Assembly: GCA_016190245.1 (NCBI GenBank)
Contig: JACPQY010000085.1
Coordinates: 62,001 to 126,000, forward strand
Reading direction: 5' to 3'
Source of the DNA: Nitrospirota bacterium
Lineage (GTDB): Bacteria; JACPQY01
Length of the DNA: 64,000 nucleotides
A program made the translations under genes and the position numbers. Of this stretch, positions 1-64,000 are shown in pieces (the first letter of the stretch is position 1; every line of letters begins with the position of its first letter). The notes beneath the pieces are model-generated. The model searched no databases and had not been told where the DNA came from. It saw only the letters and a list, made by a program, of their open reading frames with translations.

Positions 1-3000
1 GACGTTATTCCAACCCCAGCACTTCGCGCCGCCCCCCGAGGTGATCGCGCACGCGTGACTCCCGGTCGTGGAGATGGCCGTGAAAGTGTTTCCCCCGCTG
101 ACCGCGGCGGGCGTGTAGGTGTCCGTCGTGTTCCCGATCCCCAACTGGCCGTAGTAGTTGTCGCCCCAGCAATACGCGGCTCCATCGGAACGCAGCGCGC
201 ACGTGTTTTCGCTGCCCACGCTGATTGCCACGACATTCGCCAGCGAGCCCTGCACCTGCAAGGGCAGCTTCGAGCAGGCCACGCTCGAACAGGTCTCCGG
301 ACCCGTGTTGTTCCCGATCCCGAGTTCCCCCTGAGCGTTTCTGCCCCAGCACCAGACATACCCGTCGGCCTTGAGGGCGCAGGCGTGGGGCTCTTGGTTG
401 TTGGGCCCTGCGGAGATTGCCACCACAGCGGAGAGACCGCTCACCGTCACCGGAGTCGTGGAGGCGGTGGTCGTGCCGTTCCCGAGCTGACCGTACGTGT
501 TGCCCCCCCAGCATTTCACGGTACCGTTCCCCACCAGGGCGCACGAATAGTCATCCGCGGCAGAGCCTCCTGCGCTGAACCCCTGCACGGCCTGCGTGCT
601 CCACGTGTAGGCGCTCTTCTCCACCACGTTCGTGTCCACGTTCCCTGCCTGGTCCCGAGCGCGGATCACGAAGAAATAGCGAGTCCCCGAGTTCAGCGTC
701 GTGGCCGAGTAGGACGTGGCCCCTGCGGTCGTCGTATACGTCGTGGTGAAGTTGGAGGCGCACGCTCCGTAGGTCGTGTTCCGGCAGATGAGGTAGACGA
801 TGCTGCCCTGAGGAGTAAGCGCGTCTGTCGCCGCCGTCCACGTCAGGTCGATCTGGGTGGACGACACCATGCTCGCCGTGCCCGCACCGGCGAATGTCGG
901 TGCGATGCTGTCGTGGACGTACACCAGCCCGTTGGAGGAACCCGAAACGTTCCCGGCCGCGTCGGTCGCCTTGGCCGTGATCGTGTTCATCGCGTTGGCG
1001 GTCACGGCCGTCGTCGCCCCCACGGAGAACGATCCATTCACAGGCGCGCTCCCGGTCCCGATCAGGTTCCCGTCGTCGAATACCTGGATCGTCGCGTTGG
1101 CCTCCGCCCACCCCTTGATGGTGGGCTTGTCGTTGCTCGCGGGGCTGGAAGGAACCGTTTCCAGGTAAGTCGGGGCGTTGGGCGGCGTCGTGTCCACCAG
1201 GATCCCGTTCGAGGCCACCCATGCCCCGCTGTTCCCCACCGTGTCCCGCGCGCGAACGCAATTGTAGTATGTGACACCGTTGGCGAGGGTGAGACCGCCG
1301 GTTGCCCGACTCGTGACCAGCCCCACGTCGTTCGATGCGATTTTCTCTCCCTGGCAGTTCGGTGACACACTCAGGTTGTACTCGTAGCTCGCGATCCCGT
1401 TGGCATCCGTGAACCCGCTCCAGACCGCCGTCATACCCCAAGTCCCTTTCTGCGAGGCCACGTCATTAGGGCCGCCGTCCGTCACGAGCCCGCCGGAAGG
1501 CAGGAGATTGTCATGGAGATAGGTGAGCGTGTTCGAAACCGAAGATACATTCCCCGCGCTGTCGATAGCCTTGGCCGTGATCGCGCTCGACGTGTTGGAT
1601 GGCACGGGCGAGGAGGGCGTGATCCCGAACGACCCGTTGCTCCCCGCCCATCCGTCGTCGATAAAGACCCCATTGGCCAGAATCTGCACCTTCGCACCGG
1701 CCTCGGTGGTCCCCGACACCGTGGGTGTGGAGGAACCGCCGGAGCCCGAGGGGGTCAAGGATGACAGGGTGATCGTGGGAGGCGTCTTGTCGTTTGCGAC
1801 CGAGGTGGGGGCGCTCGTGTTGCCCGCGATGTCCGTAGCCGTCACGTAGATCCTGTCCGCGGCGTCTCCCTTGTTGTCACCGATCTCCACAGTGGAAAAC
1901 GAGCCGTCCGCATCCGCGGCCGCCTCCGCCAGCTTGCCCATCAGCAAGGCGTCCTCGTAGATCCCGACGATCGCGGCCCCCTCCACCGCACCAGACAGGC
2001 CATACACCTTGTCCGCCAGCCCCGGCGCTTGTTGCCCGACTATCACATACACCGCTTCGGGCGGGGCGGGAGCGGTTGTGTCCACGGTCCAGGCGTACGC
2101 CGCCACGGCCGACTCGTTGCCCGCGGGGTCCACAGCCTTGACCTGGAGCGTGTGGGAACCGTCGGCCAAACCGCTCAACACGTGGGGTGAGGTACAAGTG
2201 GAGAATGGGTCGCCGTCCAGAGAGCACGTCGCGGAGCAGTCGGCCTCGCTGCACGTGAACGCGAACGAGGCAGTAGAGGAGGCATCGAGCGCCGCGGGCT
2301 GGCTCTGGATGAGAGCAAGGGGAGCAACGGTATCGACTACCCAGTCATGCCGCGCGGGAGTGTCATCGGGGATGCCGAACTGTGTGGCACGCACCTCCAG
2401 TACATGGGCACCGGCTTGCGCCTCGACTGTGAAGGGGGTGGAACAGGCGGCAAACGGCGAGCCATCCAGCGAGCACTCGAAAAGACAGTCGATCCCCTGG
2501 CATGCGAAAGTGAACGTGAGAGAGGTCGCGTTGACGAACGGAGGCAGCCCCGGTCCCAGGATCGTATCCAGGGACAGGAATCGCTGGACGCCGCCCGATC
2601 CCTGGGTCCATTCCACCGCCGAAGGGAGTGCCTGGAGCGTCCCATACTCGTCCGCCGCGCGGACCTCGAGGCGGTGGTCTCCATCAGGCAGGGAAGCGAG
2701 TGGCAGAGTGTCCGAGCACGGCTCGGGCGGGGAACCGTCGAGGGAGCACAAGAAGACTGCGCCTGGATCATCGCTCAGCAGTTGAAAGACGTACCTCCCT
2801 CCTTCGGGCGCTGCCAGAATGATGCGGGACGAAGGTGACACCACATCGAGATCCGGCACCGGCTGCCAGGTGACGAAGGGCGCGAGGTGCTTGAGAGTTT
2901 GCAGCATCGCATCCCGCGCGGCGTTCGGTTCGGGAACGGAATTGGGATCCTCGGGCGAGGAGCCGACGACCAGTTCGAGGGCGCTCGAGTAGCCGTCGCC

Positions 3001-3576
3001 GTCGTGATCGGAGAAGTACATCCGCAGCTCGTCCAATGCGGCAGGTCCGTTCTCCACCGGCAGCCGCACGATGCCGACCACCCGGGCCAATTCGGCCGGA
3101 CTGCCCTGGCTGCCGAGGAGGATCGTGACACTGTCCGCCGTGAGAGGTAGTTCGGTAGGGGCGTGGACCCGAAGAGAGCACGCGGTTGATGCGGGGACCG
3201 GCGGACCCGACGCCGATGCAACGACAGGAGCGAGGGTCGGTCCGCAGGCGAGCCATGCCGACGCGTCCGCAACCGCTCCGCCCACCTCGACGCGGGCCCA
3301 CAGAGGGGAGGCGGCCGCGAGGAGGAAGGACTGCGGCGTGGTGAGACCGCTTTCGAGCTCCTGCCATGTGGGCGGGGCGGGGTCATCCTTTTGGCAGGAG
3401 AGCGCGAGGAAGATGGTGGCGGCGGCCAACAAAGAAGTCATTCGAGGTCGTACAACTGCGGCGGATCTCCTCACCCCAACCCTCCCCGCCTGTCCGGTCC
3501 GCCACGGCGGACGGACGGGCAGGTCCTCTTCGAGGAGAGGGGCTTGGGATAGTTGCGCACGACGACTTCGTTTCAT
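1..3576 (-). CDS. RCC1-repeat surface lipoprotein, partial (C-terminus beyond window)
   Basis: The frame is open for 1,192 codons from the ATG at 3576 to the window edge. The start lies five bases after the stop of the VWA gene and has AAGGAG eight bases upstream, so translation is probably coupled. A lipoprotein-type hydrophobic stretch follows an internal Met (codon 46, base 3441) and ends in Cys61; the codons before it carry a palindromic element. In order the protein shows Cys-paired 'CSLDG-PF-C' modules, Ig-like repeats beginning 'NDKTPPTITLSS', an FnIII-like stretch and RCC1 repeats ('CWG-N-GQLG') in the last 170 residues. It is a paralogue of the 1,680-residue gene at 17857. RCC1 propellers usually bind proteins; the role here is probably extracellular, but the partner is unknown. 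Confidence 0.85.
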   Translation of the reverse strand, partial: MKRSRRAQLSQAPLLEEDLPVRPPWRTGQAGRVGVRRSAAVVRPRMTSLLAAATIFLALSCQKDDPAPPTWQELESGLTTPQSFLLAAASPLWARVEVGGAVADASAWLACGPTLAPVVASASGPPVPASTACSLRVHAPTELPLTADSVTILLGSQGSPAELARVVGIVRLPVENGPAALDELRMYFSDHDGDGYSSALELVVGSSPEDPNSVPEPNAARDAMLQTLKHLAPFVTWQPVPDLDVVSPSSRIILAAPEGGRYVFQLLSDDPGAVFLCSLDGSPPEPCSDTLPLASLPDGDHRLEVRAADEYGTLQALPSAVEWTQGSGGVQRFLSLDTILGPGLPPFVNATSLTFTFACQGIDCLFECSLDGSPFAACSTPFTVEAQAGAHVLEVRATQFGIPDDTPARHDWVVDTVAPLALIQSQPAALDASSTASFAFTCSEADCSATCSLDGDPFSTCTSPHVLSGLADGSHTLQVKAVDPAGNESAVAAYAWTVDTTAPAPPEAVYVIVGQQAPGLADKVYGLSGAVEGAAIVGIYEDALLMGKLAEAAADADGSFSTVEIGDNKGDAADRIYVTATDIAGNTSAPTSVANDKTPPTITLSSLTPSGSGGSSTPTVSGTTEAGAKVQILANGVFIDDGWAGSNGSFGITPSSPVPSNTSSAITAKAIDSAGNVSSVSNTLTYLHDNLLPSGGLVTDGGPNDVASQKGTWGMTAVWSGFTDANGIASYEYNLSVSPNCQGEKIASNDVGLVTSRATGGLTLANGVTYYNCVRARDTVGNSGAWVASNGILVDTTPPNAPTYLETVPSSPASNDKPTIKGWAEANATIQVFDDGNLIGTGSAPVNGSFSVGATTAVTANAMNTITAKATDAAGNVSGSSNGLVYVHDSIAPTFAGAGTASMVSSTQIDLTWTAATDALTPQGSIVYLICRNTTYGACASNFTTTYTTTAGATSYSATTLNSGTRYFFVIRARDQAGNVDTNVVEKSAYTWSTQAVQGFSAGGSAADDYSCALVGNGTVKCWGGNTYGQLGNGTTTASTTPVTVSGLSAVVAISAGPNNQEPHACALKADGYVWCWGRNAQGELGIGNNTGPETCSSVACSKLPLQVQGSLANVVAISVGSENTCALRSDGAAYCWGDNYYGQLGIGNTTDTYTPAAVSGGNTFTAISTTGSHACAITSGGGAKCWGWNNV
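3476..3560. repeat. palindromic element inside the signal-peptide region of the RCC1 lipoprotein gene
   Basis: It contains the perfect stem GTCCGCC-ac-GGCGGAC and a second hairpin around CTCTTCGAGGAG, framed by CACCCCAACCC-type sequence as in the other multi-hairpin copies. It is translated as part of residues 6-34 of the lipoprotein, ahead of the hydrophobic core. Confidence 0.6.
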
Positions 3577-3581
3577 GTCGC

Positions 3582-6323
3582 TCACTCCTTCTTTGCGAGA
3601 TAGATGACCTTGACCGTCTGGCCGGGCTGCGGCGTGAGCTGGGAGCCCACGAACGAGATCGTGCGGGAGACGATGTCGTAGATGAATCCGTCCGTGCGCG
3701 TGACGGCGCCCGTCCCGCCGATCGTCACGCTGCGGCGCGCTTCGATGTCTTCAACGAAAACCCTGATCCGAGACGGGACAGCCGGACGGGCCAGCTTGAA
3801 CTGGCTGGCGGCGGTGCCGACCGCCTGCGAGATGAGACTCAACGTCGGCGCGAACGTGCCCGAGCAGATGGATGCCCACGCCCCTCCGGTGGCCTGGGCC
3901 ACTTCGATCACGGAGTTGCCTTCGTCGGCGCTCCCGTTGGTGCTGGAACATCCGCCGGCCGAGAAGGCATCGGCCGGATCCCCGGTGATCGCAAAGACTG
4001 TGGCCGCTTGCGCGGCTAAGAAATCGATAAAGAGCTGGGGTGAGGTAGCGCCGGCGGTGTAGGAATAAGTGTATGAGCCCTCCCAGGATTGGTCGATTTC
4101 ATCCGTTACGAGGATGACCACCAGCGACGCGCCGGACCGGCGGAAACCGGCGTTCTTCCCGTCTGTTACCCGCGAAGAGAGCGCCTCTCGGGCGGCCAGA
4201 AGGGGGCGCTCGAAGGCGGAGCCCCACGTGCCCGGCGTGCTGAGAGTGGCCCACTCCGACTTGGCGTTGGGCGTGGAGGGAGCGAGATACTTCGCGCCGG
4301 ATGCGAGCGACCGCAGGGCGCCGCAGTTGCCCGAGACGTCGCAGTCGGTCGTCGTCACGCCGAGGTGGTAGTCGAGGCCCATCGCCTGAAGCTGGGTGAA
4401 GAACGCGTCGAAGTTTGACGCCAGGTTCTTCTGCTCCTGCGACATGCTGCCCGAGTCATCAATGACCCACAGGATGTCCACCAGGTTCGAATTCACGACG
4501 ATCTGAGCCGCCTGGGCGGCGGTGAAGGTTTCTACGTATCGAGTCAGGGTCGTGGACGCCCCCGTGGCGGCGCCGACCGACTGGAACATTTCGTCGGATA
4601 GCGTGTTGAAATCGTCGAAGGGCGCCGCCGCAATCGCGTGCGCGTTCTTGCCGTCCTTCCGAGTCGCGCTCCCGATCACGGCGACGAAATCGGATGCGAG
4701 TCGGCCGGTCTTGGGATCCGAAGGCACGTTCGGGAGCGTCACATCGGCGTCGCCGGCGCTTGCGCCCAGGACGGCGGCGAGCTGGGCCACCACGCTCTCC
4801 AGGCTGCGGTCGCTCGCGAAAGAGAGGAAATACGTGGAGAGGCTCATGGGGTCGCCCTCTGCGCTCGTGGCGGCGAAAGCGGTCACCGTGCTCAGGGAGA
4901 GCGACGAATCGGCCGGGATGAGGGTGCCGTTCACCGTGGCCTGTTTGGGCATGCCCGCCGCGAGTTGGGAGGCCGCCTGGTTCGGCGGAAACGCCGAGAG
5001 CAGATAGGCCCCGCGAACCCCGCCCTCGCGGTGGAAGAACAGCGCCGTCACATCCCCTTCGACGGGTACGGCCGAATAGCTTTCCGGGAGGGCCACAGCA
5101 AGGTCGCCGGAGGGGTGGGTGCTCTGTCGCGGCAGAATATCGGAATCGGTCGAGATGACGGGAAGGGCCTCGACAAACGTCGCCTCCGAGTCGCCGGCCC
5201 CCGAGTTGGAGGCGGAACCGCCCGCCGGCTCGAACAGGTCGGGGGATTCCGGCATCGGGTCCCGGGGCGGCGCGGGATCGGTCCAGCAGAGCCGCTCATC
5301 CCGGCCCTCGATCAGCGCGCAGCCGCTGCAATCGTCCGCAAAGACGAGGCGGAAGGTGTTGAGCGATTCGACCGCGAGCGTACCCGCGTGGGGCATTCGG
5401 GGCCGGTCGTGACAGAGACCTGTCCGAATCCCTTCGAAGCGAATCGCGATCCGGCCCGGCGATGAAGTGAGCAGCGCCAGACGGGTGCCGCCCACCTCGA
5501 CCTCTCCGTCGGTTGCGAGTACGGCCGGCGTCTCCGACCGGCGCGATTCGATGCTCGCGCGCAGGGCCGTCGCGTCAGGTTGGGTCTCCACCAACCAGGA
5601 TGCCTCGGAGGCCACGAAATCGGAGTCCATCCCCCAAGTCCGCCATCGGAAGGACTCGCGCAGCGGCCGGTATTCGTTGAGGAGGCCGGTGAGTTCGCGT
5701 TCGGCCTCCATCCGATACTCTTCTCCCGGCCGGTAGGTGCTGTGGAGGGTTTGCTCCCCTTCCACCGTATGACGGGCGAACGGCGTGTCCTCAACCCACC
5801 CATTCCATTCGTACTCTGCGGAGTAGTTTCCGAGATGGAAATCTCCGCTGACACGGATCTCGCCGTCGTACCGGATGGGGAGGTCGCCGACGGCGGTGCC
5901 GCAGCCCCCCTTGAGACGCAAATCGATCCGCCCCGTCGGATATTCGGATGCATCCGCCACGCGGGGGCAACGGGCCTCATCCTGCCGGCGCAGCGCGCGC
6001 AGCGGAACCCGGTCGGAGGCATCGCGCGTCACTCCGAGAATCGGCAGTCCGCCGAACAGCGAGGGCGCTTCCTGACCGAATCCCGACAGGTCAACGGGCG
6101 TCTCCACGGATCCTAGCGACCAGTACTGAACCGCTGCGGGGAGGTGGCTGACAGCCCAGGCGGTGAGCGCGGCGAGCGCCTCCCGGTCGTTCGAGAGTTC
6201 GGCGACGGGCCAGGATTCGATCAGCGCATCCGGTGTGGGGCGGCGGTCGGGGGAGGGACTCCCGGTACAGGCTGCCAGAAAACTCATGGAGGCGAAGCAC
6301 AGAAATGGTCGGCGCACAGTCAT
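3582..6323 (-). CDS. von Willebrand factor A domain lipoprotein
   Basis: This is a 913-residue protein with a short signal peptide and lipobox (LAAC, Cys19), so it is probably lipid-anchored in the envelope. A VWA domain begins near residue 615. Its MIDAS motif DxSxS starts at Asp622 (IDDSGSMS) and the strand ends with 'VVILVTDE', so metal-dependent ligand binding is likely. The first 600 residues have no family I recognise. The start overlaps the stop of the upstream lipoprotein gene (ATGA), and the stop is five bases from the next start. This makes it the middle gene of a three-gene operon for exported proteins. Confidence 0.85.
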   Translation of the reverse strand: MTVRRPFLCFASMSFLAACTGSPSPDRRPTPDALIESWPVAELSNDREALAALTAWAVSHLPAAVQYWSLGSVETPVDLSGFGQEAPSLFGGLPILGVTRDASDRVPLRALRRQDEARCPRVADASEYPTGRIDLRLKGGCGTAVGDLPIRYDGEIRVSGDFHLGNYSAEYEWNGWVEDTPFARHTVEGEQTLHSTYRPGEEYRMEAERELTGLLNEYRPLRESFRWRTWGMDSDFVASEASWLVETQPDATALRASIESRRSETPAVLATDGEVEVGGTRLALLTSSPGRIAIRFEGIRTGLCHDRPRMPHAGTLAVESLNTFRLVFADDCSGCALIEGRDERLCWTDPAPPRDPMPESPDLFEPAGGSASNSGAGDSEATFVEALPVISTDSDILPRQSTHPSGDLAVALPESYSAVPVEGDVTALFFHREGGVRGAYLLSAFPPNQAASQLAAGMPKQATVNGTLIPADSSLSLSTVTAFAATSAEGDPMSLSTYFLSFASDRSLESVVAQLAAVLGASAGDADVTLPNVPSDPKTGRLASDFVAVIGSATRKDGKNAHAIAAAPFDDFNTLSDEMFQSVGAATGASTTLTRYVETFTAAQAAQIVVNSNLVDILWVIDDSGSMSQEQKNLASNFDAFFTQLQAMGLDYHLGVTTTDCDVSGNCGALRSLASGAKYLAPSTPNAKSEWATLSTPGTWGSAFERPLLAAREALSSRVTDGKNAGFRRSGASLVVILVTDEIDQSWEGSYTYSYTAGATSPQLFIDFLAAQAATVFAITGDPADAFSAGGCSSTNGSADEGNSVIEVAQATGGAWASICSGTFAPTLSLISQAVGTAASQFKLARPAVPSRIRVFVEDIEARRSVTIGGTGAVTRTDGFIYDIVSRTISFVGSQLTPQPGQTVKVIYLAKKE

Positions 6324-8785
6324 GATTCCAGCCGGACGGCATCAATGAGAACGACGGTGTCGTACACCCTGTCGCCACCGTCTTTGACTTCGAAGATCAG
6401 CGTGGCACCCTGATTTCGAGCCGCCTCGGGCAGTGGGGCCGACACCGTGGTCCACTCCGTCGCGAAGACCGTGTGGTCGCCGCCCTCCAGGTCCAGGCCC
6501 ATCACCGGGGCCCACGAGCCCCCGTCCGTCGTTATCGAGGTCAGAGTGGTCTTTGCGCCCGCCACGTCCAATGAGGCTTCGAAGGTGTCCCGGTAGGGCG
6601 ACCCGACGAACTCAAGAGGCTCTTCGGAGACGAGCCGGTAGTCAAAAACGAGCTTCGTCGAACCCGGCGATACGCAGAAGGGCTGGCTGAGGCGGCTGGT
6701 CGCACCGTCCGCGGCTTTTTCCCCGGTGCTCACGAACGCCATGTAGCGGCCATCCTTCGAGGTGAGGGATCCCACGCGCGTGACAACCTGCACGTCGCCC
6801 TCCGGGTCCCATCCGCCGGCCGTTCCGTCTTCGAACGAGGCGTTGTTGAAGCCGTCGGCGGTGATTGTGACACTAGTGTCACCCGCAACTAACAGTGTGG
6901 CCGGATGGGGCTCGGGTTCAGGGGAACAGACCGCATCGGTCGGCCCGATCGTTCGGGTCACGAAATCGTACACCTCGCCCAACTTGGAACCCTTGAGGAA
7001 CTCGCCGAAGACGGAGCGGACAACCGGGCCGTCGTAGCAGGTGCTGACGACCTCGCTGTAGCCGAGGTAGCCGGTCGTGCCGGCATTGATGAATCCGTTC
7101 GGCAAGGAACCTCCGTAGTAGCTGCGGCAGGACCCGTTGAAGACGAGAGAGTTGGGACGCGAGGGCCCGTAGGAGGCGGCGAAGCCGGGGGAGATGGCGT
7201 AGTAGGTCAACTGCGGAAGGCTGATTACCTTCCCGCCCAGGATTTCGCTCGCATACTGGGTTTCCCGATCGGGGCTCTTGGGCGTCCCGGACAGCGCGAT
7301 CGAGACAACGACGTCCGCTGGATCTGGATCACTCGGGCACACTTTCATGTTCCCCGGTTTGCCGCAGTAAGCATCACCATGGGTGTCCAAGACAACGATG
7401 TCGTAGTCCTTCATCGTCTTGAGCGTGTCGATTCCGGCGTCCTGGTTGTACACGCGGTGTGCTTCGAAAACGGGGCACTTGTGCCCCTCGATCATGGAGT
7501 GCACCTCATCGTACGCGGCGGCCGGCAGGCGATCGCCTTGGTCACGAAATGCGGAGGCGACGAGGACTTTCGGGTTGGTCAGCGCCGCCCGCTCGGACGA
7601 TCGGGCTGGCTGACGCTTGTATCGAATCGGATCGGGGCGCCGCTTCTCGTCGGGTTTGGGGGGCGCGGGGGCCGCGGGCGGTTCAGGCGCCGGTTTGGGA
7701 GCGCAGTTGACTCGCACCGGGCCGACTTTCGTCTTGAACGAGCCTCCACAGAATCCGTGCCTGCCACTGTCGAGCAAGTAGCTGTACGTGTCACCACTCG
7801 AGGAGGCCTCGACCACGTTGGGCTGTTTTTTCAGCCATTCCGCCACCTGCCGGGCCGCCTCTTCATCGCCAGCTTCCACCCGCAGCTTCTCGTACATCGT
7901 TCCTGCTTGGCCTTCGATCTCCCAGCTCCGCGCCCACTGCTCCTCCGTCCACGGCACGTACACTTGGGGCCCGAAAACCTCCGAATAGGCCCGGAACGAG
8001 CCGGCGCCCTCGCGTCCGCCCGAGACCGCGATTCGAAACCGCGCCCGCCCCTCGACGGTCTCGCGCAGGGTGGTCTTGTTGCTGAAGACGGCGTCCTTGG
8101 GGATGGAATCGGAGTGCTCCTTCTTGCCGTCGTCGAAAAGCTCGGCGATCGTTTCGATCGCCTCGTTGCCCTCGTTCACGCGCACGACTTCCACGCGATC
8201 GATCATGACGCCTTTGGCTTCCTGGATTCCGATCCGGATCAGAACCTCCTCGGGCTGGTCGGTCATGAGAACCGTCTCGGAGAGGTCGGGGTAGCTGATG
8301 AAGTCCACCTCGGTGGTGCGGATGACCCACAGCACCACGGAGCCCGTGTTGGCCGCCGCGTCCCAAGCCGTGATGGTGATCCGGTTGTCGCCCGGCTCCA
8401 GATGAATCCCGCGGGCCTCCCAGTGAAGGCCGAAGGGCTCTGGACGGACGTCCGCGATCCCTTGTCCCCCTCGATCGCTCTCCCACTTCACGCGGACGAC
8501 GGCCCGATCATCGCCGGCCGAGCCGGTCAGGTCGAGGGTGGGTTCGCGCGTCGAGTACCCCTCGACGTGTTCGGGTCGGATGGGCTCCGAGACCGATACG
8601 GAGGGACCCTGAGTATCTCGATCGGGGGCCTGCACCTCGGCCTCAGCCCGACCTCGCATCCGGTCCCATCCCGATTCGATCTGGTCGCACCCGGCGACCA
8701 GTGCGCCGTGGGCCGCGAGCAACAGGATCGCGAGCAGGCGGCCAAGAAAACGCGGCCGGATCTCAGTCCATCGGCGTCGCCCCAC
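6320..8785 (-). CDS. lipoprotein with possible caspase-like (clan CD) peptidase domain
   Basis: I chose the GTG at 8785 because GGAGGAGG lies just upstream and a signal peptide with Cys33 (LVAGC) follows directly, giving 821 residues. The frame stays open further upstream, but that part overlaps hicBA. After a Pro-rich linker (around residue 400) comes an alpha/beta segment with 'VVLDTHGD' (His469) and 'FNGSCRS' (Cys553). A His-Gly followed by a Cys after a hydrophobic strand is the usual pattern of clan CD peptidases such as caspases and gingipains. The C-terminal 190 residues look like a galactose-binding or choice-of-anchor sandwich ('NASFEDG-GGW'). The peptidase assignment is inference from motif spacing. 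Confidence 0.65.
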   Translation of the reverse strand: MGRRRWTEIRPRFLGRLLAILLLAAHGALVAGCDQIESGWDRMRGRAEAEVQAPDRDTQGPSVSVSEPIRPEHVEGYSTREPTLDLTGSAGDDRAVVRVKWESDRGGQGIADVRPEPFGLHWEARGIHLEPGDNRITITAWDAAANTGSVVLWVIRTTEVDFISYPDLSETVLMTDQPEEVLIRIGIQEAKGVMIDRVEVVRVNEGNEAIETIAELFDDGKKEHSDSIPKDAVFSNKTTLRETVEGRARFRIAVSGGREGAGSFRAYSEVFGPQVYVPWTEEQWARSWEIEGQAGTMYEKLRVEAGDEEAARQVAEWLKKQPNVVEASSSGDTYSYLLDSGRHGFCGGSFKTKVGPVRVNCAPKPAPEPPAAPAPPKPDEKRRPDPIRYKRQPARSSERAALTNPKVLVASAFRDQGDRLPAAAYDEVHSMIEGHKCPVFEAHRVYNQDAGIDTLKTMKDYDIVVLDTHGDAYCGKPGNMKVCPSDPDPADVVVSIALSGTPKSPDRETQYASEILGGKVISLPQLTYYAISPGFAASYGPSRPNSLVFNGSCRSYYGGSLPNGFINAGTTGYLGYSEVVSTCYDGPVVRSVFGEFLKGSKLGEVYDFVTRTIGPTDAVCSPEPEPHPATLLVAGDTSVTITADGFNNASFEDGTAGGWDPEGDVQVVTRVGSLTSKDGRYMAFVSTGEKAADGATSRLSQPFCVSPGSTKLVFDYRLVSEEPLEFVGSPYRDTFEASLDVAGAKTTLTSITTDGGSWAPVMGLDLEGGDHTVFATEWTTVSAPLPEAARNQGATLIFEVKDGGDRVYDTVVLIDAVRLES

Positions 8786-8836
8786 CCCCTGCCCTCCTCC
8801 ACCCAGGCCCGAATTGCCGCCCGTGGCGCGTGGTGG

Positions 8837-8849
8837 TACGATTCTCTTC
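8837..8849 (+). promoter_or_regulatory. -10 box directly upstream of hicB
   Basis: TACGAT lies seven bases before the GTG and no Shine-Dalgarno sequence is present. This matches the leaderless arrangement seen at other genes in the window. Confidence 0.4.
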
Positions 8850-9065
8850 GTGGCAAGAAAGCGGGAAACCTTTCGCGCGACGTTCGTAAAGGACGGCAAG
8901 TGGTGGGTAGCCTGGACGGATGACGTGCCCGGTGCCCTCACGCAGGGCGCAACTCTGGCAGAGGCTCGCGAGAACCTGAGGGACGCCATTCGACTCATGC
9001 TTGAGCCCCTCGACTTGACCCGGCTGCCCAAGCGGGACGTCCGCGTCGAAACGATCTCCGTTTGA
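8850..9065 (+). CDS. hicB: HicB-family antitoxin
   Basis: About 71 residues with the HicB fold pattern 'F-KDGKWWVAW-DDVPGALTQG-TLAEARENLRDAI'. HicB neutralises the HicA mRNA interferase and often autoregulates. The GTG at 8850 is preferred because the family begins close to the first strand (RETFRATF) and a -10 box precedes it; an in-frame ATG at 8814 would add 12 residues. The gene is divergent from the lipoprotein gene at 8785 and overlaps hicA by a few bases. Confidence 0.8.
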   Translation: MARKRETFRATFVKDGKWWVAWTDDVPGALTQGATLAEARENLRDAIRLMLEPLDLTRLPKRDVRVETISV

Positions 9066-9253
9066 AGCGCCGCGAGTTGATCCGTCATCTCGAAAGCCAC
9101 GGGTGTGCGCTGATCCGAGAGGGAGCCAAGCACAGCCGGTACGTGAATCTCGCCGACCCTCGACGCCAGACTTCGGTGCCGAGGCACCGAGAAATCGCCG
9201 ACCTCCTCGCGGTCAAGATCTGCCGCCAGCTCGGCGTTCCGGATATCCGGTAG
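9062..9253 (+). CDS. hicA: HicA-family mRNA interferase toxin
   Basis: A 63-residue protein with the dsRBD-like HicA pattern 'RRELIRHLESHGC-REGAKHSRYV', including the conserved catalytic His (His24). It starts at a TTG that overlaps the hicB stop (TTGA), so the pair is translationally coupled. HicA cleaves mRNA when free of HicB. Antitoxin-first order is less common than hicA-hicB but is known in the family. Confidence 0.85.
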   Translation: MKRRELIRHLESHGCALIREGAKHSRYVNLADPRRQTSVPRHREIADLLAVKICRQLGVPDIR

Positions 9254-9293
9254 TCGGAACCTCCGCTCTCCTCCATCTGCGCGCCTCGCCTTC

Positions 9294-9340
9294 CGCCCCA
9301 TGCAATGCGGCCGGTTCTGGTCCATCGTCAAGCTCTGACC
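9294..9340. repeat. dispersed 47-bp repeat, copy 1
   Basis: The segment running from CGCCCCA to AAGCTCTGACC recurs with few differences at 17366-17413. Neither copy is coding. Confidence 0.6.
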
Positions 9341-9368
9341 TCAAAGTTCAGCTCCTGCATTGTCCGAA

Positions 9369-9396
9369 GCTGACAGCTGATCGCTGACCGCTGAAG
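9369..9396. repeat. tandem heptamer array (4 units of GCTGANN)
   Basis: Four consecutive 7-bp units read GCTGACA, GCTGATC, GCTGACC and GCTGAAG, immediately downstream of the minus-strand gene that ends at 9429. Confidence 0.7.
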
Positions 9397-9428
9397 GCCT
9401 ACAGGATTCAGTACCTGCTTCATTCTCC

Positions 9429-10757
9429 CTACCTCCCTCGCCCCCTGATGTGCCCAAGCTGTTGTTCGTCCCACTCGTTGGCCACCTCGGCCAGCCGCTG
9501 CAACCGCTCCGAATAGCCCGCCACCGTCAGCCCCGTGCTCGCTTCCAACCCCTGCCGCATGGCCCGGATGCGGGGGAGGGCCGCACGCAGGTAGGGCTCA
9601 AGCATCGGGAACATCGGATCGCCGCCGTACCCCAGTTCCCACCCGGCCGTCCGCGCCTCGGCATCCGCAAGCTGGGCCTCGATTCCACCGAGCGTCTGGA
9701 GCGCCTCCCCCACGGCCACGAACGTGGCCAAGGATTCCACCCCCTCACATCGCGTCGGCGTTCTGGACGCGTCCCACAGCACATTCCCACACTCCTTCAT
9801 GTAGAGCTTGAACACACTGAAGGGCACGCCCAGTTTCTTGAGCACCGTCGAGAACTCCTTGTTGTCGGGAATGTTGCCGGGCGTGTTGGGGATACCGGCC
9901 GAGAGGACCGGCAAGCCATCCGAGGCCTCCAGGATCTGGTAGGCGAGCGGCTTCGGATCGCTGGGATTTCCCGACCACTTCAGTTGCGCCTCGACCACGT
10001 CGTAAGTGGTCTTCGCTGGACTCGACACCACCACGCCATTCGTTGCCACCCAGTTCCCCGCCTCCACGTCGCCCAGGAGATCCCACGACGGCGAATCCAC
10101 ACCGGCGCCGCTGAGAACCGTCGAGAGCTTGAGCGGGGGCACAGCCACACCCTTGTTGGCGACCTCCATCGCATCCTTGGGATTCTCGATGCAATCCTCC
10201 TGGTCACCGCCGAAACGCATACAGGTGGCCAACAGAAGACTGGAGATATCGGGCGCCCCATCACCGCCTCCGCCAGACCCAGCCAAAGTTGAAAGCGCCT
10301 GCGTCGTGGCCCCCTGAGACAGATCTCCAAGCTGCCCCTGCTGCATGGCCTTGGTAAGGAGGTCCCCAACAGATGGGAGGGCTGCCGTCATTGTCAGTTG
10401 GGTCAGGAAAATCCGCGACGTCGGCAGACTAAGGAGCGTGTCTTTCACCTTCGACTTGCCGTCCTCCGCCCACTTTTTCCCCAACTTCCCGGTCCGTTCC
10501 TTCATCATCCGGCCTACTCCTCGATCCAACGGTTGGACGGTCGTGGCCGCTGGAGAGCCGGCTCCGGCCTGCCCACCTGCCGGCGTGGCCGTCCCTGCCT
10601 GCGGCTGCCCCGCAGCCGGGGCCGGGCCGGTGCTCTGCACCTGCTTGGGCTTCTTGATTCCCCGCATGACCTGTTCCGTTTCCGCCGCGCGGGCGGTGGA
10701 GCCGAGCAGGCCGATCACAAGCGCACTGCCCATCCCGATGATGATTGCCTTTCGCAT
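9429..10757 (-). CDS. exported protein of unknown function (442 aa)
   Basis: The N-terminus is a clear Sec signal peptide (cleavage near ARA-AE, residue 24). A Pro/Ala/Gly-rich linker follows (residues 40-75), then a mainly helical domain with a few Cys residues. AAAGGGG precedes the ATG and a strong promoter lies between it and the upstream gene, so it can be transcribed alone. It is the last gene of the minus-strand cluster 15561-9429. I do not recognise a family. The neighbouring large Cys-rich secreted protein suggests a shared envelope or secretion role, but nothing in the sequence proves it. Confidence 0.7.
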   Translation of the reverse strand: MRKAIIIGMGSALVIGLLGSTARAAETEQVMRGIKKPKQVQSTGPAPAAGQPQAGTATPAGGQAGAGSPAATTVQPLDRGVGRMMKERTGKLGKKWAEDGKSKVKDTLLSLPTSRIFLTQLTMTAALPSVGDLLTKAMQQGQLGDLSQGATTQALSTLAGSGGGGDGAPDISSLLLATCMRFGGDQEDCIENPKDAMEVANKGVAVPPLKLSTVLSGAGVDSPSWDLLGDVEAGNWVATNGVVVSSPAKTTYDVVEAQLKWSGNPSDPKPLAYQILEASDGLPVLSAGIPNTPGNIPDNKEFSTVLKKLGVPFSVFKLYMKECGNVLWDASRTPTRCEGVESLATFVAVGEALQTLGGIEAQLADAEARTAGWELGYGGDPMFPMLEPYLRAALPRIRAMRQGLEASTGLTVAGYSERLQRLAEVANEWDEQQLGHIRGRGR

Positions 10758-10799
10758 ATCTCACCCCTTTCCCCTCATTAGTGTGTCCATCATGTCATC

Positions 10800-10832
10800 A
10801 TATATATCTATGCCATATGATATCAATGTCAA
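10800..10832 (-). promoter_or_regulatory. sigma70-type promoter for the exported 442-aa protein
   Basis: On the minus strand a consensus -35 TTGACA (10832-10827) is followed after 17-20 bases by AT-rich -10 candidates (AGATAT or TATATA). The region is strikingly A+T-rich compared with its surroundings. Confidence 0.6.
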
Positions 10833-10837
10833 TATCC

Positions 10838-13800
10838 CTATTGCCACACGCACATCGTGGGCGGCGTGGCCAGGAATTCAGCCGACCTCGAAGTGTTCGG
10901 TTCGTCCATCTTCGGACACTCGACCATGTTGGGTTGATCCGTGTTCGGATCCGTCCCAAGCTGATAGTGCGTCGGCGGGCTGCACTCCGCTCCGGGAGCG
11001 CAGGTGAGCTGGCATTGGGCAGGTACCCCACCTGCCGGTGGCGGTCCCGCGTCGGAATAAATCGGAACGGATTGGCCCGTCGCCGGGTCTCGAAACGTAC
11101 CGGGACAGCCGCCTCCCTTGCGGATGCCGCTGTCGGAGTCCTGGGCACTCGGGTCCGCCGAGTCGAACTTCTCGGGGTAGCCGGTACACGTGCAAATCTG
11201 CTTGTCACTCCCATCCGGCAGCCGGAACCACATGCACTTGCGCATCCGGATCTTGTGCGATCCGTTGCCGAACGCAGGATCCGTGTCCGTGCAATAGGCC
11301 ACCGAGCACCCGCCCAAGAAGGCCACGCGTTTCTTGGGATCCTTCAGGCCGGTCAGCATCCGGCGGTAGAGGTCATAGCTCGAGTACGGAATGCCGACTC
11401 CCCCCGCCACGTGCTGCATGTCCGTCGCGTTGGATCGCGAACATTCGACGAGCGAGGCATCGGCGTTCCAGTCCAAGGCAGGACAGCTCAACGGATCGGC
11501 GGGGTCTCGCGGAGTCTTCTCGGTCGTGGAGCTGTCGCACAGGCCCTTGGGCTTGATGGACTCCTCCAGGGCCACCTTCTGAGCCGCATCCGTGATGCCA
11601 CATCCGAAAACCTTGTATGCGTCTGAATCCGTCTTCCCCGCGTCGGCCAGCCAGCCACACGCGTCCTTGGGCTCGGGATGGACGGCAGGGTCCGGGGGGA
11701 CCGGCTTGGGCAGATTGCGGCCGCGCCTCTGCCGCTCTTCCCAAAGCCTGAGATCGTATTCGTATTGGGCCCATTTCTCCGCGGCGACCACTTCGGGAGC
11801 GGGATTGTTCTTCAGTTGCTCGTTGAGGTCATGTGCCTCCTTGGCCAAGTCCATTCCCTGACGAATCCCGTCCTGCACAGGCTGAGGCAGCGCGCTCATC
11901 GGCGCGCTGGACAGGATCGCCTTGCCCAAAGTCGATCCCGAACCACCCAAACGAATATCCTCGTACACCTTGTCCTCAACACATCGGGCGATCTCACCGG
12001 GGCGAGGCTTGCCGGTGGGGACGCAGCCCGCGAACGGCCCGGCAGGGGACTGCGCAGCCAACGTTTCCAACGCCTGATTGGCCAAGCCTGAAAACAAGCC
12101 CACACCGGCATCCTTGTCCCTATAGCGTTCGCGATTGACCTGGCACTGGCGGATCACATCGCGCGCCTCCAAGTCCAATGGGAGGTGCTTGACCGCCACC
12201 CCGGCCAACGCCTGGCGAACATCGGGCCTGAGGGCACCGTAGAAACCCTGCCCACAGTGCACCGAAGCAAGCGGGGCGTCGCAAAGCCGGTCGCGGGCCA
12301 CTCGATTCAGCGTGGAAACATCCTGCCCCAAGTATGGGGGATTCGTGTCCAAAATCCGGCCCTGACAGCCCTGCCAAGGGTCGGGCATGGGCGTCCACAC
12401 GAGGGGACACCACGGCGGGCACCGGTCGAGGCACACGCCGTCGAGGGCCGTGAAATCCCCAGCCGTGGCCGGAAGGTGAGGGAAAAGGGCCGCCACCTCG
12501 TCGGGCGGCCGATTGAACAGATCGCCCATCTCATCGATAGTCCACTTGCCCGCCTTCCGGTCCGATTCGGACCCCCCGAACAGATCGTCGCACGCCTCCG
12601 GCGCACCGTTGCGGATTGCGCAGTGCCCTGCGTCCTCCGGCGCGACGGGCGGGATTGCATTGAGATCGCCCGGGGCACACTTGACGCGAACGGCCCCGTG
12701 AATCTTGTCCGCCAGGACTTGGCTCCCGATGGTCTGGATCGTGCCGCCAAACCGGACCACGCTGATGACCGTGTTGAGATTGCGGAACACCTTCTCGATA
12801 CTCCCACCGGGAAAGGCCTGCTGGCAGGCCGGAAGCGAGGGCGTTTGCGCCACATCCGCCTTCGCAACAACACCCACCAGATCGCTGATCTCACCCAGGC
12901 ATTCGACCGCGTGCTCGACCATCGCGATGGCTTGCCGAATCTGACTGTAGAGGGTGCGCAACTTGTTGACGACGTCGACGATCTTGGCGAGGATGGAAGC
13001 CGCCTCAATCGCGGCCAGCGCGATCTCGCAGGTGGGGCCAGAGAATACTGTCGTTACACTGCATGTTGGCGCATATTTTGCAGCTTCCGCGGCTGCCATG
13101 TCCGATAGCGAGGTCATCAGGCACTGCTGCAGCTTGCTCGTATCGCCCGCCTCGGTCCAAACGATGAACCCATAGGAACTCTGCCTGGCAAACTTCGTCG
13201 GGTCGGTGCGACGCGCAGAGACACTGTACTCGGCAGGAATGGTGATCGTGATGTTGCCGTCGGCATCATTCTCGGGTGCAAAGCAGCCCGTCTTCTCCGG
13301 CCAGATCGCGTTGAATTGGTACTTTGACGGCTCGGCGAAAACATCACCATGCTCCACAAGCTTACCGCTCAGCGCCGTGGCTGCCCGAGAAAAACCCCGC
13401 AGGGCCATCTGGAACGACGAAAGGAGCGGGTCCGTTGATGCGACCACGCCCTTGCGGGCATACTGTTGGATCGCCGTACTCCGTCCGACCGAGTCGTCCT
13501 CCCAAATCACCTTCTTGCCCAAACCCAGTCCTTCACCGAAGCTCAGATCGAACAACCCAGTGTTCCACTGGAACCAGTCCACCTCGGAGAAGTAGACGGG
13601 AAAGATGATCGGGGTGTCCTTCTGGGGCGGAAGATAGTCCGGGATCTTGTAGTTGTTCTCTACGAGCTGGAACATTTCAGGAAGCATCGCGTCCGCCGCA
13701 TGGCAGATCAGGATCTGGAAGAGTTCCGAGACAAACTCGGGGTTGTTGTACTTCCACACGTGGACATCCCGGAACTGGATTCCACCTCCGCCGGCGTCGT

Positions 13801-14290
13801 TCACACCCGTGCGACCCTTGAGATCGACCGAACTGGAAAGAAGCGTGGAGAGGCCGCCCCAATCGAATCCTGGAAGCGCGTCGCCGATCGCCTTCATCAC
13901 GACCTTCTTGGACGATTCCACCTTGGTCACGTCCGCGAGCTTGCGGAGAAAGTTTGTCCCATGCGGCGGAAACAAGAGCGTCTGCTCCCGCTCGGTCACC
14001 ACTTCGATGTAGTACGTGGGGACCCAGAACTTCACCTCAAACCCAAGGGGAGTTGACGCCGGTGCCGTGAACTTGAAATCGAGGCAACTGGGTTCAATGA
14101 AGCCCTCCGCGTAGATATCCGCTGTGACCCCCCAGCCCTGAGCATGCGCAGGTACCCCAGCCATGGAGACCAAGCTACTCGCGACCACCATGATCACGTA
14201 CCGCGCATTCGCTGCTCTTCTTCGGCCAAGGTAAGCCGGAAAACTAGTCGGGAGGCGCACATTGATCGCCCGCTCGGGATCATGCGCCAT
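10838..14290 (-). CDS. large Cys-rich exported protein of unknown function (1,150 aa)
   Basis: The ATG at 14290 is chosen because GAGGTGA lies just upstream and the frame upstream overlaps the preceding gene; this gives 1,150 residues. A long n-region precedes a signal peptide ending near 'PAHAQ'. The body has many Cys residues in pairs, consistent with disulfides in the periplasm or outside, and 'CLDRCPPWCP' near the middle. The first 200 residues ('SCLDFKF', 'FWVPTYYIEVV') faintly recall TraU-like conjugation proteins, but the similarity is too weak to name. It is five bases from the lipoprotein gene upstream, so the two are co-transcribed. Confidence 0.7.
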   Translation of the reverse strand: MAHDPERAINVRLPTSFPAYLGRRRAANARYVIMVVASSLVSMAGVPAHAQGWGVTADIYAEGFIEPSCLDFKFTAPASTPLGFEVKFWVPTYYIEVVTEREQTLLFPPHGTNFLRKLADVTKVESSKKVVMKAIGDALPGFDWGGLSTLLSSSVDLKGRTGVNDAGGGGIQFRDVHVWKYNNPEFVSELFQILICHAADAMLPEMFQLVENNYKIPDYLPPQKDTPIIFPVYFSEVDWFQWNTGLFDLSFGEGLGLGKKVIWEDDSVGRSTAIQQYARKGVVASTDPLLSSFQMALRGFSRAATALSGKLVEHGDVFAEPSKYQFNAIWPEKTGCFAPENDADGNITITIPAEYSVSARRTDPTKFARQSSYGFIVWTEAGDTSKLQQCLMTSLSDMAAAEAAKYAPTCSVTTVFSGPTCEIALAAIEAASILAKIVDVVNKLRTLYSQIRQAIAMVEHAVECLGEISDLVGVVAKADVAQTPSLPACQQAFPGGSIEKVFRNLNTVISVVRFGGTIQTIGSQVLADKIHGAVRVKCAPGDLNAIPPVAPEDAGHCAIRNGAPEACDDLFGGSESDRKAGKWTIDEMGDLFNRPPDEVAALFPHLPATAGDFTALDGVCLDRCPPWCPLVWTPMPDPWQGCQGRILDTNPPYLGQDVSTLNRVARDRLCDAPLASVHCGQGFYGALRPDVRQALAGVAVKHLPLDLEARDVIRQCQVNRERYRDKDAGVGLFSGLANQALETLAAQSPAGPFAGCVPTGKPRPGEIARCVEDKVYEDIRLGGSGSTLGKAILSSAPMSALPQPVQDGIRQGMDLAKEAHDLNEQLKNNPAPEVVAAEKWAQYEYDLRLWEERQRRGRNLPKPVPPDPAVHPEPKDACGWLADAGKTDSDAYKVFGCGITDAAQKVALEESIKPKGLCDSSTTEKTPRDPADPLSCPALDWNADASLVECSRSNATDMQHVAGGVGIPYSSYDLYRRMLTGLKDPKKRVAFLGGCSVAYCTDTDPAFGNGSHKIRMRKCMWFRLPDGSDKQICTCTGYPEKFDSADPSAQDSDSGIRKGGGCPGTFRDPATGQSVPIYSDAGPPPAGGVPAQCQLTCAPGAECSPPTHYQLGTDPNTDQPNMVECPKMDEPNTSRSAEFLATPPTMCVWQ

Positions 14291-14294
14291 CTGC

Positions 14295-14891
14295 TCACCT
14301 CGGCCTCTGCGGCGCAAACGCCCCGCCGAGGAATGCGGCCTTGCACTTGGGATCCTCGGGGCCATTTCTCATGATCTCTGCCGCAAGCTTGCAAGAAGGA
14401 ATGTTCGCAGCGAGCTTGAACTCCTCTGTCACTCTCGCGTCGTCCGGACCATAGAAGCTACCCGTCACTTCCATGTACGGACAGAGGCTTGCGGCAGGGC
14501 TTGCGTCGACATCTGACACGCACTGTTCGTACGCCTCGATTGCTCTTCGGGAGATTGCTTCGAGGGACGTCGCAAGATTGGGGCACTCCCCGGCAATTGT
14601 CTTGTTGCCTTCCAGAGCCTCGCTCACGGCAACATTCTCAAAGGCGCGCAGACATTCCTCGGGCGTCCCATGGATTCTTACTAGGGGGGCCTCGGGTGCA
14701 CACACAAATGCAACCTCGCATACTTCCTTTTTCAGGAATTTCATCGCCGCCTCGTCGAACCTTCTGACTTCGTCGCTTTTCGCGCCTCCGCTCTTCTCTT
14801 CTCCGCCGCATGCTGCAAGGGCGAGCGTGAGAAAGACGCCTCCCATTGCGAATCTCGCGCCGCCAAGCCTGAAATGAAGACGCCCGCGCAT
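14295..14891 (-). CDS. small Cys-rich lipoprotein (198 aa)
   Basis: The signal peptide ends in a lipobox (LALAAC) and is followed by 'GGEEKSGG'. Six Cys residues are spaced like those of the next gene upstream (C-V-F-C, P-EC, G-C, Y-QC, LCPY), so the two are paralogues. This pattern is typical of small disulfide-bonded lipoproteins in Deltaproteobacteria-like genomes; no function is known to me. It lies between its paralogue and the 1,150-residue exported protein with short spacers. Confidence 0.7.
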   Translation of the reverse strand: MRGRLHFRLGGARFAMGGVFLTLALAACGGEEKSGGAKSDEVRRFDEAAMKFLKKEVCEVAFVCAPEAPLVRIHGTPEECLRAFENVAVSEALEGNKTIAGECPNLATSLEAISRRAIEAYEQCVSDVDASPAASLCPYMEVTGSFYGPDDARVTEEFKLAANIPSCKLAAEIMRNGPEDPKCKAAFLGGAFAPQRPR

Positions 14892-14904
14892 CGTTCCTCC
14901 CCTT

Positions 14905-15561
14905 TCAACCCTTCACCAAGGGTCGTTTCGACCCGCGCTCCGGGGCAAACAACAAGTCGGTGTAGCCTTGCATCACATCGCCACAGGGATCCCCAGCGCT
15001 AAGCCGCTGGAACTCCTCTAATGAGACCCTGTTGTCTTGCCGAAAAAAATAGTCCTTGCAACCCGAGCTTGAAGCCTGTCCCAGGATTCCGAAGTCATCA
15101 CCATCGTAGTAGGGCGCTTCGGACACATCCACGAACTGACACAGGCTTTCATTGGGCAGCGATGCGACATCCTCCATACATGACACGTACGACGACGACA
15201 GGCCAGTCGCGCGAAGAAACTCTGCACACCTCGCACGGTCTGGAATCTCCAGAGATCCACTGACTCGCTGGTCCATCAATGCCCGGCACTCCCCCACTGT
15301 CGCCGGCGAAACCCGGATCGAAGTAGCGCTGTCAAAGATAGCCGCTTTTCTGCCATACCCACAGGCAAATAGGACGTCACACGTCTTGTGGTATCGGACC
15401 TGTAGTGCATGGAGGTGGTTCTCAATTGGGTCCCCCTCGTTCCCCCCTCCCTCATCCCCCCCCCCGCAGGTGGGAAGAATCGTGAAGGGGAATGTGTAAA
15501 GGGTGAGCAGCAGGGCCAGGATCGAGAACCGTGAACCGAGAATCGTGAATCGATGGGTCAT
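14905..15561 (-). CDS. small Cys-rich lipoprotein, paralogue (218 aa)
   Basis: The signal peptide is followed by a Cys and a GGGDEGGGNEGD linker. The Cys pattern (CDVLFAC, GEC, RC, SYVSCMEDV, SLCQF) matches the downstream gene, so these are a duplicated pair. It is the first gene of the four-gene exported-protein cluster. The first residues are encoded by heptamer-like repeats (GAATCGT, GAACCGA), so the exact start is uncertain. Confidence 0.65.
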   Translation of the reverse strand: MTHRFTILGSRFSILALLLTLYTFPFTILPTCGGGDEGGGNEGDPIENHLHALQVRYHKTCDVLFACGYGRKAAIFDSATSIRVSPATVGECRALMDQRVSGSLEIPDRARCAEFLRATGLSSSYVSCMEDVASLPNESLCQFVDVSEAPYYDGDDFGILGQASSSGCKDYFFRQDNRVSLEEFQRLSAGDPCGDVMQGYTDLLFAPERGSKRPLVKG

Positions 15562-16813
15562 GTCAGGCTCCTTTCAGAACCGCAAATCGGGAATCGTGAA
15601 TCGGAAATCGAAAACCGAGAAAGGAGAACGGCTCTTGTGGCGAACCCTGAAGCGTGAAGCGAGACCCCATGCGGCATCGGCGCCGAGGCCCGGGAGTAAC
15701 GATCATGCGTTCCGTCCCATCCGCCGCCACGACCCGCCGACGCGGTCGAGCAAACGGTGAGCAGTGAACGGTGAACAGCGGGGCGAGAACCGGGAATCGG
15801 GAACGGGGGGCCAGAAGCCGAGAACCGGGGAACCGTCTGTAAAGTCTTTGGGGACGTTGCCAAGCAAAGCAACTCCCGCCGACTTCACTATGGGCCGCCC
15901 GTGACGATCGTGCGTTCCGTCCCATCCGCCGCCACGACCCGCCGACGCGGCCGCCGTGCACGAATCCGTGCGCAGATCAAGCCTCGGGAAGTTGTAGATC
16001 GCGTCGCCGTCAACGTCGGGAGGGCCGCCGTCAAAGCGGGCACGGCTCTGCGACTGCACCTTGGGGACAGGCAAGTCAGATTGCCCCATCAGGAATGCTC
16101 CTCTCGGGGATCGCGGAACCTTCGGGACGTTGCCAAGAAAGTCAAGCTGTGCCATCGGGGGTGCTCCTTTCGGAATCGGGAATCGCAAATAGGGGAACGG
16201 GGAGCCAGGGAGCCGGGGAACCGGGAAATGCAAATCGGGAATCGGAAACTGAGAACAGCCGGTCTGGATTCCGGCTTCCACCGGAATGACGGACCTTGAC
16301 CCCGCAGCGCGCCGGATTCCCCGCCAGCCGGCGGGGAATGACGCACCCCCCTGCCGCGGCGCGGGCGCGTCTCCGAAAACCCCTCCTGTCTCTCCATAGG
16401 CATTCCCCCTCGGAATGCCCGCACCCTCGGTTCTTCGGCTCGCCCTCTCCGCCACGGCGGACTCGCCTGATCCTCGGGTACTGGGCCTTCGTGGCCCGCA
16501 CCGCTCGAAATCCCGCCTCACCTTCCCGGCTCGGCCGGTACTCACGGCACGGGGTCGTCCTGGCCCGCCACTCCACCTCTCTGGTGAGGTTCCCTGACTC
16601 ATCCCCTACCATGGGCCACCTGATCGCGCAAGCGCAGCACGGCAGTCGGCAGCGGGCAGCCGGACCACCTGTCCGGGCGAGTGTATTGGAGTATGCCGTC
16701 CCCGGTAATACCGGTGGTATGGGGGATGCCGGGTAAATCCCTGCCGGAACGTCGGAATCGTCGCCGGCGGGTCCGCTCTCCAATCGCTCGATCCCCGGGG
16801 GCGTGAACGGTGC
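15562..16813. repeat. 1.25-kb gene-free region built of repeats
   Basis: No credible gene is seen. The region holds runs of 7-bp units (GAATCGT/GAATCGG types, about 15570-15640, 15760-15840 and 16165-16255). A 47-bp direct repeat with one mismatch lies at 15699-15745 and 15904-15950. Two palindromes of the widely distributed 'GGATTCCGG-CCGGAATGAC' kind lie at about 16263-16345 (stems CTGGATTCCGG/CCGGAATGAC and TTCCCCGCC/GGCGGGGAA). Two short related segments (GGGACGTTGCCAAG) look like leftovers of a decayed repeat. Confidence 0.6.
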
Positions 16814-16825
16814 TACAATGCCCCC
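16814..16825 (+). promoter_or_regulatory. -10 box of leaderless retropepsin gene 1
   Basis: TACAAT is followed by six bases and then ATG, with no Shine-Dalgarno. The same GTGCTACAATGCCCC block precedes the second copy. Confidence 0.6.
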
Positions 16826-17203
16826 ATGAGCGTCATCCAGAAGTCGATCACGCTGGAAGGCTCCAAGCGCCGACGCCGCGAGGAGGCTCTCTTCAACAGC
16901 GGCGCCACCTACTCCTGCATCCGGGAGGACGTGGCGCGCTCCTTGGACCTGTTGATCCCCCTGCCTCGCCCCCTCCGCTTCGGAACCGCCGAGAATGGCC
17001 ATACCGTCAAGGCCACACACGCGGTCCGCCTCGACTTCCGAATCGGGCGATACCGGTTCTCGGATGAATTCATGGTCATCCCATCGCTCTCCGAACCCGT
17101 CCTCATCGGCGCCGCCACACTCCAGAAGTGGCGGTTCAAGCTCGACTTCGAGAACGACGAGGTGATCATCGACCCAAGGGTCACGAAGCTCAGGCTGCTG
17201 TAG
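16826..17203 (+). CDS. retropepsin-like aspartic protease, catalytic Asp replaced by Asn
   Basis: 125 residues in one retropepsin-like domain: flap-type Gly-rich segment, 'ALFNSGATYSC', and a C-terminal strand before 'IGAATLQKW'. The family's catalytic motif is D-S/T-G-A. Here position 24 is Asn (AAC), whereas the tandem copy has Asp (GAC), so this protein is probably proteolytically dead. A single G-to-A change explains it. The last 30 residues are identical to copy 2, although the middle has diverged. Small single-domain members of this family act as homodimers. Confidence 0.75.
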   Translation: MSVIQKSITLEGSKRRRREEALFNSGATYSCIREDVARSLDLLIPLPRPLRFGTAENGHTVKATHAVRLDFRIGRYRFSDEFMVIPSLSEPVLIGAATLQKWRFKLDFENDEVIIDPRVTKLRLL

Positions 17204-17360
17204 GCCGCACGCTTCGCAAGGAATTGAGATGCCTTCCTGGCATCTCTTTGCTGCTCCGCGTACAGGCCATCCGTGGCCGCACGCCTCGCGAGGAGTTGAG
17301 ATGCCTTCCTGGCATCTCTTTGCTGCTCCGCGTACAGGCCATCCGTGGCCGCACGCCTCC
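17203..17360. repeat. 72-bp tandem repeat, two full copies plus a start of a third
   Basis: Units begin at 17203, 17275 and 17347 with GGCCGCACGC. Each full unit contains the hairpin GAGATGCC-ttcct-GGCATCTC. The array lies between the two retropepsin genes, and the first unit overlaps the stop codon of copy 1. Confidence 0.85.
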
Positions 17361-17365
17361 ACTCC

Positions 17366-17413
17366 CGCCCCACGCGATGCGGCAGGTCTCCGGTCCATGG
17401 TCAAGCTCTGACC
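17366..17413. repeat. dispersed 47-bp repeat, copy 2
   Basis: It matches 9294-9340 from CGCCCCA to AAGCTCTGACC with a few substitutions. Confidence 0.6.
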
Positions 17414-17434
17414 CCCCAAGGCTTTGAACCGTGC

Positions 17435-17446
17435 TACAATGCCCCA
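17435..17446 (+). promoter_or_regulatory. -10 box of leaderless retropepsin gene 2
   Basis: TACAAT, six bases, then ATG; no Shine-Dalgarno sequence. Confidence 0.6.
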
Positions 17447-17824
17447 ATGAGCGTCATTCAGAAGACGGTTCAGCTGGAGGGATCGAAGGGAGCCGCCGAG
17501 TCCCCCGCCCTGTTCGACAGCGGAGCAAGCTATTCCTGCATCAGCCCCGATCTCGCCTCTCAACTCGGCACGCTTGAGCCACTCCGCCGACCCCTTTCGC
17601 TCGGGACCGCCAAGAACGGCGACACCCTGACCGCGACACACCGAGTGACCCTCGATTTCTACCTCCAGGGCTTTCATTTCTCGGACGAATTCCTCCTCAT
17701 CCCAGACCTTTCCGAGCAGGTCATCATCGGCGCCGCCACACTCCAAAAGTGGCGGTTCAAGCTCGACTTCGAGAACGACGAGGTGATCATCGATCCCCGG
17801 GTCACGAAGCTGCGGCTGCTCTAA
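17447..17824 (+). CDS. retropepsin-like aspartic protease
   Basis: 125 residues, the same length as the tandem copy upstream. The catalytic motif is intact (ALFDSGASYSC, Asp24). I start it at 17447 because the promoter and first codons match copy 1; an in-frame start at 17345 would run through the tandem repeat. Single-domain retropepsins dimerise to form the active site. Because copies 1 and 2 share an almost identical 3' third, a heterodimer of active and inactive chains is possible. Substrates are unknown. Confidence 0.8.
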   Translation: MSVIQKTVQLEGSKGAAESPALFDSGASYSCISPDLASQLGTLEPLRRPLSLGTAKNGDTLTATHRVTLDFYLQGFHFSDEFLLIPDLSEQVIIGAATLQKWRFKLDFENDEVIIDPRVTKLRLL

Positions 17825-17856
17825 CGGTCGCCGCCGTTCCACGGACTCTCCACCCT

Positions 17857-20800
17857 TCATGGCAGATTGATCACGACGGTTGCGCTCAGCTTCATGGCCG
17901 TCGTCCCATCCCCCACTTGGCCGCTCGTGTTCCCTCCCCAGCACTTGGCCGACCCGTCCGAGAGAGATGCGCACGTGAAGTCGCCTCCTCCCGTCAGCGC
18001 CACCACGCCGGAGAGGCCGGTCACGGACACCGCGGTGTTGCGGTCGAGGATCGAGCCGTCCCCGAGCTGGCCGCTGGCGTTGTCCCCCCAGCATTTCGCG
18101 GCCCCACTGGCGTACCACGTGCAGCTATGGTTCTTGCCCGTCACGATCGACCGCACCGTGTTTGCCCCGCTCACCGCCGCCGGCGTGTTCCTCGTGGTGT
18201 TCGTCCCGTCCCCGAGCTGGCCATCCGTGTTCAGCCCCCAGCACTGTGCCGCCGAGGCAGTCGTGGCAAAACACGCGTGATCGCCTCCCGCGGCGATCGC
18301 CCTCACCCCCGTCGGCGAACCGAAGAGCGTCACGGGCGCGTTCTGGTTCACGTTGTCCCCGTTGCCGAGCTGCCCGCTCGCGTTGTAGCCCCAGCACCTC
18401 GGCGTTCCATCCGCGAGGACCGCGCAGGTGTGGTTGTCTCCCGCCGAGAGACCCACGGCCGTCGCGATCACGCTCACCGACACGGGCGTCAAACTCTGGT
18501 TGTTCGTCCCATCCCCGAGCTGCCCGGACGTGTTCAGCCCCCAGCACTTGATCGTGCCGTCATAGATCAAGGCGCACGTGTGGCTGCCTCCGGCCGCGAT
18601 CGCCGCGACCTTCGAGAGCGACGTGGCGCACGTCCCCACGTCACACACCGCCACGGGACTCGTCCCCTCCGTCGTCGAATTGTCCCCCAACTGGCCGTTC
18701 GTGTTCTTGCCGAAGCATTTCACGGTCCCACCGGCCACGAGAACGCACGTGTGTGAGCCTCCGCCCGCCACCGACAGGACATTCGCCAACGTCGAGATGT
18801 TGAGCGGCACGGAGCTGTTCGTCGTGCTCCCGATCCCGAGCTGACCGTTCCCGCCCAGCCCCCAGCATCGCACCTTCCCCTCCGTCACGACGGCGCACGC
18901 GTGACCGTCACCGCCGGTCATTGGCTCTTGGGCCCGCGTAGGGCGGGCTCCCCACCCCGACGCAAGCGCCCGGCTCGGCGAGATCAGCCCCACCGGCCCC
19001 TCGAGGACCGTCACCGCTCCCGGCTGGTACCAGCCGGATCCCGACACCCGCCCCAGGACGCCCGATCCGGCGTCATATCCCCAGCTCTGGAGCGTCCCGT
19101 CCGCCATGAGGGCAAAGCTGTGCTGACTGCCGTTCGAGGCCCCCGCCACCGACGTGAGGGTCAGCACCGCCCCCGACGACTTGCCGCAGGCATTGCCTGC
19201 ACAGTCATCGGGCCCCGTGTTGTTCCCGTTCCCAAGCTGCCCGTAATAGTTCAGCCCCCAGCATCGCTCGGTCCCGTCCGACATCACCGTGCAGGCGTGG
19301 TCGGCACCCCCGCTATCCCCCGTCGCCACCCCCAGCGCACCCGTGCCCGCGCCGAACCCCAGGACGATGGCCGGCGTGTTGGACGACGACGTCCCCCCAT
19401 TCCCCAACTGGCCGTTATTGCTTATTCCCCAGCACCTCGCCCCACCGTCCGAAAGCGTCGCGCACGTGTACCGATTCGCGGCCGCGATCGCCACGACCTT
19501 CGAGAGCGAGGTCCCGCAATCGCTCACGTTGCACACCGCCACGGGGGTCATCTGGCAGGGTTGGCCGTTGCAGTTGCCGCTGGGGTTCCCCTGCCCGAGC
19601 TGGCCCTGGTCATCCCGGCCCCAGCACTTGGCGCCCCCTCCATCAACAGCCGCGCAGGCGTGCTCGGTCCCCGTGCTGATCGCCACGGAAGTGAAGCCCC
19701 CGGAGACCGTGGCCGGGGTGTAGCTGTCGGTCGTGCTCCCGATCCCGAGCTGGCCATAGTAGTTGTCCCCCCAGCAAACCGCCACCCCATTCACCCGCAG
19801 CGCACACGCGTAAAAGCCGCCCACGCTGATCGCTATGGCGTCCGTCAGAGAGCCTTGCACCTGCATCGGCAGCTTCGAACACGCCACGGTGGAACAAGTG
19901 CTCGGCCCCGTGCTGGTCCCGATCCCGAGCTGCCCCTGGTCGTTCCTCCCCCAGCACCAGACCGTGCCATCATGCTTGAGCGCGCAGGTCTCCTTCGCAT
20001 CGTCGCCCCGCCCCGCGAAGACGGCTATCACACCCGTCAAGGACCCCGCACCGCAGCCGGTCGAGGCGCAGACGGTCACCGGCGTCGTCGAGGCCGTCGT
20101 CGAATCGTTGCCGAGTTGGCCGTAGGTATTGCCCCCCCAGCACTTCACGGTCCCGTCCCCCACCAGGGCGCAGGCGTAGGTGTCCGAGCCCGCTCCCCCC
20201 GAACTCATCCCCACCACACTCTGGGTGGAGTGCGTGTAGGCGCTCTTCTCCACCACGTTCGTGTCCACGTTGCCCGCCTCGTCCCGGGCCCGGATCACGA
20301 AGAAATAGCGTGTCCCCACACTTAGGGGCGTGGCCGAATACGATACGGCACCGGCGCTCGTCGTGTAGGTGGCCGTGAAGCTCGAGGCGCACCCCGTGTA
20401 GGTCGTGCTCCAACATATCTGATAGACCATGTTGGCCGCCGAGGTGACGGAATCCGTCGCCGCGCTCCAGGTCAGGTTGATCTGGGTGGACGACACCGCA
20501 CCCGCCGTGGTCGCCCCGCTGAAGGTCGGCGCCGTCCCGTCGTGCACATACGTGACCCCCGTCGAGGGGTTCGAGACATTCCCGGCCGCGTCGGTCGCCT
20601 TGGCCGTGATCGCGTTCGAGGCGTTCAGACTCACCGCCGTGGTCACGGTCACGGAGAACGCCCCGCCGGCATTGGCGCTCCCCGTCCCGATGAGCTCCCC
20701 GTCATCGAAGATCTGGATCGTGGCATTGGCCTCCGCGCTCCCCGTCACCGTGGGCTTGCTGTTGCTGCCCGGGCTCGCGGGACTCGTGGCCAGGCCCGTG

Positions 20801-22899
20801 GGCGCCCCCGGCGCCGTCGTGTCCACCAGGATCCCGTTCGAGGCCACCCATGCCCCGCTGTTCGCAGCCGTGTCGCGCGCCCGGACGCAGTTGTAGTACG
20901 TGGCGCTGTTGACGAGCGTGAGCCCCGTCGTGGTCTTGGCCGTCACCGCCCCCACGTTCACCGCCCCCACCGTCTCCCCACCGCAGGATGTCGAGAGGCT
21001 CAGGTTGTACTCGTAGCTCGCGATCCCGTTCGCGTCCGCGAACCCGCTCCAGGCCGCCGTCATGCTCGCCGTGTTGTTCTGGGCGACGACGTCCGTCGGT
21101 CCCCCGTCCGTGACCGCCCCGCCCGACGGGACCACGTTGTCGTGCACGTAGGTCAGGGTGTTCGAGACCGCCGACACGTTGCCCGCGTTGTCCGCGGCCT
21201 TGGCCGTGATCGCGTTCGAGGCGTTGCCGCTCACCGCCGTCGAGACCACAATCGAGAAGGACCCACCGCTCCCGACCGACCCGGTTCCGATAAGCGCCCC
21301 ATCGTCGAAAATCTGCACCGCGATGTTCGCCTCCGTCGTCCCCGAGACCGTGGGCAGGAGGGAGTTGCCCGGGCTGGACGGGGTCAGGGAGCTTAGGGTC
21401 ACCGCCGGCGCCGTCTTGTCGTTGGTGAGCGGGAGGGCCTGGCTCACGTTGCCGGCCGCGTCCACGGCCACGACGTAGATCTTGTCCGAGGCATCCCCCT
21501 TGTTGTCGCCGATCCCCACGGACGCGAAAGACCCGCTCGCTTGAGCGGTCGTCTCCGCCAACTTGGACGTGAGGAGCGCGTCCTCGTAGATCTTCACCGT
21601 CGCCGAGGTCTCCACGGCGCCCGCCGAACCGCTCACTTGGTCCGACGTGCCCGGCGCGTTCATGGTGACCGTCACTTTCGCCACGTCCGGCGAGCCCGGC
21701 GCGGTCGTGTCCACCGTCCACGTGTGCGCCACGATGGCCGACTCGTTGCCGGCGGGATCTATGGCCTTGACCTGGAGCGTGTGGGAACCGTCGGCAAGAC
21801 CGGCCAACGCATAGGGCGAGGTGCAGGCCGAGAAAACTCCGCCGTCGAGCGCACAATTGGTCCCACAATTGAGCTCGCTGCACGAGAACGTGAACGAGGC
21901 GCTGTTGGAGGCCACGATCGCGCCGGGACCCCCCGTCACGGTCGTTGTGGGCGCCGCCGTGTCAATCGTCCACGTGTAGCTGACCGGTGTGGAATCGGCC
22001 ACGCCGTCCGCCGAAACACCCCGCGCTTGGAACGTGTGCTTGCCCTGGGGCAGGCCCTCGTGGAGGCTGGGCGACTTGCAGTCGGCGAACCCCGCGCCGT
22101 CCAGATTGCACTGCGTGGAGACACCCGTGGTCGTGAACCGGAATGTGGCCGAGGTCGAGTTGGTCAGCGCAGGCGGCTTCGCCTGGAGGCTCGTCTCGGG
22201 CTCGGAGCCCGCGGCCACCGTGGGCGGGGTGATGACCGCGCCCGTGACCGGGTCCACCAGAGTCGTCCCCGCAGTGGTCGTCTGGCCTGAGGAAATGGCG
22301 CCCTGGAACGCGTCCGTGAGGGTGGATGAGGCCTGCGTCACCTGCTCAGCCGTGGGCTTGCTGAGCGCGTTCTGGGGATCCGTGCCCAGGATCAGCTCGA
22401 TGAAGTTTGCAATGGTGTCTCCATCGTCATCTGCGATGACCACGCCCGAGGCGTCGAGCAGAATGAGAACGTCGGAGCCGGAGAAATCGATCACACCGGT
22501 CGCGGTGAGAATGAGAGTGCCGCTTTTGTCGATCACATAGACCTCGAAGGTCACCTGGGAGGCTTGGCGGCGCGGGCTGCCTCTGACACCCGCGGCATCG
22601 AGGGCCACTTCCTCAGGCAGTGCGAGCGACAGCGCAGCCCCCGAGTCTGATTCCGCCATCGTCAGGGCCAAGCCCTCACCCACGGTGCGACCGTTCACCG
22701 AGATCGTGGCCGTGCCGTCGCGCGCCTTCACGGCGCCCGCCACTTCAACAGCGACGGGAATGGCGATCGTAAGCGTTTCCTCTTCGCCCGATCCCTTCTT
22801 CTTGCAGCCAGGGCCGGCCACGAGAAGCAGGCACAAAGCTGAAAGCAACAAGCGAACGAAAGATGGAACGTGGTTGGACGGATGAGACGAACGCAGCAT
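17857..22899 (-). CDS. RCC1-repeat surface lipoprotein (1,680 aa)
   Basis: I start at the ATG at 22899 because GGAGGGG lies six bases upstream and a signal peptide with lipobox Cys32 (VAGPGC) follows. In order: a conserved N-terminal region; 'CNLDG-GF-DC' and 'CALDGGVFSAC' modules; Ig-like repeats each starting 'NDKTAPAVTLSS' or 'DTTAPGAPTGL'; an FnIII-like domain; and about 20 RCC1 repeats ('CWG-N-GQLG'), enough for more than two seven-bladed propellers. The protein is probably anchored in the outer membrane and exposed. It is a close paralogue of the partial gene at the window start. A consensus promoter with a palindrome at its -10 lies between it and the XRE gene. Confidence 0.88.
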   Translation of the reverse strand: MLRSSHPSNHVPSFVRLLLSALCLLLVAGPGCKKKGSGEEETLTIAIPVAVEVAGAVKARDGTATISVNGRTVGEGLALTMAESDSGAALSLALPEEVALDAAGVRGSPRRQASQVTFEVYVIDKSGTLILTATGVIDFSGSDVLILLDASGVVIADDDGDTIANFIELILGTDPQNALSKPTAEQVTQASSTLTDAFQGAISSGQTTTAGTTLVDPVTGAVITPPTVAAGSEPETSLQAKPPALTNSTSATFRFTTTGVSTQCNLDGAGFADCKSPSLHEGLPQGKHTFQARGVSADGVADSTPVSYTWTIDTAAPTTTVTGGPGAIVASNSASFTFSCSELNCGTNCALDGGVFSACTSPYALAGLADGSHTLQVKAIDPAGNESAIVAHTWTVDTTAPGSPDVAKVTVTMNAPGTSDQVSGSAGAVETSATVKIYEDALLTSKLAETTAQASGSFASVGIGDNKGDASDKIYVVAVDAAGNVSQALPLTNDKTAPAVTLSSLTPSSPGNSLLPTVSGTTEANIAVQIFDDGALIGTGSVGSGGSFSIVVSTAVSGNASNAITAKAADNAGNVSAVSNTLTYVHDNVVPSGGAVTDGGPTDVVAQNNTASMTAAWSGFADANGIASYEYNLSLSTSCGGETVGAVNVGAVTAKTTTGLTLVNSATYYNCVRARDTAANSGAWVASNGILVDTTAPGAPTGLATSPASPGSNSKPTVTGSAEANATIQIFDDGELIGTGSANAGGAFSVTVTTAVSLNASNAITAKATDAAGNVSNPSTGVTYVHDGTAPTFSGATTAGAVSSTQINLTWSAATDSVTSAANMVYQICWSTTYTGCASSFTATYTTSAGAVSYSATPLSVGTRYFFVIRARDEAGNVDTNVVEKSAYTHSTQSVVGMSSGGAGSDTYACALVGDGTVKCWGGNTYGQLGNDSTTASTTPVTVCASTGCGAGSLTGVIAVFAGRGDDAKETCALKHDGTVWCWGRNDQGQLGIGTSTGPSTCSTVACSKLPMQVQGSLTDAIAISVGGFYACALRVNGVAVCWGDNYYGQLGIGSTTDSYTPATVSGGFTSVAISTGTEHACAAVDGGGAKCWGRDDQGQLGQGNPSGNCNGQPCQMTPVAVCNVSDCGTSLSKVVAIAAANRYTCATLSDGGARCWGISNNGQLGNGGTSSSNTPAIVLGFGAGTGALGVATGDSGGADHACTVMSDGTERCWGLNYYGQLGNGNNTGPDDCAGNACGKSSGAVLTLTSVAGASNGSQHSFALMADGTLQSWGYDAGSGVLGRVSGSGWYQPGAVTVLEGPVGLISPSRALASGWGARPTRAQEPMTGGDGHACAVVTEGKVRCWGLGGNGQLGIGSTTNSSVPLNISTLANVLSVAGGGSHTCVLVAGGTVKCFGKNTNGQLGDNSTTEGTSPVAVCDVGTCATSLSKVAAIAAGGSHTCALIYDGTIKCWGLNTSGQLGDGTNNQSLTPVSVSVIATAVGLSAGDNHTCAVLADGTPRCWGYNASGQLGNGDNVNQNAPVTLFGSPTGVRAIAAGGDHACFATTASAAQCWGLNTDGQLGDGTNTTRNTPAAVSGANTVRSIVTGKNHSCTWYASGAAKCWGDNASGQLGDGSILDRNTAVSVTGLSGVVALTGGGDFTCASLSDGSAKCWGGNTSGQVGDGTTAMKLSATVVINLP

Positions 22900-23010
22900 G
22901 TGACTCCCCTCCTCACTCATGCGGGACGACAACATGGGACCAGAGGTACCCCTTTCACTCGCCACCCTCTGAAACCCCACTCTGGCCCAGGTGACTTGCG
23001 ACTTGTGATT

Positions 23011-23039
23011 TCCATAGAATATGGCATCTTATTTGTCAA
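23011..23039 (-). promoter_or_regulatory. promoter of the RCC1 gene with overlapping palindrome
   Basis: On the minus strand TTGACA (23039-23034) and TATGGA (23016-23011) are 17 bases apart. The perfect palindrome CCATA-gaa-TATGG (23012-23024) covers the -10 box and is a likely operator for the divergent XRE regulator. Confidence 0.6.
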
Positions 23040-23092
23040 GTTAGCTCACCTTTTGGACCCTTCCAAAAGCGCGGGAAGGATGGTGATGGTTG

Positions 23093-23515
23093 ATGGATGA
23101 TCGGAGCAAGCGGCGGAGACGCCACCCGCCTCGGACCGTGACGGTCAAACCCACTGAACTGGGCCTTCGGCTCGGCGCCCGCATCAGGGCGTTGCGCGAG
23201 CGGGGCGGGGTCACGCAGGTGCAGCTTGCGGAACGCGCAAGCATCGGCATCGAGACCGTCAGCCGCCTCGAGCGGGGCATCGAGAACCCCACGATCGGGA
23301 TCCTCGAGACGGTCTGCCGGGCGCTGAACGTGGACATCCACGAATTGTTCGAGCGGGCGTATTCGGTTGAGGAGTACATCCGGAAGCAGGAGGTGCGCCA
23401 GATCGCCGAGAGGCTCGGGGGGGCCACCCCTGCCGAGCTTGCCGCCTTCCGCACCCTGGCCAATGGGATCCGTACGCGGGGCTCGAAGCCATACCGGCAA
23501 CGGCGCTCGCGGTAG
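23093..23515 (+). CDS. XRE-family transcriptional regulator
   Basis: 140 residues with a basic N-terminal tail and an HTH_3 domain at about residues 25-80 ('RIRALRERGGVTQVQLAERASIGIETVSRLERG'), then a short helical C-terminus. Such proteins bind palindromes near their own promoter. The gene is divergent from the large RCC1 gene, and a 13-bp palindrome lies between them, so regulation of the RCC1 gene is a reasonable inference. The ATG at 23093 is preferred over a TTG one codon upstream. Confidence 0.85.
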   Translation: MDDRSKRRRRHPPRTVTVKPTELGLRLGARIRALRERGGVTQVQLAERASIGIETVSRLERGIENPTIGILETVCRALNVDIHELFERAYSVEEYIRKQEVRQIAERLGGATPAELAAFRTLANGIRTRGSKPYRQRRSR

Positions 23516-23656
23516 AGTCCAGCCCCGCAGAATCCCCCGTTCCCATCTTTTTCAGGCCCTCTGAGCAACCCCATATCATTTGCCCCTATTAACATTAGAC
23601 TCCTGAGACCCGCGTTTTGTTCCAATGTGGACTCGGCCACTCTTCATCAGCCCCCC

Positions 23657-24056
23657 TCACTGAGCCACCGCGGCCACCTGCACCGGAGTGGCCGACTGGG
23701 TGGTGCCTTCATCGCCCAGTTCGCCGTGGTCGCTGTCCCCCCAGCACCGAGCACTCCCGTCCGACAAGACAGTGCAGGTGTGCAGATTCCCCGCCGCAAT
23801 GCCCACAGCCGATGAAAGTCCCACAACCGGGGCAGCAATGGGGAAACTGGTCAACTCAATCAACTTGGCAAACTGGTAAGATGGGACCATGGCACCAGTG
23901 AGAGCCCCCGTTCCCAACTGGCCGACCACGTTGCCACCCCAACACCGAACCGTCCCATCCGAAATGAGCGCGCAACTGTAGTCGCTGCCCACGGCGATTG
24001 CCTTCGCACGGGAAACGCCCGCGACCGTGGCCGGCACTTTGGAGTACGTCCGCAGG
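23657..24056 (-). pseudogene. RCC1-repeat gene remnant cut by a transposase element
   Basis: The last 130 codons of an RCC1-type protein remain ('CALISDGTVRCWGGNVVGQLG', 'SARCWGDSDHGELGD'). At 24057 the reading frame enters the inverted repeat of the REP-associated transposase element. No RCC1 sequence continues on the other side of the element, where the FG-GAP gene ends at 24798, so the 5' part was lost. Confidence 0.75.
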
Positions 24057-24792
24057 GAAAAGGGGACATTCCTATTTTTCACGGCAGCAGCCTCGGGCGA
24101 CCCCGCGGCCGAAGGCTGGACTCCAACCCCAGATGCGCTGCGGTCACGAGCACCCAGTCCCGGCGACCGAACGGAGTTCCCTTGTTTACACATGTGCGCA
24201 CGCGATCCAACTCCCCAGGCGCGAACGGCGTGTTGACCCAATCCGCCCAGCTGGCGGGCCACACCACTGGACCTCCATCCAGCTCGATGTGGTTTCGGAC
24301 GCCCAGACGAACGCCGCTGCTGGACCACTCCCACTCACTGGCCCTCCTGACCAAGCCCGCCCGAACCGGGTTCCGCTCGATATAGCGAGCCGCGACAAGA
24401 AGATGCCCGTCCTGCTGAATCGGAAAGGCCTTGAACCGGCCCTGCCAAATCCGGCCGCTCGTACCGTAATGCTTGTTGTACCGGCAGACGTGTGTCGTGA
24501 GCAGCCAGTGCATGTAGCGGCTCAGGTCGTCATCACCGTGAGGCCAGAGCAGGAGATGAAAATGATTTGGCATCAGGCAATACGCCAACAATCGCATGCC
24601 CACGCGAGCCCCAGCCTCTCTGAGGAGTTCAACAAAAGCCTGGTAATCGTCGCAATTGTGGAAAATCTCGCGGCGACCGTTTCCGCGATTGATCACGTGG
24701 TAGCAGATGTCACCCACGCAGGCCCGTGAGGTTCGAGGCATCAGGATCGCTCTACTCCGCGTCTTGTCGAAAAATAGGAATGTCCCCTTTTC
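24057..24792. mobile_element. REP-associated tyrosine transposase element with perfect 24-bp inverted ends
   Basis: GAAAAGGGGACATTCC and the bases up to 24080 are repeated as an exact inverted copy at 24769-24792. The 736-bp unit holds one transposase gene. It interrupts the RCC1 remnant. Such symmetric ends are usual for REP-bordered RAYT genes. Confidence 0.85.
24079..24741 (-). CDS. REP-associated tyrosine transposase (Y1/IS200-like)
   Basis: 220 residues of the TnpA_REP family: 'CYHVINRGNGRREIF' near the start, the HUH metal motif in 'MPNHFHLLLWP', and the catalytic Tyr region 'ARYIERNPVRAGLV'. The enzyme cuts and joins single-stranded DNA at REP-like hairpins. The gene is complete, and its stop lies just inside the left inverted repeat. 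The palindromic elements scattered through this window are possible substrates. Confidence 0.9.
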   Translation of the reverse strand: MPRTSRACVGDICYHVINRGNGRREIFHNCDDYQAFVELLREAGARVGMRLLAYCLMPNHFHLLLWPHGDDDLSRYMHWLLTTHVCRYNKHYGTSGRIWQGRFKAFPIQQDGHLLVAARYIERNPVRAGLVRRASEWEWSSSGVRLGVRNHIELDGGPVVWPASWADWVNTPFAPGELDRVRTCVNKGTPFGRRDWVLVTAAHLGLESSLRPRGRPRLLP

Positions 24793-24797
24793 TTCAT

Positions 24798-27700
24798 CTA
24801 GTCCCTCAGCGTGTTCCGATACGCCTCGACGGCGCGGTCGGCGCGGCCGGCCACGACGGCGTCGGGAGCACCATCGCCATCGAGATCGCCCAGCTTCAAC
24901 TCGTGGGCGCCCGAGGCGACCGATTCGAAGAAGGGGCGACAGTAGCGCCCGCCGCCGAGCGATTTGAGGAGCATCAACTCATCGCCTTTCCCGCGCCGCC
25001 CCCCGGCGCCGACGACGGCCAGGAGGTCGCCGCGCCCATCCGCATCGAGATCCGCCTGTTGCAGGGCCAAAATGGGAGCCTCGATCTCCCGGCTCCGAAG
25101 GAGCGTGATAGGGGGCGCCGACCCCGGTGCAGGGTTGTAGAAGAGCAGGTGCCCGCTGTGCGTCCCCACGATGACCTCGCTCTTTCCGTCGCCGTCCGTG
25201 TCCCCCGCCGCCAGCGCCGAGGGCACACCCGGAAGCTTGAGAGCCATGGGCGCGCCATACGACCCGGTGGCGGGATCTCCCAGGGCGATGGAAAGCGACG
25301 AGGTGATCGGGTGGATCGCGAGGAGGTCCTTCTTGCCATCGCCATCCACGTCCAGGAAGAGTTGACCTTCCGGATCGGGCAGGGTCGTGGCGCTGCGGGC
25401 CGTGAACGCGCCCCCTGAGTTGAGGAACCACGTGACCTTGTCCTTCGCCGGAATCACATGGGCGAGGTCGAGCCTTCCGTCGCCGTCCAGATCCGCCGCC
25501 GTCAGCGCCAGACCGTTCTTCTCCGTCGAGAGGCTCGCGATGGATTGGTACGTGTCACCCCGCACGAGCAGGACCGAGCCTTCGTCCAGCAGCACGGCAA
25601 GGTCTTCCACCGTGCCGCCGGTGAGAGGACCCGCGCCGAGGGAGGAGCCGGCGGAGGTGGTGGTGAGGGTGTCCACCACTCCGAGGAGGTTCCCCACGGA
25701 GCCGAGCCCGTAGGCGTAGATCTTCTTGTTCGCGAGGTCCGAGACGTGAACGCGCGCCACCCGCCCTCGCTCGGAGATCAGGCCCACGGCCACGGGGTCC
25801 GGCTGGGGATCGGTGACAAACGCGGTGGAGAGATGGCCGCTCGATTGCCGATAGACCGCAAGCTTCTCCGATGTGAGCGCCACCACCTCGGACGTGCCGT
25901 TGCCATCGAGATCCGCCATCGCCAACGATTCTGCGGGGCCGAATGCAGACGCGGCGGAGCCCGTCACGGTGGTCTGCACCATGCCGATGGGCTTGAGGGC
26001 GGCGCTGATGAGCATGGACCGAATCACCGCTCCGCCGTTTTCCAAGAAAACGAGGTCCTCGATGCCGTCGGTGTTAAGGTGACCGATAACGGGTCGCTCG
26101 GGTGCGTCCAGCCCCTCTTGGATCGTCGGCGTTTGGAAAAGGCCCTCCGGTTCCATCTCGAGGATTCGAAGTTCGCTCTCCGAGAGGGCGATGATCTCGG
26201 GCGCGGCGTCGCCATCGAGGTCGGCCCCAAGAATCTCCGTGAGCGGCGGAAGGCCGCTCTCTCTACGAACGAATTCGTAGCGGCCGTCCTTCTTGGGCGA
26301 ATCGAAAACGTTGAGAGCGCCCTCGAGCAGCGAGGCCGTGCCGAACACGAGCTCGGTCACGCCGTCCTGGTCGTAGTCCACCGCGGCGACACCGATCACG
26401 CCCGAGAGGCCCGTGCGGGTTGAGGCCAGCGGCGTGAGGAGCAAACCCTTGGTCGCATCGTAGCGGCCCTTGGCGGTGAGGATCGTCGCGGTGCGCAGGT
26501 CCACCCCCACGAAGTCGTAGAGGCCGTCGGCATCAACGTCCGTCCACTCTGCCGGCATCAACAGCGTGCCGGGGTTCTCGCGCACGGGATGTTCCTTGCC
26601 CGCGAACGGACGCCCGTTGGAATCCACGCGAGACGAGAGGGCGATGTAGGGTCCCCTCAGCCCGGCCGCGGTCAGGATGGCATCGCGGACGCCGTCCGAA
26701 TCCACATCGAAATACACAACCTGTTCGGGGGCCCCCACGTCGAGGTCGAGCCGGTCGAGGTGTGTGGCCAGCCGGGTGAGCGTGGGCGCTTCGAGCAGCC
26801 AGAGCCGGCTTGAGGCCGCCGAGACCATCATGAGTTCCTCCCGACCGTCGAGGTTCACGTCCGTGCCCGTGGCGCGGGCCTCACCCGAGGGGTAGATCCC
26901 CAGGTCCGTGGTCCACAAACGTTCGAGGGGGCGGACGCCCTTCACCTCGATCGTCAGCGGGAGCCCGCCAAAATCCGGCTTCTCCCCCTTGGGCCCGCGC
27001 AGCTTCACGCCGTCTTCGGTGAGCTTGAGAGTGAGCGACCGGCCGGAGAGAGACGGCCCGGCGCAATCCGCCTCGACCGCGATCACGAACCCGGTTGCGC
27101 CGCCGCTGAGCGAGATTTCCTCCCCCTCCCCCTCGCGCACGAGGCGCAAGCGGAACTTTCCTTCGCCGGTCGGCTGCGGCGCGATCTCGCCGAGCTTGAT
27201 GTCCCCCTCGGAAACGGCGTGGTCTCCATCCACATCCTGGTAAAGGAAGACACGCGTCACCGCCCCCAGCGCCGCCGAATCCGAGCCCTCCACCTCGAGT
27301 TCGACGCCCCGGAAGAGGAGCGGTGAGTTGGCGTTGATCTCGAAGGCGAGCAGCGTGCCCACCCCAGAGAAGGCGCTCACCTTGGAGGAATCGGAAGCCA
27401 CGCGGATGTTGCCCGCCTGCGGGATGGTATTGATCAAGCGGAGGGCGTAGGTCTCTCGCACTTCGAAAGTGCCCGCGCCACCGACGCGCACCACCAGACG
27501 GACGGGATACGTCCCGTCCGGGTTGGTGTTCTTCTGGCTGAGAATGTAACCGACCTCGTACCTGCCGTCCGGGAGGGCCTGGATGGTGACGGCATCCGCG
27601 GCGTACCCCGTGTCAACGGCTGAGAAGTCCGCCTGGACGGACCCCTCTTGCGGCGCGAGGCCGGAGAGACCGAGGTCGAGCGTGAGAACCACCCGATCCC

Positions 27701-27815
27701 CGTTGCGCACTTCGGAGGGCCCCGTCACGGTGATGGCGGGACCGATGGGAGCCTCCTGGGCCTGTTCGCAGGCGACTGCAAGTGCGAGCAGAACAGCGAG
27801 CGACCCCCTCTTCAT
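24798..27815 (-). CDS. FG-GAP/VCBS repeat lipoprotein
   Basis: 1,005 residues with signal peptide and lipobox (LALAVAC, Cys16). Residues 25-120 form an Ig-like domain and about 130-290 a beta-rich domain. From residue 300 onward there are many FG-GAP-type units with Ca-binding 'DLDGDGxxD' loops ('DVDSDGVRD', 'DLDGNGTSE', 'DTDGDGKSE'), which fold as a beta-propeller. It is likely surface-exposed and Ca-binding. It ends just before the transposase element, and its own C-terminus appears intact. Confidence 0.88.
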   Translation of the reverse strand: MKRGSLAVLLALAVACEQAQEAPIGPAITVTGPSEVRNGDRVVLTLDLGLSGLAPQEGSVQADFSAVDTGYAADAVTIQALPDGRYEVGYILSQKNTNPDGTYPVRLVVRVGGAGTFEVRETYALRLINTIPQAGNIRVASDSSKVSAFSGVGTLLAFEINANSPLLFRGVELEVEGSDSAALGAVTRVFLYQDVDGDHAVSEGDIKLGEIAPQPTGEGKFRLRLVREGEGEEISLSGGATGFVIAVEADCAGPSLSGRSLTLKLTEDGVKLRGPKGEKPDFGGLPLTIEVKGVRPLERLWTTDLGIYPSGEARATGTDVNLDGREELMMVSAASSRLWLLEAPTLTRLATHLDRLDLDVGAPEQVVYFDVDSDGVRDAILTAAGLRGPYIALSSRVDSNGRPFAGKEHPVRENPGTLLMPAEWTDVDADGLYDFVGVDLRTATILTAKGRYDATKGLLLTPLASTRTGLSGVIGVAAVDYDQDGVTELVFGTASLLEGALNVFDSPKKDGRYEFVRRESGLPPLTEILGADLDGDAAPEIIALSESELRILEMEPEGLFQTPTIQEGLDAPERPVIGHLNTDGIEDLVFLENGGAVIRSMLISAALKPIGMVQTTVTGSAASAFGPAESLAMADLDGNGTSEVVALTSEKLAVYRQSSGHLSTAFVTDPQPDPVAVGLISERGRVARVHVSDLANKKIYAYGLGSVGNLLGVVDTLTTTSAGSSLGAGPLTGGTVEDLAVLLDEGSVLLVRGDTYQSIASLSTEKNGLALTAADLDGDGRLDLAHVIPAKDKVTWFLNSGGAFTARSATTLPDPEGQLFLDVDGDGKKDLLAIHPITSSLSIALGDPATGSYGAPMALKLPGVPSALAAGDTDGDGKSEVIVGTHSGHLLFYNPAPGSAPPITLLRSREIEAPILALQQADLDADGRGDLLAVVGAGGRRGKGDELMLLKSLGGGRYCRPFFESVASGAHELKLGDLDGDGAPDAVVAGRADRAVEAYRNTLRD

Positions 27816-28143
27816 CCCATTACTCCCTGGCCCGGATCGGCGCGGCGGCAGACCTTCTCCGCACCCACAACTTCGAGAATGCTCCCGTGCAGGCAGCCCC
27901 TCTTGGAAGGTCCGATGCGCATAACTAGTCCCTCTATAGTTATTAGACCCTTGGTGGCTACCTTCTCTTCCGGGCCGGTTATGGGGCGCCCCTCTTTTGC
28001 GATGGGGGGAATCGGTGCAGAGGATGACGGCGAGGGGGCAGACTCAGCCCAGGACAACCGCCTGCTTCAATCAAACAGATTGAAAATACTAGCCTAATCG
28101 TGCGAGCGGGGAGCTCGCCTGGTGGACGGGGCGCCCCGCGGGG
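27816..28143. other. intergenic region between the FG-GAP and TetR genes
   Basis: It contains an inverted repeat ATAACTA...TAGTTAT at 27921-27943, in the upstream region of the FG-GAP gene, and a GCGAGC/GCTCGC hairpin at about 28101-28117 downstream of the TetR gene. No T-run follows the hairpin, so terminator activity is doubtful. No gene is supported here. Confidence 0.4.
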
Positions 28144-28839
28144 CTATGCGGTGGGGGTCGGACCCTCCTTGCTCAACACCCGAACGAGAATCTCTTTGAA
28201 GAAGTCCTTCCAGGCGTTCCAGGTTCCTTCGCTCGGTTCTTCGGCTAGGATGAGGCCAAGCAACGGTCGAGCACCGAAGAAGATCACCATGAGGCCCAGC
28301 GCGCAGGCCACCACCTTTTCCGCATCCACCTTGTTCAGCAACCCCGAGTCCATGGCCTGCTGCAGGATGTCGATCATCCGCTTGATCTGGAACTTGAAGA
28401 TCTCGGGGTGTCGCCTGCGGATCTCTTCGAAATACTCGCCGCCGTTGGCCGACTCCCTGAGGATGATACGCATGATCTGTTCGCTGGTCTTGTAGAGCTC
28501 AAAGTTGCGGTCGAAGATCTCGAGGGCCACGCTGATGGGCTCGGTGATCTTGGAGAGCGCCGACTCGGTCTCGGTGGCGATACGCGTCACGAGCGATTCC
28601 AGCACGGCGAGATAGAGGCCCTCCTTGCTGCCGAAGTGGTAGTAGATCATGGCCTTGTTCACGTCGGCCTTGCGCGCAATCACATCAATGCGCGAGCCTT
28701 CGAGGCCGACGTCGGCAAAGACCTCTGCCGCCGCCCCGAGGATCCGTTCCCTCGACCCCCCGGGCTCCAGCGCGCCCTCGCCCCCCCCCGATGGAGGCGA
28801 GCCGCCGGGACGCTTGGGTTCGGACACCGGATGGCTCAC
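28144..28839 (-). CDS. TetR-family transcriptional regulator
   Basis: 231 residues. The TetR helix-turn-helix lies at about residues 30-75 ('RERILGAAAEVFADVGLEGSRIDVIARKADVNKAMIYYHFGSKEGLY'), followed by an all-helical ligand-binding domain. The 30-residue N-terminal tail is rich in Gly and Pro. The start overlaps the stop of the Rieske gene (ATGA), so both are co-transcribed. The ligand is unknown; TetR proteins of this kind often control fatty-acid or acyl-CoA genes. Confidence 0.88.
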   Translation of the reverse strand: MSHPVSEPKRPGGSPPSGGGEGALEPGGSRERILGAAAEVFADVGLEGSRIDVIARKADVNKAMIYYHFGSKEGLYLAVLESLVTRIATETESALSKITEPISVALEIFDRNFELYKTSEQIMRIILRESANGGEYFEEIRRRHPEIFKFQIKRMIDILQQAMDSGLLNKVDAEKVVACALGLMVIFFGARPLLGLILAEEPSEGTWNAWKDFFKEILVRVLSKEGPTPTA

Positions 28840-29156
28840 GGGGTTTCCGGCACCTCCACCAGGAGGGCGTCGCCGTCCTGACGCACGTCATACACCGTGG
28901 CCCGTGTCTCTTCGCTCATCGCGCTCTTCCCACCCTGGGCAAGGTCAAACTCCCAACCGTGCCAGGGGCAGGTGATCACCGTGCCTTCGATCTCTCCTTC
29001 GCCCACCGGGCCGCCCTTGTGCGGGCAGATGTTTTTCAGGGCGTACACGGCCTCCCCCATGCGAACCAACGCGATTTCGATGCCCTTCACGTTCACGATT
29101 TTCGGGCGGCGATCCTCCAGTTCGGCCACCTTGGCCACCTTCACGAACTCTGCCAT
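28836..29156 (-). CDS. Rieske-type [2Fe-2S] ferredoxin
   Basis: 106 residues with the two Rieske ligand boxes C44-P-H46 (NICPHKGGP) and C63-PW-H66 (ITCPWHGWEF), as in the soluble ferredoxin subunits of oxygenases and nitrite reductase NirD-like proteins. It is expected to pass electrons in the cytoplasm to an oxygenase not encoded nearby. It is the first gene of a two-gene unit with the TetR regulator. Confidence 0.9.
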   Translation of the reverse strand: MAEFVKVAKVAELEDRRPKIVNVKGIEIALVRMGEAVYALKNICPHKGGPVGEGEIEGTVITCPWHGWEFDLAQGGKSAMSEETRATVYDVRQDGDALLVEVPETP

Positions 29157-29295
29157 GTCGAACCTCCCGTTCGATCCTGCGATTCACCCGCTGCGGACGT
29201 GTCCGCCTTCGGCAACGGCCGCCCGCGCGCGGAAGGTCATTATCGGGCGTGTCCCCCAAGTGTCAAGGGCGCCGCTTACGCGCGGGGCTGCATGC

Positions 29296-29307
29296 TATAC
29301 TTTGCGC
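29296..29307 (+). promoter_or_regulatory. -10 box of leaderless B12/radical SAM gene
   Basis: TATACT, six bases, then the GTG start at 29308. Confidence 0.55.
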
Positions 29308-31035
29308 GTGATCCCGTTCCGGCTCGAGGAGAAAAGGCGGCGTCTGCTCGAGGACGAGCAAGGCACGATCCACAAGGCAGGGGCGGATCTCTGCGTGGCC
29401 CTCGTGTATCCCAACATTTACTCCGTGGGCATGGGCAATCTCGGTTTCCAGGCGGTGTATGGCTATCTCAACGGCCTGGAAGGCGTCTCGTGCGAGCGGG
29501 CGTTTCTCCCCGATGCCGACGATGCCCCGCTCTACGACCGTCACGACACGCACCTGTTCACGCTCGAATCGGGTCGGCCCCTCTCGGCGTTCGACGTGGT
29601 GGCTTTTTCGATTTCCTTCGAGGATGACATCATGAACCTTCCCCGCCTATTCCGGCACGCGCGGATTCCCGCTCTCGCTCGTGAGCGCGCCGACGGTCAC
29701 CCCCTCATCCTCGGGGGGGGGATGTGCGCCTTCATGAACCCGGAACCTCTCTCGCCGCTGATGGATGCGCTCTTTCTCGGCGAGGCAGAGGCGGGCATCT
29801 CGGAAGCGATGCAGGCCGTGCGAGCGTCGCTCCGGCAGGGCGGCGGAAGGAGCCGGATGCTGTCCGCCCTGGTGGGCGTGCCGGGCGTGTATCTCCCCTC
29901 GCTGTACGAGGTGATCTACGACGAGCGGCGCTGGGTGGCGGAGCGGCGCCCGCTCGGCGATGCGCCGGAACGTGTCCCGCGGCAGCGGGTAAGCGATCTG
30001 CGCGGCCTCAAGACCCAAAGCGTGATCCGAACACCCCACAGCGAATTCGGCGCGATGCACCTGATCGAAGTGACCCGGGGCTGCGGATGGCGCTGCCGGT
30101 TTTGCGCGGAGGGCCACGTGTATCTCCCGCCTCGTACCCACGCCGCGGCCGACGTATTGGCAGCACTCCCCGCCGCCGATGGTGCGCAGAAGGTCGGTCT
30201 GATCGGCACCTCGCTTCCCGAGCATCCCGATCTCGACCGGATCCTCGACGGCCTCATCCTCGATCAGCGCACGGTCTGCACGGCGAGCCTGCGGATGGAC
30301 GGCGCAAACCGTCAGATCCTCGCGCGGATGGCGGAAGGCGCGCAGAAAACCCTCACGATCGCCCCCGAGGCCGGCAACGAGCGCATGCGGCGGGTGATCA
30401 ACAAGCCCATCTCCGATCGCGCGCTGCTGCGCTCCGTGGAGTCCGCGCTCGAGTGCGGGATCAAGAACATCAAACTCTACTTCATCGTCGGCCTCCCCTT
30501 CGAGAGCGACGAGGACGTGCGCGACATCGCCCGCCTCAGCCGCGAGGTGTGGACCGTGATCGAAGGGCGGAGCCGCCACCCTGACTCGAAGCTGACGCTC
30601 AGCGTCAACCCGTTCATCCCCAAGCCCTGGACACCGTTTCAATGGTCGCCGCTCCAGGATCAGGCCGTGCTGCGCGCGCGGGTGCAGACCCTGCGCGAGG
30701 GGCTCAAGGATCTACCTCGAGTGCGCGTGGGCGGCTATTCCCCGCGCCAGGCCATCCTTCAGACGCTCCTCTCGCTGGGAGACCGCCGCGTGGGGGAGGC
30801 GGTGGCGTCAGGAGGGGGAGACGGCCGCCGCTCGTGGGCCGATCGGTTCGGCGGACTCGATTTCATCGTGCACCGGGCGAAAAGCGTGGATGAACATCTG
30901 CCGTGGGATTTCGTGGATCATGGACTCCGGAAGTCTTTCCTCGTGGATGAGTACCGCCGCGCGGAGTCCGAGACGCGCACGCGGGCGTGTCACGTGCCGA
31001 CATGCCGGATTTGCGGCGTGTGCCACGACCCGTGA
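29308..31035 (+). CDS. B12-binding-type radical SAM protein
   Basis: 575 residues. The N-terminal 200 residues resemble the cobalamin-binding-like domain that begins 'ALVYPNIYSVGMGNLGFQ', and the radical SAM core has 'CGWRCRFCAEG' (CxxxCxxC). The C-terminus carries a Cys cluster (CHVPTCRICGVC) that could hold a further iron-sulfur centre. This matches the B12/radical SAM group often found as single conserved genes in deep-branching bacteria; the reaction is not known. The GTG start is set by the -10 box six bases upstream. Confidence 0.85.
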   Translation: MIPFRLEEKRRRLLEDEQGTIHKAGADLCVALVYPNIYSVGMGNLGFQAVYGYLNGLEGVSCERAFLPDADDAPLYDRHDTHLFTLESGRPLSAFDVVAFSISFEDDIMNLPRLFRHARIPALARERADGHPLILGGGMCAFMNPEPLSPLMDALFLGEAEAGISEAMQAVRASLRQGGGRSRMLSALVGVPGVYLPSLYEVIYDERRWVAERRPLGDAPERVPRQRVSDLRGLKTQSVIRTPHSEFGAMHLIEVTRGCGWRCRFCAEGHVYLPPRTHAAADVLAALPAADGAQKVGLIGTSLPEHPDLDRILDGLILDQRTVCTASLRMDGANRQILARMAEGAQKTLTIAPEAGNERMRRVINKPISDRALLRSVESALECGIKNIKLYFIVGLPFESDEDVRDIARLSREVWTVIEGRSRHPDSKLTLSVNPFIPKPWTPFQWSPLQDQAVLRARVQTLREGLKDLPRVRVGGYSPRQAILQTLLSLGDRRVGEAVASGGGDGRRSWADRFGGLDFIVHRAKSVDEHLPWDFVDHGLRKSFLVDEYRRAESETRTRACHVPTCRICGVCHDP

Positions 31036-31168
31036 GGTCGGGAAATCGGGATGTCGTGAGATCGAGCGAGCGGGACTTCACGGAGAGCGCCCATCAGCCG
31101 CGCCACCCTCGCGCGGGGTTTGCACCCACGACGTCCCGACCTCGCGACTTCCCGACCTCCCGAGGCCG
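31020..31168. repeat. heptamer-rich spacer before the GT9 gene
   Basis: 7-bp-spaced GTCG and ATCG units (about 31034-31070) face complementary units (CGACCTC, CGACTTC) at 31130-31165, so the spacer as a whole can fold back on itself. Confidence 0.5.
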
Positions 31169-31169
31169 C

Positions 31170-32372
31170 GTGCTGTTCATCCGCCTGAGTTCGCTGGGAG
31201 ACGTGGTCCGCGTTCTCCCCGTGTTGGCCGGGTTCAAGGCCGCCGCGCCAGGGGTCGCGGTCGGACTGCTCACGGGCCGGGCCTACGGTCCGCTGTTCGC
31301 CCGCCTCCCCCTCATCGACCGCCTCCATCTTTGGCCCGGCCCCTCGGCCAGTGACGGCACCGTGACGCAGGCCCCTGGAGCGCCCGGCGCCAGGACGCGG
31401 GCTGCCTGCCCGCCGAAGTCCGTCCGCCGTGGCGGACTGGACAGGCGGGAAGCCCGCGGCTACCGGGAACGAGCATCCGAGGTAGGCGCACCCGTGGGAC
31501 GGGGCACAGCAGGCTTTGAGCCTGCGGACCTCTCGCGCCAGATGCTCATTCCCTCCAATGCGCTGAGAACCTTGCGCGAGATCCGAGGGATCGGCTACGA
31601 GCGCTGCTTCAACCTTCATCCCGGACTCCGCAGCGGTCTCATCACCGGCCTTTTGGGGATTCGAGAGAGCTACGGGTTCGGCCGGACGCTGGACCGGGAG
31701 GGCGGGTTCCTCTTTTCACGTCACACGGTTGATCCACCGGCCATTCTCCACCGTGTGGACCAGTACATTGAGCTCCTCCGCGTCTCGGGTACGCCTGTCA
31801 CTTCTTCGTTCGAGCGGCTTGCACTCGGAAGCGATTCGAGGTCGGAAATGTTGGATCGTTTTGTGAGGGCCAACGGCCTTGAGGGCGCACATCCCGTCGC
31901 CCTCTTCCCAGGTTCGAGCGGAACAAGAGACTCCAAGCGCTGGCCGGAGGAGTGCTACGGCGAAGTGGCCCGTCTGCTCCGAACACAGACCGGCTGCCGC
32001 GTGGTGGTCGTGCCCGGCCTCGGCGAGACCGACCTCGCGAGGCGCGTCGCCGAGCGAAGCGGCGGCGCGGCCCTCCTCGCCCCCGAGTGGGGGTTGGCCG
32101 ACCTCGCGAGCTTTCTTGCGTCGTGCGATCTGGTGGTCGGCGGAGACACGGGTCCAATTCACCTCGCAGATGCGCTGGGCGTGCCCGTTGTCGCCATCTT
32201 CGGTCCCACCGACCCCGCGGTGTACGGCCCTCGCGGCGCCCGCGCCGTCGCGCTCGGCGGTCGGCCGGGTACGGGACGCCCCCATCGCGGCCATTCCCGC
32301 CGGCTTGCCCCGCCGACTGCTGACGTGACCGTGGAACAGGTCGTCAACGCCTGCGCGGAGTCATTGCGGTAG
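31170..32372 (+). CDS. GT9 (heptosyltransferase-type) glycosyltransferase with an in-frame repeat insertion
   Basis: 400 residues from GTG at 31170 ('VLFIRLSSLGDVVRVLPVLAG', the usual GT9 start). The C-terminal half has 'FPGSS', 'GLGETDLARRV' and 'GGDTGPIHLADALGVPVVAIFGPTDP', which form the ADP-sugar site. GT9 enzymes add heptose or similar sugars to lipid-linked acceptors at the inner membrane. Residues about 60-125 do not belong to the family: they translate a palindromic element (see 31381-31540). Without them the length would be the usual 335-340. The frame stays intact across the insertion. Confidence 0.85.
   Translation: MLFIRLSSLGDVVRVLPVLAGFKAAAPGVAVGLLTGRAYGPLFARLPLIDRLHLWPGPSASDGTVTQAPGAPGARTRAACPPKSVRRGGLDRREARGYRERASEVGAPVGRGTAGFEPADLSRQMLIPSNALRTLREIRGIGYERCFNLHPGLRSGLITGLLGIRESYGFGRTLDREGGFLFSRHTVDPPAILHRVDQYIELLRVSGTPVTSSFERLALGSDSRSEMLDRFVRANGLEGAHPVALFPGSSGTRDSKRWPEECYGEVARLLRTQTGCRVVVVPGLGETDLARRVAERSGGAALLAPEWGLADLASFLASCDLVVGGDTGPIHLADALGVPVVAIFGPTDPAVYGPRGARAVALGGRPGTGRPHRGHSRRLAPPTADVTVEQVVNACAESLR
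31381..31540. repeat. palindromic element inserted in frame in the GT9 gene
   Basis: The core stem GTCCGCC-gt-GGCGGAC lies at 31422-31437. It is nested within CGCGGGCT...CCCGCC / GGCGGGAAGCCCGCG, and a further AGGCTTTGAGCCT hairpin follows. The core is shared with 3500-3530 and 40969-40992. Confidence 0.75.
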
Positions 32373-32451
32373 GAGTTCAGTGTGCCCCGGTCAATGACAT
32401 TCAGGCCCAACTTGCCTGCATCCCTTGAAACCAAGCAGGTATCCGAACTGA

Positions 32452-32580
32452 TGGGGAACGATCTCCGGCAAGGAATATCTCATTCGTGTCGTCGTTGAGT
32501 TGAGGGACGGAACTCCGTACATCATCACCGTTTACAACACTTCCAAAATCGGCAAGTATTGGGGGGTGGAGGCCGTATGA
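32452..32580 (+). pseudogene. remnant of a DUF4258-like small protein
   Basis: 42 codons follow an in-frame TGA and have no start. They read 'KEYLIRVVVELRDGTPYIITVYNTSKIGKYW', like the C-terminal strands of DUF4258 proteins, which commonly pair with DUF2283 as a toxin-antitoxin-like unit. The stop overlaps the ATG of the DUF2283 gene, as in an intact pair. Confidence 0.5.
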
Positions 32581-32786
32581 AGGCGGTTTACGACCGGGAC
32601 ACAGATACGTTGACTCTCGTTCTCTGTGAAGTTCCGATCGCAGAGAGCGATGAACTGAAGGAAGGTGTCATTGTTGATTACGACGACAAGGGACATGTCG
32701 TGTCCGTCGAGCTCTTGGATGCCTCCCGCCATGCGACCGATCCGGCCCGAATCGCCTACGAAGTGAAACCTGCAATCGCAGGTTAG
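32577..32786 (+). CDS. DUF2283 family protein
   Basis: 69 residues with the DUF2283 pattern 'YDRDTDTLTLVL...ESDELKEGVIVDYDDKGHVVSVELLDAS'. GGAGG lies six bases before the ATG. These proteins are usually encoded beside DUF4258 proteins and may act as antitoxins. Here the partner survives only as a fragment, so this is probably an orphan. Confidence 0.8.
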   Translation: MKAVYDRDTDTLTLVLCEVPIAESDELKEGVIVDYDDKGHVVSVELLDASRHATDPARIAYEVKPAIAG

Positions 32787-32851
32787 AGGCGCTACATCGT
32801 CTTTCAGATCACCGGGAGGTTATCTCCGGTTACTCTGTTCCCTTACAGTCC

Positions 32852-33286
32852 CTAGCCCTGGCTCTTCAGCGCCGCAGCCAGGCCTTCGTTGAACTTCTCG
32901 TAGACGGGCGCGAGGCGGGCGCGGGCCAAACGGATGAGAACCTCTCCGACCACGCCGCCAAAACACTCACCATGAATCCACAGCGTGGCGCGGCCATCGC
33001 GGACGGGCTTGGCCATGAAGTAGTGCTCCCCCGAAAATCCGGGCACGGCGCCCCGCCACCGCAGATGGCCTTCCTCGGCCGCGATGATGCGGGCCTTCAC
33101 CGGCATCGCGGGCAGGCCCGGCGCACAGATCTTCAGCCGACGCGATTTCCCAACGACGAACGGCTCCCCCACCTGACCATCCTCGACGAAGCGAGCAATC
33201 TTGGGCCAGTTCGAGGAATCGATGAAGAACGACCACAGCCGCCTGGAGTCCACGGGGATCTCGATTTCGGACTTGATTTCGACCAT
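32852..33286 (-). CDS. SRPBCC-superfamily protein (CoxG/polyketide-cyclase-like)
   Basis: 144 residues that read 'EIKSEIEIPVDSRRLWSFFIDSSNWPKI' at the N-terminus and end with a long helix, which is the START-like SRPBCC layout with a hydrophobic cavity. The ligand is unknown. The ATG at 33286 is chosen because a good promoter ends about 10 bases upstream; longer forms overlap the promoter. Confidence 0.75.
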   Translation of the reverse strand: MVEIKSEIEIPVDSRRLWSFFIDSSNWPKIARFVEDGQVGEPFVVGKSRRLKICAPGLPAMPVKARIIAAEEGHLRWRGAVPGFSGEHYFMAKPVRDGRATLWIHGECFGGVVGEVLIRLARARLAPVYEKFNEGLAAALKSQG

Positions 33287-33298
33287 GACTGCGGGTGC

Positions 33299-33327
33299 AC
33301 GATAGACCCGCTGGCGCGGTGGGTCAA
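33299..33327 (-). promoter_or_regulatory. promoter of the SRPBCC gene
   Basis: On the minus strand TTGACC (33327-33322) and TATCGT (33304-33299) are separated by 17 bases, and the start codon follows 12 bases after the -10. Confidence 0.55.
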
Positions 33328-34745
33328 GGCGAGGGCAAGATCGCCTGTGGGCAGCCCCGGGAGAGAACCTCAGGAATGGAGTCGCCACCGCGATTCGCAC
33401 CGGAGCCATGACCCATCCGATAGGCAATCAGCCCGACACCCGCTTCCACCACCCTGCCGCCGGCCCGCACCAAGAGCCCCAATCGCCCCTGCGCGGGGAG
33501 CCGCGGGCATGAGCCATTCCTAGGCCTTCCCCCCACGACCGTCAGGTCTCGCGGCAAGCGGTCTCTCACTCCCTTGAGCGTCGCATCGGCCATGAAGAGA
33601 TCTCCGCGCAGTGCGTGGACAAGACCGGCCAGCGCGCGCCCACCCGAATAGTACGGCGAGGTCACAGGGATCCGCTCGCACGCCGCAAGAGTAGTTTCGA
33701 GGTAGAGGTGCGCGAGCTTCTCGAAGGCCATCGCCTCCTCCGCGCCGCTCGCCACGGGCCGTAGGAGCAGAACGGCCATGAGCGACATCCCGAGGTGAAA
33801 CGCCGCCTCATCCTCCGCCACCGGCCACGGCCCCATCCGAATCATCTCGCGCACGAGTTCGCCCCACCGCTCCATCCGCCTCGCCATGAGGTGGTCACGA
33901 TGCGTCACATTCCAGCCGGACCGCGCCACCGCCAACGAGCCCTCGGGGTCCTCCAAGGCCCGCATCACGACTCGCGCGGCGTCCCTCGCGTCCCCCCAGC
34001 GGTAGGTGAGGAGGTCCCGTCCGGGCTCGAGCAGACCGCGCAGGCTCGCCGGGCAGTGACCGCTCACCACGAGTGCTCCGCAGGACATGGCCTCGAAAAT
34101 CCTCAGAGTGGCTTCTCCCTTCAACGAGTGATTCAAAACGATCTTCGACCGCGGGTACACTTCGCGAGGGTCTCCACGCCCGAAGAAGTACGAGACGCTC
34201 TGCGGGAGCCACCTCGCCACATCGTTCAGGAACCGATGGCGATCGGCGTCGTAGCGATGGGCCGAAACGAATCCGCCAATGAATGAGACGTCGAGGGGGC
34301 GGTCGAAGGAGGGTTCCAACCGCGCGCACGTTGCGGGCGGAGTTCCAGAGAACGGCGGAAACTGTTCCATGCGGAACCCCAGCGCACGTCCCGCGTCCAT
34401 GTAAGGCGTCTGCAGAACCGCCGTCCGGTCGAAGAGCGGCGCATAGTACCGCTCAACCGGCCACGTCACCTGGGCGTCCCGGATCACATAGATGCTCGGC
34501 AGGGACAACCGATCGAGATCCACGATCCGGAAACCGTAGCCGTCCTCCACCACAAGCACGTCGGGCTTGACCTGGTCCACCACCGGTCCCAACACGTAGA
34601 GACCCTGCCACGGGAGCCGGATGTCCGCGTGAGACTCGGGGCCCACGCGAACCACCTCCAGGTTCTGCCAGTGCATGTTTCCGTAGAGGCTCGACGAGAA
34701 CCACAGAACCCGCGGGCGCTGCGATGCGGTTCGAATGACAGTCAT
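33324..34745 (-). CDS. CgeB-like glycosyltransferase
   Basis: 473 residues. The N-terminus begins 'RVLWFSSSLYGNMHW'. The acceptor-domain end has 'GFVSAHRYDADRHRFLNDV', and the donor site has 'YPRSKIVLNHSLKGEATLRIFEAMSCGALVVSGHCP', as in the GT-B glycosyltransferases called spore maturation protein CgeB. It probably glycosylates a surface polymer or protein. A helical domain follows from about residue 300. The last 60 residues (Gly- and Arg-rich) look unlike the family and may be a drifted extension. Confidence 0.75.
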   Translation of the reverse strand: MTVIRTASQRPRVLWFSSSLYGNMHWQNLEVVRVGPESHADIRLPWQGLYVLGPVVDQVKPDVLVVEDGYGFRIVDLDRLSLPSIYVIRDAQVTWPVERYYAPLFDRTAVLQTPYMDAGRALGFRMEQFPPFSGTPPATCARLEPSFDRPLDVSFIGGFVSAHRYDADRHRFLNDVARWLPQSVSYFFGRGDPREVYPRSKIVLNHSLKGEATLRIFEAMSCGALVVSGHCPASLRGLLEPGRDLLTYRWGDARDAARVVMRALEDPEGSLAVARSGWNVTHRDHLMARRMERWGELVREMIRMGPWPVAEDEAAFHLGMSLMAVLLLRPVASGAEEAMAFEKLAHLYLETTLAACERIPVTSPYYSGGRALAGLVHALRGDLFMADATLKGVRDRLPRDLTVVGGRPRNGSCPRLPAQGRLGLLVRAGGRVVEAGVGLIAYRMGHGSGANRGGDSIPEVLSRGCPQAILPSP

Positions 34746-34810
34746 GTCCTCATCGTCAGGATCGGCGGGAATCCGGGGGGTCTTGAGTCCCCGCTTCAGC
34801 CGGTCTCGGC

Positions 34811-34822
34811 TATAATCGCCCC
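34811..34822 (+). promoter_or_regulatory. -10 box of leaderless GGDEF-GAF gene
   Basis: A perfect TATAAT, six bases, then GTG at 34823; no Shine-Dalgarno. Confidence 0.65.
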
Positions 34823-35899
34823 GTGGACAAGCCGGCAGGTCCAGGGCGGGACGACGAGTTGATTCGGCTCGCCCACACGGACCCGCTCACCAACACCTTC
34901 AATCGCCGGTACCTCGAGGCCAAGTTGCAGGAGGAGTTCCGTCGCGCGCGACGTGACCGTGCCTCTCTCGCGCTCGTCCTCCTCGATGTGGACCACTTCA
35001 AGCTCTACAACGACACGCTGGGGAACGCCTGGGGCGACCGCCTGCTCCAGCGCCTCGCGGAAGTGATCCAGAGCCAACTCGAGCAGACGGACCTCCTCTG
35101 CCGGTACGGGGGCGACGAATTCGCCGTCCTCCTTCCCGGTCGCGACCTGAAAAGCGCGACATCCTACGCGAAGAATCTCCTGAGGGCGATCTCAGGGGGA
35201 CGCTATCCCGGCCACGAGTTGTTCGACGCGCTCTACTCGCAGGGACGGCTCACGGCGAGCATCGGCGTGGCCGCCATCCACCCCCGCCTCGAGCACGAGA
35301 CGGACCTCATCGCGTGGGCGGATTACGCCGTCTATCGGGCCAAGCGGGCGGGGCGGAACCAAGTCATCGCGCAGGACGGCCCCCCTCACACGTCCGATTC
35401 AAGGCGGCAGCCGCTCAAACTCTTCGAAACCCTCGCCGGCATCTTCTCAAAGGCGGACGAGGCCGCACGAAAACTGCAGCAAACCGTTACCGTCATCCAG
35501 GACTGGCTGGGCGTGGACGTCTGCTCGCTCTACCTCCACGAGGCGGGCGATCTCGTGCTCAGGGCCACGGTGGGACTCCACCCCGAATCGGTGGGACGTG
35601 TGCGCATGAGCCCAAGCGAGGGACTCACCGGGCTCGCCGTTCAGACCTTGACGATGATCTGCGCGCCGGACGCCGCGCGGCACCCGCGTTACAAGTATTT
35701 TCCTGAAACGGGGGAGGAACGGTTCGCGTCCTACCTCGGCGTGCCGATCCTCTACGAGGCGAGGCCGCTCGGCGTGATCGTCGTGCAGACGCGCGCGATG
35801 CGCGACTTCTCGGACGAGGAAACCTCCACCGTCAGGGCCATCGCCGGGTTGCTCGGGGGATTTCTCGTTCCGCTCGCCGAGGCAGCACCTCGCGCCTGA
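34823..35899 (+). CDS. GGDEF-GAF protein (probable diguanylate cyclase)
   Basis: 358 residues. A GGDEF domain occupies about residues 10-190, with an intact active motif RYGGDEF (GGDEF at 96-100) and the usual 'DVDHFKLYNDTLG' metal loop. It would make cyclic di-GMP from two GTP. A GAF domain follows (about 200-350, 'LFETLAGIFSKADE...VCSLYLHE...EGLTGLAVQ...HPRYKYFPETGEERFASYLGVPI') that closely resembles the N-terminal GAF of PtsP. The order, output domain before sensor, is less common. No RxxD inhibitory site precedes GGDEF. Confidence 0.88.
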   Translation: MDKPAGPGRDDELIRLAHTDPLTNTFNRRYLEAKLQEEFRRARRDRASLALVLLDVDHFKLYNDTLGNAWGDRLLQRLAEVIQSQLEQTDLLCRYGGDEFAVLLPGRDLKSATSYAKNLLRAISGGRYPGHELFDALYSQGRLTASIGVAAIHPRLEHETDLIAWADYAVYRAKRAGRNQVIAQDGPPHTSDSRRQPLKLFETLAGIFSKADEAARKLQQTVTVIQDWLGVDVCSLYLHEAGDLVLRATVGLHPESVGRVRMSPSEGLTGLAVQTLTMICAPDAARHPRYKYFPETGEERFASYLGVPILYEARPLGVIVVQTRAMRDFSDEETSTVRAIAGLLGGFLVPLAEAAPRA

Positions 35900-35966
35900 C
35901 CCCCACTCGAAACCGCGCGACCTGCTTTGCGCGCGCGCAATCCCGGTGGCCGCGGCGCCGAATTCC

Positions 35967-37157
35967 TCAGCGGTTCTTCCAGGCCCAATGCAACGGGGCC
36001 GGAAGCCACATGAGAAGCCGGCGAACCCGGGCGTGGAGATCGTCGTCCGACACGGTGCAGGTTGAACACACGGGGAGGGCCGACTTCCTCGCAAGCATCC
36101 CGCGGCGAAAGTCTGCGTATCTCTCCCCGCGCCAGATCTCACCGAACGAGCGATCGAACACGTTGCCCATCTTCAGCGAACCCTCGCGGTCCACCGAGAA
36201 ACAGCAGGGGTACACATCGCCGCGCGCGTCCACGTAGGCGGTCGTCCACGGCTTGTAGCACACTCGGCTTGGCCCTGGCGGCGTACAGGCCTCGCGCGCC
36301 GCCCGCCGCCAACGCTCGTAGAAATCGAGCGCGTCCGGCGGGGTCCCGTCGCGCGCGCGACCGTCAAGCCGTGCCTCCATGTCGGCCAGGAGGGACTCCT
36401 CGGCCCGGCAGGTCCGGGCCACCTCCGGCTGCTCCAGGTACTTGACGGGAATGAGCTGGATCGTGAGTCCGAGCTCCCGCTGGAGGGCCAGGGCGTGGTC
36501 AAAATCCATCAGATTGCCCTTCTGCACCACGAAGAGGACACGAAGCTCCGGTGCTGTGGCCGCGTGGCGGGCGCACAGATCGCGGAAGAGCCGAACATGC
36601 CCCATCACCTTCTCGAACCGGGACCCCTTTCGCACGGCCTCGAAACTGTCCTTTGTCGCCCCGTCGAGAGAGAAACTCAGAACGTCCAACCCCGCCTCGA
36701 TCAGCTTGCGACCTCGAACCTCGCTGGTGATCGTCATGTTGGACGGCATCACCACGATGCACCCCAGGGCCTTCGCCGCCTTGATCTTGTCGGCCAGCCC
36801 GCGATCCAGAAGGGGCTCGCCATCGCCGTTGAGAGTGAGGTAGGAAGGCCGCGCCTCGGCCAAGAGCGTCGCGAAACGATCGTTGGGGAAATCCTTGCTG
36901 AAAACGTCGCGGAATTCCCGGGCGCACATGATACAGGAGAGGTTGCACTTGTTGGTGGGCTCCACCTGCAGCCGGATCGGGAGCGGTGGCCTCGCGGGCA
37001 GGAATGCAATGGCCCAGGCGGTGCGGAGGAGGTGGACGATCCGCCGCGCGAGCGTGCGGAGGTAACCCCAGCCGGCGGCGCTGCGCGGCCAATCCGCCAG
37101 AAGTGTATCGAAAGGGTAAGGGATTCTTCGGTGAAACGGCCGCGCGGGCGTCGTCAT
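35967..37157 (-). CDS. radical SAM/SPASM-domain protein
   Basis: 396 residues from the ATG at 37157. The radical SAM motif is 'EPTNKCNLSCIMC' (CxxxCxxC), followed by the Gly-rich 'NGDGEPLLD' strand. The C-terminus has a SPASM-like set of Cys residues ('PSRVCYKPW', 'YPCCFSV', 'LPVCSTCTVSDDD') for an auxiliary iron-sulfur cluster. Relatives modify peptides, or act in cofactor or lipid pathways. No peptide substrate gene is visible next to it. Confidence 0.85.
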   Translation of the reverse strand: MTTPARPFHRRIPYPFDTLLADWPRSAAGWGYLRTLARRIVHLLRTAWAIAFLPARPPLPIRLQVEPTNKCNLSCIMCAREFRDVFSKDFPNDRFATLLAEARPSYLTLNGDGEPLLDRGLADKIKAAKALGCIVVMPSNMTITSEVRGRKLIEAGLDVLSFSLDGATKDSFEAVRKGSRFEKVMGHVRLFRDLCARHAATAPELRVLFVVQKGNLMDFDHALALQRELGLTIQLIPVKYLEQPEVARTCRAEESLLADMEARLDGRARDGTPPDALDFYERWRRAAREACTPPGPSRVCYKPWTTAYVDARGDVYPCCFSVDREGSLKMGNVFDRSFGEIWRGERYADFRRGMLARKSALPVCSTCTVSDDDLHARVRRLLMWLPAPLHWAWKNR

Positions 37158-37219
37158 TGCTCGCAGGCTATCACCCGCGCGACCCACGGGCCAGACCGCG
37201 CCACGCCCGCGGCGAGGGT

Positions 37220-38011
37220 CTACTTCCCCTTGAACTCAGGCTCGCGCTTCTGAATGAATGCGCTCACGCCCTCAACCAAATCTTCGGTCTGAGTCACGAG
37301 CGTCTGGCACAGCGCCTCGTACTCAAGGGCCGCACGGAGGTCGGACTCGACCTGCCGGTACACCGCGCGCTTGACAAGCCTCATGGGGACAGCCGGCCCC
37401 TTCGCCAGTTTTCCCACGAACGCCTCGGTCACGGCCCGCAGTTCGGCGGGTTCGGCCACCTTGTTGACAAGACCGACCCGGAGGGCCTCGTCCGCCTCGA
37501 TCATCTCGGAGGTCCAGATGAGCTCCAGTGCCTTCGAAAGGCCGACCAGTCGAGGAATGAGATACGTGCCGCCCATGCCGGGACTGAGCCCGATCCGGAG
37601 AAAGCCCGTGCTCAGCTTCGCCGCGCGGGACATGATCCGGATGTCGCACGCCAGCGCCAGCATCATCCCCGCGCCCACCGCGTGCCCATTGATCATCGCC
37701 ACCGTCGGGATCTCGATCTCCGTGACGCAGAGGAACTTGGGGTAGAACTTGAGGAACCCTTCGCGGCGCTCGGGAGGCGGGAGCTGGAAATCCGCCGAGG
37801 TGCTCCGGAGGTCACCGCCGGAGGAAAACGACTTCCCTTCCCCCCCGATCACGAATACGCGCACGTCACGATCGTTCTTCACCTCCGTGACCACGCGGGA
37901 GAACTCGTCCCCCATTTCATTGCTCATCGCGTTGCGCATGTCCGGCCGGTTCAGTGTGACCCAGACGACGCCGTCTCTGCGTTCAACCTTCAGCGTGGTG
38001 TATTCGGCCAT
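37220..38011 (-). CDS. enoyl-CoA hydratase/isomerase family protein
   Basis: 263 residues of the crotonase fold: 'TLNRPDMRNAMSNEM' CoA-binding start, the oxyanion-hole segments 'GGEGKSFSSGGDL' and 'INGHAVGAGMMLALACDIRI', and 'LIPRLVG'. AAGGAGG precedes the ATG. The second catalytic Glu region reads 'GLSPGMGGTYL', so the exact activity (hydratase or isomerase) is open. It may supply crotonyl-CoA to the ethylmalonyl-CoA genes that follow. Confidence 0.88.
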   Translation of the reverse strand: MAEYTTLKVERRDGVVWVTLNRPDMRNAMSNEMGDEFSRVVTEVKNDRDVRVFVIGGEGKSFSSGGDLRSTSADFQLPPPERREGFLKFYPKFLCVTEIEIPTVAMINGHAVGAGMMLALACDIRIMSRAAKLSTGFLRIGLSPGMGGTYLIPRLVGLSKALELIWTSEMIEADEALRVGLVNKVAEPAELRAVTEAFVGKLAKGPAVPMRLVKRAVYRQVESDLRAALEYEALCQTLVTQTEDLVEGVSAFIQKREPEFKGK

Positions 38012-38074
38012 CAGCCCTCCTTCATTCAGATCGCCCTGAGATTGGTTGCGATTCTAGCCCGTGTTCGTTCAACA

Positions 38075-38190
38075 CCCCCCATCCTCTCCGCCACGGGCGG
38101 ATTCCCCCGCAAGGGGGGAAGGGATCGGAAAAGAGGCGACCCACCTCATTTCCCCCTCCCCCTCGATGGGGGAGGGTCAGGGTGGGGGTG
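38075..38190. repeat. multi-hairpin palindromic element, intergenic copy
   Basis: It contains CTTCCCCC-like and GGGGGGAAG arms, CCTCCCCC...GGGGGAGG arms, and outer CACCCCCCATCC / AGGGTGGGGGTGAA arms, so it can form a three-way junction. The same element lies inside the mutase gene at 50578-50700. Confidence 0.75.
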
Positions 38191-38412
38191 AACCTGCACT
38201 CTAGTCCAAACGGGAGGAGTGGGCACGTCAACTCGCCGGTGTGGGAACGTCTTCCTGAGGGCAGAGGGACTCAAACGGGTGCAGAACCGAGTTCCCTCCG
38301 CCTCCAAGCCGGCCTGACGGCGGCCTCCGGCAGGAGGAGCGAGATTTCGCGGACGCGATAGTGCAGGGGCCGTCCGCCTCCCGCCGGCCCCCGCGAATAC
38401 CAGCGTCCTACA

Positions 38413-38811
38413 CTACGCAGCCTCGGGCGTGCCCTGCTCGAAGTCGAGTCGCAGATTCTGCTCCGGTGCTCGGATCTCGCCCATGTACCGCCCACCCTCT
38501 TGGGCAAGCGCCTGGGCCATCAGCTTTCGGTGACAGAAGGCATCCGGCGGGCAGTAGCAGGTCAACACCACCCGGTACCGGCTGAGGAGCTCCTCCCACG
38601 CGCGGAAGTTCGTCTCCCGCGTTCGCCGGAGGTGCTCGAGGTACCAACTGGCGTATGCCTGCTTGCCGACGCGCCCCCGCTTGAACGCCATCACCATTCC
38701 CCATGATGGCGGCGCGAAAACGCGCCCGATCCCCCGCGCCGTGCCGATCGACACGTCAACGGCGTCCGGCCATTTGTAATGGCCGACGCACGCGGTATAG
38801 ATCTCCCCCAT
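38413..38811 (-). CDS. DUF488/DUF4326-like protein
   Basis: 132 residues from the ATG at 38811. 'RVVLTCYCPPDAFCHRKLMAQAL' is the signature Cys/His stretch of small proteins annotated as DUF488- or DUF4326-like, and 'VDVSIGTARG' and 'AFKRGRVGKQAYASWYLEHL' fit that fold. Function is unknown. The start has only a weak G-rich upstream sequence, and an ATG 12 codons earlier is possible. Confidence 0.7.
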   Translation of the reverse strand: MGEIYTACVGHYKWPDAVDVSIGTARGIGRVFAPPSWGMVMAFKRGRVGKQAYASWYLEHLRRTRETNFRAWEELLSRYRVVLTCYCPPDAFCHRKLMAQALAQEGGRYMGEIRAPEQNLRLDFEQGTPEAA

Positions 38812-39381
38812 GTTCGGCCCCCTTGGGACCTCCATCGTCCCGGTCACTGCTTTTCAGGCCCATCCTTTGGCGTTGCGGGGGGTGGGAGGGCTCCAATCCT
38901 TGGCCGCTCCACCCGTCGCACGCAGCCTTGCAGTGCTACCCCCTATCCCTTCCGTGGGGGCTATCCTACTCATTCATTAGTATAGCAAACCATACACCAA
39001 TGTCAAGTCGCACCCATGTGTATTGGATGGAACCCACAACCTTTCTCATGCGCTCCTTCATGCCTTGTGAGCCTCTCCCCATTGCTGGGGATTCTTGTCC
39101 TCAAACGTCGACTTTCCCGACACCGGGCGTGGCCGCGCGCCCAACGCTCGGCCAAAACCAGCCTATCGGGAAGTCCACGTTCCCACCGGTTCGGACCCGG
39201 ACGCATGGGAATGCGTCCCTACGGGGATGGTGTTGGAACCTCTTCCCGGCCGCCACGGACCGCTATCTTCGTAGGGACCGATTCCTATCGGTCCGAATCG
39301 GGATCCTTACGGACGAAGCCGGTTTGACATCCTCGAGCGCGGAGGTTATGTAAGCCCAGCGAAGCCCACAACGCGAAGAGC
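38812..39381. repeat. gene-free stretch with small CGTAGGGAC palindromes
   Basis: No gene is supported. Two hairpins of one type lie here: GGACGCAT-ggga-ATGCGTCC (about 39197-39216) and GGACCGAT-tcct-ATCGGTCC (about 39277-39296), each next to CTACGG or CGTAGG. A short A+T-rich tract at 38975-39003 could hold a promoter. Confidence 0.6.
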
Positions 39382-39789
39382 ATGTTCCGCAAAATCGACC
39401 ACATCGGGATTGCCGTGCCGAACCTGGCCGAGGCCCTGCGAGTTTACCGAGACACACTTGGATTCACGGTGGACCATCAACAGCGCGTGGAGGACCAGCA
39501 GGTCACGACCGCGTTTATCCCTGTCGGCGGTACCCACCTTGAGCTCCTGGAGCCCACCTCCCCCGACAGTCCCATCGGCAAGTTCCTGGCCAAGCGCGGG
39601 GCCGGGCTGCATCACGTGGCCATCGCCGTGGACGACATAGAGGCCGCGATCAGGGACTACACCAGCCGGGGCATCCGGATGATCGATCCCAAGCCGCGCC
39701 TCGGCGCGCATGGGAAGAAGATCGCGTTCGTGCATCCCAAGTCCACCGGTGGGATTCTGCTCGAGCTGTGCGAAACACCGGAGAAATAG
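39382..39789 (+). CDS. epi: ethylmalonyl-/methylmalonyl-CoA epimerase
   Basis: 135 residues of the vicinal-oxygen-chelate fold. Metal ligands are visible in 'KIDHIGIAV' (His7), 'HLELLEP', 'GLHHVAIAVDD' and 'ILLELCE'. The enzyme interconverts the 2R and 2S forms of ethylmalonyl-CoA and methylmalonyl-CoA, which the mutases require. It is 31 bases upstream of the lyase gene in the same direction, so they form an operon. Confidence 0.9.
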   Translation: MFRKIDHIGIAVPNLAEALRVYRDTLGFTVDHQQRVEDQQVTTAFIPVGGTHLELLEPTSPDSPIGKFLAKRGAGLHHVAIAVDDIEAAIRDYTSRGIRMIDPKPRLGAHGKKIAFVHPKSTGGILLELCETPEK

Positions 39790-39820
39790 GCGCCCCGCGT
39801 CTTGTTGAAGGAGGAGATCC

Positions 39821-40867
39821 ATGTTTGTGGTTGACGAAGGCAAGCGAACGGTAGTCCCTCGGACAGAACTCACCTACCCGGGCCACGACCTGAAATTCCA
39901 TCGCAACGCCGCGGATCCGGTGAAGGCGCCCGTGGACCACGTCATGGCCGATCTCGAGGACGCCTGCCCATACGAATTCAAGGGCGAGAAGAGCCGCAAG
40001 ACGGTGATCGAGGCGTTCAACACCCTCGACTTCGGCCGGAAAGTGATCACGTTCCGTCCCAACAACATCAAGTCGCCGTTTTTCGAGGACGACGTCCGCG
40101 CCGTGGTGGCGGGTGCGCCGAACCGCTTCCACGGGGTAATCCTGCCCAAGATCTTCGGGCCGGAGGACGTTCACCGCCTGGCCAAACTGCTGGACGACTG
40201 CGAGCGCAAGGCCGGCTGGCGGTTCAAGCTCCAGATCGAGACGCTCATCGAGAACCCGGTGTCGCTGGAAAACGCCTACGAGATCGCCGCCTGCTCGCCA
40301 CGGATGGCCGGGTTGATTTTCGGGATCGCGGACTACTCATCGTGGATGAGGATTCGAGACATCGTAAAAGATCAGAACATCAACTTTGCCTATGCGAAAC
40401 AGCGGACCGCGGCCGCCGCGAAGTCCCACGGCCTTCACGCCATCGACAACGTGTACCTCCGCCTTCCCCGCAAAGGCGCTGCACCGGAGGAGCTGGCCGA
40501 CATCGAGAAAGGACAGCGCGAGAAGAACCTCGGCGCGGCGGCAATGGGGATGGACGGGACTTGGGTCATTCATCCCAGCCAGATCGCCATCGCCAACGAG
40601 TGCTACACACCGACGCCGCAGCAGGTGGAAGACGCCAAGCGCGTGATCGAGATGTACCACGCGCAAGGGGGCGGCGCGATGTTCGACCAGGAGAAGGGCG
40701 AGATGGTGGACGAGGCCACGGCCAAGATGGCGCTCGGGGATCTCTCGAAGGGCGTCCAGGCGGGCGTCGTGGACGCCGCCTATCTGGCGGAAAAGGCCGC
40801 TCGCAGCGCGAAGATCACGGGGTACGACATCCTCCGGGCCGGTCGAGAGGCCCGAGCGGCGGCCTGA
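39821..40867 (+). CDS. mcl: L-malyl-CoA/beta-methylmalyl-CoA lyase
   Basis: 348 residues of the CitE/HpcH family. The N-terminus 'RTELTYPGHDLKFHRNAADPVKAPVDHVMADLEDACP' is characteristic of Mcl1, and 'LQIETLIENPVSLENAYEIA' and 'GIADYSSWM' form the Mg/CoA site. It cleaves beta-methylmalyl-CoA to glyoxylate and propionyl-CoA, and malyl-CoA to glyoxylate and acetyl-CoA. GGAGGAG precedes the ATG. It is a core enzyme of the ethylmalonyl-CoA pathway, whose other genes lie at 45556-52104. Confidence 0.92.
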   Translation: MFVVDEGKRTVVPRTELTYPGHDLKFHRNAADPVKAPVDHVMADLEDACPYEFKGEKSRKTVIEAFNTLDFGRKVITFRPNNIKSPFFEDDVRAVVAGAPNRFHGVILPKIFGPEDVHRLAKLLDDCERKAGWRFKLQIETLIENPVSLENAYEIAACSPRMAGLIFGIADYSSWMRIRDIVKDQNINFAYAKQRTAAAAKSHGLHAIDNVYLRLPRKGAAPEELADIEKGQREKNLGAAAMGMDGTWVIHPSQIAIANECYTPTPQQVEDAKRVIEMYHAQGGGAMFDQEKGEMVDEATAKMALGDLSKGVQAGVVDAAYLAEKAARSAKITGYDILRAGREARAAA

Positions 40868-40904
40868 GGCGGCCGGCAGGCCTCGGAGCCTATCCGAAAA
40901 CCCC

Positions 40905-41050
40905 GGCACTCGTAGGGGAGCATCTTTCAGATGCTCCCTCCTCATGGGCGGGTCTGCCTGCCTGTCCGCCGCGGCGGACAGGCGGGAAGACCCGCCCCTA
41001 CAGGGGTTCTAGGATAGGCTGTTGGAGTAGGGATCGATTCTCATCGATCC
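40905..41050. repeat. cluster of three palindromes downstream of the lyase gene
   Basis: GGAGCATCT-ttc-AGATGCTCC, then a nested GGGCGGGTC...CTGTCCGCC-gc-GGCGGACAG...GACCCGCCC, then GGATCGAT-tctc-ATCGATCC. Each borders CGTAGGG-like sequence. Confidence 0.8.
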
Positions 41051-42042
41051 GGTCCTCCCGGCCAATTGCGCTTTAGATACCCCATCGCGTTGTCGAACAG
41101 GATCTTGCGGCTGAGAGTCTCGCCGAAGCGCTTGACGAGCGCATCGTGAAGGCGTGGCATCCCGGCAATGTCACCGATCTCCTTGAGCAGAACGACGCCG
41201 CCCATGTCGCTCCCGATGGCCACGTGATCCTCGCCCCCCAGCGAGAGCCAGTGGTCCAGGTGGCGGAAGACGTCCTCCATCTTCCCCCACACGGCGCCGA
41301 TCCGCAGATAGTGCGGGTAGAGGATCACTCCTAGCAACCCATCCCGCCGGATGATCTCGCGGCTCTGGTCGTCCGTGAGGTGCCGGTCGTGGCGGCAAAC
41401 GGATTTCGCTCCGCCATGGGAGTAGATCGGCGCGCGCTTCGCGACCTCCATCACATCCCAGAATCCCTTCTCGGACGAGTGCGCCACGTCCACGATGAGG
41501 CCCGCCTTCTCCATCCCCCCGATCAGCCGCCGGCCGAATGCGCGCAAGCCCTTTGTGCGGGTGAACCGCGAGGCCAGATAGGTATCGCCGACCGGCGTGT
41601 TGATGAAGTGCGTGAGCGTAATGTAGAAGACGCCCCTCTGCTTGAAATACGCGAGGTTGGCGGGATCGTTCCCGACGTGATGTCCGCCCTCCAGGGCGAG
41701 CACGGCCGCGATCTTTCCACCGGCAACCGCGGCTTGGATCTCCGCGGGCGTTTTTGCATGCACGAGCACATCGGGGTGGCGTGCCACTAACCCCTCGAAA
41801 AGGGCGATCTGAGCCTTCGCGGTCTCAAAACAGTCTCGATGGGGCCAACGGAAGAACGCATAGACGGCGAAGGTGAGCAGTTTCACGCCGCTCTCGCGAA
41901 TCCGCGGGACGTCGATGTGACTTGAGGTCGGGAGGTACGGAAGGAGCCAGGGTGTCCGGCCGCGCGTGTCGAGGGTCTTGCGCCAGTAGTACATGGACAT
42001 CAGCGCGTGCGAGTGCAAATCGGCCATGGGGAGAAGATCCAT
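41041..42042 (-). CDS. membrane dipeptidase-type amidohydrolase (peptidase M19)
   Basis: 333 residues from the ATG at 42042, just before the first metal motif 'DLHSH'. Further zinc ligands are seen in 'LALEGGHH', 'DVAHSS', 'YSHGG' and 'AIGSDMGG', in the M19 order. The family hydrolyses dipeptides or lactams with a binuclear zinc centre. No signal peptide is visible, so it is probably cytoplasmic. The frame is open 95 codons further upstream, but that part overlaps the divergent DNA-repair gene. Confidence 0.85.
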   Translation of the reverse strand: MDLLPMADLHSHALMSMYYWRKTLDTRGRTPWLLPYLPTSSHIDVPRIRESGVKLLTFAVYAFFRWPHRDCFETAKAQIALFEGLVARHPDVLVHAKTPAEIQAAVAGGKIAAVLALEGGHHVGNDPANLAYFKQRGVFYITLTHFINTPVGDTYLASRFTRTKGLRAFGRRLIGGMEKAGLIVDVAHSSEKGFWDVMEVAKRAPIYSHGGAKSVCRHDRHLTDDQSREIIRRDGLLGVILYPHYLRIGAVWGKMEDVFRHLDHWLSLGGEDHVAIGSDMGGVVLLKEIGDIAGMPRLHDALVKRFGETLSRKILFDNAMGYLKRNWPGGPDR

Positions 42043-42271
42043 GGGGATGGAGTCTACCGCCGATCCCGGTCCCACGCACTTGCTCGCGATCCGACATGGG
42101 GAGATAGTGGGATGTAGGGGAAACCATGGCCGGGTATTCGGGGCTGAGATTGCTTCGCTCCGCTCGCATTGACAGAGGGTTGGTGTCATTGCGAAGGAGT
42201 CCCCGCCACCCGGCGGGGACGACTCAAGCAATCTCGGCCAAGACTTGTCCACCGCACCAGTAGTGCGCTTC

Positions 42272-43054
42272 ATGAAGTCGCCGTCGACCAAGCCGAGACA
42301 AACGGCCCCACCGAACAGTTTCCACACCGAGGTCCGCGAGGCCCTCGAGCGGAAAGCACACCGCCGCGTGAAGGAGTCCTACGAGAGGTATTTCAAGGGG
42401 GCGGTGCAATTCGTCGGTGTGCGCACGCCCGCCGTGCGCGCAGTCGAACGAGCGATGAAGCCGCACTTCTTGCGTCTGACCGTTCCTGAAGCCAGCCGCG
42501 AGGCATTGGCCCTGCTCGCGTCTCCATTCATGGAGGAAAGGCAGATCGCTGTGAGCCTCTTGCGCTCCATGGCAAAGAGTCTATCGAACGATTTTCTGGA
42601 CCGCTTGGAGCCGCTCTTTGACGGCACAGTGAAGGATTGGGGCTCGTGCGACGGCGTTGCGGGGCGCGTCCTGCGCCATCTGCTCAAGCGCGATCCCAAG
42701 TTCCTCTATCGTGTGATCTCATGGAGCACGTCGCGCAACCTCTGGCGCCAACGGGCCTCGGCGGTGGCCTTCGTCAACGAGGCCCGCCACGGCCGCTACA
42801 ACAAGGAAATCCTGACGGTGTGCGAAAACATCGTGGGGAATCCCGAGAGGTTCGTTCAACTCGGTCTGGGATGGGTGCTTCGGGAGCTCTTCCTCGCGAA
42901 CCGCGATCTTGCCCTTGGGTTCCTCGCCGCGCACTACCCTCAGATCAGCCGGGAGGGGCTGCGTTACGCCATCGAGAAGATGCCGGTCTCGCTGCGCGAG
43001 CGAATCTTGACGGAACACGCGAAGGCGCAGCGATCGGGCACCGGAAGGCGCTGA
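42272..43054 (+). CDS. AlkD-like DNA alkylation repair protein
   Basis: About 260 residues of stacked HEAT-like helices. Typical segments are 'FVGVRTPAVRAVER', 'WGSCDGVAGRVLRH' and 'SWSTSRNLWRQRASAVAF' (AlkC/AlkD family). Such enzymes excise positively charged alkylated bases. The ATG at 42272 is preferred; a TTG at 42245 would add nine residues. The gene converges on pccB with an 18-base gap. Confidence 0.82.
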   Translation: MKSPSTKPRQTAPPNSFHTEVREALERKAHRRVKESYERYFKGAVQFVGVRTPAVRAVERAMKPHFLRLTVPEASREALALLASPFMEERQIAVSLLRSMAKSLSNDFLDRLEPLFDGTVKDWGSCDGVAGRVLRHLLKRDPKFLYRVISWSTSRNLWRQRASAVAFVNEARHGRYNKEILTVCENIVGNPERFVQLGLGWVLRELFLANRDLALGFLAAHYPQISREGLRYAIEKMPVSLRERILTEHAKAQRSGTGRR

Positions 43055-43072
43055 ACAGGCAGCGCCCCGCGC

Positions 43073-44656
43073 TCAGACCGGGAAGACGCCGTGGCGCTTG
43101 GGCGGGCGCTCGATCTGCTTGTCCCACGCCAGTTCGAGCATCCGGGCGATCGCGAGCCGCGTTTCCCGGGGGTCGATCACATCGTCAATCATCGCCTGGC
43201 GGGCGGGCAGGAAGGGGTGAATGTTCTTCTTGATCTCTTCGATGAGCGCCTGTTTCATGGCCTCCGGGTTGTCGCTGGCCTCCAGACCCTTGCGCGCGAA
43301 GATGCTCACGAAGCCCTCGGGCCCCATGAGGGCGATCTCCGCCGTGGGCCACGCCGCGATGTAGTCCGGCTCGTAGGCGCGACCGTTCATCACAAAGTAG
43401 CCCGCGCCGTAGGCCTTGCGGATCACGATCGTGATCTTGGGCACCGTCGCCGAGGCCACGGCGTGAAGCATCTTGGAGCCGTGACGGATAATGCCCTCCT
43501 TCTCGACTTTCGATCCCACCATGAAGCCCGGCACGTCCACGAGGAAAACGAGCGGGATGCGGAAGGCATCGCAGAGCCCGACGAATCGCGCGGCTTTGTC
43601 GGCGCTGTCGTTGTCCAGCACGCCGCCGAAGTACATCGGGTTGTTGGCCACGATGCCCGCGGGCCGGCCGCCGAACCGGGCCAGACACGTCACGAGGCTA
43701 CGCGCCCACTTGGGCTTCATTTCGAAATACTTCCCGTGGTCGGCAATCATGCCGATGAGCCGCTTCATGTCGTAGGCGCGGCGCGGGTTCTCCGGGACGA
43801 TCGTGAGGAGCCCTTCCTCGCGGCGGTCCACGGGGTCGTCGCACGGAACCACCGGCGGGACTTCATCGCAGAAGGAGGGGAAGTAGGAGAGATAGTCACG
43901 GATGACCTTCATGCACGCCTCGTCGTTTTCCACTTCGAGGTCGCCCACGCCGCTGAGCTCGCAGTGGACTTTCGAGCCGCCCATTTCCTCTTCGGTGACG
44001 TCCTCGCCGATCGCGGCCTTCACGAGATACCGGCCGCCGAGGGCCATCGAACTGGTCCCTTTCACCATGGGCACGAAGTCGGCCAGGCCCGGCAGATAGG
44101 CCGTGCCCGCGGCGCCCGGTCCGACCATCGCGCAGACCTGCGGGACCACGCCGCTCATCACAACCTGCTCGCGGAAGAGATACCCCATGCCGGCGAACAG
44201 CGAGGCCTGCTCGTGCCCCCCCCCCGACTCGTGGATCCGCGCGCCGGCGGAATCGCACAGCCAGATGATCGGCATCCGCCACTTGAGCGTCATCTCACGC
44301 AGGCGGGTCACTTTGGTCTCACCGGTCACCCCGATAGACCCCCCGAGGACGGTGAAGTCATACGCCGCCACGCCCACCCTTCTTCCCTCGATCTTGCCGT
44401 AGCCGGTCACGACGCCGTCCGCCGCTCCACGCACGTCCCGGCCGGGCAGAACCTTGAGCTCGGGATACGGCTCGGCGAGGATGCCGAATTCCACGAAGCT
44501 GCCCGGGTCGAGCAGAAGGTCGATCCTCTCCCGGGCGGTGAGCTTCCCTTTCGCGTGCTGTTTGGTGACTTTCTCGGGCCCACCCATCTCTTTGGCCCGG
44601 GCCCGCTTGCTCTCGATCTCAGCGACAAGGTCTTTCATCGTGGCCATGGCTCTCAT
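43073..44656 (-). CDS. pccB: propionyl-CoA carboxylase beta subunit (acyl-CoA carboxyltransferase)
   Basis: 527 residues in the usual length range. The N-terminus 'KQHAKGKLTARERIDLLLDPGSFVE' and the crotonase-like halves with 'GLCDAFRIPLVFLVDVPGF' and 'VIRKAYGAGYFVMNGR' are diagnostic. It transfers carboxyl from biotin to propionyl-CoA, giving methylmalonyl-CoA. The lyase reaction of the ethylmalonyl-CoA pathway releases propionyl-CoA, so the context fits. The biotin carboxylase subunit is not in the window. Its ATG overlaps the methyltransferase stop. Confidence 0.9.
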   Translation of the reverse strand: MRAMATMKDLVAEIESKRARAKEMGGPEKVTKQHAKGKLTARERIDLLLDPGSFVEFGILAEPYPELKVLPGRDVRGAADGVVTGYGKIEGRRVGVAAYDFTVLGGSIGVTGETKVTRLREMTLKWRMPIIWLCDSAGARIHESGGGHEQASLFAGMGYLFREQVVMSGVVPQVCAMVGPGAAGTAYLPGLADFVPMVKGTSSMALGGRYLVKAAIGEDVTEEEMGGSKVHCELSGVGDLEVENDEACMKVIRDYLSYFPSFCDEVPPVVPCDDPVDRREEGLLTIVPENPRRAYDMKRLIGMIADHGKYFEMKPKWARSLVTCLARFGGRPAGIVANNPMYFGGVLDNDSADKAARFVGLCDAFRIPLVFLVDVPGFMVGSKVEKEGIIRHGSKMLHAVASATVPKITIVIRKAYGAGYFVMNGRAYEPDYIAAWPTAEIALMGPEGFVSIFARKGLEASDNPEAMKQALIEEIKKNIHPFLPARQAMIDDVIDPRETRLAIARMLELAWDKQIERPPKRHGVFPV

Positions 44657-45387
44657 TCGCTCCCGTCTGCCGGAATTCGGCCACGCTTCGGTCGGTCGCC
44701 GCCCCGCGCGCCGGCCTTGCGGCCGAGCATGACCAGCGCGGGCGTTCCGTCGAGTCGCCGCGCCTCGGCTTCGGCCAAGGGGAGACCCGCCAGAAGGGCG
44801 CGCGCATCATCGAGATCGGGACCGTAGCCCGCCACTCCCATGCGGAAGGCGATCACCGCCAGACCTTTTATCACAGCCGGTACACGGTAACGCCCGACGA
44901 ACCGCCGGGCATCATCCAGCTTGCAACCGCGGTCGGCCTCGAGGACCATGAGCCGTCCCCCGCGGCGCAGCACCCTCACGCACTCCGCCATGCCGCGCTC
45001 TTGGTCGGGCCAGTGCTTTATGGAGGCGATGCTGTAGACCCCGTCAAAAGTCTCGTCGGGAAACGGCAGATCGAGGGCGGAGGCGCGGACCACACGGACC
45101 CGACCGTCGCAACCCCGCGTCCGACGCGTGACCCGCTTCACCTGCCCCCACGAGAGGTCCAGGCCGGTGATCTGCAAACCTGGATTTCGAGAGGCGATGT
45201 CCGCAGTAATCTGGCCCCCGCCGCAGCCCACCTCGAGGAGGTGTCCACGCGGAGGAATCATCTGTGCGAAATCGGCATCCCTTTCCTTCTTCAGGTCGAG
45301 CACCGCGGGAGCGATGAACCGATCATAGAACCACGCCTCCCAAGCCGAGTACGGCGCAGTGATGTCGAACGATCCGCTACCGATCAT
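44653..45387 (-). CDS. class I SAM-dependent methyltransferase
   Basis: 244 residues with the SAM motif 'LLEVGCGGGQITADIA', acidic loop 'ITGLDLSWGQ', and 'ASALDLPFPDETFDGVYSIASIKHWPD' as in UbiE/COQ5-like small-molecule methyltransferases. GGAGG lies nine bases before the ATG at 45387. It is translationally coupled to pccB (ATGA). The substrate is unknown. Confidence 0.85.
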   Translation of the reverse strand: MIGSGSFDITAPYSAWEAWFYDRFIAPAVLDLKKERDADFAQMIPPRGHLLEVGCGGGQITADIASRNPGLQITGLDLSWGQVKRVTRRTRGCDGRVRVVRASALDLPFPDETFDGVYSIASIKHWPDQERGMAECVRVLRRGGRLMVLEADRGCKLDDARRFVGRYRVPAVIKGLAVIAFRMGVAGYGPDLDDARALLAGLPLAEAEARRLDGTPALVMLGRKAGARGGDRPKRGRIPADGSE

Positions 45388-45513
45388 GATGGCCCTCCAG
45401 TCCCGACCCACGGCGCCCATTGTATACGCCAAGCGCTCGACAAGGTCCAACCCCAAGCCGAGCCCACCACCCACCACCAAAGAGTCCACCCGCCCATTGA
45501 GGGACTACCGGGG

Positions 45514-45542
45514 TTGACATGACCCGACCGATTCGCTAATCC
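45514..45542 (+). promoter_or_regulatory. promoter of the mcd-mch-ccr operon
   Basis: TTGACA (45514-45519), a 17-base spacer, then TAATCC (45537-45542). The ATG at 45556 follows after 13 bases and has no Shine-Dalgarno. Confidence 0.6.
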
Positions 45543-45555
45543 AAGAAACAGTCTA

Positions 45556-47226
45556 ATGGGGATCACGGGAGGTCTCGACGAAGCGCTCCGCGCGGCCGAA
45601 AGCGCCTGCCGGGAGGCCCTCGCCCACCTGGCGCGGCTGACGGCCAAGAACGGCGAGGTATCCAACCAGGAACTCGATCGGCACCAGATTGCGGCGTACG
45701 ACCTTGCCTTCCTCATGGCCGAACTCCACGCCACGGGTCACCTCCGACGCCACGCGGGTCGCCTGCGCGAACTTCGGGCCGACGGAAATTTCGAGACCGC
45801 GATGGCAGACACCATGGCCGCCGAGACTGTGCACGACATCCGATCGAAGTTGAGCGGCCGTCCCCAGAGCTTCGGTCCCGCGGCTGCCAAAGCGATCGAT
45901 GAACTTTCCAAGGCCCCACTCTCAAGCGCCGTGGCCGAGGCCCAGGACCCCTCCCGCTACACGGCCCTCGCCATCGAGATCCGCCGACGGGGCGACGGCG
46001 GAACGTACGGCCTGTCGGAGGAACAGCAGCTCATGCGCGACTCCTTCCGGCGTTTCGCCGAAACGAAGGTCCGGCCCGTGGCCGAGAAAACCCACCGCGA
46101 GGACCACCTGATTCCGGAATCCATCATTGCAGAGCTTTCCGAGATGGGCTGCTTCGGCCTCTCCATTCCCCAGCGCTTCGGGGGGTTCCAGAGCGATGAG
46201 AAACCGGACAACATGGGCATGGTGATCGTGACCGAGGAGTTGTCGAGGGGATCTCTCGGCGTGGCCGGCAGTCTGATCACGCGCCCCGAGATCCTGGCCA
46301 AGGCCCTCCTCAAGGGCGGCACCGCGGAGCAGAAGGAAAAGTGGCTGCCGCAGATGGCCGCCGGAAAGAAGATGGTCGCGGTAGGCGTGACGGAGCCGGA
46401 TTTCGGATCGGACGTGGCGGGGATGAAATGCTCCGCGACTCGCGCGAAGGGTGGGTGGCTCCTCGACGGCGCCAAGACGTGGTGCACCTTCGCGGGACGG
46501 GCCGAGCTCATCATGGTGCTTGCGCGGACGGATCCCGACCTCTCGAAAAAACACCGCGGGCTCTCCGTTTTCGTGGTCGAAAAGCCGCCGTTCGAAGGCC
46601 ACAACTTCGAGCACCGGCAGGAGGGCGGCGGACGCCTCGCGGGCCGCGCGATCGGGACGATCGGGTACCGCGGGATGCATTCGTACGAACTCCACTTCGA
46701 GAACTTCCTCGTTCCCGAGGACGCGCTCGTCGGCGGCGAGCAGGGGCTCGGCAAGGGCTTCTATCTCCAGATGGAAGGTTTTGCCGGCGGACGCCTCCAG
46801 ACCGCGGCCCGCGCCAACGGCGTGATGCAGGCCGCCTTCGAGAAGGCGCTCGCCTATGCCCAGGAGCGCAAGGTCTTCGGCCGACCGATCCTGGACTTCC
46901 CGCTCACGCAGCACAAGCTTGCGCGGATGGCCATGCTGATTCAAGCCTCCCGTCAATTCACGTACGCCGTCGCGCGGATGTTCGACGAGGGGAAGGGGCA
47001 GATGGAGGGCTCAACGGTGAAGTTCTTCGCATCCAAGATCGCCGAGTGGGTCTGCCGCGAGGCCATGCAGATCCACGGAGGCATGGGCTACGCAGAGGAG
47101 TACGACGTGTCGAGGTATTTCGTGGACGCGCGCGTGTTCTCCATCTTCGAGGGCGCAGAGGAGGTGCTGGCCCTCCGCGTGGTCGCGCGGTCGCTCATCG
47201 AACAAGCCGCCAAGGAGGCCGCATGA
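45556..47226 (+). CDS. mcd: (2S)-methylsuccinyl-CoA dehydrogenase
   Basis: 556 residues. A 150-residue N-terminal helical extension ('RLTAKNGEVSNQELDRHQIAAYDLAFLMAEL') precedes a full acyl-CoA dehydrogenase core ('GVTEPDFGSDVAGMKC', 'GGMGYAEEYDVSRYFVDARV'). This layout is specific to Mcd. The flavoenzyme oxidises methylsuccinyl-CoA to mesaconyl-CoA and passes electrons to ETF, whose beta-chain gene lies at the right edge of the window. The stop overlaps the start of mch (ATGA). Confidence 0.92.
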   Translation: MGITGGLDEALRAAESACREALAHLARLTAKNGEVSNQELDRHQIAAYDLAFLMAELHATGHLRRHAGRLRELRADGNFETAMADTMAAETVHDIRSKLSGRPQSFGPAAAKAIDELSKAPLSSAVAEAQDPSRYTALAIEIRRRGDGGTYGLSEEQQLMRDSFRRFAETKVRPVAEKTHREDHLIPESIIAELSEMGCFGLSIPQRFGGFQSDEKPDNMGMVIVTEELSRGSLGVAGSLITRPEILAKALLKGGTAEQKEKWLPQMAAGKKMVAVGVTEPDFGSDVAGMKCSATRAKGGWLLDGAKTWCTFAGRAELIMVLARTDPDLSKKHRGLSVFVVEKPPFEGHNFEHRQEGGGRLAGRAIGTIGYRGMHSYELHFENFLVPEDALVGGEQGLGKGFYLQMEGFAGGRLQTAARANGVMQAAFEKALAYAQERKVFGRPILDFPLTQHKLARMAMLIQASRQFTYAVARMFDEGKGQMEGSTVKFFASKIAEWVCREAMQIHGGMGYAEEYDVSRYFVDARVFSIFEGAEEVLALRVVARSLIEQAAKEAA

Positions 47227-48503
47227 AACCGGAAATCGTCGTCCCGTGCATCCCCCAAGAGGAACGAGGCCCCGCCCTGCCCGCCCAGATCGGCCCCAAC
47301 GTAAGGGAGCCACAGTATGGCCGCTACCTCGCGGATTTCCTGGAAGGCGAGGTCTTCGAGCACCCTCGCGGGATCACCCTCACGCCGGCGTTTTGCCAGG
47401 ACTTCGCCGCAACCTTCATGGAGACGAACCCCATCTACCTGAATGACGAATTCGCGCGCACGCACGGCTTCGAGCGGCGGCCGGCTTCTCCCCTCCTCAC
47501 GCTCAATCTGGCGCTGAGCCTCGGCGTGCAGAACGATTCCGAAAAAGCCATCGCGCATCTGGGCTATTACAACGTTCTCTTCCTGCGCCCGGCCTATCCC
47601 GGCGACACGATCCGCTCGCTCACGAAAGTGCTCAAGCGCCAGGAGCGGGGCGAGGGGAAACCGGGGATCGTCAGCGTGCGGACGATCGGCCTCAACCAGC
47701 GCGAGGAAGTGGTGGTCCAGTACGATCGGAAGATCATGATTCCTGCAGGCGGGAGTCGGGATACTCGCCCTTCTGGCGCGGCCTTCCTGGCCGCTCGGGA
47801 GGGGGCGAGTACCGCCTGCCTGCCGCGGCTCGGCGCAGGCACGGCGCCGTCCCTGGCTGGGTCGGCAGTCGGCAGTGGGCGGAAGGCGGTCCGCTTTCCG
47901 GAAGAAGGCAAAGCAAGCATTCACCTGCCCAAACCGAACGGGGCGTATCCAGCGAACCTCACCGGCCCAAATACGTACTTCGAGGATTTCGCGGTGGGCG
48001 AGATCATCGTTCACGCCAATGGCCGCACCATCACGGACGAACACTATGGCTGGACGTACAAGCTGGGCAACACTCATCCGCTGCACTACGACAAACTTTA
48101 CAGTGCGGGACGCGGCGGGCCGCTCAGCGGCGAGCCGGTGGTGTACGGCGGACTCGTCTTCGCCTGGCTGGCAGGACTCGCGAGCCGGGACACCGAGGAG
48201 AACGCGCTCTGGGATTTCGGCTACACCGAGGGCTACCACACGCAGCCGTCGGTCTCGGGCGACACGGTCTCCGCCCTCTCGCGCGTGCTGCACAAGGAGG
48301 ACGGACCACCGGGGCTTCACGCGGGCGTCGTGACGTTCCAACTCATCGGCGTGAAGGGGCTGAAAGCGAAGGATGCGCTCGCGAAATACGGCCCCGATCT
48401 GTTCCTCAAAGAAAACGACAAGAAGGACAAAGGCAAAGAGAAGATCTCGGAAAAGATTTTCGAGATCGAACGCCGGCTTCTCATTAAGAAGCGGCCGACC
48501 TGA
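47223..48503 (+). CDS. mch: mesaconyl-CoA hydratase with an in-frame repeat insertion
   Basis: 426 residues with two MaoC-like hot-dog domains. The first ('[16 protein letters not shown]' to 'MIPAGG') and the second ('[40 protein letters not shown]') are joined in the family by a short linker. Here about 60 residues (172-235) come from a palindromic element. Mch hydrates mesaconyl-CoA to beta-methylmalyl-CoA, the substrate of the lyase encoded at 39821. The Lys-rich stretch '[16 protein letters not shown]' near the C-terminus is also unusual. Confidence 0.9.
47741..47905. repeat. palindromic element and heptamers inserted in frame in mch
   Basis: Outer arms GCAGGCGG and CCGCCTGC-like surround ACTCGCCC / GGGCGAGT arms. 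GTCGGCAGTCGGCAG heptamers follow at about 47860-47880. The reading frame is kept. Confidence 0.7.
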
Positions 48504-48517
48504 GGAGACGCGCCACC

Positions 48518-49783
48518 ATGTCCACCCCTGCCCTTCAAGTCGTAAAGGAGATCTACGAGGTCGGCGAATCGCCGCCCCTTGGCTGCGTGCCCCGGGAGAT
48601 GTACGCCCACGTCATTCGGTCCTCCCGATTCGGCGAGCCGAAGACGGCCTTCCAAGTCGAACGGATCGCCGTGCCCGAGCCGAAGCCCAACGAAGTGCTC
48701 GTGTACGTCATGGCGGCCGGCATCAACTACAACAACGTCTGGGCCGCACGGGGGGTCCCCGTGGACGTGATCAAGGCCCGGCAGAAGCAGGGCGATCCCA
48801 ACGATTTCCACATCGGCGGGAGCGACGCGTCCGGAATCGTCTGGGCCGTGGGTTCGGAGGTGAGGAACGTCAAGGTCGGTGATCCCGTCGTGATCCACTG
48901 CGGCTCATGGGACCCGCAGGACCCGTTCATCGTCGAGGGCGGCGATCCGATGCTGAGTTCGAGTCAGCTCATCTGGGGCTACGAAACCAACTGGGGCAGC
49001 TTTGCCCAGTTCACGCTCGTTCAGGCCCACCAATGCCTCCCCAAACCACCGGCCCTCACGTGGGAGGCCGCGGCGGCGTACATGCTGGTGGGGGCCACGG
49101 CGTATCGGATGCTCCGCGGCTGGCCTCCGCACACCGTGCAGAGAAACGACGCCGTTCTCGTCTGGGGCGCCGCAGGAGGGCTCGGCTCGATGGCCGTTCA
49201 AATCGTGAAGGCCTTCGGGGGCATCCCGGTCGGAGTCGTTTCCGGAGAGGACAAGTTCGACTACTGCATCAAGCTCGGCGCGAAGGGGTGCATCAACCGG
49301 AAGCGCTTTTCTCACTGGGGCATGCCTCCGCATTGGAAAGACACCGAGGGACAGGCCAGGTGGTGCGAGGGCGCGCGCGCATTCGGCAAGGCGATCTGGA
49401 ACGTGGTGGGCGAGCGCCGCAACCCCCGCATCGTCTTCGAGCACCCTGGGGAGGACACCGTCCCCACCTCCATGTTCGTCTGCGACACCGGCGGGATGGT
49501 CGTGATCTGTGCCGGCACCACGGGGTACAGCGCCGTCTCGGATCTGCGCTACCTCTGGATGCGCCAGAAGCGGTTCCAAGGCTCCCACTTCGCGAACGAC
49601 GACCAGTGCGCCGCGCTCAACCACCTCGTCGCCCAGGGCGTGGTGGACCCGTGCCTCTCGCGGACCTTCACCTTCGACGAGATCCCGCTTGCGCACCAAC
49701 TCATGCACGAGAACAAACACCCCAGCGGCAACATGGCCGCCCTCGTGGGCGCGCCGCGGCCGGGCATGAGGGACGTGGGGTGA
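48518..49783 (+). CDS. ccr: crotonyl-CoA carboxylase/reductase
   Basis: 421 residues, the normal length for Ccr. '[14 protein letters not shown]', '[14 protein letters not shown]', '[13 protein letters not shown]' and the NADPH-binding '[21 protein letters not shown]' identify this branch of the medium-chain reductases rather than plain enoyl reductases. It reductively carboxylates crotonyl-CoA to ethylmalonyl-CoA, the committed step of the pathway. GAGGAG lies just before the ATG, 15 bases after mch. Confidence 0.94.
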
Positions 49784-49905
49784 GATCGGCAGTCGAGAGT
49801 CGGCAGTAGGCAGTCGGGAGTCAGCCGTCCACAGTCCATCTCCGATCGTGCGTCGTCGATAGTCCATCGTCCATGGTCGATCGTCCATAGTCCGTTGTCG
49901 TTACG
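49784..49905. repeat. tandem heptamer array between ccr and ecm
   Basis: About 15 degenerate 7-bp units end in AGTC or CGTC (GGCAGTC, GAGAGTC, GGGAGTC, CATCGTC, CATAGTC). It fills almost the whole intergenic space. Confidence 0.75.
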
Positions 49906-49917
49906 CCCGGCCTGACC

Positions 49918-49953
49918 TTGTCCCTTCCAACGCCCGCGGGGTACAATGACCTC
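49918..49953 (+). promoter_or_regulatory. promoter of ecm (leaderless)
   Basis: TTGTCC (49918-49923), 18 bases, TACAAT (49942-49947), six bases, then GTG at 49954. Confidence 0.65.
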
Positions 49954-52104
49954 GTGAGTCACAAAGACAAGCCGTGGATCATGCGGACGTATGCGGGGCA
50001 CTCGTCCGCGGCCGCCTCGAACGAACTGTACCGCGCGAACCTCGCCAAAGGCCAGACGGGACTCTCCATCGCCTTCGACCTGCCCACGCAGATCGGCTAC
50101 GACTCGGATCACTCACTCGCCCACGGCGAAGTCGGCAAGGTGGGGGTCCCCATCTGCTCGATCGAGGATCTCGACCGGCTCCTCGAGGGCATCCCCCTCG
50201 ACCGGATGAACACTTCGATGACGATCAACGCCACCGCCGCGTGGCTTCTCTCTCTCTACATCGCGCTTGCCGAAAACCGCGGGATCGCTCCGCAGACACT
50301 CCAAGGCACCACGCAAAACGACATCATCAAGGAATACCTCTCGCGCGGGACCTACATCTTCCCGCCCGACCCCTCGATGCGACTCATCACCGACGTGGTG
50401 CTGTACACCGTGGGGAACGTGCCGAAATGGAACCCGATCAATGTGTGCAGCTATCACCTCCAGGAGGCGGGCGCCACGCCGGTCCAGGAGATCGCCTTCG
50501 CCCTCTGCACGGCAATCGCGGTGCTGGACGGGACACGGGCGGCCCTTGCGCAAAGAAACCGCCAAGCATCCATTCACTACCCCCCATCCTCACCTTCCCC
50601 CGCAAGGGGGGAAGGGACACATGAGGAGGCGCCGCCCCCTTCTTTCCCCTCCCCCTGGACGGGGGAGGGTATGGGTGGGGGTGAACTCCCGCCCGCTGGA
50701 AATCGTCAAGTGCCAAGCCTGACCCCGGATGGGGTGGATGCGATCGTCGGGAGGATGTCGTTCTTCCTGAACTCGGGGATTCGCTTCGTGGAGGAGATGT
50801 GCAAGGTGCGCGCCTTTACCGAGTTGTGGGATGAGCTTGCGCGGAGCCGCTACGGCGTCGAGGATCCGCAATACCGCCGCTTCCGGTACGGCGTGCAGGT
50901 GAACTCGCTCGGCCTCACGGAGAGACAGCCCGAGAACAACATCATGCGGATCGCCTTCGAGGCGCTGGGTGTCGTCCTATCGAAGAGCGCGCGCGCACGC
51001 TCGCTCCAGCTCCCCGCTTGGAACGAGGCCCTCGGACTGCCACGGCCGTGGGACCAGCAGCTCTCGCTCCGGCTCCAGCAGATCCTCGCTCACGAGACTG
51101 ATGTTCTCGAATACGAAGACCTCTTCGACGGCTCGCCCGTCATCCGCGCAAAGGTGGACGAGCTCACGGCCGCCGCCAAGGAGGAGATGAATCGGATCCT
51201 GGAGATGGGCGGGATCGTCCGCGCCGTCGAGACGGGATACGTGAAGCAGCGGCTGGTCGAATCGAACGCGGCGAGGCTGCGGGCCATCGAAGCCGGGGAA
51301 CAGACCGTGGTCGGTGTGAACAAGCTGACCGAGACCGCCCCCTCGCCTCTCACGGCATCCGACGAGAATCCTCTCATCCTGAAAGTGGACCCCAGAGCCG
51401 GGGAGGAACAACTCGCCCGGCTGCGCGCATTTCGATCGCGGCGAAACGCGAGGGACGTGGAGGCGGCGCTCAAGGGTCTGGGGGATACCGCGCGACAGGG
51501 GGCGAACCTCATGCCGGCCTCCATCCGCGCCGCCCACGCGGGCGTCACAACAGGTGAGTGGGCCGACGTCCTGCGCGAGGTCTTCGGTGAATACCGGGCC
51601 CCAACAGGCGTAGCCCCGTCCATCGGAACAGTCCCTTCGAATGGATCGGGGACCGCACGCAATGCCCCCGATGAAGCCCAACGCGCGATGGGGCGCAGAG
51701 TGCGCATCCTCATCGGCAAGCCGGGCCTGGACGGGCACTCGAACGGCGCGGAACAGATCGCCGTGCGCGCCCGGGACGCAGGGATGGAGGTGATCTACGC
51801 CGGCATCCGCCTCACACCCGAACAGATCGCCGTCTCCGCGCTCCAGGAAGACGTGGATCTCATCGGCCTCAGCATCCTCTCGGGTTCGCACGTTGAGCTC
51901 GTGACCGAGGTCATGTCACACCTCAACAAACAAGGCCTGGTCGACGTGCCCGTCGTCGTCGGCGGCATCATCCCCCCCCCCGATCACGACGCCCTCCGGA
52001 AGCTTGGCGTCAAACGGATCTACACGCCGAAGGATTTCGAGCTGAACGCCATCCTCTCCGACCTCCTCACCCTCGCCGCCGAGGCCCGGCGTCATTCATC
52101 CTGA
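49954..52104 (+). CDS. ecm: (2R)-ethylmalonyl-CoA mutase with two in-frame repeat insertions
   Basis: 716 residues. The catalytic TIM barrel starts 'KPWIMRTYAGHSSAAASNELYRANLAKGQTG', and the B12 domain follows, with the base-off ligand His595 in 'KPGLDGHSNGAEQIAVRARD'. 'GIRLTPEQI' and 'YTPKDFELNAI' match ethylmalonyl- rather than methylmalonyl-CoA mutase. It converts ethylmalonyl-CoA to methylsuccinyl-CoA using adenosylcobalamin. About 50 residues near 205-256, between 'AVLDGTRAAL' and 'DAIVGRMSFF', translate a palindromic element. A second, degenerate one lies in the linker before the B12 domain (about 549-570). It is the last gene of the pathway cluster. Confidence 0.92.
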   Translation: MSHKDKPWIMRTYAGHSSAAASNELYRANLAKGQTGLSIAFDLPTQIGYDSDHSLAHGEVGKVGVPICSIEDLDRLLEGIPLDRMNTSMTINATAAWLLSLYIALAENRGIAPQTLQGTTQNDIIKEYLSRGTYIFPPDPSMRLITDVVLYTVGNVPKWNPINVCSYHLQEAGATPVQEIAFALCTAIAVLDGTRAALAQRNRQASIHYPPSSPSPARGEGTHEEAPPPSFPSPWTGEGMGGGELPPAGNRQVPSLTPDGVDAIVGRMSFFLNSGIRFVEEMCKVRAFTELWDELARSRYGVEDPQYRRFRYGVQVNSLGLTERQPENNIMRIAFEALGVVLSKSARARSLQLPAWNEALGLPRPWDQQLSLRLQQILAHETDVLEYEDLFDGSPVIRAKVDELTAAAKEEMNRILEMGGIVRAVETGYVKQRLVESNAARLRAIEAGEQTVVGVNKLTETAPSPLTASDENPLILKVDPRAGEEQLARLRAFRSRRNARDVEAALKGLGDTARQGANLMPASIRAAHAGVTTGEWADVLREVFGEYRAPTGVAPSIGTVPSNGSGTARNAPDEAQRAMGRRVRILIGKPGLDGHSNGAEQIAVRARDAGMEVIYAGIRLTPEQIAVSALQEDVDLIGLSILSGSHVELVTEVMSHLNKQGLVDVPVVVGGIIPPPDHDALRKLGVKRIYTPKDFELNAILSDLLTLAAEARRHSS
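50578..50700. repeat. multi-hairpin palindromic element inserted in frame in ecm
   Basis: CTTCCCCC-gcaa-GGGGGGAAG and CCTCCCCC-tggac-GGGGGAGG hairpins lie inside outer arms TTCACTACCCCCCATCC / GGGTATGGGTGGGGGTGAA. It is nearly the same as the intergenic copy at 38075-38190. Confidence 0.85.
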
Positions 52105-52149
52105 CCCGGACGCTTTTTCCCCCACCCAGCAACCCGGCCCCACCCCCCG

Positions 52150-52407
52150 TCAGTAGATGTCGCCACGCGGGCCGATCGTCTCTACCAAGACGCAATTCCT
52201 CTCCCCGTCGATCGAGTAGACGACTCGCATGGAACCAACCCCGTAGCGATAGCTCCCCGTCAACTCACCTCGCAGCTTTCGGACATGGGCACCCGCAAAG
52301 GGATCCACCTGAGGTGAAGCGAAGCAACGATCCAACTTCCGGGGTGTCTTGGACGACACCTTTCGGCAGAACTTGAGGGCTTCGTCGGAGAGGCGGACCT
52401 CAAACAC
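52150..52407 (-). CDS. RelE/ParE-family toxin
   Basis: 85 residues with the RelE/ParE pattern 'VRLSDEALKFCRKV...FAGAHVRKLRGELTGSYRYGVGSMRVVYSID...VLVETIGPRGDIY'. Its start overlaps the stop of the upstream small gene by eight bases, the usual antitoxin-toxin order. It would block translation or gyrase when free. Confidence 0.85.
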   Translation of the reverse strand: MFEVRLSDEALKFCRKVSSKTPRKLDRCFASPQVDPFAGAHVRKLRGELTGSYRYGVGSMRVVYSIDGERNCVLVETIGPRGDIY

Positions 52408-52639
52408 GCCGGCGGACGCTTCGCCAGGGCGTGGTCTTTCCTCGACGAACCTGATCGCGACCGCGGCGCCAAGACTTCATGAGCGCGGCGTCGCCGGTCA
52501 GCTCCGATGTGGCTTCCCATTCCTCCTTCTCACGGAGGAACCGTAGAAACACCACGGCCTCCTGGAGTCGATCCGACGGCAACGCCTTGAGAAGGTTGAA
52601 CGCCTGGTTTCTCATCCCCACTGGATTATCCTGGTTCAT
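52400..52639 (-). CDS. antitoxin of the RelE/ParE pair
   Basis: 79 residues from the ATG at 52639: a helical N-terminus ('NQAFNLLKALPSDRLQEAVVFLRFLREKEEWEAT') and a basic disordered tail (KSWRRGRDQVRRG). Size, position and overlap with the toxin gene mark it as the antitoxin. I do not recognise its family with confidence. Confidence 0.7.
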   Translation of the reverse strand: MNQDNPVGMRNQAFNLLKALPSDRLQEAVVFLRFLREKEEWEATSELTGDAALMKSWRRGRDQVRRGKTTPWRSVRRRV

Positions 52640-52796
52640 CAACCCCTGCGTTGGCAATTCCAAAGGCCTTGACAGATTTCGACTCCGCGCCTCCAACCGC
52701 ATCCGCGCGGTTCAGACATCCGGCACGGCACGGGATCGGAAGTAGGCCAGGAGTTCCCGCTTGCCGAGGCTTGGGAAACCTGCTCGGCAACAACCC

Positions 52797-53213
52797 TCAG
52801 TCTTTCAGCGCACAGGCAGGAAGGTGTTCTTGGATTTTGTCACGGACACGACGGGCGACTTCAACGGCCCCCTGCGCCTCGTGAAACGGAATCGGTTCCC
52901 ACCCGCCCGGGTAGCGTGCCGAGGTCGCATACTGCGTCAGTCGCCGTCGCTCTTCGGCGCTCAGCGGGACCACCACATCGCCGGGGACGAGCCTCGTGAT
53001 CTGATCCAAATCGTGCGTCTTTGGGAAGTCGATGGCTCTGTGGACAAGCAAGGCCTTCAGATATTTCTCAACGGATTGTTGGGCATGGAAGCACACGGCG
53101 CCTGTTGGACAATCCACATGCTTTTCCAACAGAAAAGCAGCCGCCCGAAGGTCATCCTCCGCAACCTGTACCCATTCGCGAGCCAGCCCCTCGGGTGTAT
53201 CAGCAGCGCTCAT
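52797..53213 (-). CDS. hepT: HEPN-domain protein (HepT-type toxin)
   Basis: 138 residues from the ATG at 53213. 'REWVQVAEDDLRAA', 'CFHAQQSVEKYLKALLV' and 'KTHDLDQI' are typical of the PF05168 HEPN domain. HEPN proteins beside MNT proteins are usually RNases held in check by AMPylation. The start overlaps the end of the nucleotidyltransferase gene by 14 bases. A canonical Rx4-6H motif is not obvious, so catalytic activity is uncertain. Confidence 0.82.
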   Translation of the reverse strand: MSAADTPEGLAREWVQVAEDDLRAAAFLLEKHVDCPTGAVCFHAQQSVEKYLKALLVHRAIDFPKTHDLDQITRLVPGDVVVPLSAEERRRLTQYATSARYPGGWEPIPFHEAQGAVEVARRVRDKIQEHLPACALKD

Positions 53214-53547
53214 AGAGGACGATGCCCTCACGGAGGGCAGGCCGCAGGATAGTGCCGACGAGATTTCCAAATCGGTGCACGTCGTCGGGTGTAAACACGA
53301 TGATATCCTTGGAGACTGGGATGTCGCATAGATCCACCCCGATGCGAACGCTCGCCTCCCTCCTGGACGCTTCCACCGGCATGATGATGAGGAGGTCCAC
53401 GTCGCTGTCCGGCCTCGGGTTCCCCCGGGCGTGCGAACCGAAAAGGACGATTTTCTCCGGGTTGTATTTCTCGACGATAATGGACACCATTTGGCCGATT
53501 TCGCCCCGGAGCCTCGGCGTCGGGCCGGCGGAACGCATGGTGCTCAC
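53200..53547 (-). CDS. mntA: MNT-type nucleotidyltransferase (MntA-like antitoxin)
   Basis: 115 residues with the minimal nucleotidyltransferase motif GSx10DxD complete (Gly37-Ser38 ... Asp49-Val-Asp51 in 'LFGSHARGNPRPDSDVDLLI'). MntA proteins transfer AMP to the HEPN partner and so inactivate it. It forms an overlapping operon with the HEPN gene, 100 bases from the cas9 3' end. Confidence 0.87.
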   Translation of the reverse strand: MSTMRSAGPTPRLRGEIGQMVSIIVEKYNPEKIVLFGSHARGNPRPDSDVDLLIIMPVEASRREASVRIGVDLCDIPVSKDIIVFTPDDVHRFGNLVGTILRPALREGIVLYERC

Positions 53548-53650
53548 ACGAGTAGCCTACTCGGCCCGGGAAAATCGCACAAGGACGTTAGCCGCCCGGC
53601 GTCTTCACGTACGGCCTTTAAGGGGCGTGGAGGTCCGGTGCTGGACGATC

Positions 53651-56491
53651 TCAGGTCGCCGGATCCGGCCGGGAACGAAAATAGGCCAGGAGTTCCCGTT
53701 TGCCGAGGGTGCGCTCCGGCGAAGCCGCTCTCTGCTCCCGGGGAATGCCCTGCCGATCCGCCAAGGCGTCCGGGAGCGCATTCTCAGGGATCACGATCAC
53801 GTTGTCGCGGGACAGCTCCTTGACGCGATAGAAAACTCCATCCAACCGAATCACTTCCCCTCGCTCAATTCGGCCGATCTTCTTTGCTCTCTTCGGCAAA
53901 GGCGGATCGATCATGTCTTGAACGAGTTCCCTGATCGCACGAGGACGCACGCGGGAAAGGCACAGACTCTCCCGCGATCCCCTCACCACGCTCCACAAGA
54001 TAGCTGCTTCCGATTGAATGGGCTTGACTTGGACCTTTCTGACCCCGCTTGTTCCATCGTGATGGGGTACTCGCACCACGAGTCCGCCCTTCTGACTCTT
54101 TGCGGTGTAGCGCCGTTGTCCCGTCGTTGTCGGCTGCGGCAGGGGTTTGTGGACCCAAAGCTTGGGCGTGTCCACGTTGGCGGGCTGCTGAAACAGGCTG
54201 AGATCCATCAGTTGCCTTCGCCATGTCGCCTTCAGCTTTCCGAGTTCCCGCACAATGGGAACGGCTCGCCGTCTCAGGAATCCGGCCCAGTCCGGCGCAA
54301 GTGCCAACAGCGCGACTCCCGGCCGTGGTCGCAACTCATGTTCAAACGAACCATTCTCCAGAACCACCAAGGCTCCTTTTTCATCCTTCTTGACGCAGGG
54401 GCGAACGGCGGTCTCGCACAGTATGCGAGGTCGCCAGGTGTGCGGCGGCGTGGCGGCGAGCAGGGCGGCGTCCTGCGCATGATTGAACAAATCCGTACGA
54501 TCCTTCCTTGGGAAGTTCTCCTGTCGAGCCTCGCGGTCGTGGAAGAGCCAAGACATGCGGAGGTCGCGGGTCCATCGACCGGAAACCACCTGGAGGTGCG
54601 GTTTCCCGAGGATATACGCCGGGGACGGCGGTTCGACTCCATACGTCTTGAAAAGTTCGGCGATTTCCGCAGCAAACGCTCCGCTTCGGGCGGCGACCCG
54701 CGCCAAGGGAGTCGGGTCGTCCGGGTAGTTCGCGCCCGCCGGGAGCAGAAGAAGCATGCGCTTGAAGTCGGGCATGTTGATTCGCCTGACTCTTTCTTCA
54801 AAACGTAGCCATTCCTCCTCCTTCTTCCACTCGCTCGGCAGTCTGTTGCCTTTCCCCGTGTCGGGATGATTGCATGTGTGGCAGGCAGCCACGCGATTGA
54901 GTTGGAGGTCGGGACCACCGCGTGCCCTCGGCACGATGTGGTCCATCTCCGTTGCCTCCACCGGGATCTCCTTCCCGCAATACATGCAAGTCCCGCCTGA
55001 TTCGCCGTGCAGTCTCTCCCGGATGGACAGGGTCTTCCGCTCAGTTTGCTTCCCCTTCCCCACCCGCTCCGTCTGAGGGTCGGGAATCTCCAAGGTAAGA
55101 AGGGCCACCGGACCATGTCGCCACGCTACCTGACCCTTCTTCCCTCGAATGAACAAGATCTCCTCCAGTCTCCTCAACACGCGCTGATCATGCTGCTCCC
55201 GACGCGGATTCGGGGCGTGGCGGCCCCGCATCTGTTGCCAGGCCAGCCCTGCATCCATCATGCTTCCGCCACCAGCGGCCAGATCGAGATGTTGCATGCA
55301 CAACTTGGCACGGCCTCGGCGAGGAGTACGATTCAGAAGATCGTTCAACTGCGGAAGCATCGGGTGGTCGAGGTTCCATTGCCCCTTGGAGTTCTTCATC
55401 CATCTCCTCGGCGATTCGATGGAATCCAGGTACTTGCTGATGTTGTCCTCCGACGGGGCGCGTTCGGTCACGGGGACCTTCGGACCTTTCGGGAAATCAG
55501 ATCCGCTCGCCCGTTTTTCCCACCAATCAAGCAATGGCTTCCGCTCCTCATTCGACAGGGAGCGAAACTCCCTCGCACCTGTCCATTTTGGGACACGCAG
55601 ATTACCGACGGCCGCGCGGAATGCCTTGAATCGGACCTCGGGTTTCTTGAGTCTTGGCGTCTTCTTCCCGCACCACGAGCAACCCGACCTCAATCGATTG
55701 TCGAATCGGGCGGGGCGTAAAACTCTGTTCAGAAGACCGACCAATTCCTTGCACCACCGCTCGATAACCATTGGCTCCATCCGGTGTTTTTCGCCGAACC
55801 GTTGCACGATCACTCGAACAGCGTTTTCCTTGATCTGCCGGGGAACCGCTTTACGCGGTTCGGGTGGCCTGTTCAGCGAGTTCTCATAGGCAGCCGTCAG
55901 CTTCGGTCTGGCGCGACGCTCGACCTCGGCCCTGAGTTGCTCCGCCATCGTGCCGGCCTCTCTCAGGATGCAGCAGGATTCGAGAAAGTCGTGGAGCCGC
56001 GCATCGGGCAGATCCTCGAAATCCTTGTCGTCATACCTGTAGCCGCGTTTCTTGAAGATCAGCGTTATCGCTCGAACAAAACCACGGGCATCGAGACCAT
56101 CCTTCTGCGCCACTTCAATCCAACCCGGACCGCCGCAGGGGTCGGCCCCTTTCGTTTCGTAAGTGCCCGGTTTCGGCCAGAATCTCTTGTCGGCCAGTAC
56201 GTCATAGGGGTCCGGAAGCCGCTCTCCGTTCGGAAGCTTCTGTCTCAGAACCCATGACCGAAGGCGCGCGAGTCGCATTTTCTTGGCGTGGCGGGTCCTC
56301 CTCCCCCTTCGCAGGATCCGGCGCTGTTCAAGTGTGGCATCGTGAAAATCCACATACGTTTCGGCATGAAGGATTTCGCGATTCCTGACAACGGCGATGC
56401 CGCCCGCGGCCTCACCGAGATCAACACCCACCCGCACAGAATTCAGAAAACTGTCAACACGCGATGCCAAGTCGGGAGGAACGCCATTCAT
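53651..56491 (-). CDS. cas9: compact Cas9 nuclease (type II-C2/II-D-like)
   Basis: 946 residues. RuvC-I is 'RVGVDLGEAAGG' (Asp24). An Arg-rich bridge helix spans about 56-79. A CxxC knuckle (Cys271, Cys274) lies in the recognition region. RuvC-II is 'LLTLEIP' (Glu468). The HNH domain has Asp517-His518 and Asn532 and is flanked by CMYC (Cys502, Cys505) and CHTC (Cys537, Cys540), a zinc ribbon. RuvC-III is 'FNHAQDAALLA' (His671, Asp674). All expected nuclease residues are present. The C-terminal 250 residues would form the WED and PAM-interacting region. Size and Cas4 linkage exclude ordinary II-A and II-B. The gene lies directly downstream of the tracrRNA on the same strand, and no Shine-Dalgarno sequence precedes the ATG. 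Confidence 0.93.
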   Translation of the reverse strand: MNGVPPDLASRVDSFLNSVRVGVDLGEAAGGIAVVRNREILHAETYVDFHDATLEQRRILRRGRRTRHAKKMRLARLRSWVLRQKLPNGERLPDPYDVLADKRFWPKPGTYETKGADPCGGPGWIEVAQKDGLDARGFVRAITLIFKKRGYRYDDKDFEDLPDARLHDFLESCCILREAGTMAEQLRAEVERRARPKLTAAYENSLNRPPEPRKAVPRQIKENAVRVIVQRFGEKHRMEPMVIERWCKELVGLLNRVLRPARFDNRLRSGCSWCGKKTPRLKKPEVRFKAFRAAVGNLRVPKWTGAREFRSLSNEERKPLLDWWEKRASGSDFPKGPKVPVTERAPSEDNISKYLDSIESPRRWMKNSKGQWNLDHPMLPQLNDLLNRTPRRGRAKLCMQHLDLAAGGGSMMDAGLAWQQMRGRHAPNPRREQHDQRVLRRLEEILFIRGKKGQVAWRHGPVALLTLEIPDPQTERVGKGKQTERKTLSIRERLHGESGGTCMYCGKEIPVEATEMDHIVPRARGGPDLQLNRVAACHTCNHPDTGKGNRLPSEWKKEEEWLRFEERVRRINMPDFKRMLLLLPAGANYPDDPTPLARVAARSGAFAAEIAELFKTYGVEPPSPAYILGKPHLQVVSGRWTRDLRMSWLFHDREARQENFPRKDRTDLFNHAQDAALLAATPPHTWRPRILCETAVRPCVKKDEKGALVVLENGSFEHELRPRPGVALLALAPDWAGFLRRRAVPIVRELGKLKATWRRQLMDLSLFQQPANVDTPKLWVHKPLPQPTTTGQRRYTAKSQKGGLVVRVPHHDGTSGVRKVQVKPIQSEAAILWSVVRGSRESLCLSRVRPRAIRELVQDMIDPPLPKRAKKIGRIERGEVIRLDGVFYRVKELSRDNVIVIPENALPDALADRQGIPREQRAASPERTLGKRELLAYFRSRPDPAT

Positions 56492-56499
56492 GGTTCATC

Positions 56500-56668
56500 A
56501 TGAGGAGAGAGAAAGAGGCGGCTGGGCTCGGCAGCCGCCCGGGAGTCCTTGCCCTTCCGCAGAGCCGGCCTTGCGGTGGCGGGGCCAGGCATTGGGGAGA
56601 GCGGGTAGCTGGACTCTGTCATCCGGTCCCGTGTCCTGGCGCCTGGGCTTCTTTCATTCTGGAAGCAC
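56500..56668 (-). ncRNA. predicted tracrRNA
   Basis: The minus strand of 56651-56668 pairs with the 5' end of the minus-strand CRISPR repeat. The plus strand here reads CTTTCATTCT-GGAAGCA, and the repeat complement reads CTTTCATTCTCGGAAGCA, giving 17 pairs with one bulged base, extended by G-U pairs. Downstream in the RNA are a CCGCA/TGCGG stem and a final GGCGGCT...AGCCGCC hairpin (56539-56517), followed by a TCTTTCTCTC tract that ends nine bases before cas9. A consensus -35 TTGACA (56701-56696) with a weak -10 (TGAAGT) would start the RNA near 56666. Confidence 0.8.
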
Positions 56669-56694
56669 CTCTACTTCAGCACCGGAATACTGGC

Positions 56695-56723
56695 TTGTCA
56701 AGTACTACATACCTGTGTATGCT
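56695..56723 (+). promoter_or_regulatory. cas1-cas2-cas4 promoter overlapping the divergent tracrRNA -35
   Basis: TTGTCA (56695-56700), 17 bases, TATGCT (56718-56723) on the plus strand. The same bases read on the minus strand give TTGACA (56701-56696), so the two -35 boxes overlap by five bases. Confidence 0.6.
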
Positions 56724-56812
56724 ATACGAACGGGGGAGGGAGGCGACATGGAGGCGGGCTCATCGCGTGCGACTGGGCAGCCCCTTTTGGGATAGGGAAT
56801 AGGAGGGAACGT

Positions 56813-57919
56813 ATGGAACAGGTGATCGTGGATCAATTCGGGGCCTATCTGTCCAAGAAGAGCGAAAGGCTCGTGGTGAAGGCGCCGAGAGCGCCGGAAC
56901 TGCGGCCCGCGGATGGGATTCAGCTTCTGCTCCCGTTCCCCGACCCGCCGGATGCCGGCGAGGCCAGACCGGCGCCCCTTCGGAAGGGAACGATTCTGGC
57001 CGAGATTCCATTTTTCCGAATCTGCGAGATCCTCGTGACCTCCAGGGGGGTGTCGCTCTCGACCGACCTGATCGAGGAGTGTTGCCGGAGGGGGATTCGG
57101 ATCACACTACTGGCGGGGAGCCGACCCTTCGCCATGCTCTCCTCGCCGATGCTGACCGCCACGGTGCAAACGCGCCGCGAACAGATGCAGGCGTATCTGG
57201 ACGAACGCGGGTTCGAACTGGCGCGCGCGTTCTGCGCGGGCAAGGTCCGCAACCAGATCCGCCTTCTCCGTTACTACGGCAAGTATCTCAAGGAGGCTCA
57301 CCCCGATCGGTACGAGCAGGTAGCGTCCGGCACGGGGGCGATTGAGGCCATCGAAGGGAAACTCCGCGAAGTGCAGGCGGCGGACATTGATTCGGCGCGC
57401 GAGGTCCTCATGGGTCTGGAGGGCACGGCGGCGCGTGTCTACTGGTCGGGCATTCGATGCCTCTTGGAAGGCCACATCGAGTTCTCCGGGCGCGAGCATC
57501 GGGGGGCCGCCGACCCCGTGAACGCTTCGCTCAATTACGGCTACGGGATTCTCTACTCCGTCGTGTGGGGCGCCATCCTGAACGCCGGGCTCGAGCCGTT
57601 CGCCGGCTTCCTGCACGTGGACCGGCCGGGGAAGCCGTCGCTCGTCCTCGACATGACCGAGGAGTTCCGTGCCCCGGTGGTGGATCGGGCCGTGGTCGGC
57701 CTGTTCACGAGAGACCAGAAGGTGGGGATGGCAGAGGGCCTCCTTGATGCGGAAAGCCGGAAGCTCATTGCCGATCGCGTGAAGGACCGGCTCTCGGCCC
57801 CGGAACCATATCGGGGGGCGAAGTACCAAGTGCGCTCGATCATCCAGGCGCAGGCGCGCCGCGTGGCCGTGGCCGTCCGGCGAGAGGGGCGATACGAGCC
57901 CTTCGGATTCACCTGGTAG
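56813..57919 (+). CDS. cas1: CRISPR integrase Cas1
   Basis: 368 residues. The catalytic set is visible: Glu in 'GLEGTAARVYW', His in 'GFLHVDRPGKPSLVLD' and Asp/Glu in 'LDMTEEFR'. The start 'MEQVIVDQFGAYLSKKSERLVV' is typical of Cas1 proteins that work with Cas4 in type I systems rather than of II-A or II-C Cas1. It joins new spacers to the array. GGGAGGG-type sequence and a promoter precede it. Confidence 0.94.
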   Translation: MEQVIVDQFGAYLSKKSERLVVKAPRAPELRPADGIQLLLPFPDPPDAGEARPAPLRKGTILAEIPFFRICEILVTSRGVSLSTDLIEECCRRGIRITLLAGSRPFAMLSSPMLTATVQTRREQMQAYLDERGFELARAFCAGKVRNQIRLLRYYGKYLKEAHPDRYEQVASGTGAIEAIEGKLREVQAADIDSAREVLMGLEGTAARVYWSGIRCLLEGHIEFSGREHRGAADPVNASLNYGYGILYSVVWGAILNAGLEPFAGFLHVDRPGKPSLVLDMTEEFRAPVVDRAVVGLFTRDQKVGMAEGLLDAESRKLIADRVKDRLSAPEPYRGAKYQVRSIIQAQARRVAVAVRREGRYEPFGFTW

Positions 57920-57924
57920 GGGCG

Positions 57925-58221
57925 ATGGACGAGATCCTCACGCTGGCCGTGTACGACATCGAGCAGGACCGCATCCGCGCGAAGATCGCCGATATCTGCA
58001 AGGACTACGGCCTCGAGCGGATCCAGTTCAGCGCGTTCATGGGCCGTCTCTCCCGAAACCGCCGGGAGGAGCTGTTTCTCAAACTCACCGGGAGACTTGG
58101 GGACACGCCCGGTCAAATCCTCGTCGTGCCCATCTGCGAGAAAGACGCCCGGGCCGTCCAGGAGAAGACGGTCCCACCCGCGCGCGAGGCACACGGCGCC
58201 GAGGAGACCTCGGCACCATGA
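57925..58221 (+). CDS. cas2: CRISPR adaptation protein Cas2
   Basis: 98 residues with the ferredoxin-like Cas2 start 'LTLAVYDIEQDRIRAKIADICKDYGLERIQFSAFMG'. It bridges two Cas1 dimers in the integration complex. It starts five bases after cas1, and its stop overlaps cas4 (ATGA). Confidence 0.94.
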   Translation: MDEILTLAVYDIEQDRIRAKIADICKDYGLERIQFSAFMGRLSRNRREELFLKLTGRLGDTPGQILVVPICEKDARAVQEKTVPPAREAHGAEETSAP

Positions 58222-58790
58222 TCCTCCGCGTGGCGGACCTCAGGCAGTACGCGTACTGTCCACGCGTCGTCTACTTCACGTACGTCCAACCCCTCGATCG
58301 GCAGCCCACGTACAAAATGAAGGAGGGGAACTCCGCCGAGTCCAAGACCATACCCACGGAAAGACGGCGAACGCTCGCCCGCTACGAATTGCCCCAAGGC
58401 GTTCGAACATTCGGCGTATCGCTCTCCTCCCCAAGAATCGGACTGAGCGGAAAACTCGATCTCCTGATCGAAGCCGAGGGAAGGTACTATCCCGTGGAGT
58501 TCAAGACCACCCGTCCCAGTGTTTTTCCCAACATGCGATGCCAGCTCGCGGGCTACGCCCTGTTGGTCGAGGAACGATCCGGTACACCGGTGGAGAGCGG
58601 ATTCATCCAGTTTCTTCCTTCCGGCCGAACCTTCCCGGTGGATCTCCCGAGCACGCTCAAGGCCGAGACGCGCGGACTCGTTGAGACCATGCGCCGGATG
58701 ATCGAACGGGAGGAGATGCCGGAGCCCACGCCACGGCAGCAGCGGTGCGCGGACTGCGAATATCGAAACTTCTGCGGGGATGTTTCGTGA
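58218..58790 (+). CDS. cas4: CRISPR adaptation exonuclease Cas4
   Basis: 190 residues. The iron-sulfur ligands are 'YAYCPR' near the N-terminus and 'CADCEYRNFC' at the C-terminus. The RecB-type nuclease residues are in 'GLSGKLDLLIEAEG' and 'YYPVEFKT' (D...E-K). Cas4 trims prespacers and selects those next to a PAM. It is translationally coupled to cas2 and lies 109 bases from the array. Confidence 0.93.
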   Translation: MILRVADLRQYAYCPRVVYFTYVQPLDRQPTYKMKEGNSAESKTIPTERRRTLARYELPQGVRTFGVSLSSPRIGLSGKLDLLIEAEGRYYPVEFKTTRPSVFPNMRCQLAGYALLVEERSGTPVESGFIQFLPSGRTFPVDLPSTLKAETRGLVETMRRMIEREEMPEPTPRQQRCADCEYRNFCGDVS

Positions 58791-58899
58791 CGCCGGGCGT
58801 TTCGAAAATCCCCCGCCTTTTCCGGCGGGCTAGGCGTTTTCGAGGTCGTCTGGCTGTAGAAGCCGAAAATCGGCTGAAAGGGCGGGCACATGGCCCGCC
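58791..58899. promoter_or_regulatory. cas4-side flank of the array (leader candidate) with three hairpins
   Basis: CCCGCC-tttt-cc-GGCGGG (about 58804-58830), AGCCGA-aaa-TCGGCT (58861-58875), and CTGAAAGGGCGGGC / GCCCGCCCTTTCAG (58874-58887 with 58893-58906). The last one takes in the first seven bases of repeat 1. Confidence 0.6.
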
Positions 58900-59405
58900 C
58901 TTTCAGAGGCTACCAAGATGCTTCCGAGAATGAAAGACTCGGTCACGCGGGCCTCTAGGGCGGCGCGGTCGGCTTTCAGAGGCTACCAAGATGCTTCCGA
59001 GAATGAAAGTCCTAAATGGAGGGCGTCCCGTTTCCGGGCGGTTTCTTTCAGAGGCTACCAAGATGCTTCCGAGAATGAAAGCCTCCTCAATGTCCTGCGT
59101 AAACGCGTCGCTCAGTCCTTTCAGAGGCTACCAAGATGCTTCCGAGAATGAAAGGTTGCTATCCGGGGCTCGGCGGCGATTGCGGATCGGGACTTTCAGA
59201 GGCTACCAAGATGCTTCCGAGAATGAAAGATGCCCGTGCTGTCGGCGGGTACTAGAGAGCCACGACTTTCAGAGGCTACCAAGATGCTTCCGAGAATGAA
59301 AGGGCTGCTGCCGTGCCTCCGGGAGCGGCTGTTACTGTACAGTGGACGGCCGTCCACTGTACAGTATGAGCTTGTGGGCGCCCGAACCGCTTCCCGGAAT
59401 GAAAC
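58900..59405 (-). CRISPR. CRISPR array, six identical 37-bp repeats plus one degenerate
   Basis: Identical repeats start at 58900, 58973, 59045, 59118, 59193 and 59266; each begins CTTTCAGAGGCTACC and ends CCGAGAATGAAAG. Spacers are 36, 35, 36, 38 and 36 bp. A degenerate repeat at 59369-59405 keeps only the right half (CGCTTCC-GGAATGAAA). Repeat ends form the inverted pair CTTTCA/TGAAAG. The strand given is the inferred crRNA strand: the anti-repeat pairs with the 5' end of the minus-strand repeat. Decay of the last repeat on the right puts the old end of the array there and the integration end beside cas4. Confidence 0.95.
59333..59366. repeat. 34-bp perfect palindrome before the degenerate repeat
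   Basis: TACTGTACAGTGGACGG is followed at once by its exact reverse complement. The nested palindrome ACTGTACAGT occurs in each arm. It lies in the 66-bp gap between the last good repeat and the degenerate one. No T-run follows on either strand. Confidence 0.9.
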
Positions 59406-59423
59406 GCCGTAGTGGGGACTGCG

Positions 59424-59819
59424 CTACAGCTCCACCCGCGAGCCCCGGCGGAGGGTGCGATGGTCGATCGTGGGGGGGGGGGTGCTCTCGTCGATGACCA
59501 TTCCCCATTCCTGGAGAAGGAGCGCGCCGAAAAGGATTTCGATCTTGGTGCCGTTTTCGTGCCCGAGGTCGTCCACGGGCAGAACGATGGTGGCGTACCG
59601 GTAGGAGCGGCCCCGACTGTCTCGCACCTCACCTTCCACCACTCTACCCTCGCTCAAACGGTACTTCTTGCCTCCCAAACGGATCGTCAGCTCAGGCAAG
59701 CGCACCTTGGGCTTGCGGGCCACCAGCTCGCGCAGCGCAAAGGACCTCCACGCACCGGTATCCAGAATCGCGTTCACGGGTCGGCCACCCAGCTTCGCCT
59801 TTACGATCGGCCGAGCCAT
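59424..59819 (-). CDS. retropepsin-like aspartic protease, third copy in window
   Basis: 131 residues from the ATG at 59819. The catalytic motif is intact ('NAILDTGAWRSFA', Asp20), and a flap-like 'GRVVEGEVRDSRGRSYRYATIVL' and 'FGALLLQEWGM' follow. It is only distantly related to the pair at 16826-17824. It lies between the CRISPR array and tRNA-Pro and has no clear link to either. Confidence 0.8.
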   Translation of the reverse strand: MARPIVKAKLGGRPVNAILDTGAWRSFALRELVARKPKVRLPELTIRLGGKKYRLSEGRVVEGEVRDSRGRSYRYATIVLPVDDLGHENGTKIEILFGALLLQEWGMVIDESTPPPTIDHRTLRRGSRVEL

Positions 59820-59902
59820 CTTCCAAGTATCCCCGGCACTGGGACACCCTCCATGTCCGAGGTGGAGGGGAGTAGTGTTTCGACACACCAGAGCGCGATC
59901 AC

Positions 59903-59976
59903 TCCGGGAGCCCGGATTCGAACCGGGGACCCCCTGCTCCCAAAGCAGGTGCGCTACCAGGCTGCGCCACTCCCGG
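59903..59976 (-). tRNA. tRNA-Pro (anticodon TGG)
   Basis: 74 bases on the minus strand. The acceptor stem is CCGGGAG/CTCCCGG with discriminator A. The D arm is GCGC-AGCCTGGTA-GCGC, the anticodon loop TTTGGGA, and the T arm CCCGG-TTCGAAT-CCGGG. CCA is not encoded. The 5' end overlaps the last 23 bases of the peptidase gene upstream. Confidence 0.93.
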
Positions 59977-60901
59977 CGGTTGCACAGGCCACATCCATGG
60001 CCTTGGTGTTGTAATGGTACGCGAGGCGGCCGCGCGCGTCCACACCGATGAGGCCGCATTCCACCCCCTCCCGGCGGGCGAGACGGATAGCCTGTCGGAC
60101 GGCGCGCACCACTCCGAACCGCGGCGTCATCTCCGCGGCGCGATAGGTCAGCATCAAGCGGAGGATGCCTTCGCCCCACCCTGTTGCGGAGAATGCCGCG
60201 AGCGGTGAGGCATACGTGCCGGCCCCGATGATGGCGCTGTCCCCAACGCGACCGGGCAGTTTGAGCCACGTCCCTCCCGTAGAGGTGGCCGCGGCGAGAC
60301 TGCCGTGGCGGTCGAGGGCGACGGCGCCAACGGTGCCCTTGCTCGTGAGTCGTGAGTCATGAGTCGTGAGTCGAGGGAGGAGAAGCGGAAGGCGGGAGGA
60401 ATGAGGCGAGAGGCGGCCAGACGCCGTGTGACCGCCTGCCCTGCGCTTCTGCAGTAGCTCGTAGTGCTGGCGCCGATCGGCCGTGATCAGATGAGTAGCC
60501 GGTGCGGTCAGGCCGCGCGTGAGAGCCTGGGGAAGACGACCCACGATCAGGACGTGCCGCGTCCGCTTCATCACGCGCTCGGCGAGGAGGATTGGGTGGC
60601 GGATGTTTCGCACCGCGCCGACGGCCCCGCACCGGCCGTCCGAGCTCATGAGGGACGCGTCGCACTCCACGGTGCCTTCCGAGGTCAGCACCGATCCTCT
60701 GCCGGCGTTGAAGAGGGGGTGGTCCTCCAGAACGCGGACGGCGCGGATCACCGCCTCGAGGGCGGCTCCGCCTTTCTTCAGGATCCGGGCGCCGGCCTGC
60801 GCCGCCTGGTGCAAGGCCGTCCGGCGCACCGCCACATCGGTCTGCTCGATCCGGCCCGCCCCACCGTGGACAATGATGGCGAGGCGGCGGCGGAGGCGCA
60901 C
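59954..60901 (-). CDS. isoaspartyl peptidase/L-asparaginase (Ntn hydrolase) ending inside tRNA-Pro
   Basis: 315 residues of the plant-type asparaginase family: 'IIVHGGAGRIE' start, 'NAGRGSVLTSEGTVECDASLM', and the autocleavage site 'KGTVGAVALD' with nucleophile Thr190, then 'GAGTYA'. The proenzyme splits before Thr190. The linker just before it is enlarged by four heptamers (60347-60374). The last nine residues (ATAGSGAAW) are encoded partly by the tRNA-Pro gene, so the natural C-terminus has probably been replaced. Confidence 0.85.
   Translation of the reverse strand: MRLRRRLAIIVHGGAGRIEQTDVAVRRTALHQAAQAGARILKKGGAALEAVIRAVRVLEDHPLFNAGRGSVLTSEGTVECDASLMSSDGRCGAVGAVRNIRHPILLAERVMKRTRHVLIVGRLPQALTRGLTAPATHLITADRRQHYELLQKRRAGGHTASGRLSPHSSRLPLLLPRLTTHDSRLTSKGTVGAVALDRHGSLAAATSTGGTWLKLPGRVGDSAIIGAGTYASPLAAFSATGWGEGILRLMLTYRAAEMTPRFGVVRAVRQAIRLARREGVECGLIGVDARGRLAYHYNTKAMDVACATAGSGAAW
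60347..60374. repeat. tandem heptamers (GAGTCNN x4) inside the peptidase gene
   Basis: GAGTCGT, GAGTCAT, GAGTCGT and GAGTCGA follow one another in the linker coding region ('LTTHDSRLTS') just before the catalytic Thr codon. Confidence 0.8.
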
Positions 60902-60949
60902 GGGACTACCTCAGTCCCCCGACCCGCGAGAAAGAAACGACGCCGACGG

Positions 60950-61366
60950 CTACTTCTTCTTGCCCGGGTCCGGCTTCGCCTCGCCTACGCCCTTGCAACC
61001 CTGCTTGTTCAGAGAGCGGATGAACGCGACGATGTTCATCACCTTGTCGTCCGGCTTGATCTGAGCGCCCCAGGCCGGCATGATGGGCGACTTCCCGACG
61101 GCCGCGCCCCCTTCCTTGATCGTCTTCATGAGTTGCTCGTCCGTCATGGCGCACATCTTGGCGGGATCCGAGTGATCCGCGGGCTTCACGGGCAGCGTCT
61201 TTGCCGCGGGACCGTCCCCCTTTCCTTCGGGGCCATGACAGCCCACGCAAAGTTTCTGGTAGGCGGCCTTGCCATCGGCCGCGTCGGCCTTCGAAACATC
61301 CGCGCGCGCGACCACCGGCACCACGACCAGCGCGCTCAACAAGAAGAAAAAACTCCCACGTTTCAT
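60950..61366 (-). CDS. cytochrome c, internal start within the same frame
   Basis: 138 residues from the ATG at 61366, which has a strong AAAGGAGG nine bases or less upstream. A signal peptide (to 'VVARA') is followed by a class I cytochrome with heme motif CVGCH and a likely Met ligand in 'IMPAWG'. It would act in the periplasm as a small electron carrier. The internal ribosome site argues that this is a gene in its own right. Confidence 0.82.
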   Translation of the reverse strand: MKRGSFFFLLSALVVVPVVARADVSKADAADGKAAYQKLCVGCHGPEGKGDGPAAKTLPVKPADHSDPAKMCAMTDEQLMKTIKEGGAAVGKSPIMPAWGAQIKPDDKVMNIVAFIRSLNKQGCKGVGEAKPDPGKKK

Positions 61367-62590
61367 CGAACGACCTCCTTTGGCGCCCGGGATTCCGGGA
61401 TTCTGAAGGAGCGACGCGTCCGCGGCTTCGTCGGTGTTCACACCCGGCGGCGCCTGCTCCCGCTTCTTCCTAAACACGAGGATCCAGGATAAAACGGCGA
61501 AGACCATAGCATACTTGCCGATCATGAGCAACGCGTCCGACAGAGGGGAGTCAATCAGGACGTAGCAGTCCACGCCAAAGAGAGCGGTCAAGAGCCAGAT
61601 CGCGACCACCCCACGCTTGGACGACCCCAGGAGTTCCGCCACGCGATGATGGAAGTGGTCCCGACCGGTGTACTCGATCCAGTCGCGGAAGTTGTGCACC
61701 TTGCCTTCATAGATCCGTCCGAACGTGATCAGGAACATGTCGTAGATGGGCACGAAAAGGATAATGAGAGGGATGCTGAGCGACACCCATTGATCGCTCG
61801 CCCACGCACCCATCACCGCCAGCGACGCGATGGTGAAACCCAGCAGCGTGCTGCCCCCATCGCCGAGAAAGATCTCCGCCCGCCCCCGTACTCGGAAATT
61901 GAAAAGCAGGAACCCGAGACATCCGCCCGCCAGCGCGAAAGCGATCTGTCCGTAGGGCAACGCATCGATCTTCAAGCCGATGGCGCCGAAGGAGAAAGCC
62001 GCGACGAGCGCTACCCCCGATGCGAGGCCGTCATAGCCGTCCAGGAAGTTGAACGCGTTTGTGATCCCGATAATCCACAGGGCCGTGAGGAGGACCTCCA
62101 CGGCACGCCCCCACCACGTCCCGGGCATGAAGGTGAGGACGACATCGCCCTGCATGACCAACGCCGTCGCGACGATCTGCACGATCAGGCGGAACAGGGC
62201 GGAGAGCCCCCTGAAGTCGTCCACCATCCCCGTGATCGTAAGGAGCGTGAGCGCGAGCATGAGCCATCGGATCTTCGGGTAGTAGATGCCCACGAGGTAG
62301 ACGCTCGCCAGCACGGAGATGCAGATCGCCGCCCCCCCCCACAAGGCCGTCTCCACGGTGTGGACCTTGCGCGGATCCGGCTCGTCCACCACCCGCAGGC
62401 GCTCGGCGATCACTTTCACCACCGGCACGAGGAGCACCGTCGAGGCAAAGGCGAAGGAAAAAACGATCAGGCCGCGCTGCCAGCCGGACTCGTCCGCCAT
62501 CTCGGTCATCCAGAACGGGAGGAACATCCCGAGGATGACGATGAGGGCGGGTTGGAGAAGGAGGTACCAGCGGCTGACCAGGCTGCTCAT
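60950..62590 (-). CDS. WecA/TagO-like phosphoglycosyltransferase fused in frame to cytochrome c
   Basis: 546 residues. Residues 1-375 form a multi-spanning polyprenyl-phosphate sugar-1-phosphate transferase: 'VDEPDPRKVHT', 'MVDDFRG', 'NAFNFLDGYDGLASG', 'IFLGDGGSTLLGF' and 'DHFHHRV' are all present. The enzyme starts O-antigen or wall polymer synthesis on undecaprenyl phosphate. After a short linker (LLQNPGIPGAKGG) the frame runs without a stop into a complete cytochrome c with its own start and signal peptide. Either the two products are made separately and the long form is a read-through, or a true fusion exists. Confidence 0.8.
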   Translation of the reverse strand: MSSLVSRWYLLLQPALIVILGMFLPFWMTEMADESGWQRGLIVFSFAFASTVLLVPVVKVIAERLRVVDEPDPRKVHTVETALWGGAAICISVLASVYLVGIYYPKIRWLMLALTLLTITGMVDDFRGLSALFRLIVQIVATALVMQGDVVLTFMPGTWWGRAVEVLLTALWIIGITNAFNFLDGYDGLASGVALVAAFSFGAIGLKIDALPYGQIAFALAGGCLGFLLFNFRVRGRAEIFLGDGGSTLLGFTIASLAVMGAWASDQWVSLSIPLIILFVPIYDMFLITFGRIYEGKVHNFRDWIEYTGRDHFHHRVAELLGSSKRGVVAIWLLTALFGVDCYVLIDSPLSDALLMIGKYAMVFAVLSWILVFRKKREQAPPGVNTDEAADASLLQNPGIPGAKGGRSMKRGSFFFLLSALVVVPVVARADVSKADAADGKAAYQKLCVGCHGPEGKGDGPAAKTLPVKPADHSDPAKMCAMTDEQLMKTIKEGGAAVGKSPIMPAWGAQIKPDDKVMNIVAFIRSLNKQGCKGVGEAKPDPGKKK

Positions 62591-62597
62591 CCGCCGC

Positions 62598-63212
62598 CTA
62601 CAAAACGTACCTCAGCGGCACGTAGCCTTCGGCGTAGCGCGCGCGCGCCTGGATCCCGCGGGAATGGGCGTGCGAGCGGGCAATCTCGACCGCATTCATG
62701 CCCGCGATGTGGGTGCGCTCGACCTGGGACCGGTGGGCGGCCAAGGATTTCAGTTTCTCCTCCATGGCCGCGTCGTCCAAGGAGATGAACATCGAGGGGA
62801 GAAAATCCACGCTGGTCATGCTCTCGAAAAAGAGCACCTGGGAGATGTACCGCGTGGCCGTGATGACGTTGAGCGCAAGGTTGCGGTGATCCTGGTGGGT
62901 GTCGTTCGGCAGGTTGGTGATCACCAGATCCGGCTTGACCTCCGCGAGAACCCGTTCGATGGAACCGATCGCTTCGCGGCTGTTGGTGAGCTCCGTGTCA
63001 TGGAAATCCGCCCAGAAAACCTCCTGGGCCCCGATGATCCGCGCGGCCTCCATCTGTTCCTTCCGGCGGAGGTCGGGGGTGCCGCCCTTCTCACCGCAGG
63101 TCATGACCATGAGAAAAGCCTTGGCTCCGCGATCCCTCCGCATGCGGATGAGGGCGCCGGCGCATCCGAATTCGATGTCGTCCGGGTGCGCCCCGATGGC
63201 GAGGATGTTCAT
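62598..63212 (-). CDS. PIG-L family N-deacetylase
   Basis: 204 residues. The zinc motif 'GAHPDDIEFGCAG' and the second His in 'NDTHQDHRNLA' are intact. The family removes acetyl groups from GlcNAc conjugates (for example BshB in bacillithiol synthesis, or lipid and polymer precursors). It is seven bases upstream of the sugar-phosphate transferase gene on the same strand, so a role in the same surface polysaccharide is a fair inference. Confidence 0.87.
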   Translation of the reverse strand: MNILAIGAHPDDIEFGCAGALIRMRRDRGAKAFLMVMTCGEKGGTPDLRRKEQMEAARIIGAQEVFWADFHDTELTNSREAIGSIERVLAEVKPDLVITNLPNDTHQDHRNLALNVITATRYISQVLFFESMTSVDFLPSMFISLDDAAMEEKLKSLAAHRSQVERTHIAGMNAVEIARSHAHSRGIQARARYAEGYVPLRYVL

Positions 63213-63559
63213 GGGCGTCTCAGAGAGACGACTCCGACAGACGGGGGTGTGGGCACAGTTTCCGTGCGGGCTCTCCGCATCCGCCCCACAGTGTACGTTT
63301 CAACCTACTGGAATTCAAGCCGAAACCCGAGGCGCGCCGAACAGGTAGGCCCTCACCAAGCGTGCTGACGGCGACGTGGCTCAAACGGCAGCTCAAACGG
63401 CGAAGCTTGACACTCCCGGCGGATACCGGTATAGAGCACCCGACATGAACCCCGCACCGATCCGGCGGAGGAGGGGTCGGCGACCGCAGGTTGCTGGGCG
63501 GATGGAGCCGACGCGGGCGTTCGAACGAAACACGCATTTCATGAAAGGTTAGGTTCGAG
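63213..63559. other. intergenic region upstream of etfB
   Basis: It contains a strong plus-strand promoter: TTGACA (63407-63412), 17 bases, TATAGA (63430-63435). The transcript would have about 118 bases before the etfB GTG. A 35-codon ORF (63445-63552, ATG to TAG) sits in this leader. Confidence 0.6.
63445..63552 (+). CDS. possible 35-residue leader peptide before etfB
   Basis: An ATG nine bases after the -10 opens a short Arg-rich frame (MNPAPIRRRRGRR...) that closes eight bases before the etfB start. It could couple or regulate etfB translation, or be chance; Arg-rich short frames are common in such G+C-rich DNA. Confidence 0.3.
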   Translation: MNPAPIRRRRGRRPQVAGRMEPTRAFERNTHFMKG

Positions 63560-64000
63560 GTGAAGATTCTAGCCACAGTCAAGCGAGTGCCCGACCCTGA
63601 AGTGAAGATCAAGGTCCGCCCGGACGGCCTCGGGATCGTGACCGACAACGTGAAATACGTGGTCAACCCCTTCGACGAGATCGCCGTGGAGGAGTCGCTC
63701 CGGATCAAGGAGAAGGCGGCCGGCACGGAGATCGTGCTCGTGAGCATTGGCGCCAAGGCCGCCTCCGAACAAATTCGCACGGGGCTGGCCATGGGCGCGG
63801 ACCGCGGCATCTTGGTGCTGGAGGAGTCCCAACTCGATCCGGACACCGTGGCCCAGATCCTGGTGAAGATCGTCGAGGAGGAGAAACCGGATCTTCTCAT
63901 CATGGGCAAGCAGGCCATTGATGATGATGCCAACCAGTGCGGCCAGGCGCTGGCCGAATACCTGGGCTACCCCCAGGCGTGTTTCGCCTCGAAGGTGGAG
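63560..64000 (+). CDS. etfB: electron transfer flavoprotein beta subunit, partial (C-terminus beyond window)
   Basis: 147 residues are present from GTG at 63560. 'VKILATVKRVPDPEVKIKV', 'VVNPFDEIAVEESLRIKE' and 'IMGKQAIDDDANQCGQALAEYLG' are typical of EtfB. ETF takes electrons from acyl-CoA dehydrogenases, so it is a natural partner of the methylsuccinyl-CoA dehydrogenase at 45556. An etfA gene is expected just past the window. Confidence 0.93.
   Translation, partial: MKILATVKRVPDPEVKIKVRPDGLGIVTDNVKYVVNPFDEIAVEESLRIKEKAAGTEIVLVSIGAKAASEQIRTGLAMGADRGILVLEESQLDPDTVAQILVKIVEEEKPDLLIMGKQAIDDDANQCGQALAEYLGYPQACFASKVE

Follow-up and report, generated by a model that had tools for sequence, protein, structure and literature searches.

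The closest described relatives of the locus reported here are CRISPR-Cas systems of subtype II-D, a grouping created when the 2025 CRISPR classification (PMC12669027) merged the former II-C2 with the small II-D systems. Its hallmarks according to that classification are a deep-branching Cas9d, cas1-cas2-cas4 genes, a monophyletic Cas1 and a tracrRNA. Published accounts of the adaptation genes are in conflict, as Goltsman et al. 2022 (PMC9755519) reported csn2, cas1, cas2 and/or cas4 in few cases only, and PMC11706934 describes II-D as being without cas1, cas2 and cas4. The former II-C2 or Cas9c2 proteins (ARMAN archaea; MG33 family, PMC9755519) resemble the Cas9 studied here in their size of 900-1050 aa and in the presence of Cas4 in some loci, a likeness drawn by description, as the ARMAN and MG33 reference sequences were left out of the Cas9 and Cas1 trees.

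The window, a stretch of 64,000 nucleotides from a Nitrospirota bacterium, very probably contains a complete subtype II-D locus for DNA-targeting adaptive immunity, carried by a bacterium whose phylum is sparsely sampled, with only two genomes in the searched set. Gene searches and profile matches recovered all of the parts named in an earlier sequence-only reading of this DNA (a 946-residue Cas9, divergent cas1-cas2-cas4 and an array), at the following positions.

53651..56491, minus strand: cas9 (Cas9d, subtype II-D), 946 aa, from the NF049971 profile, invariant RuvC/HNH residues and tree placement
56507..56675, minus strand: predicted tracrRNA, reading towards cas9 and ending just before it, with presumed ends
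56516..56540, minus strand: terminator-like hairpin followed by a T-rich tail, directly before cas9
56639..56655, minus strand: conserved tracrRNA box GAAAGAAGCCCAGGCGC, of which GAAAGAAGCYC is common to relatives
56651..56670, minus strand: anti-repeat AGGTGCTTCCAGAATGAAAG, a 20-nt match to the 3' part of the repeat with one gap and one mismatch
56813..57919, plus strand: cas1, 368 aa, with type I kinship, from TIGR00287, trees and AU tests
57925..58221, plus strand: cas2, 98 aa, PF09827 and TIGR01573 above cut-offs
58218..58790, plus strand: cas4, 190 aa, PF01930 and TIGR00372 above cut-offs
58791..58899, plus strand: putative leader of 109 nt from cas4 to the first repeat, by position only
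58900..59302, minus strand (predicted crRNA strand): CRISPR array of six 37-nt repeats and five spacers, from repeat search and tracrRNA pairing
59369..59405, minus strand: degenerate terminal repeat, 21/37 matches, 3' half conserved

The cas9 gene is thus divergent from the cas1-cas2-cas4 operon (plus strand, 56813-58790). A HEPN/MNT pair flanks cas9; neither this pair nor the tracrRNA had figured in the sequence-only reading. Gene content, catalytic residues, repeat/anti-repeat pairing with co-variation across loci, and phylogenetic placement are each demonstrated in the analysis. The locus shows no defining difference from subtype II-D, sharing its deep-branching Cas9d, cas1-cas2-cas4 and a predicted tracrRNA, and its Cas1 groups with other II-D Cas1s, at a support that varies between trees; it is bacterial, with cas9 and the adaptation operon in divergent orientation.

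The window Cas9 matches the NCBIfam Cas9d profile NF049971 with 702 bits (cut-off 375, E = 2e-210). The complete set of RuvC and HNH residues claimed for it was identified as D24 (RuvC-I), E468 (RuvC-II), D517/H518 and N541 (HNH), and H671/D674 (RuvC-III), and D24, E468, H518, N541, H671 and D674 are invariant in alignments with relatives. The top NF049971 scores, up to 1112 bits, belong to Verrucomicrobial Cas9s. As these fall among ordinary type II Cas9s and not in II-D, and are accompanied by Cas1s of II-C type, a match to this profile is by itself insufficient for assignment to II-D. At 946 aa, the protein is also smaller than the Cas9s of well over 1000 aa that occur with Cas4 in subtype II-B, and an IscB/OMEGA identity is contradicted both by an NF040563 score of 51.5 bits against a cut-off of 175 and by the presence of a CRISPR array. 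An AlphaFold model of the Cas9, built with four sequences, was too poor (mean pLDDT 50) and was used in no fold search.

Relatives were sought in 386 genomes spread over the domain, in the phyla of named relatives and in GTDB contigs. Further Cas9d loci were found, five of which carry cas1, cas2 and cas4 (L052, L053, L134, L135 and L136). L052, from Candidatus Lindowbacteria, is the same locus as L071; L134 (genome G844) was the relative used from the Micrarchaeota-side search; and the contig of L072, from Nitrospirae J017, is short and shows no cas1, cas2 or cas4. No close Cas9 relatives were found in viral contigs, and a plasmid and phage search gave matches at the IscB or HNH level only. 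The Micrarchaeota contig L078 was dropped as an archaeal II-C2 reference, its Cas9 and Cas1 being ordinary II-C; this 5-kb contig has 1.4x coverage and may be contamination.

In the Cas9 tree, which was rooted with an IscB outgroup and built in quick and careful versions, the window pairs with L135 (97/97), within a clade that also holds L052, L072 and L134 (100/97) and then L053 (96/94). This clade and L136 lie outside the group (100/99) that unites the rest of the sampled Cas9s, a group whose large members are untyped as II-A or II-B and which has no II-B-specific reference. Placement among Cas9d proteins agrees with the II-C2/II-D-like character proposed in the sequence-only reading, and the choice that it left between II-C2 and II-D has since been settled by their merger into II-D (PMC12669027). 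The small Cas9d proteins of solved structure (9k32, 8zq9/9auf, 8w2z and 9lgi; PMC11706934) share the RuvC-HNH layout but are shorter (736-762 aa) and only distantly similar, with 32% identity over 384 aligned residues between the window Cas9 and that of L136. The L136 protein differs very little from the solved chain 9k32 (1649 bits), and this 9k32-like Cas9 stands beside an adaptation module of the same kind as that of the window. The statement in PMC11706934 that II-D lacks cas1, cas2 and cas4 is contradicted by the loci analysed here.

An anti-repeat lies in the 321-nt gap separating cas9 from cas1. Its score was not reached in any of 2000 shuffled versions of that region, and its duplex with the repeat has a computed energy of about -31 kcal/mol. 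The box GAAAGAAGCYC lies upstream of cas9 in six II-D loci, with one match in the window where 0.03 were expected, and the order of anti-repeat, GAAAGAAGCYC and cas9 is common to L052, L053, L072, L134 and L135. Repeats differ between loci, and anti-repeats score 8-11 against their own repeat compared with 3-5 against others, the exception being L052 and L053, which have one repeat in common. In addition, the box is able to pair with a downstream GGGCAAGG (GRGCAAGG), and L134 shows a compensatory change on both sides of this pairing (GCUC/GAGC). As anti-repeats match cognate repeats and the box pairing co-varies, sequence and co-variation identify this element as the predicted tracrRNA. The six tracrRNA sequences align poorly outside the boxes, and an Rfam search with the tracrRNA gave sub-threshold chance matches only.

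Pairing with the tracrRNA places the predicted crRNAs on the minus strand, opposite to cas1-cas2-cas4. The array has spacers of 35-38 nt and, as in the relatives, lies directly downstream of cas4. It is short, with only five spacers, for which no protospacers were found as exact 22-mers in viral contigs, and a palindromic element in the last spacer together with a downstream copy of the cas9 3' end indicates past rearrangement. These features would fit a decayed or inactive locus in which the nuclease is intact and spacer acquisition has ended. We consider this unlikely, as every reading frame and catalytic residue is intact and the six repeats are all identical, which argues for recent maintenance.

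The adaptation genes are well supported by profile matches: Cas1 scores 238 bits against TIGR00287 (cut-off 71.7, E = 1e-70), Cas2 scores 50 bits (cut-off 24.5), and Cas4 scores 120 bits against TIGR00372 (cut-off 65, E = 9e-35), with C14, the C-terminal cysteines and the EFK motif present. In the Cas1 tree, the window falls in a 12-row clade (96/87) made up of II-D Cas1s, the orphan contig L179 and type I Cas1s. The latter come from L180 and L181, I-A-like loci with a Cas7 of the Csa2 family, from L182, with a I-B Cas7 and Cas8b1, and from an I-D-like Rubrobacter plasmid locus (L197/L209); L183, also a type I locus of the clade, shows Cas6 and no typed effector. The I-A-like, I-B and I-D-like modules are the nearest Cas1 relatives outside II-D, differing in that their effectors are of Cascade type and that Cas9 and tracrRNA are absent. 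The II-D Cas1s themselves form one clade in both trees, with support of 97 in the quick tree and 64/93 in the careful one, a clade that includes L179, effector-less as far as is visible.

Given that its Cas1 relatives are found in type I loci and that cas9 is divergent from cas1, the cas1-cas2-cas4 operon could be read as a separate type I system that stands beside a stand-alone Cas9 by chance. This is highly improbable, as the array adjoining cas4 pairs with the tracrRNA adjoining cas9, the locus shows no genes for type I effectors, and the pairing of Cas9 with cas1-cas2-cas4 recurs in other phyla. Moreover, the host genome already has a Cas1e of its own in a type I-E locus on another contig.

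Least probable of all is an ordinary II-C (II-C1) system that came by a stray cas4 and whose Cas1 is diverged, for although the Cas9 overlaps small II-C Cas9s in size and gives a weak match to NCBIfam cas_Csn1 (75 bits, cut-off 100), neither protein nests with its II-C counterparts under the models and sampling used (forcing the Cas9 into the ordinary type II group costs 128 log units, AU p = 3e-6; nesting of the Cas1 among the II-C Cas1s, a separate group with support of 100/100, is rejected with AU p = 1e-22), and cas1-cas2-cas4 recurs with the same Cas9 clade in five other loci. A first AU test, in which the window Cas1 was set basal to the type II branch and which did not address nesting within II-C, gave no rejection (p = 0.17). 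The grouping of the Cas1 with type I Cas1s fits the sequence-only reading as the Cas9 placement does, and the two placements that would have spoken against it are both rejected by the tests of nesting. The suggestion in that reading of a poorly described branch did not hold, as a Cas4-containing adaptation module is already stated to be a shared feature of II-D (PMC12669027). The combination of a small, deep Cas9 with cas1-cas2-cas4 has been described, and the locus in the window is a new bacterial example of an established subtype.

For this II-D locus, we infer transcription, spacer acquisition, RNase III processing, a PAM and cleavage from sequence. In acquisition, Cas1-Cas2 would place incoming spacers beside cas4, and Cas4 probably trims and orients the prespacers. 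Transcription of the array is expected to run opposite to cas1-cas2-cas4, reading spacer then CTTTCATTCTCGGAAGC, with predicted crRNAs carrying CTTTCATTCTCGG at the 3' side. From its place just upstream of cas9, the putative tracrRNA would form about 16-21 bp with the 5' part of the repeat, giving a duplex that could be cleaved by RNase III, a gene for which is present in the host genome. Cas9d with crRNA:tracrRNA would then cut matching DNA via HNH and RuvC, amounting to RNA-guided double-strand DNA cleavage.

Finally, the claim that the adaptation module was exchanged gains support in two senses, namely the type I kinship of the module and a conflict between the Cas9 and Cas1 trees within II-D. 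The window and L135 are paired in the Cas9 tree, whereas L135 joins L052 and L053 in the Cas1 tree (100/99). Forcing L135 to pair with the window in the Cas1 tree was rejected (p = 0.001), as was forcing L135, L052 and L053 together in the Cas9 tree (p = 2e-7), both p-values being optimistic since the clades were picked after the trees had been seen. L052 and L053, which belong to the same family, have identical repeats and are 93, 93 and 89% identical in Cas1, Cas2 and Cas4, yet identity between their Cas9s is only 30% over 696 residues. The two loci are 95% identical over a 63-bp stretch that spans the promoter region of the tracrRNA and the anti-repeat; it ends at GAAAGAAGCCC, from which point nucleotide similarity is lost until beyond cas9. 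The simplest reading of this pair points to a swap of cas9 and the tracrRNA body, the breakpoint falling within the tracrRNA. The pair might also be explained if one of the metagenome contigs were misassembled; the conflict between the window and L135 is independent of it.

Taken further, these observations raise the possibility that what is exchanged in II-D is an effector cassette, cas9 plus the body of the tracrRNA, with its joint at the conserved GAAAGAAGC box; the promoter of the tracrRNA and the anti-repeat would remain matched to the resident array and the type I-like adaptation module. The Lindowbacteria locus L052 and its relative L053 would then be a recent case and the window an older reassortment product, a proposal whose chances we judge to be evenly balanced. 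A limited literature search found no description of exchange at a tracrRNA joint.

In total, the window locus adds a full bacterial example of II-D, in which effector and predicted tracrRNA are accompanied by an array and by adaptation genes that include cas4. The locus and its relatives also speak to the disagreement over whether II-D systems possess cas1-cas2-cas4, as held in PMC12669027 and denied in PMC11706934. The II-D Cas9s form the deepest Cas9 branch in the rooted tree and so are informative about the path from an IscB-like nuclease to an adaptive immune effector. If the join within the tracrRNA is true, one Cas9 could replace another and still be compatible with the array.

The features in and around the II-D locus, together with a second CRISPR locus of the same genome, are as follows.

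Window 52150-52702, minus strand: an 85-aa protein and, upstream, its 100-aa partner
Window 52797-53547, minus strand: HEPN domain protein and MNT nucleotidyltransferase, directly downstream of cas9
Window 59333-59366: palindrome around ACTGTACAGTGGACGGCCGTCCACTGTACAGT, with the last full repeat on one side and the degenerate repeat on the other
Contig C11 of the same genome, 9398-17089: type I-E locus (L048) with Cse2, Cas7e and Cas1e

The HEPN and MNT genes are probably a toxin-antitoxin pair. As the 3' end of cas9 (window 53659-53708) has a degenerate second copy on the far side of the pair, at 52720-52769, with 82% identity over 50 nt and residues 921-944 matching at 71%, the pair looks like an insertion at the terminus of cas9. 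Further downstream, the 85-aa protein looks RelE/ParE-like by eye; neither it nor its partner had a match in NCBIfam. At the other end of the locus, the palindrome has similar copies at about 10 further genomic sites and resembles a small dispersed palindromic element. With the type I-E locus, the host carries two CRISPR systems.

The top scores of the NCBIfam Cas9d model were obtained by Verrucomicrobial Cas9s (L128, L130, L131, L132 and L133), which group outside II-D and are accompanied by II-C-type Cas1.

An orphan contig of the II-D Cas1 clade (L179, 1-4587) carries a II-D-type cas1-cas2-cas4, its Cas1 54% identical to that of the window, adjoining PIN-like and MNT genes, the latter upstream of cas1 at 1637-1996; no effector is visible there because the contig ends. 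In Nitrospirae J017 (L072, 4284-7258), the Cas9d gene is followed within less than 1 kb by an IscB gene and at about 2.3 kb by a TnpB-family gene, so that a single contig holds a Cas9 adjoining its presumed ancestor family.
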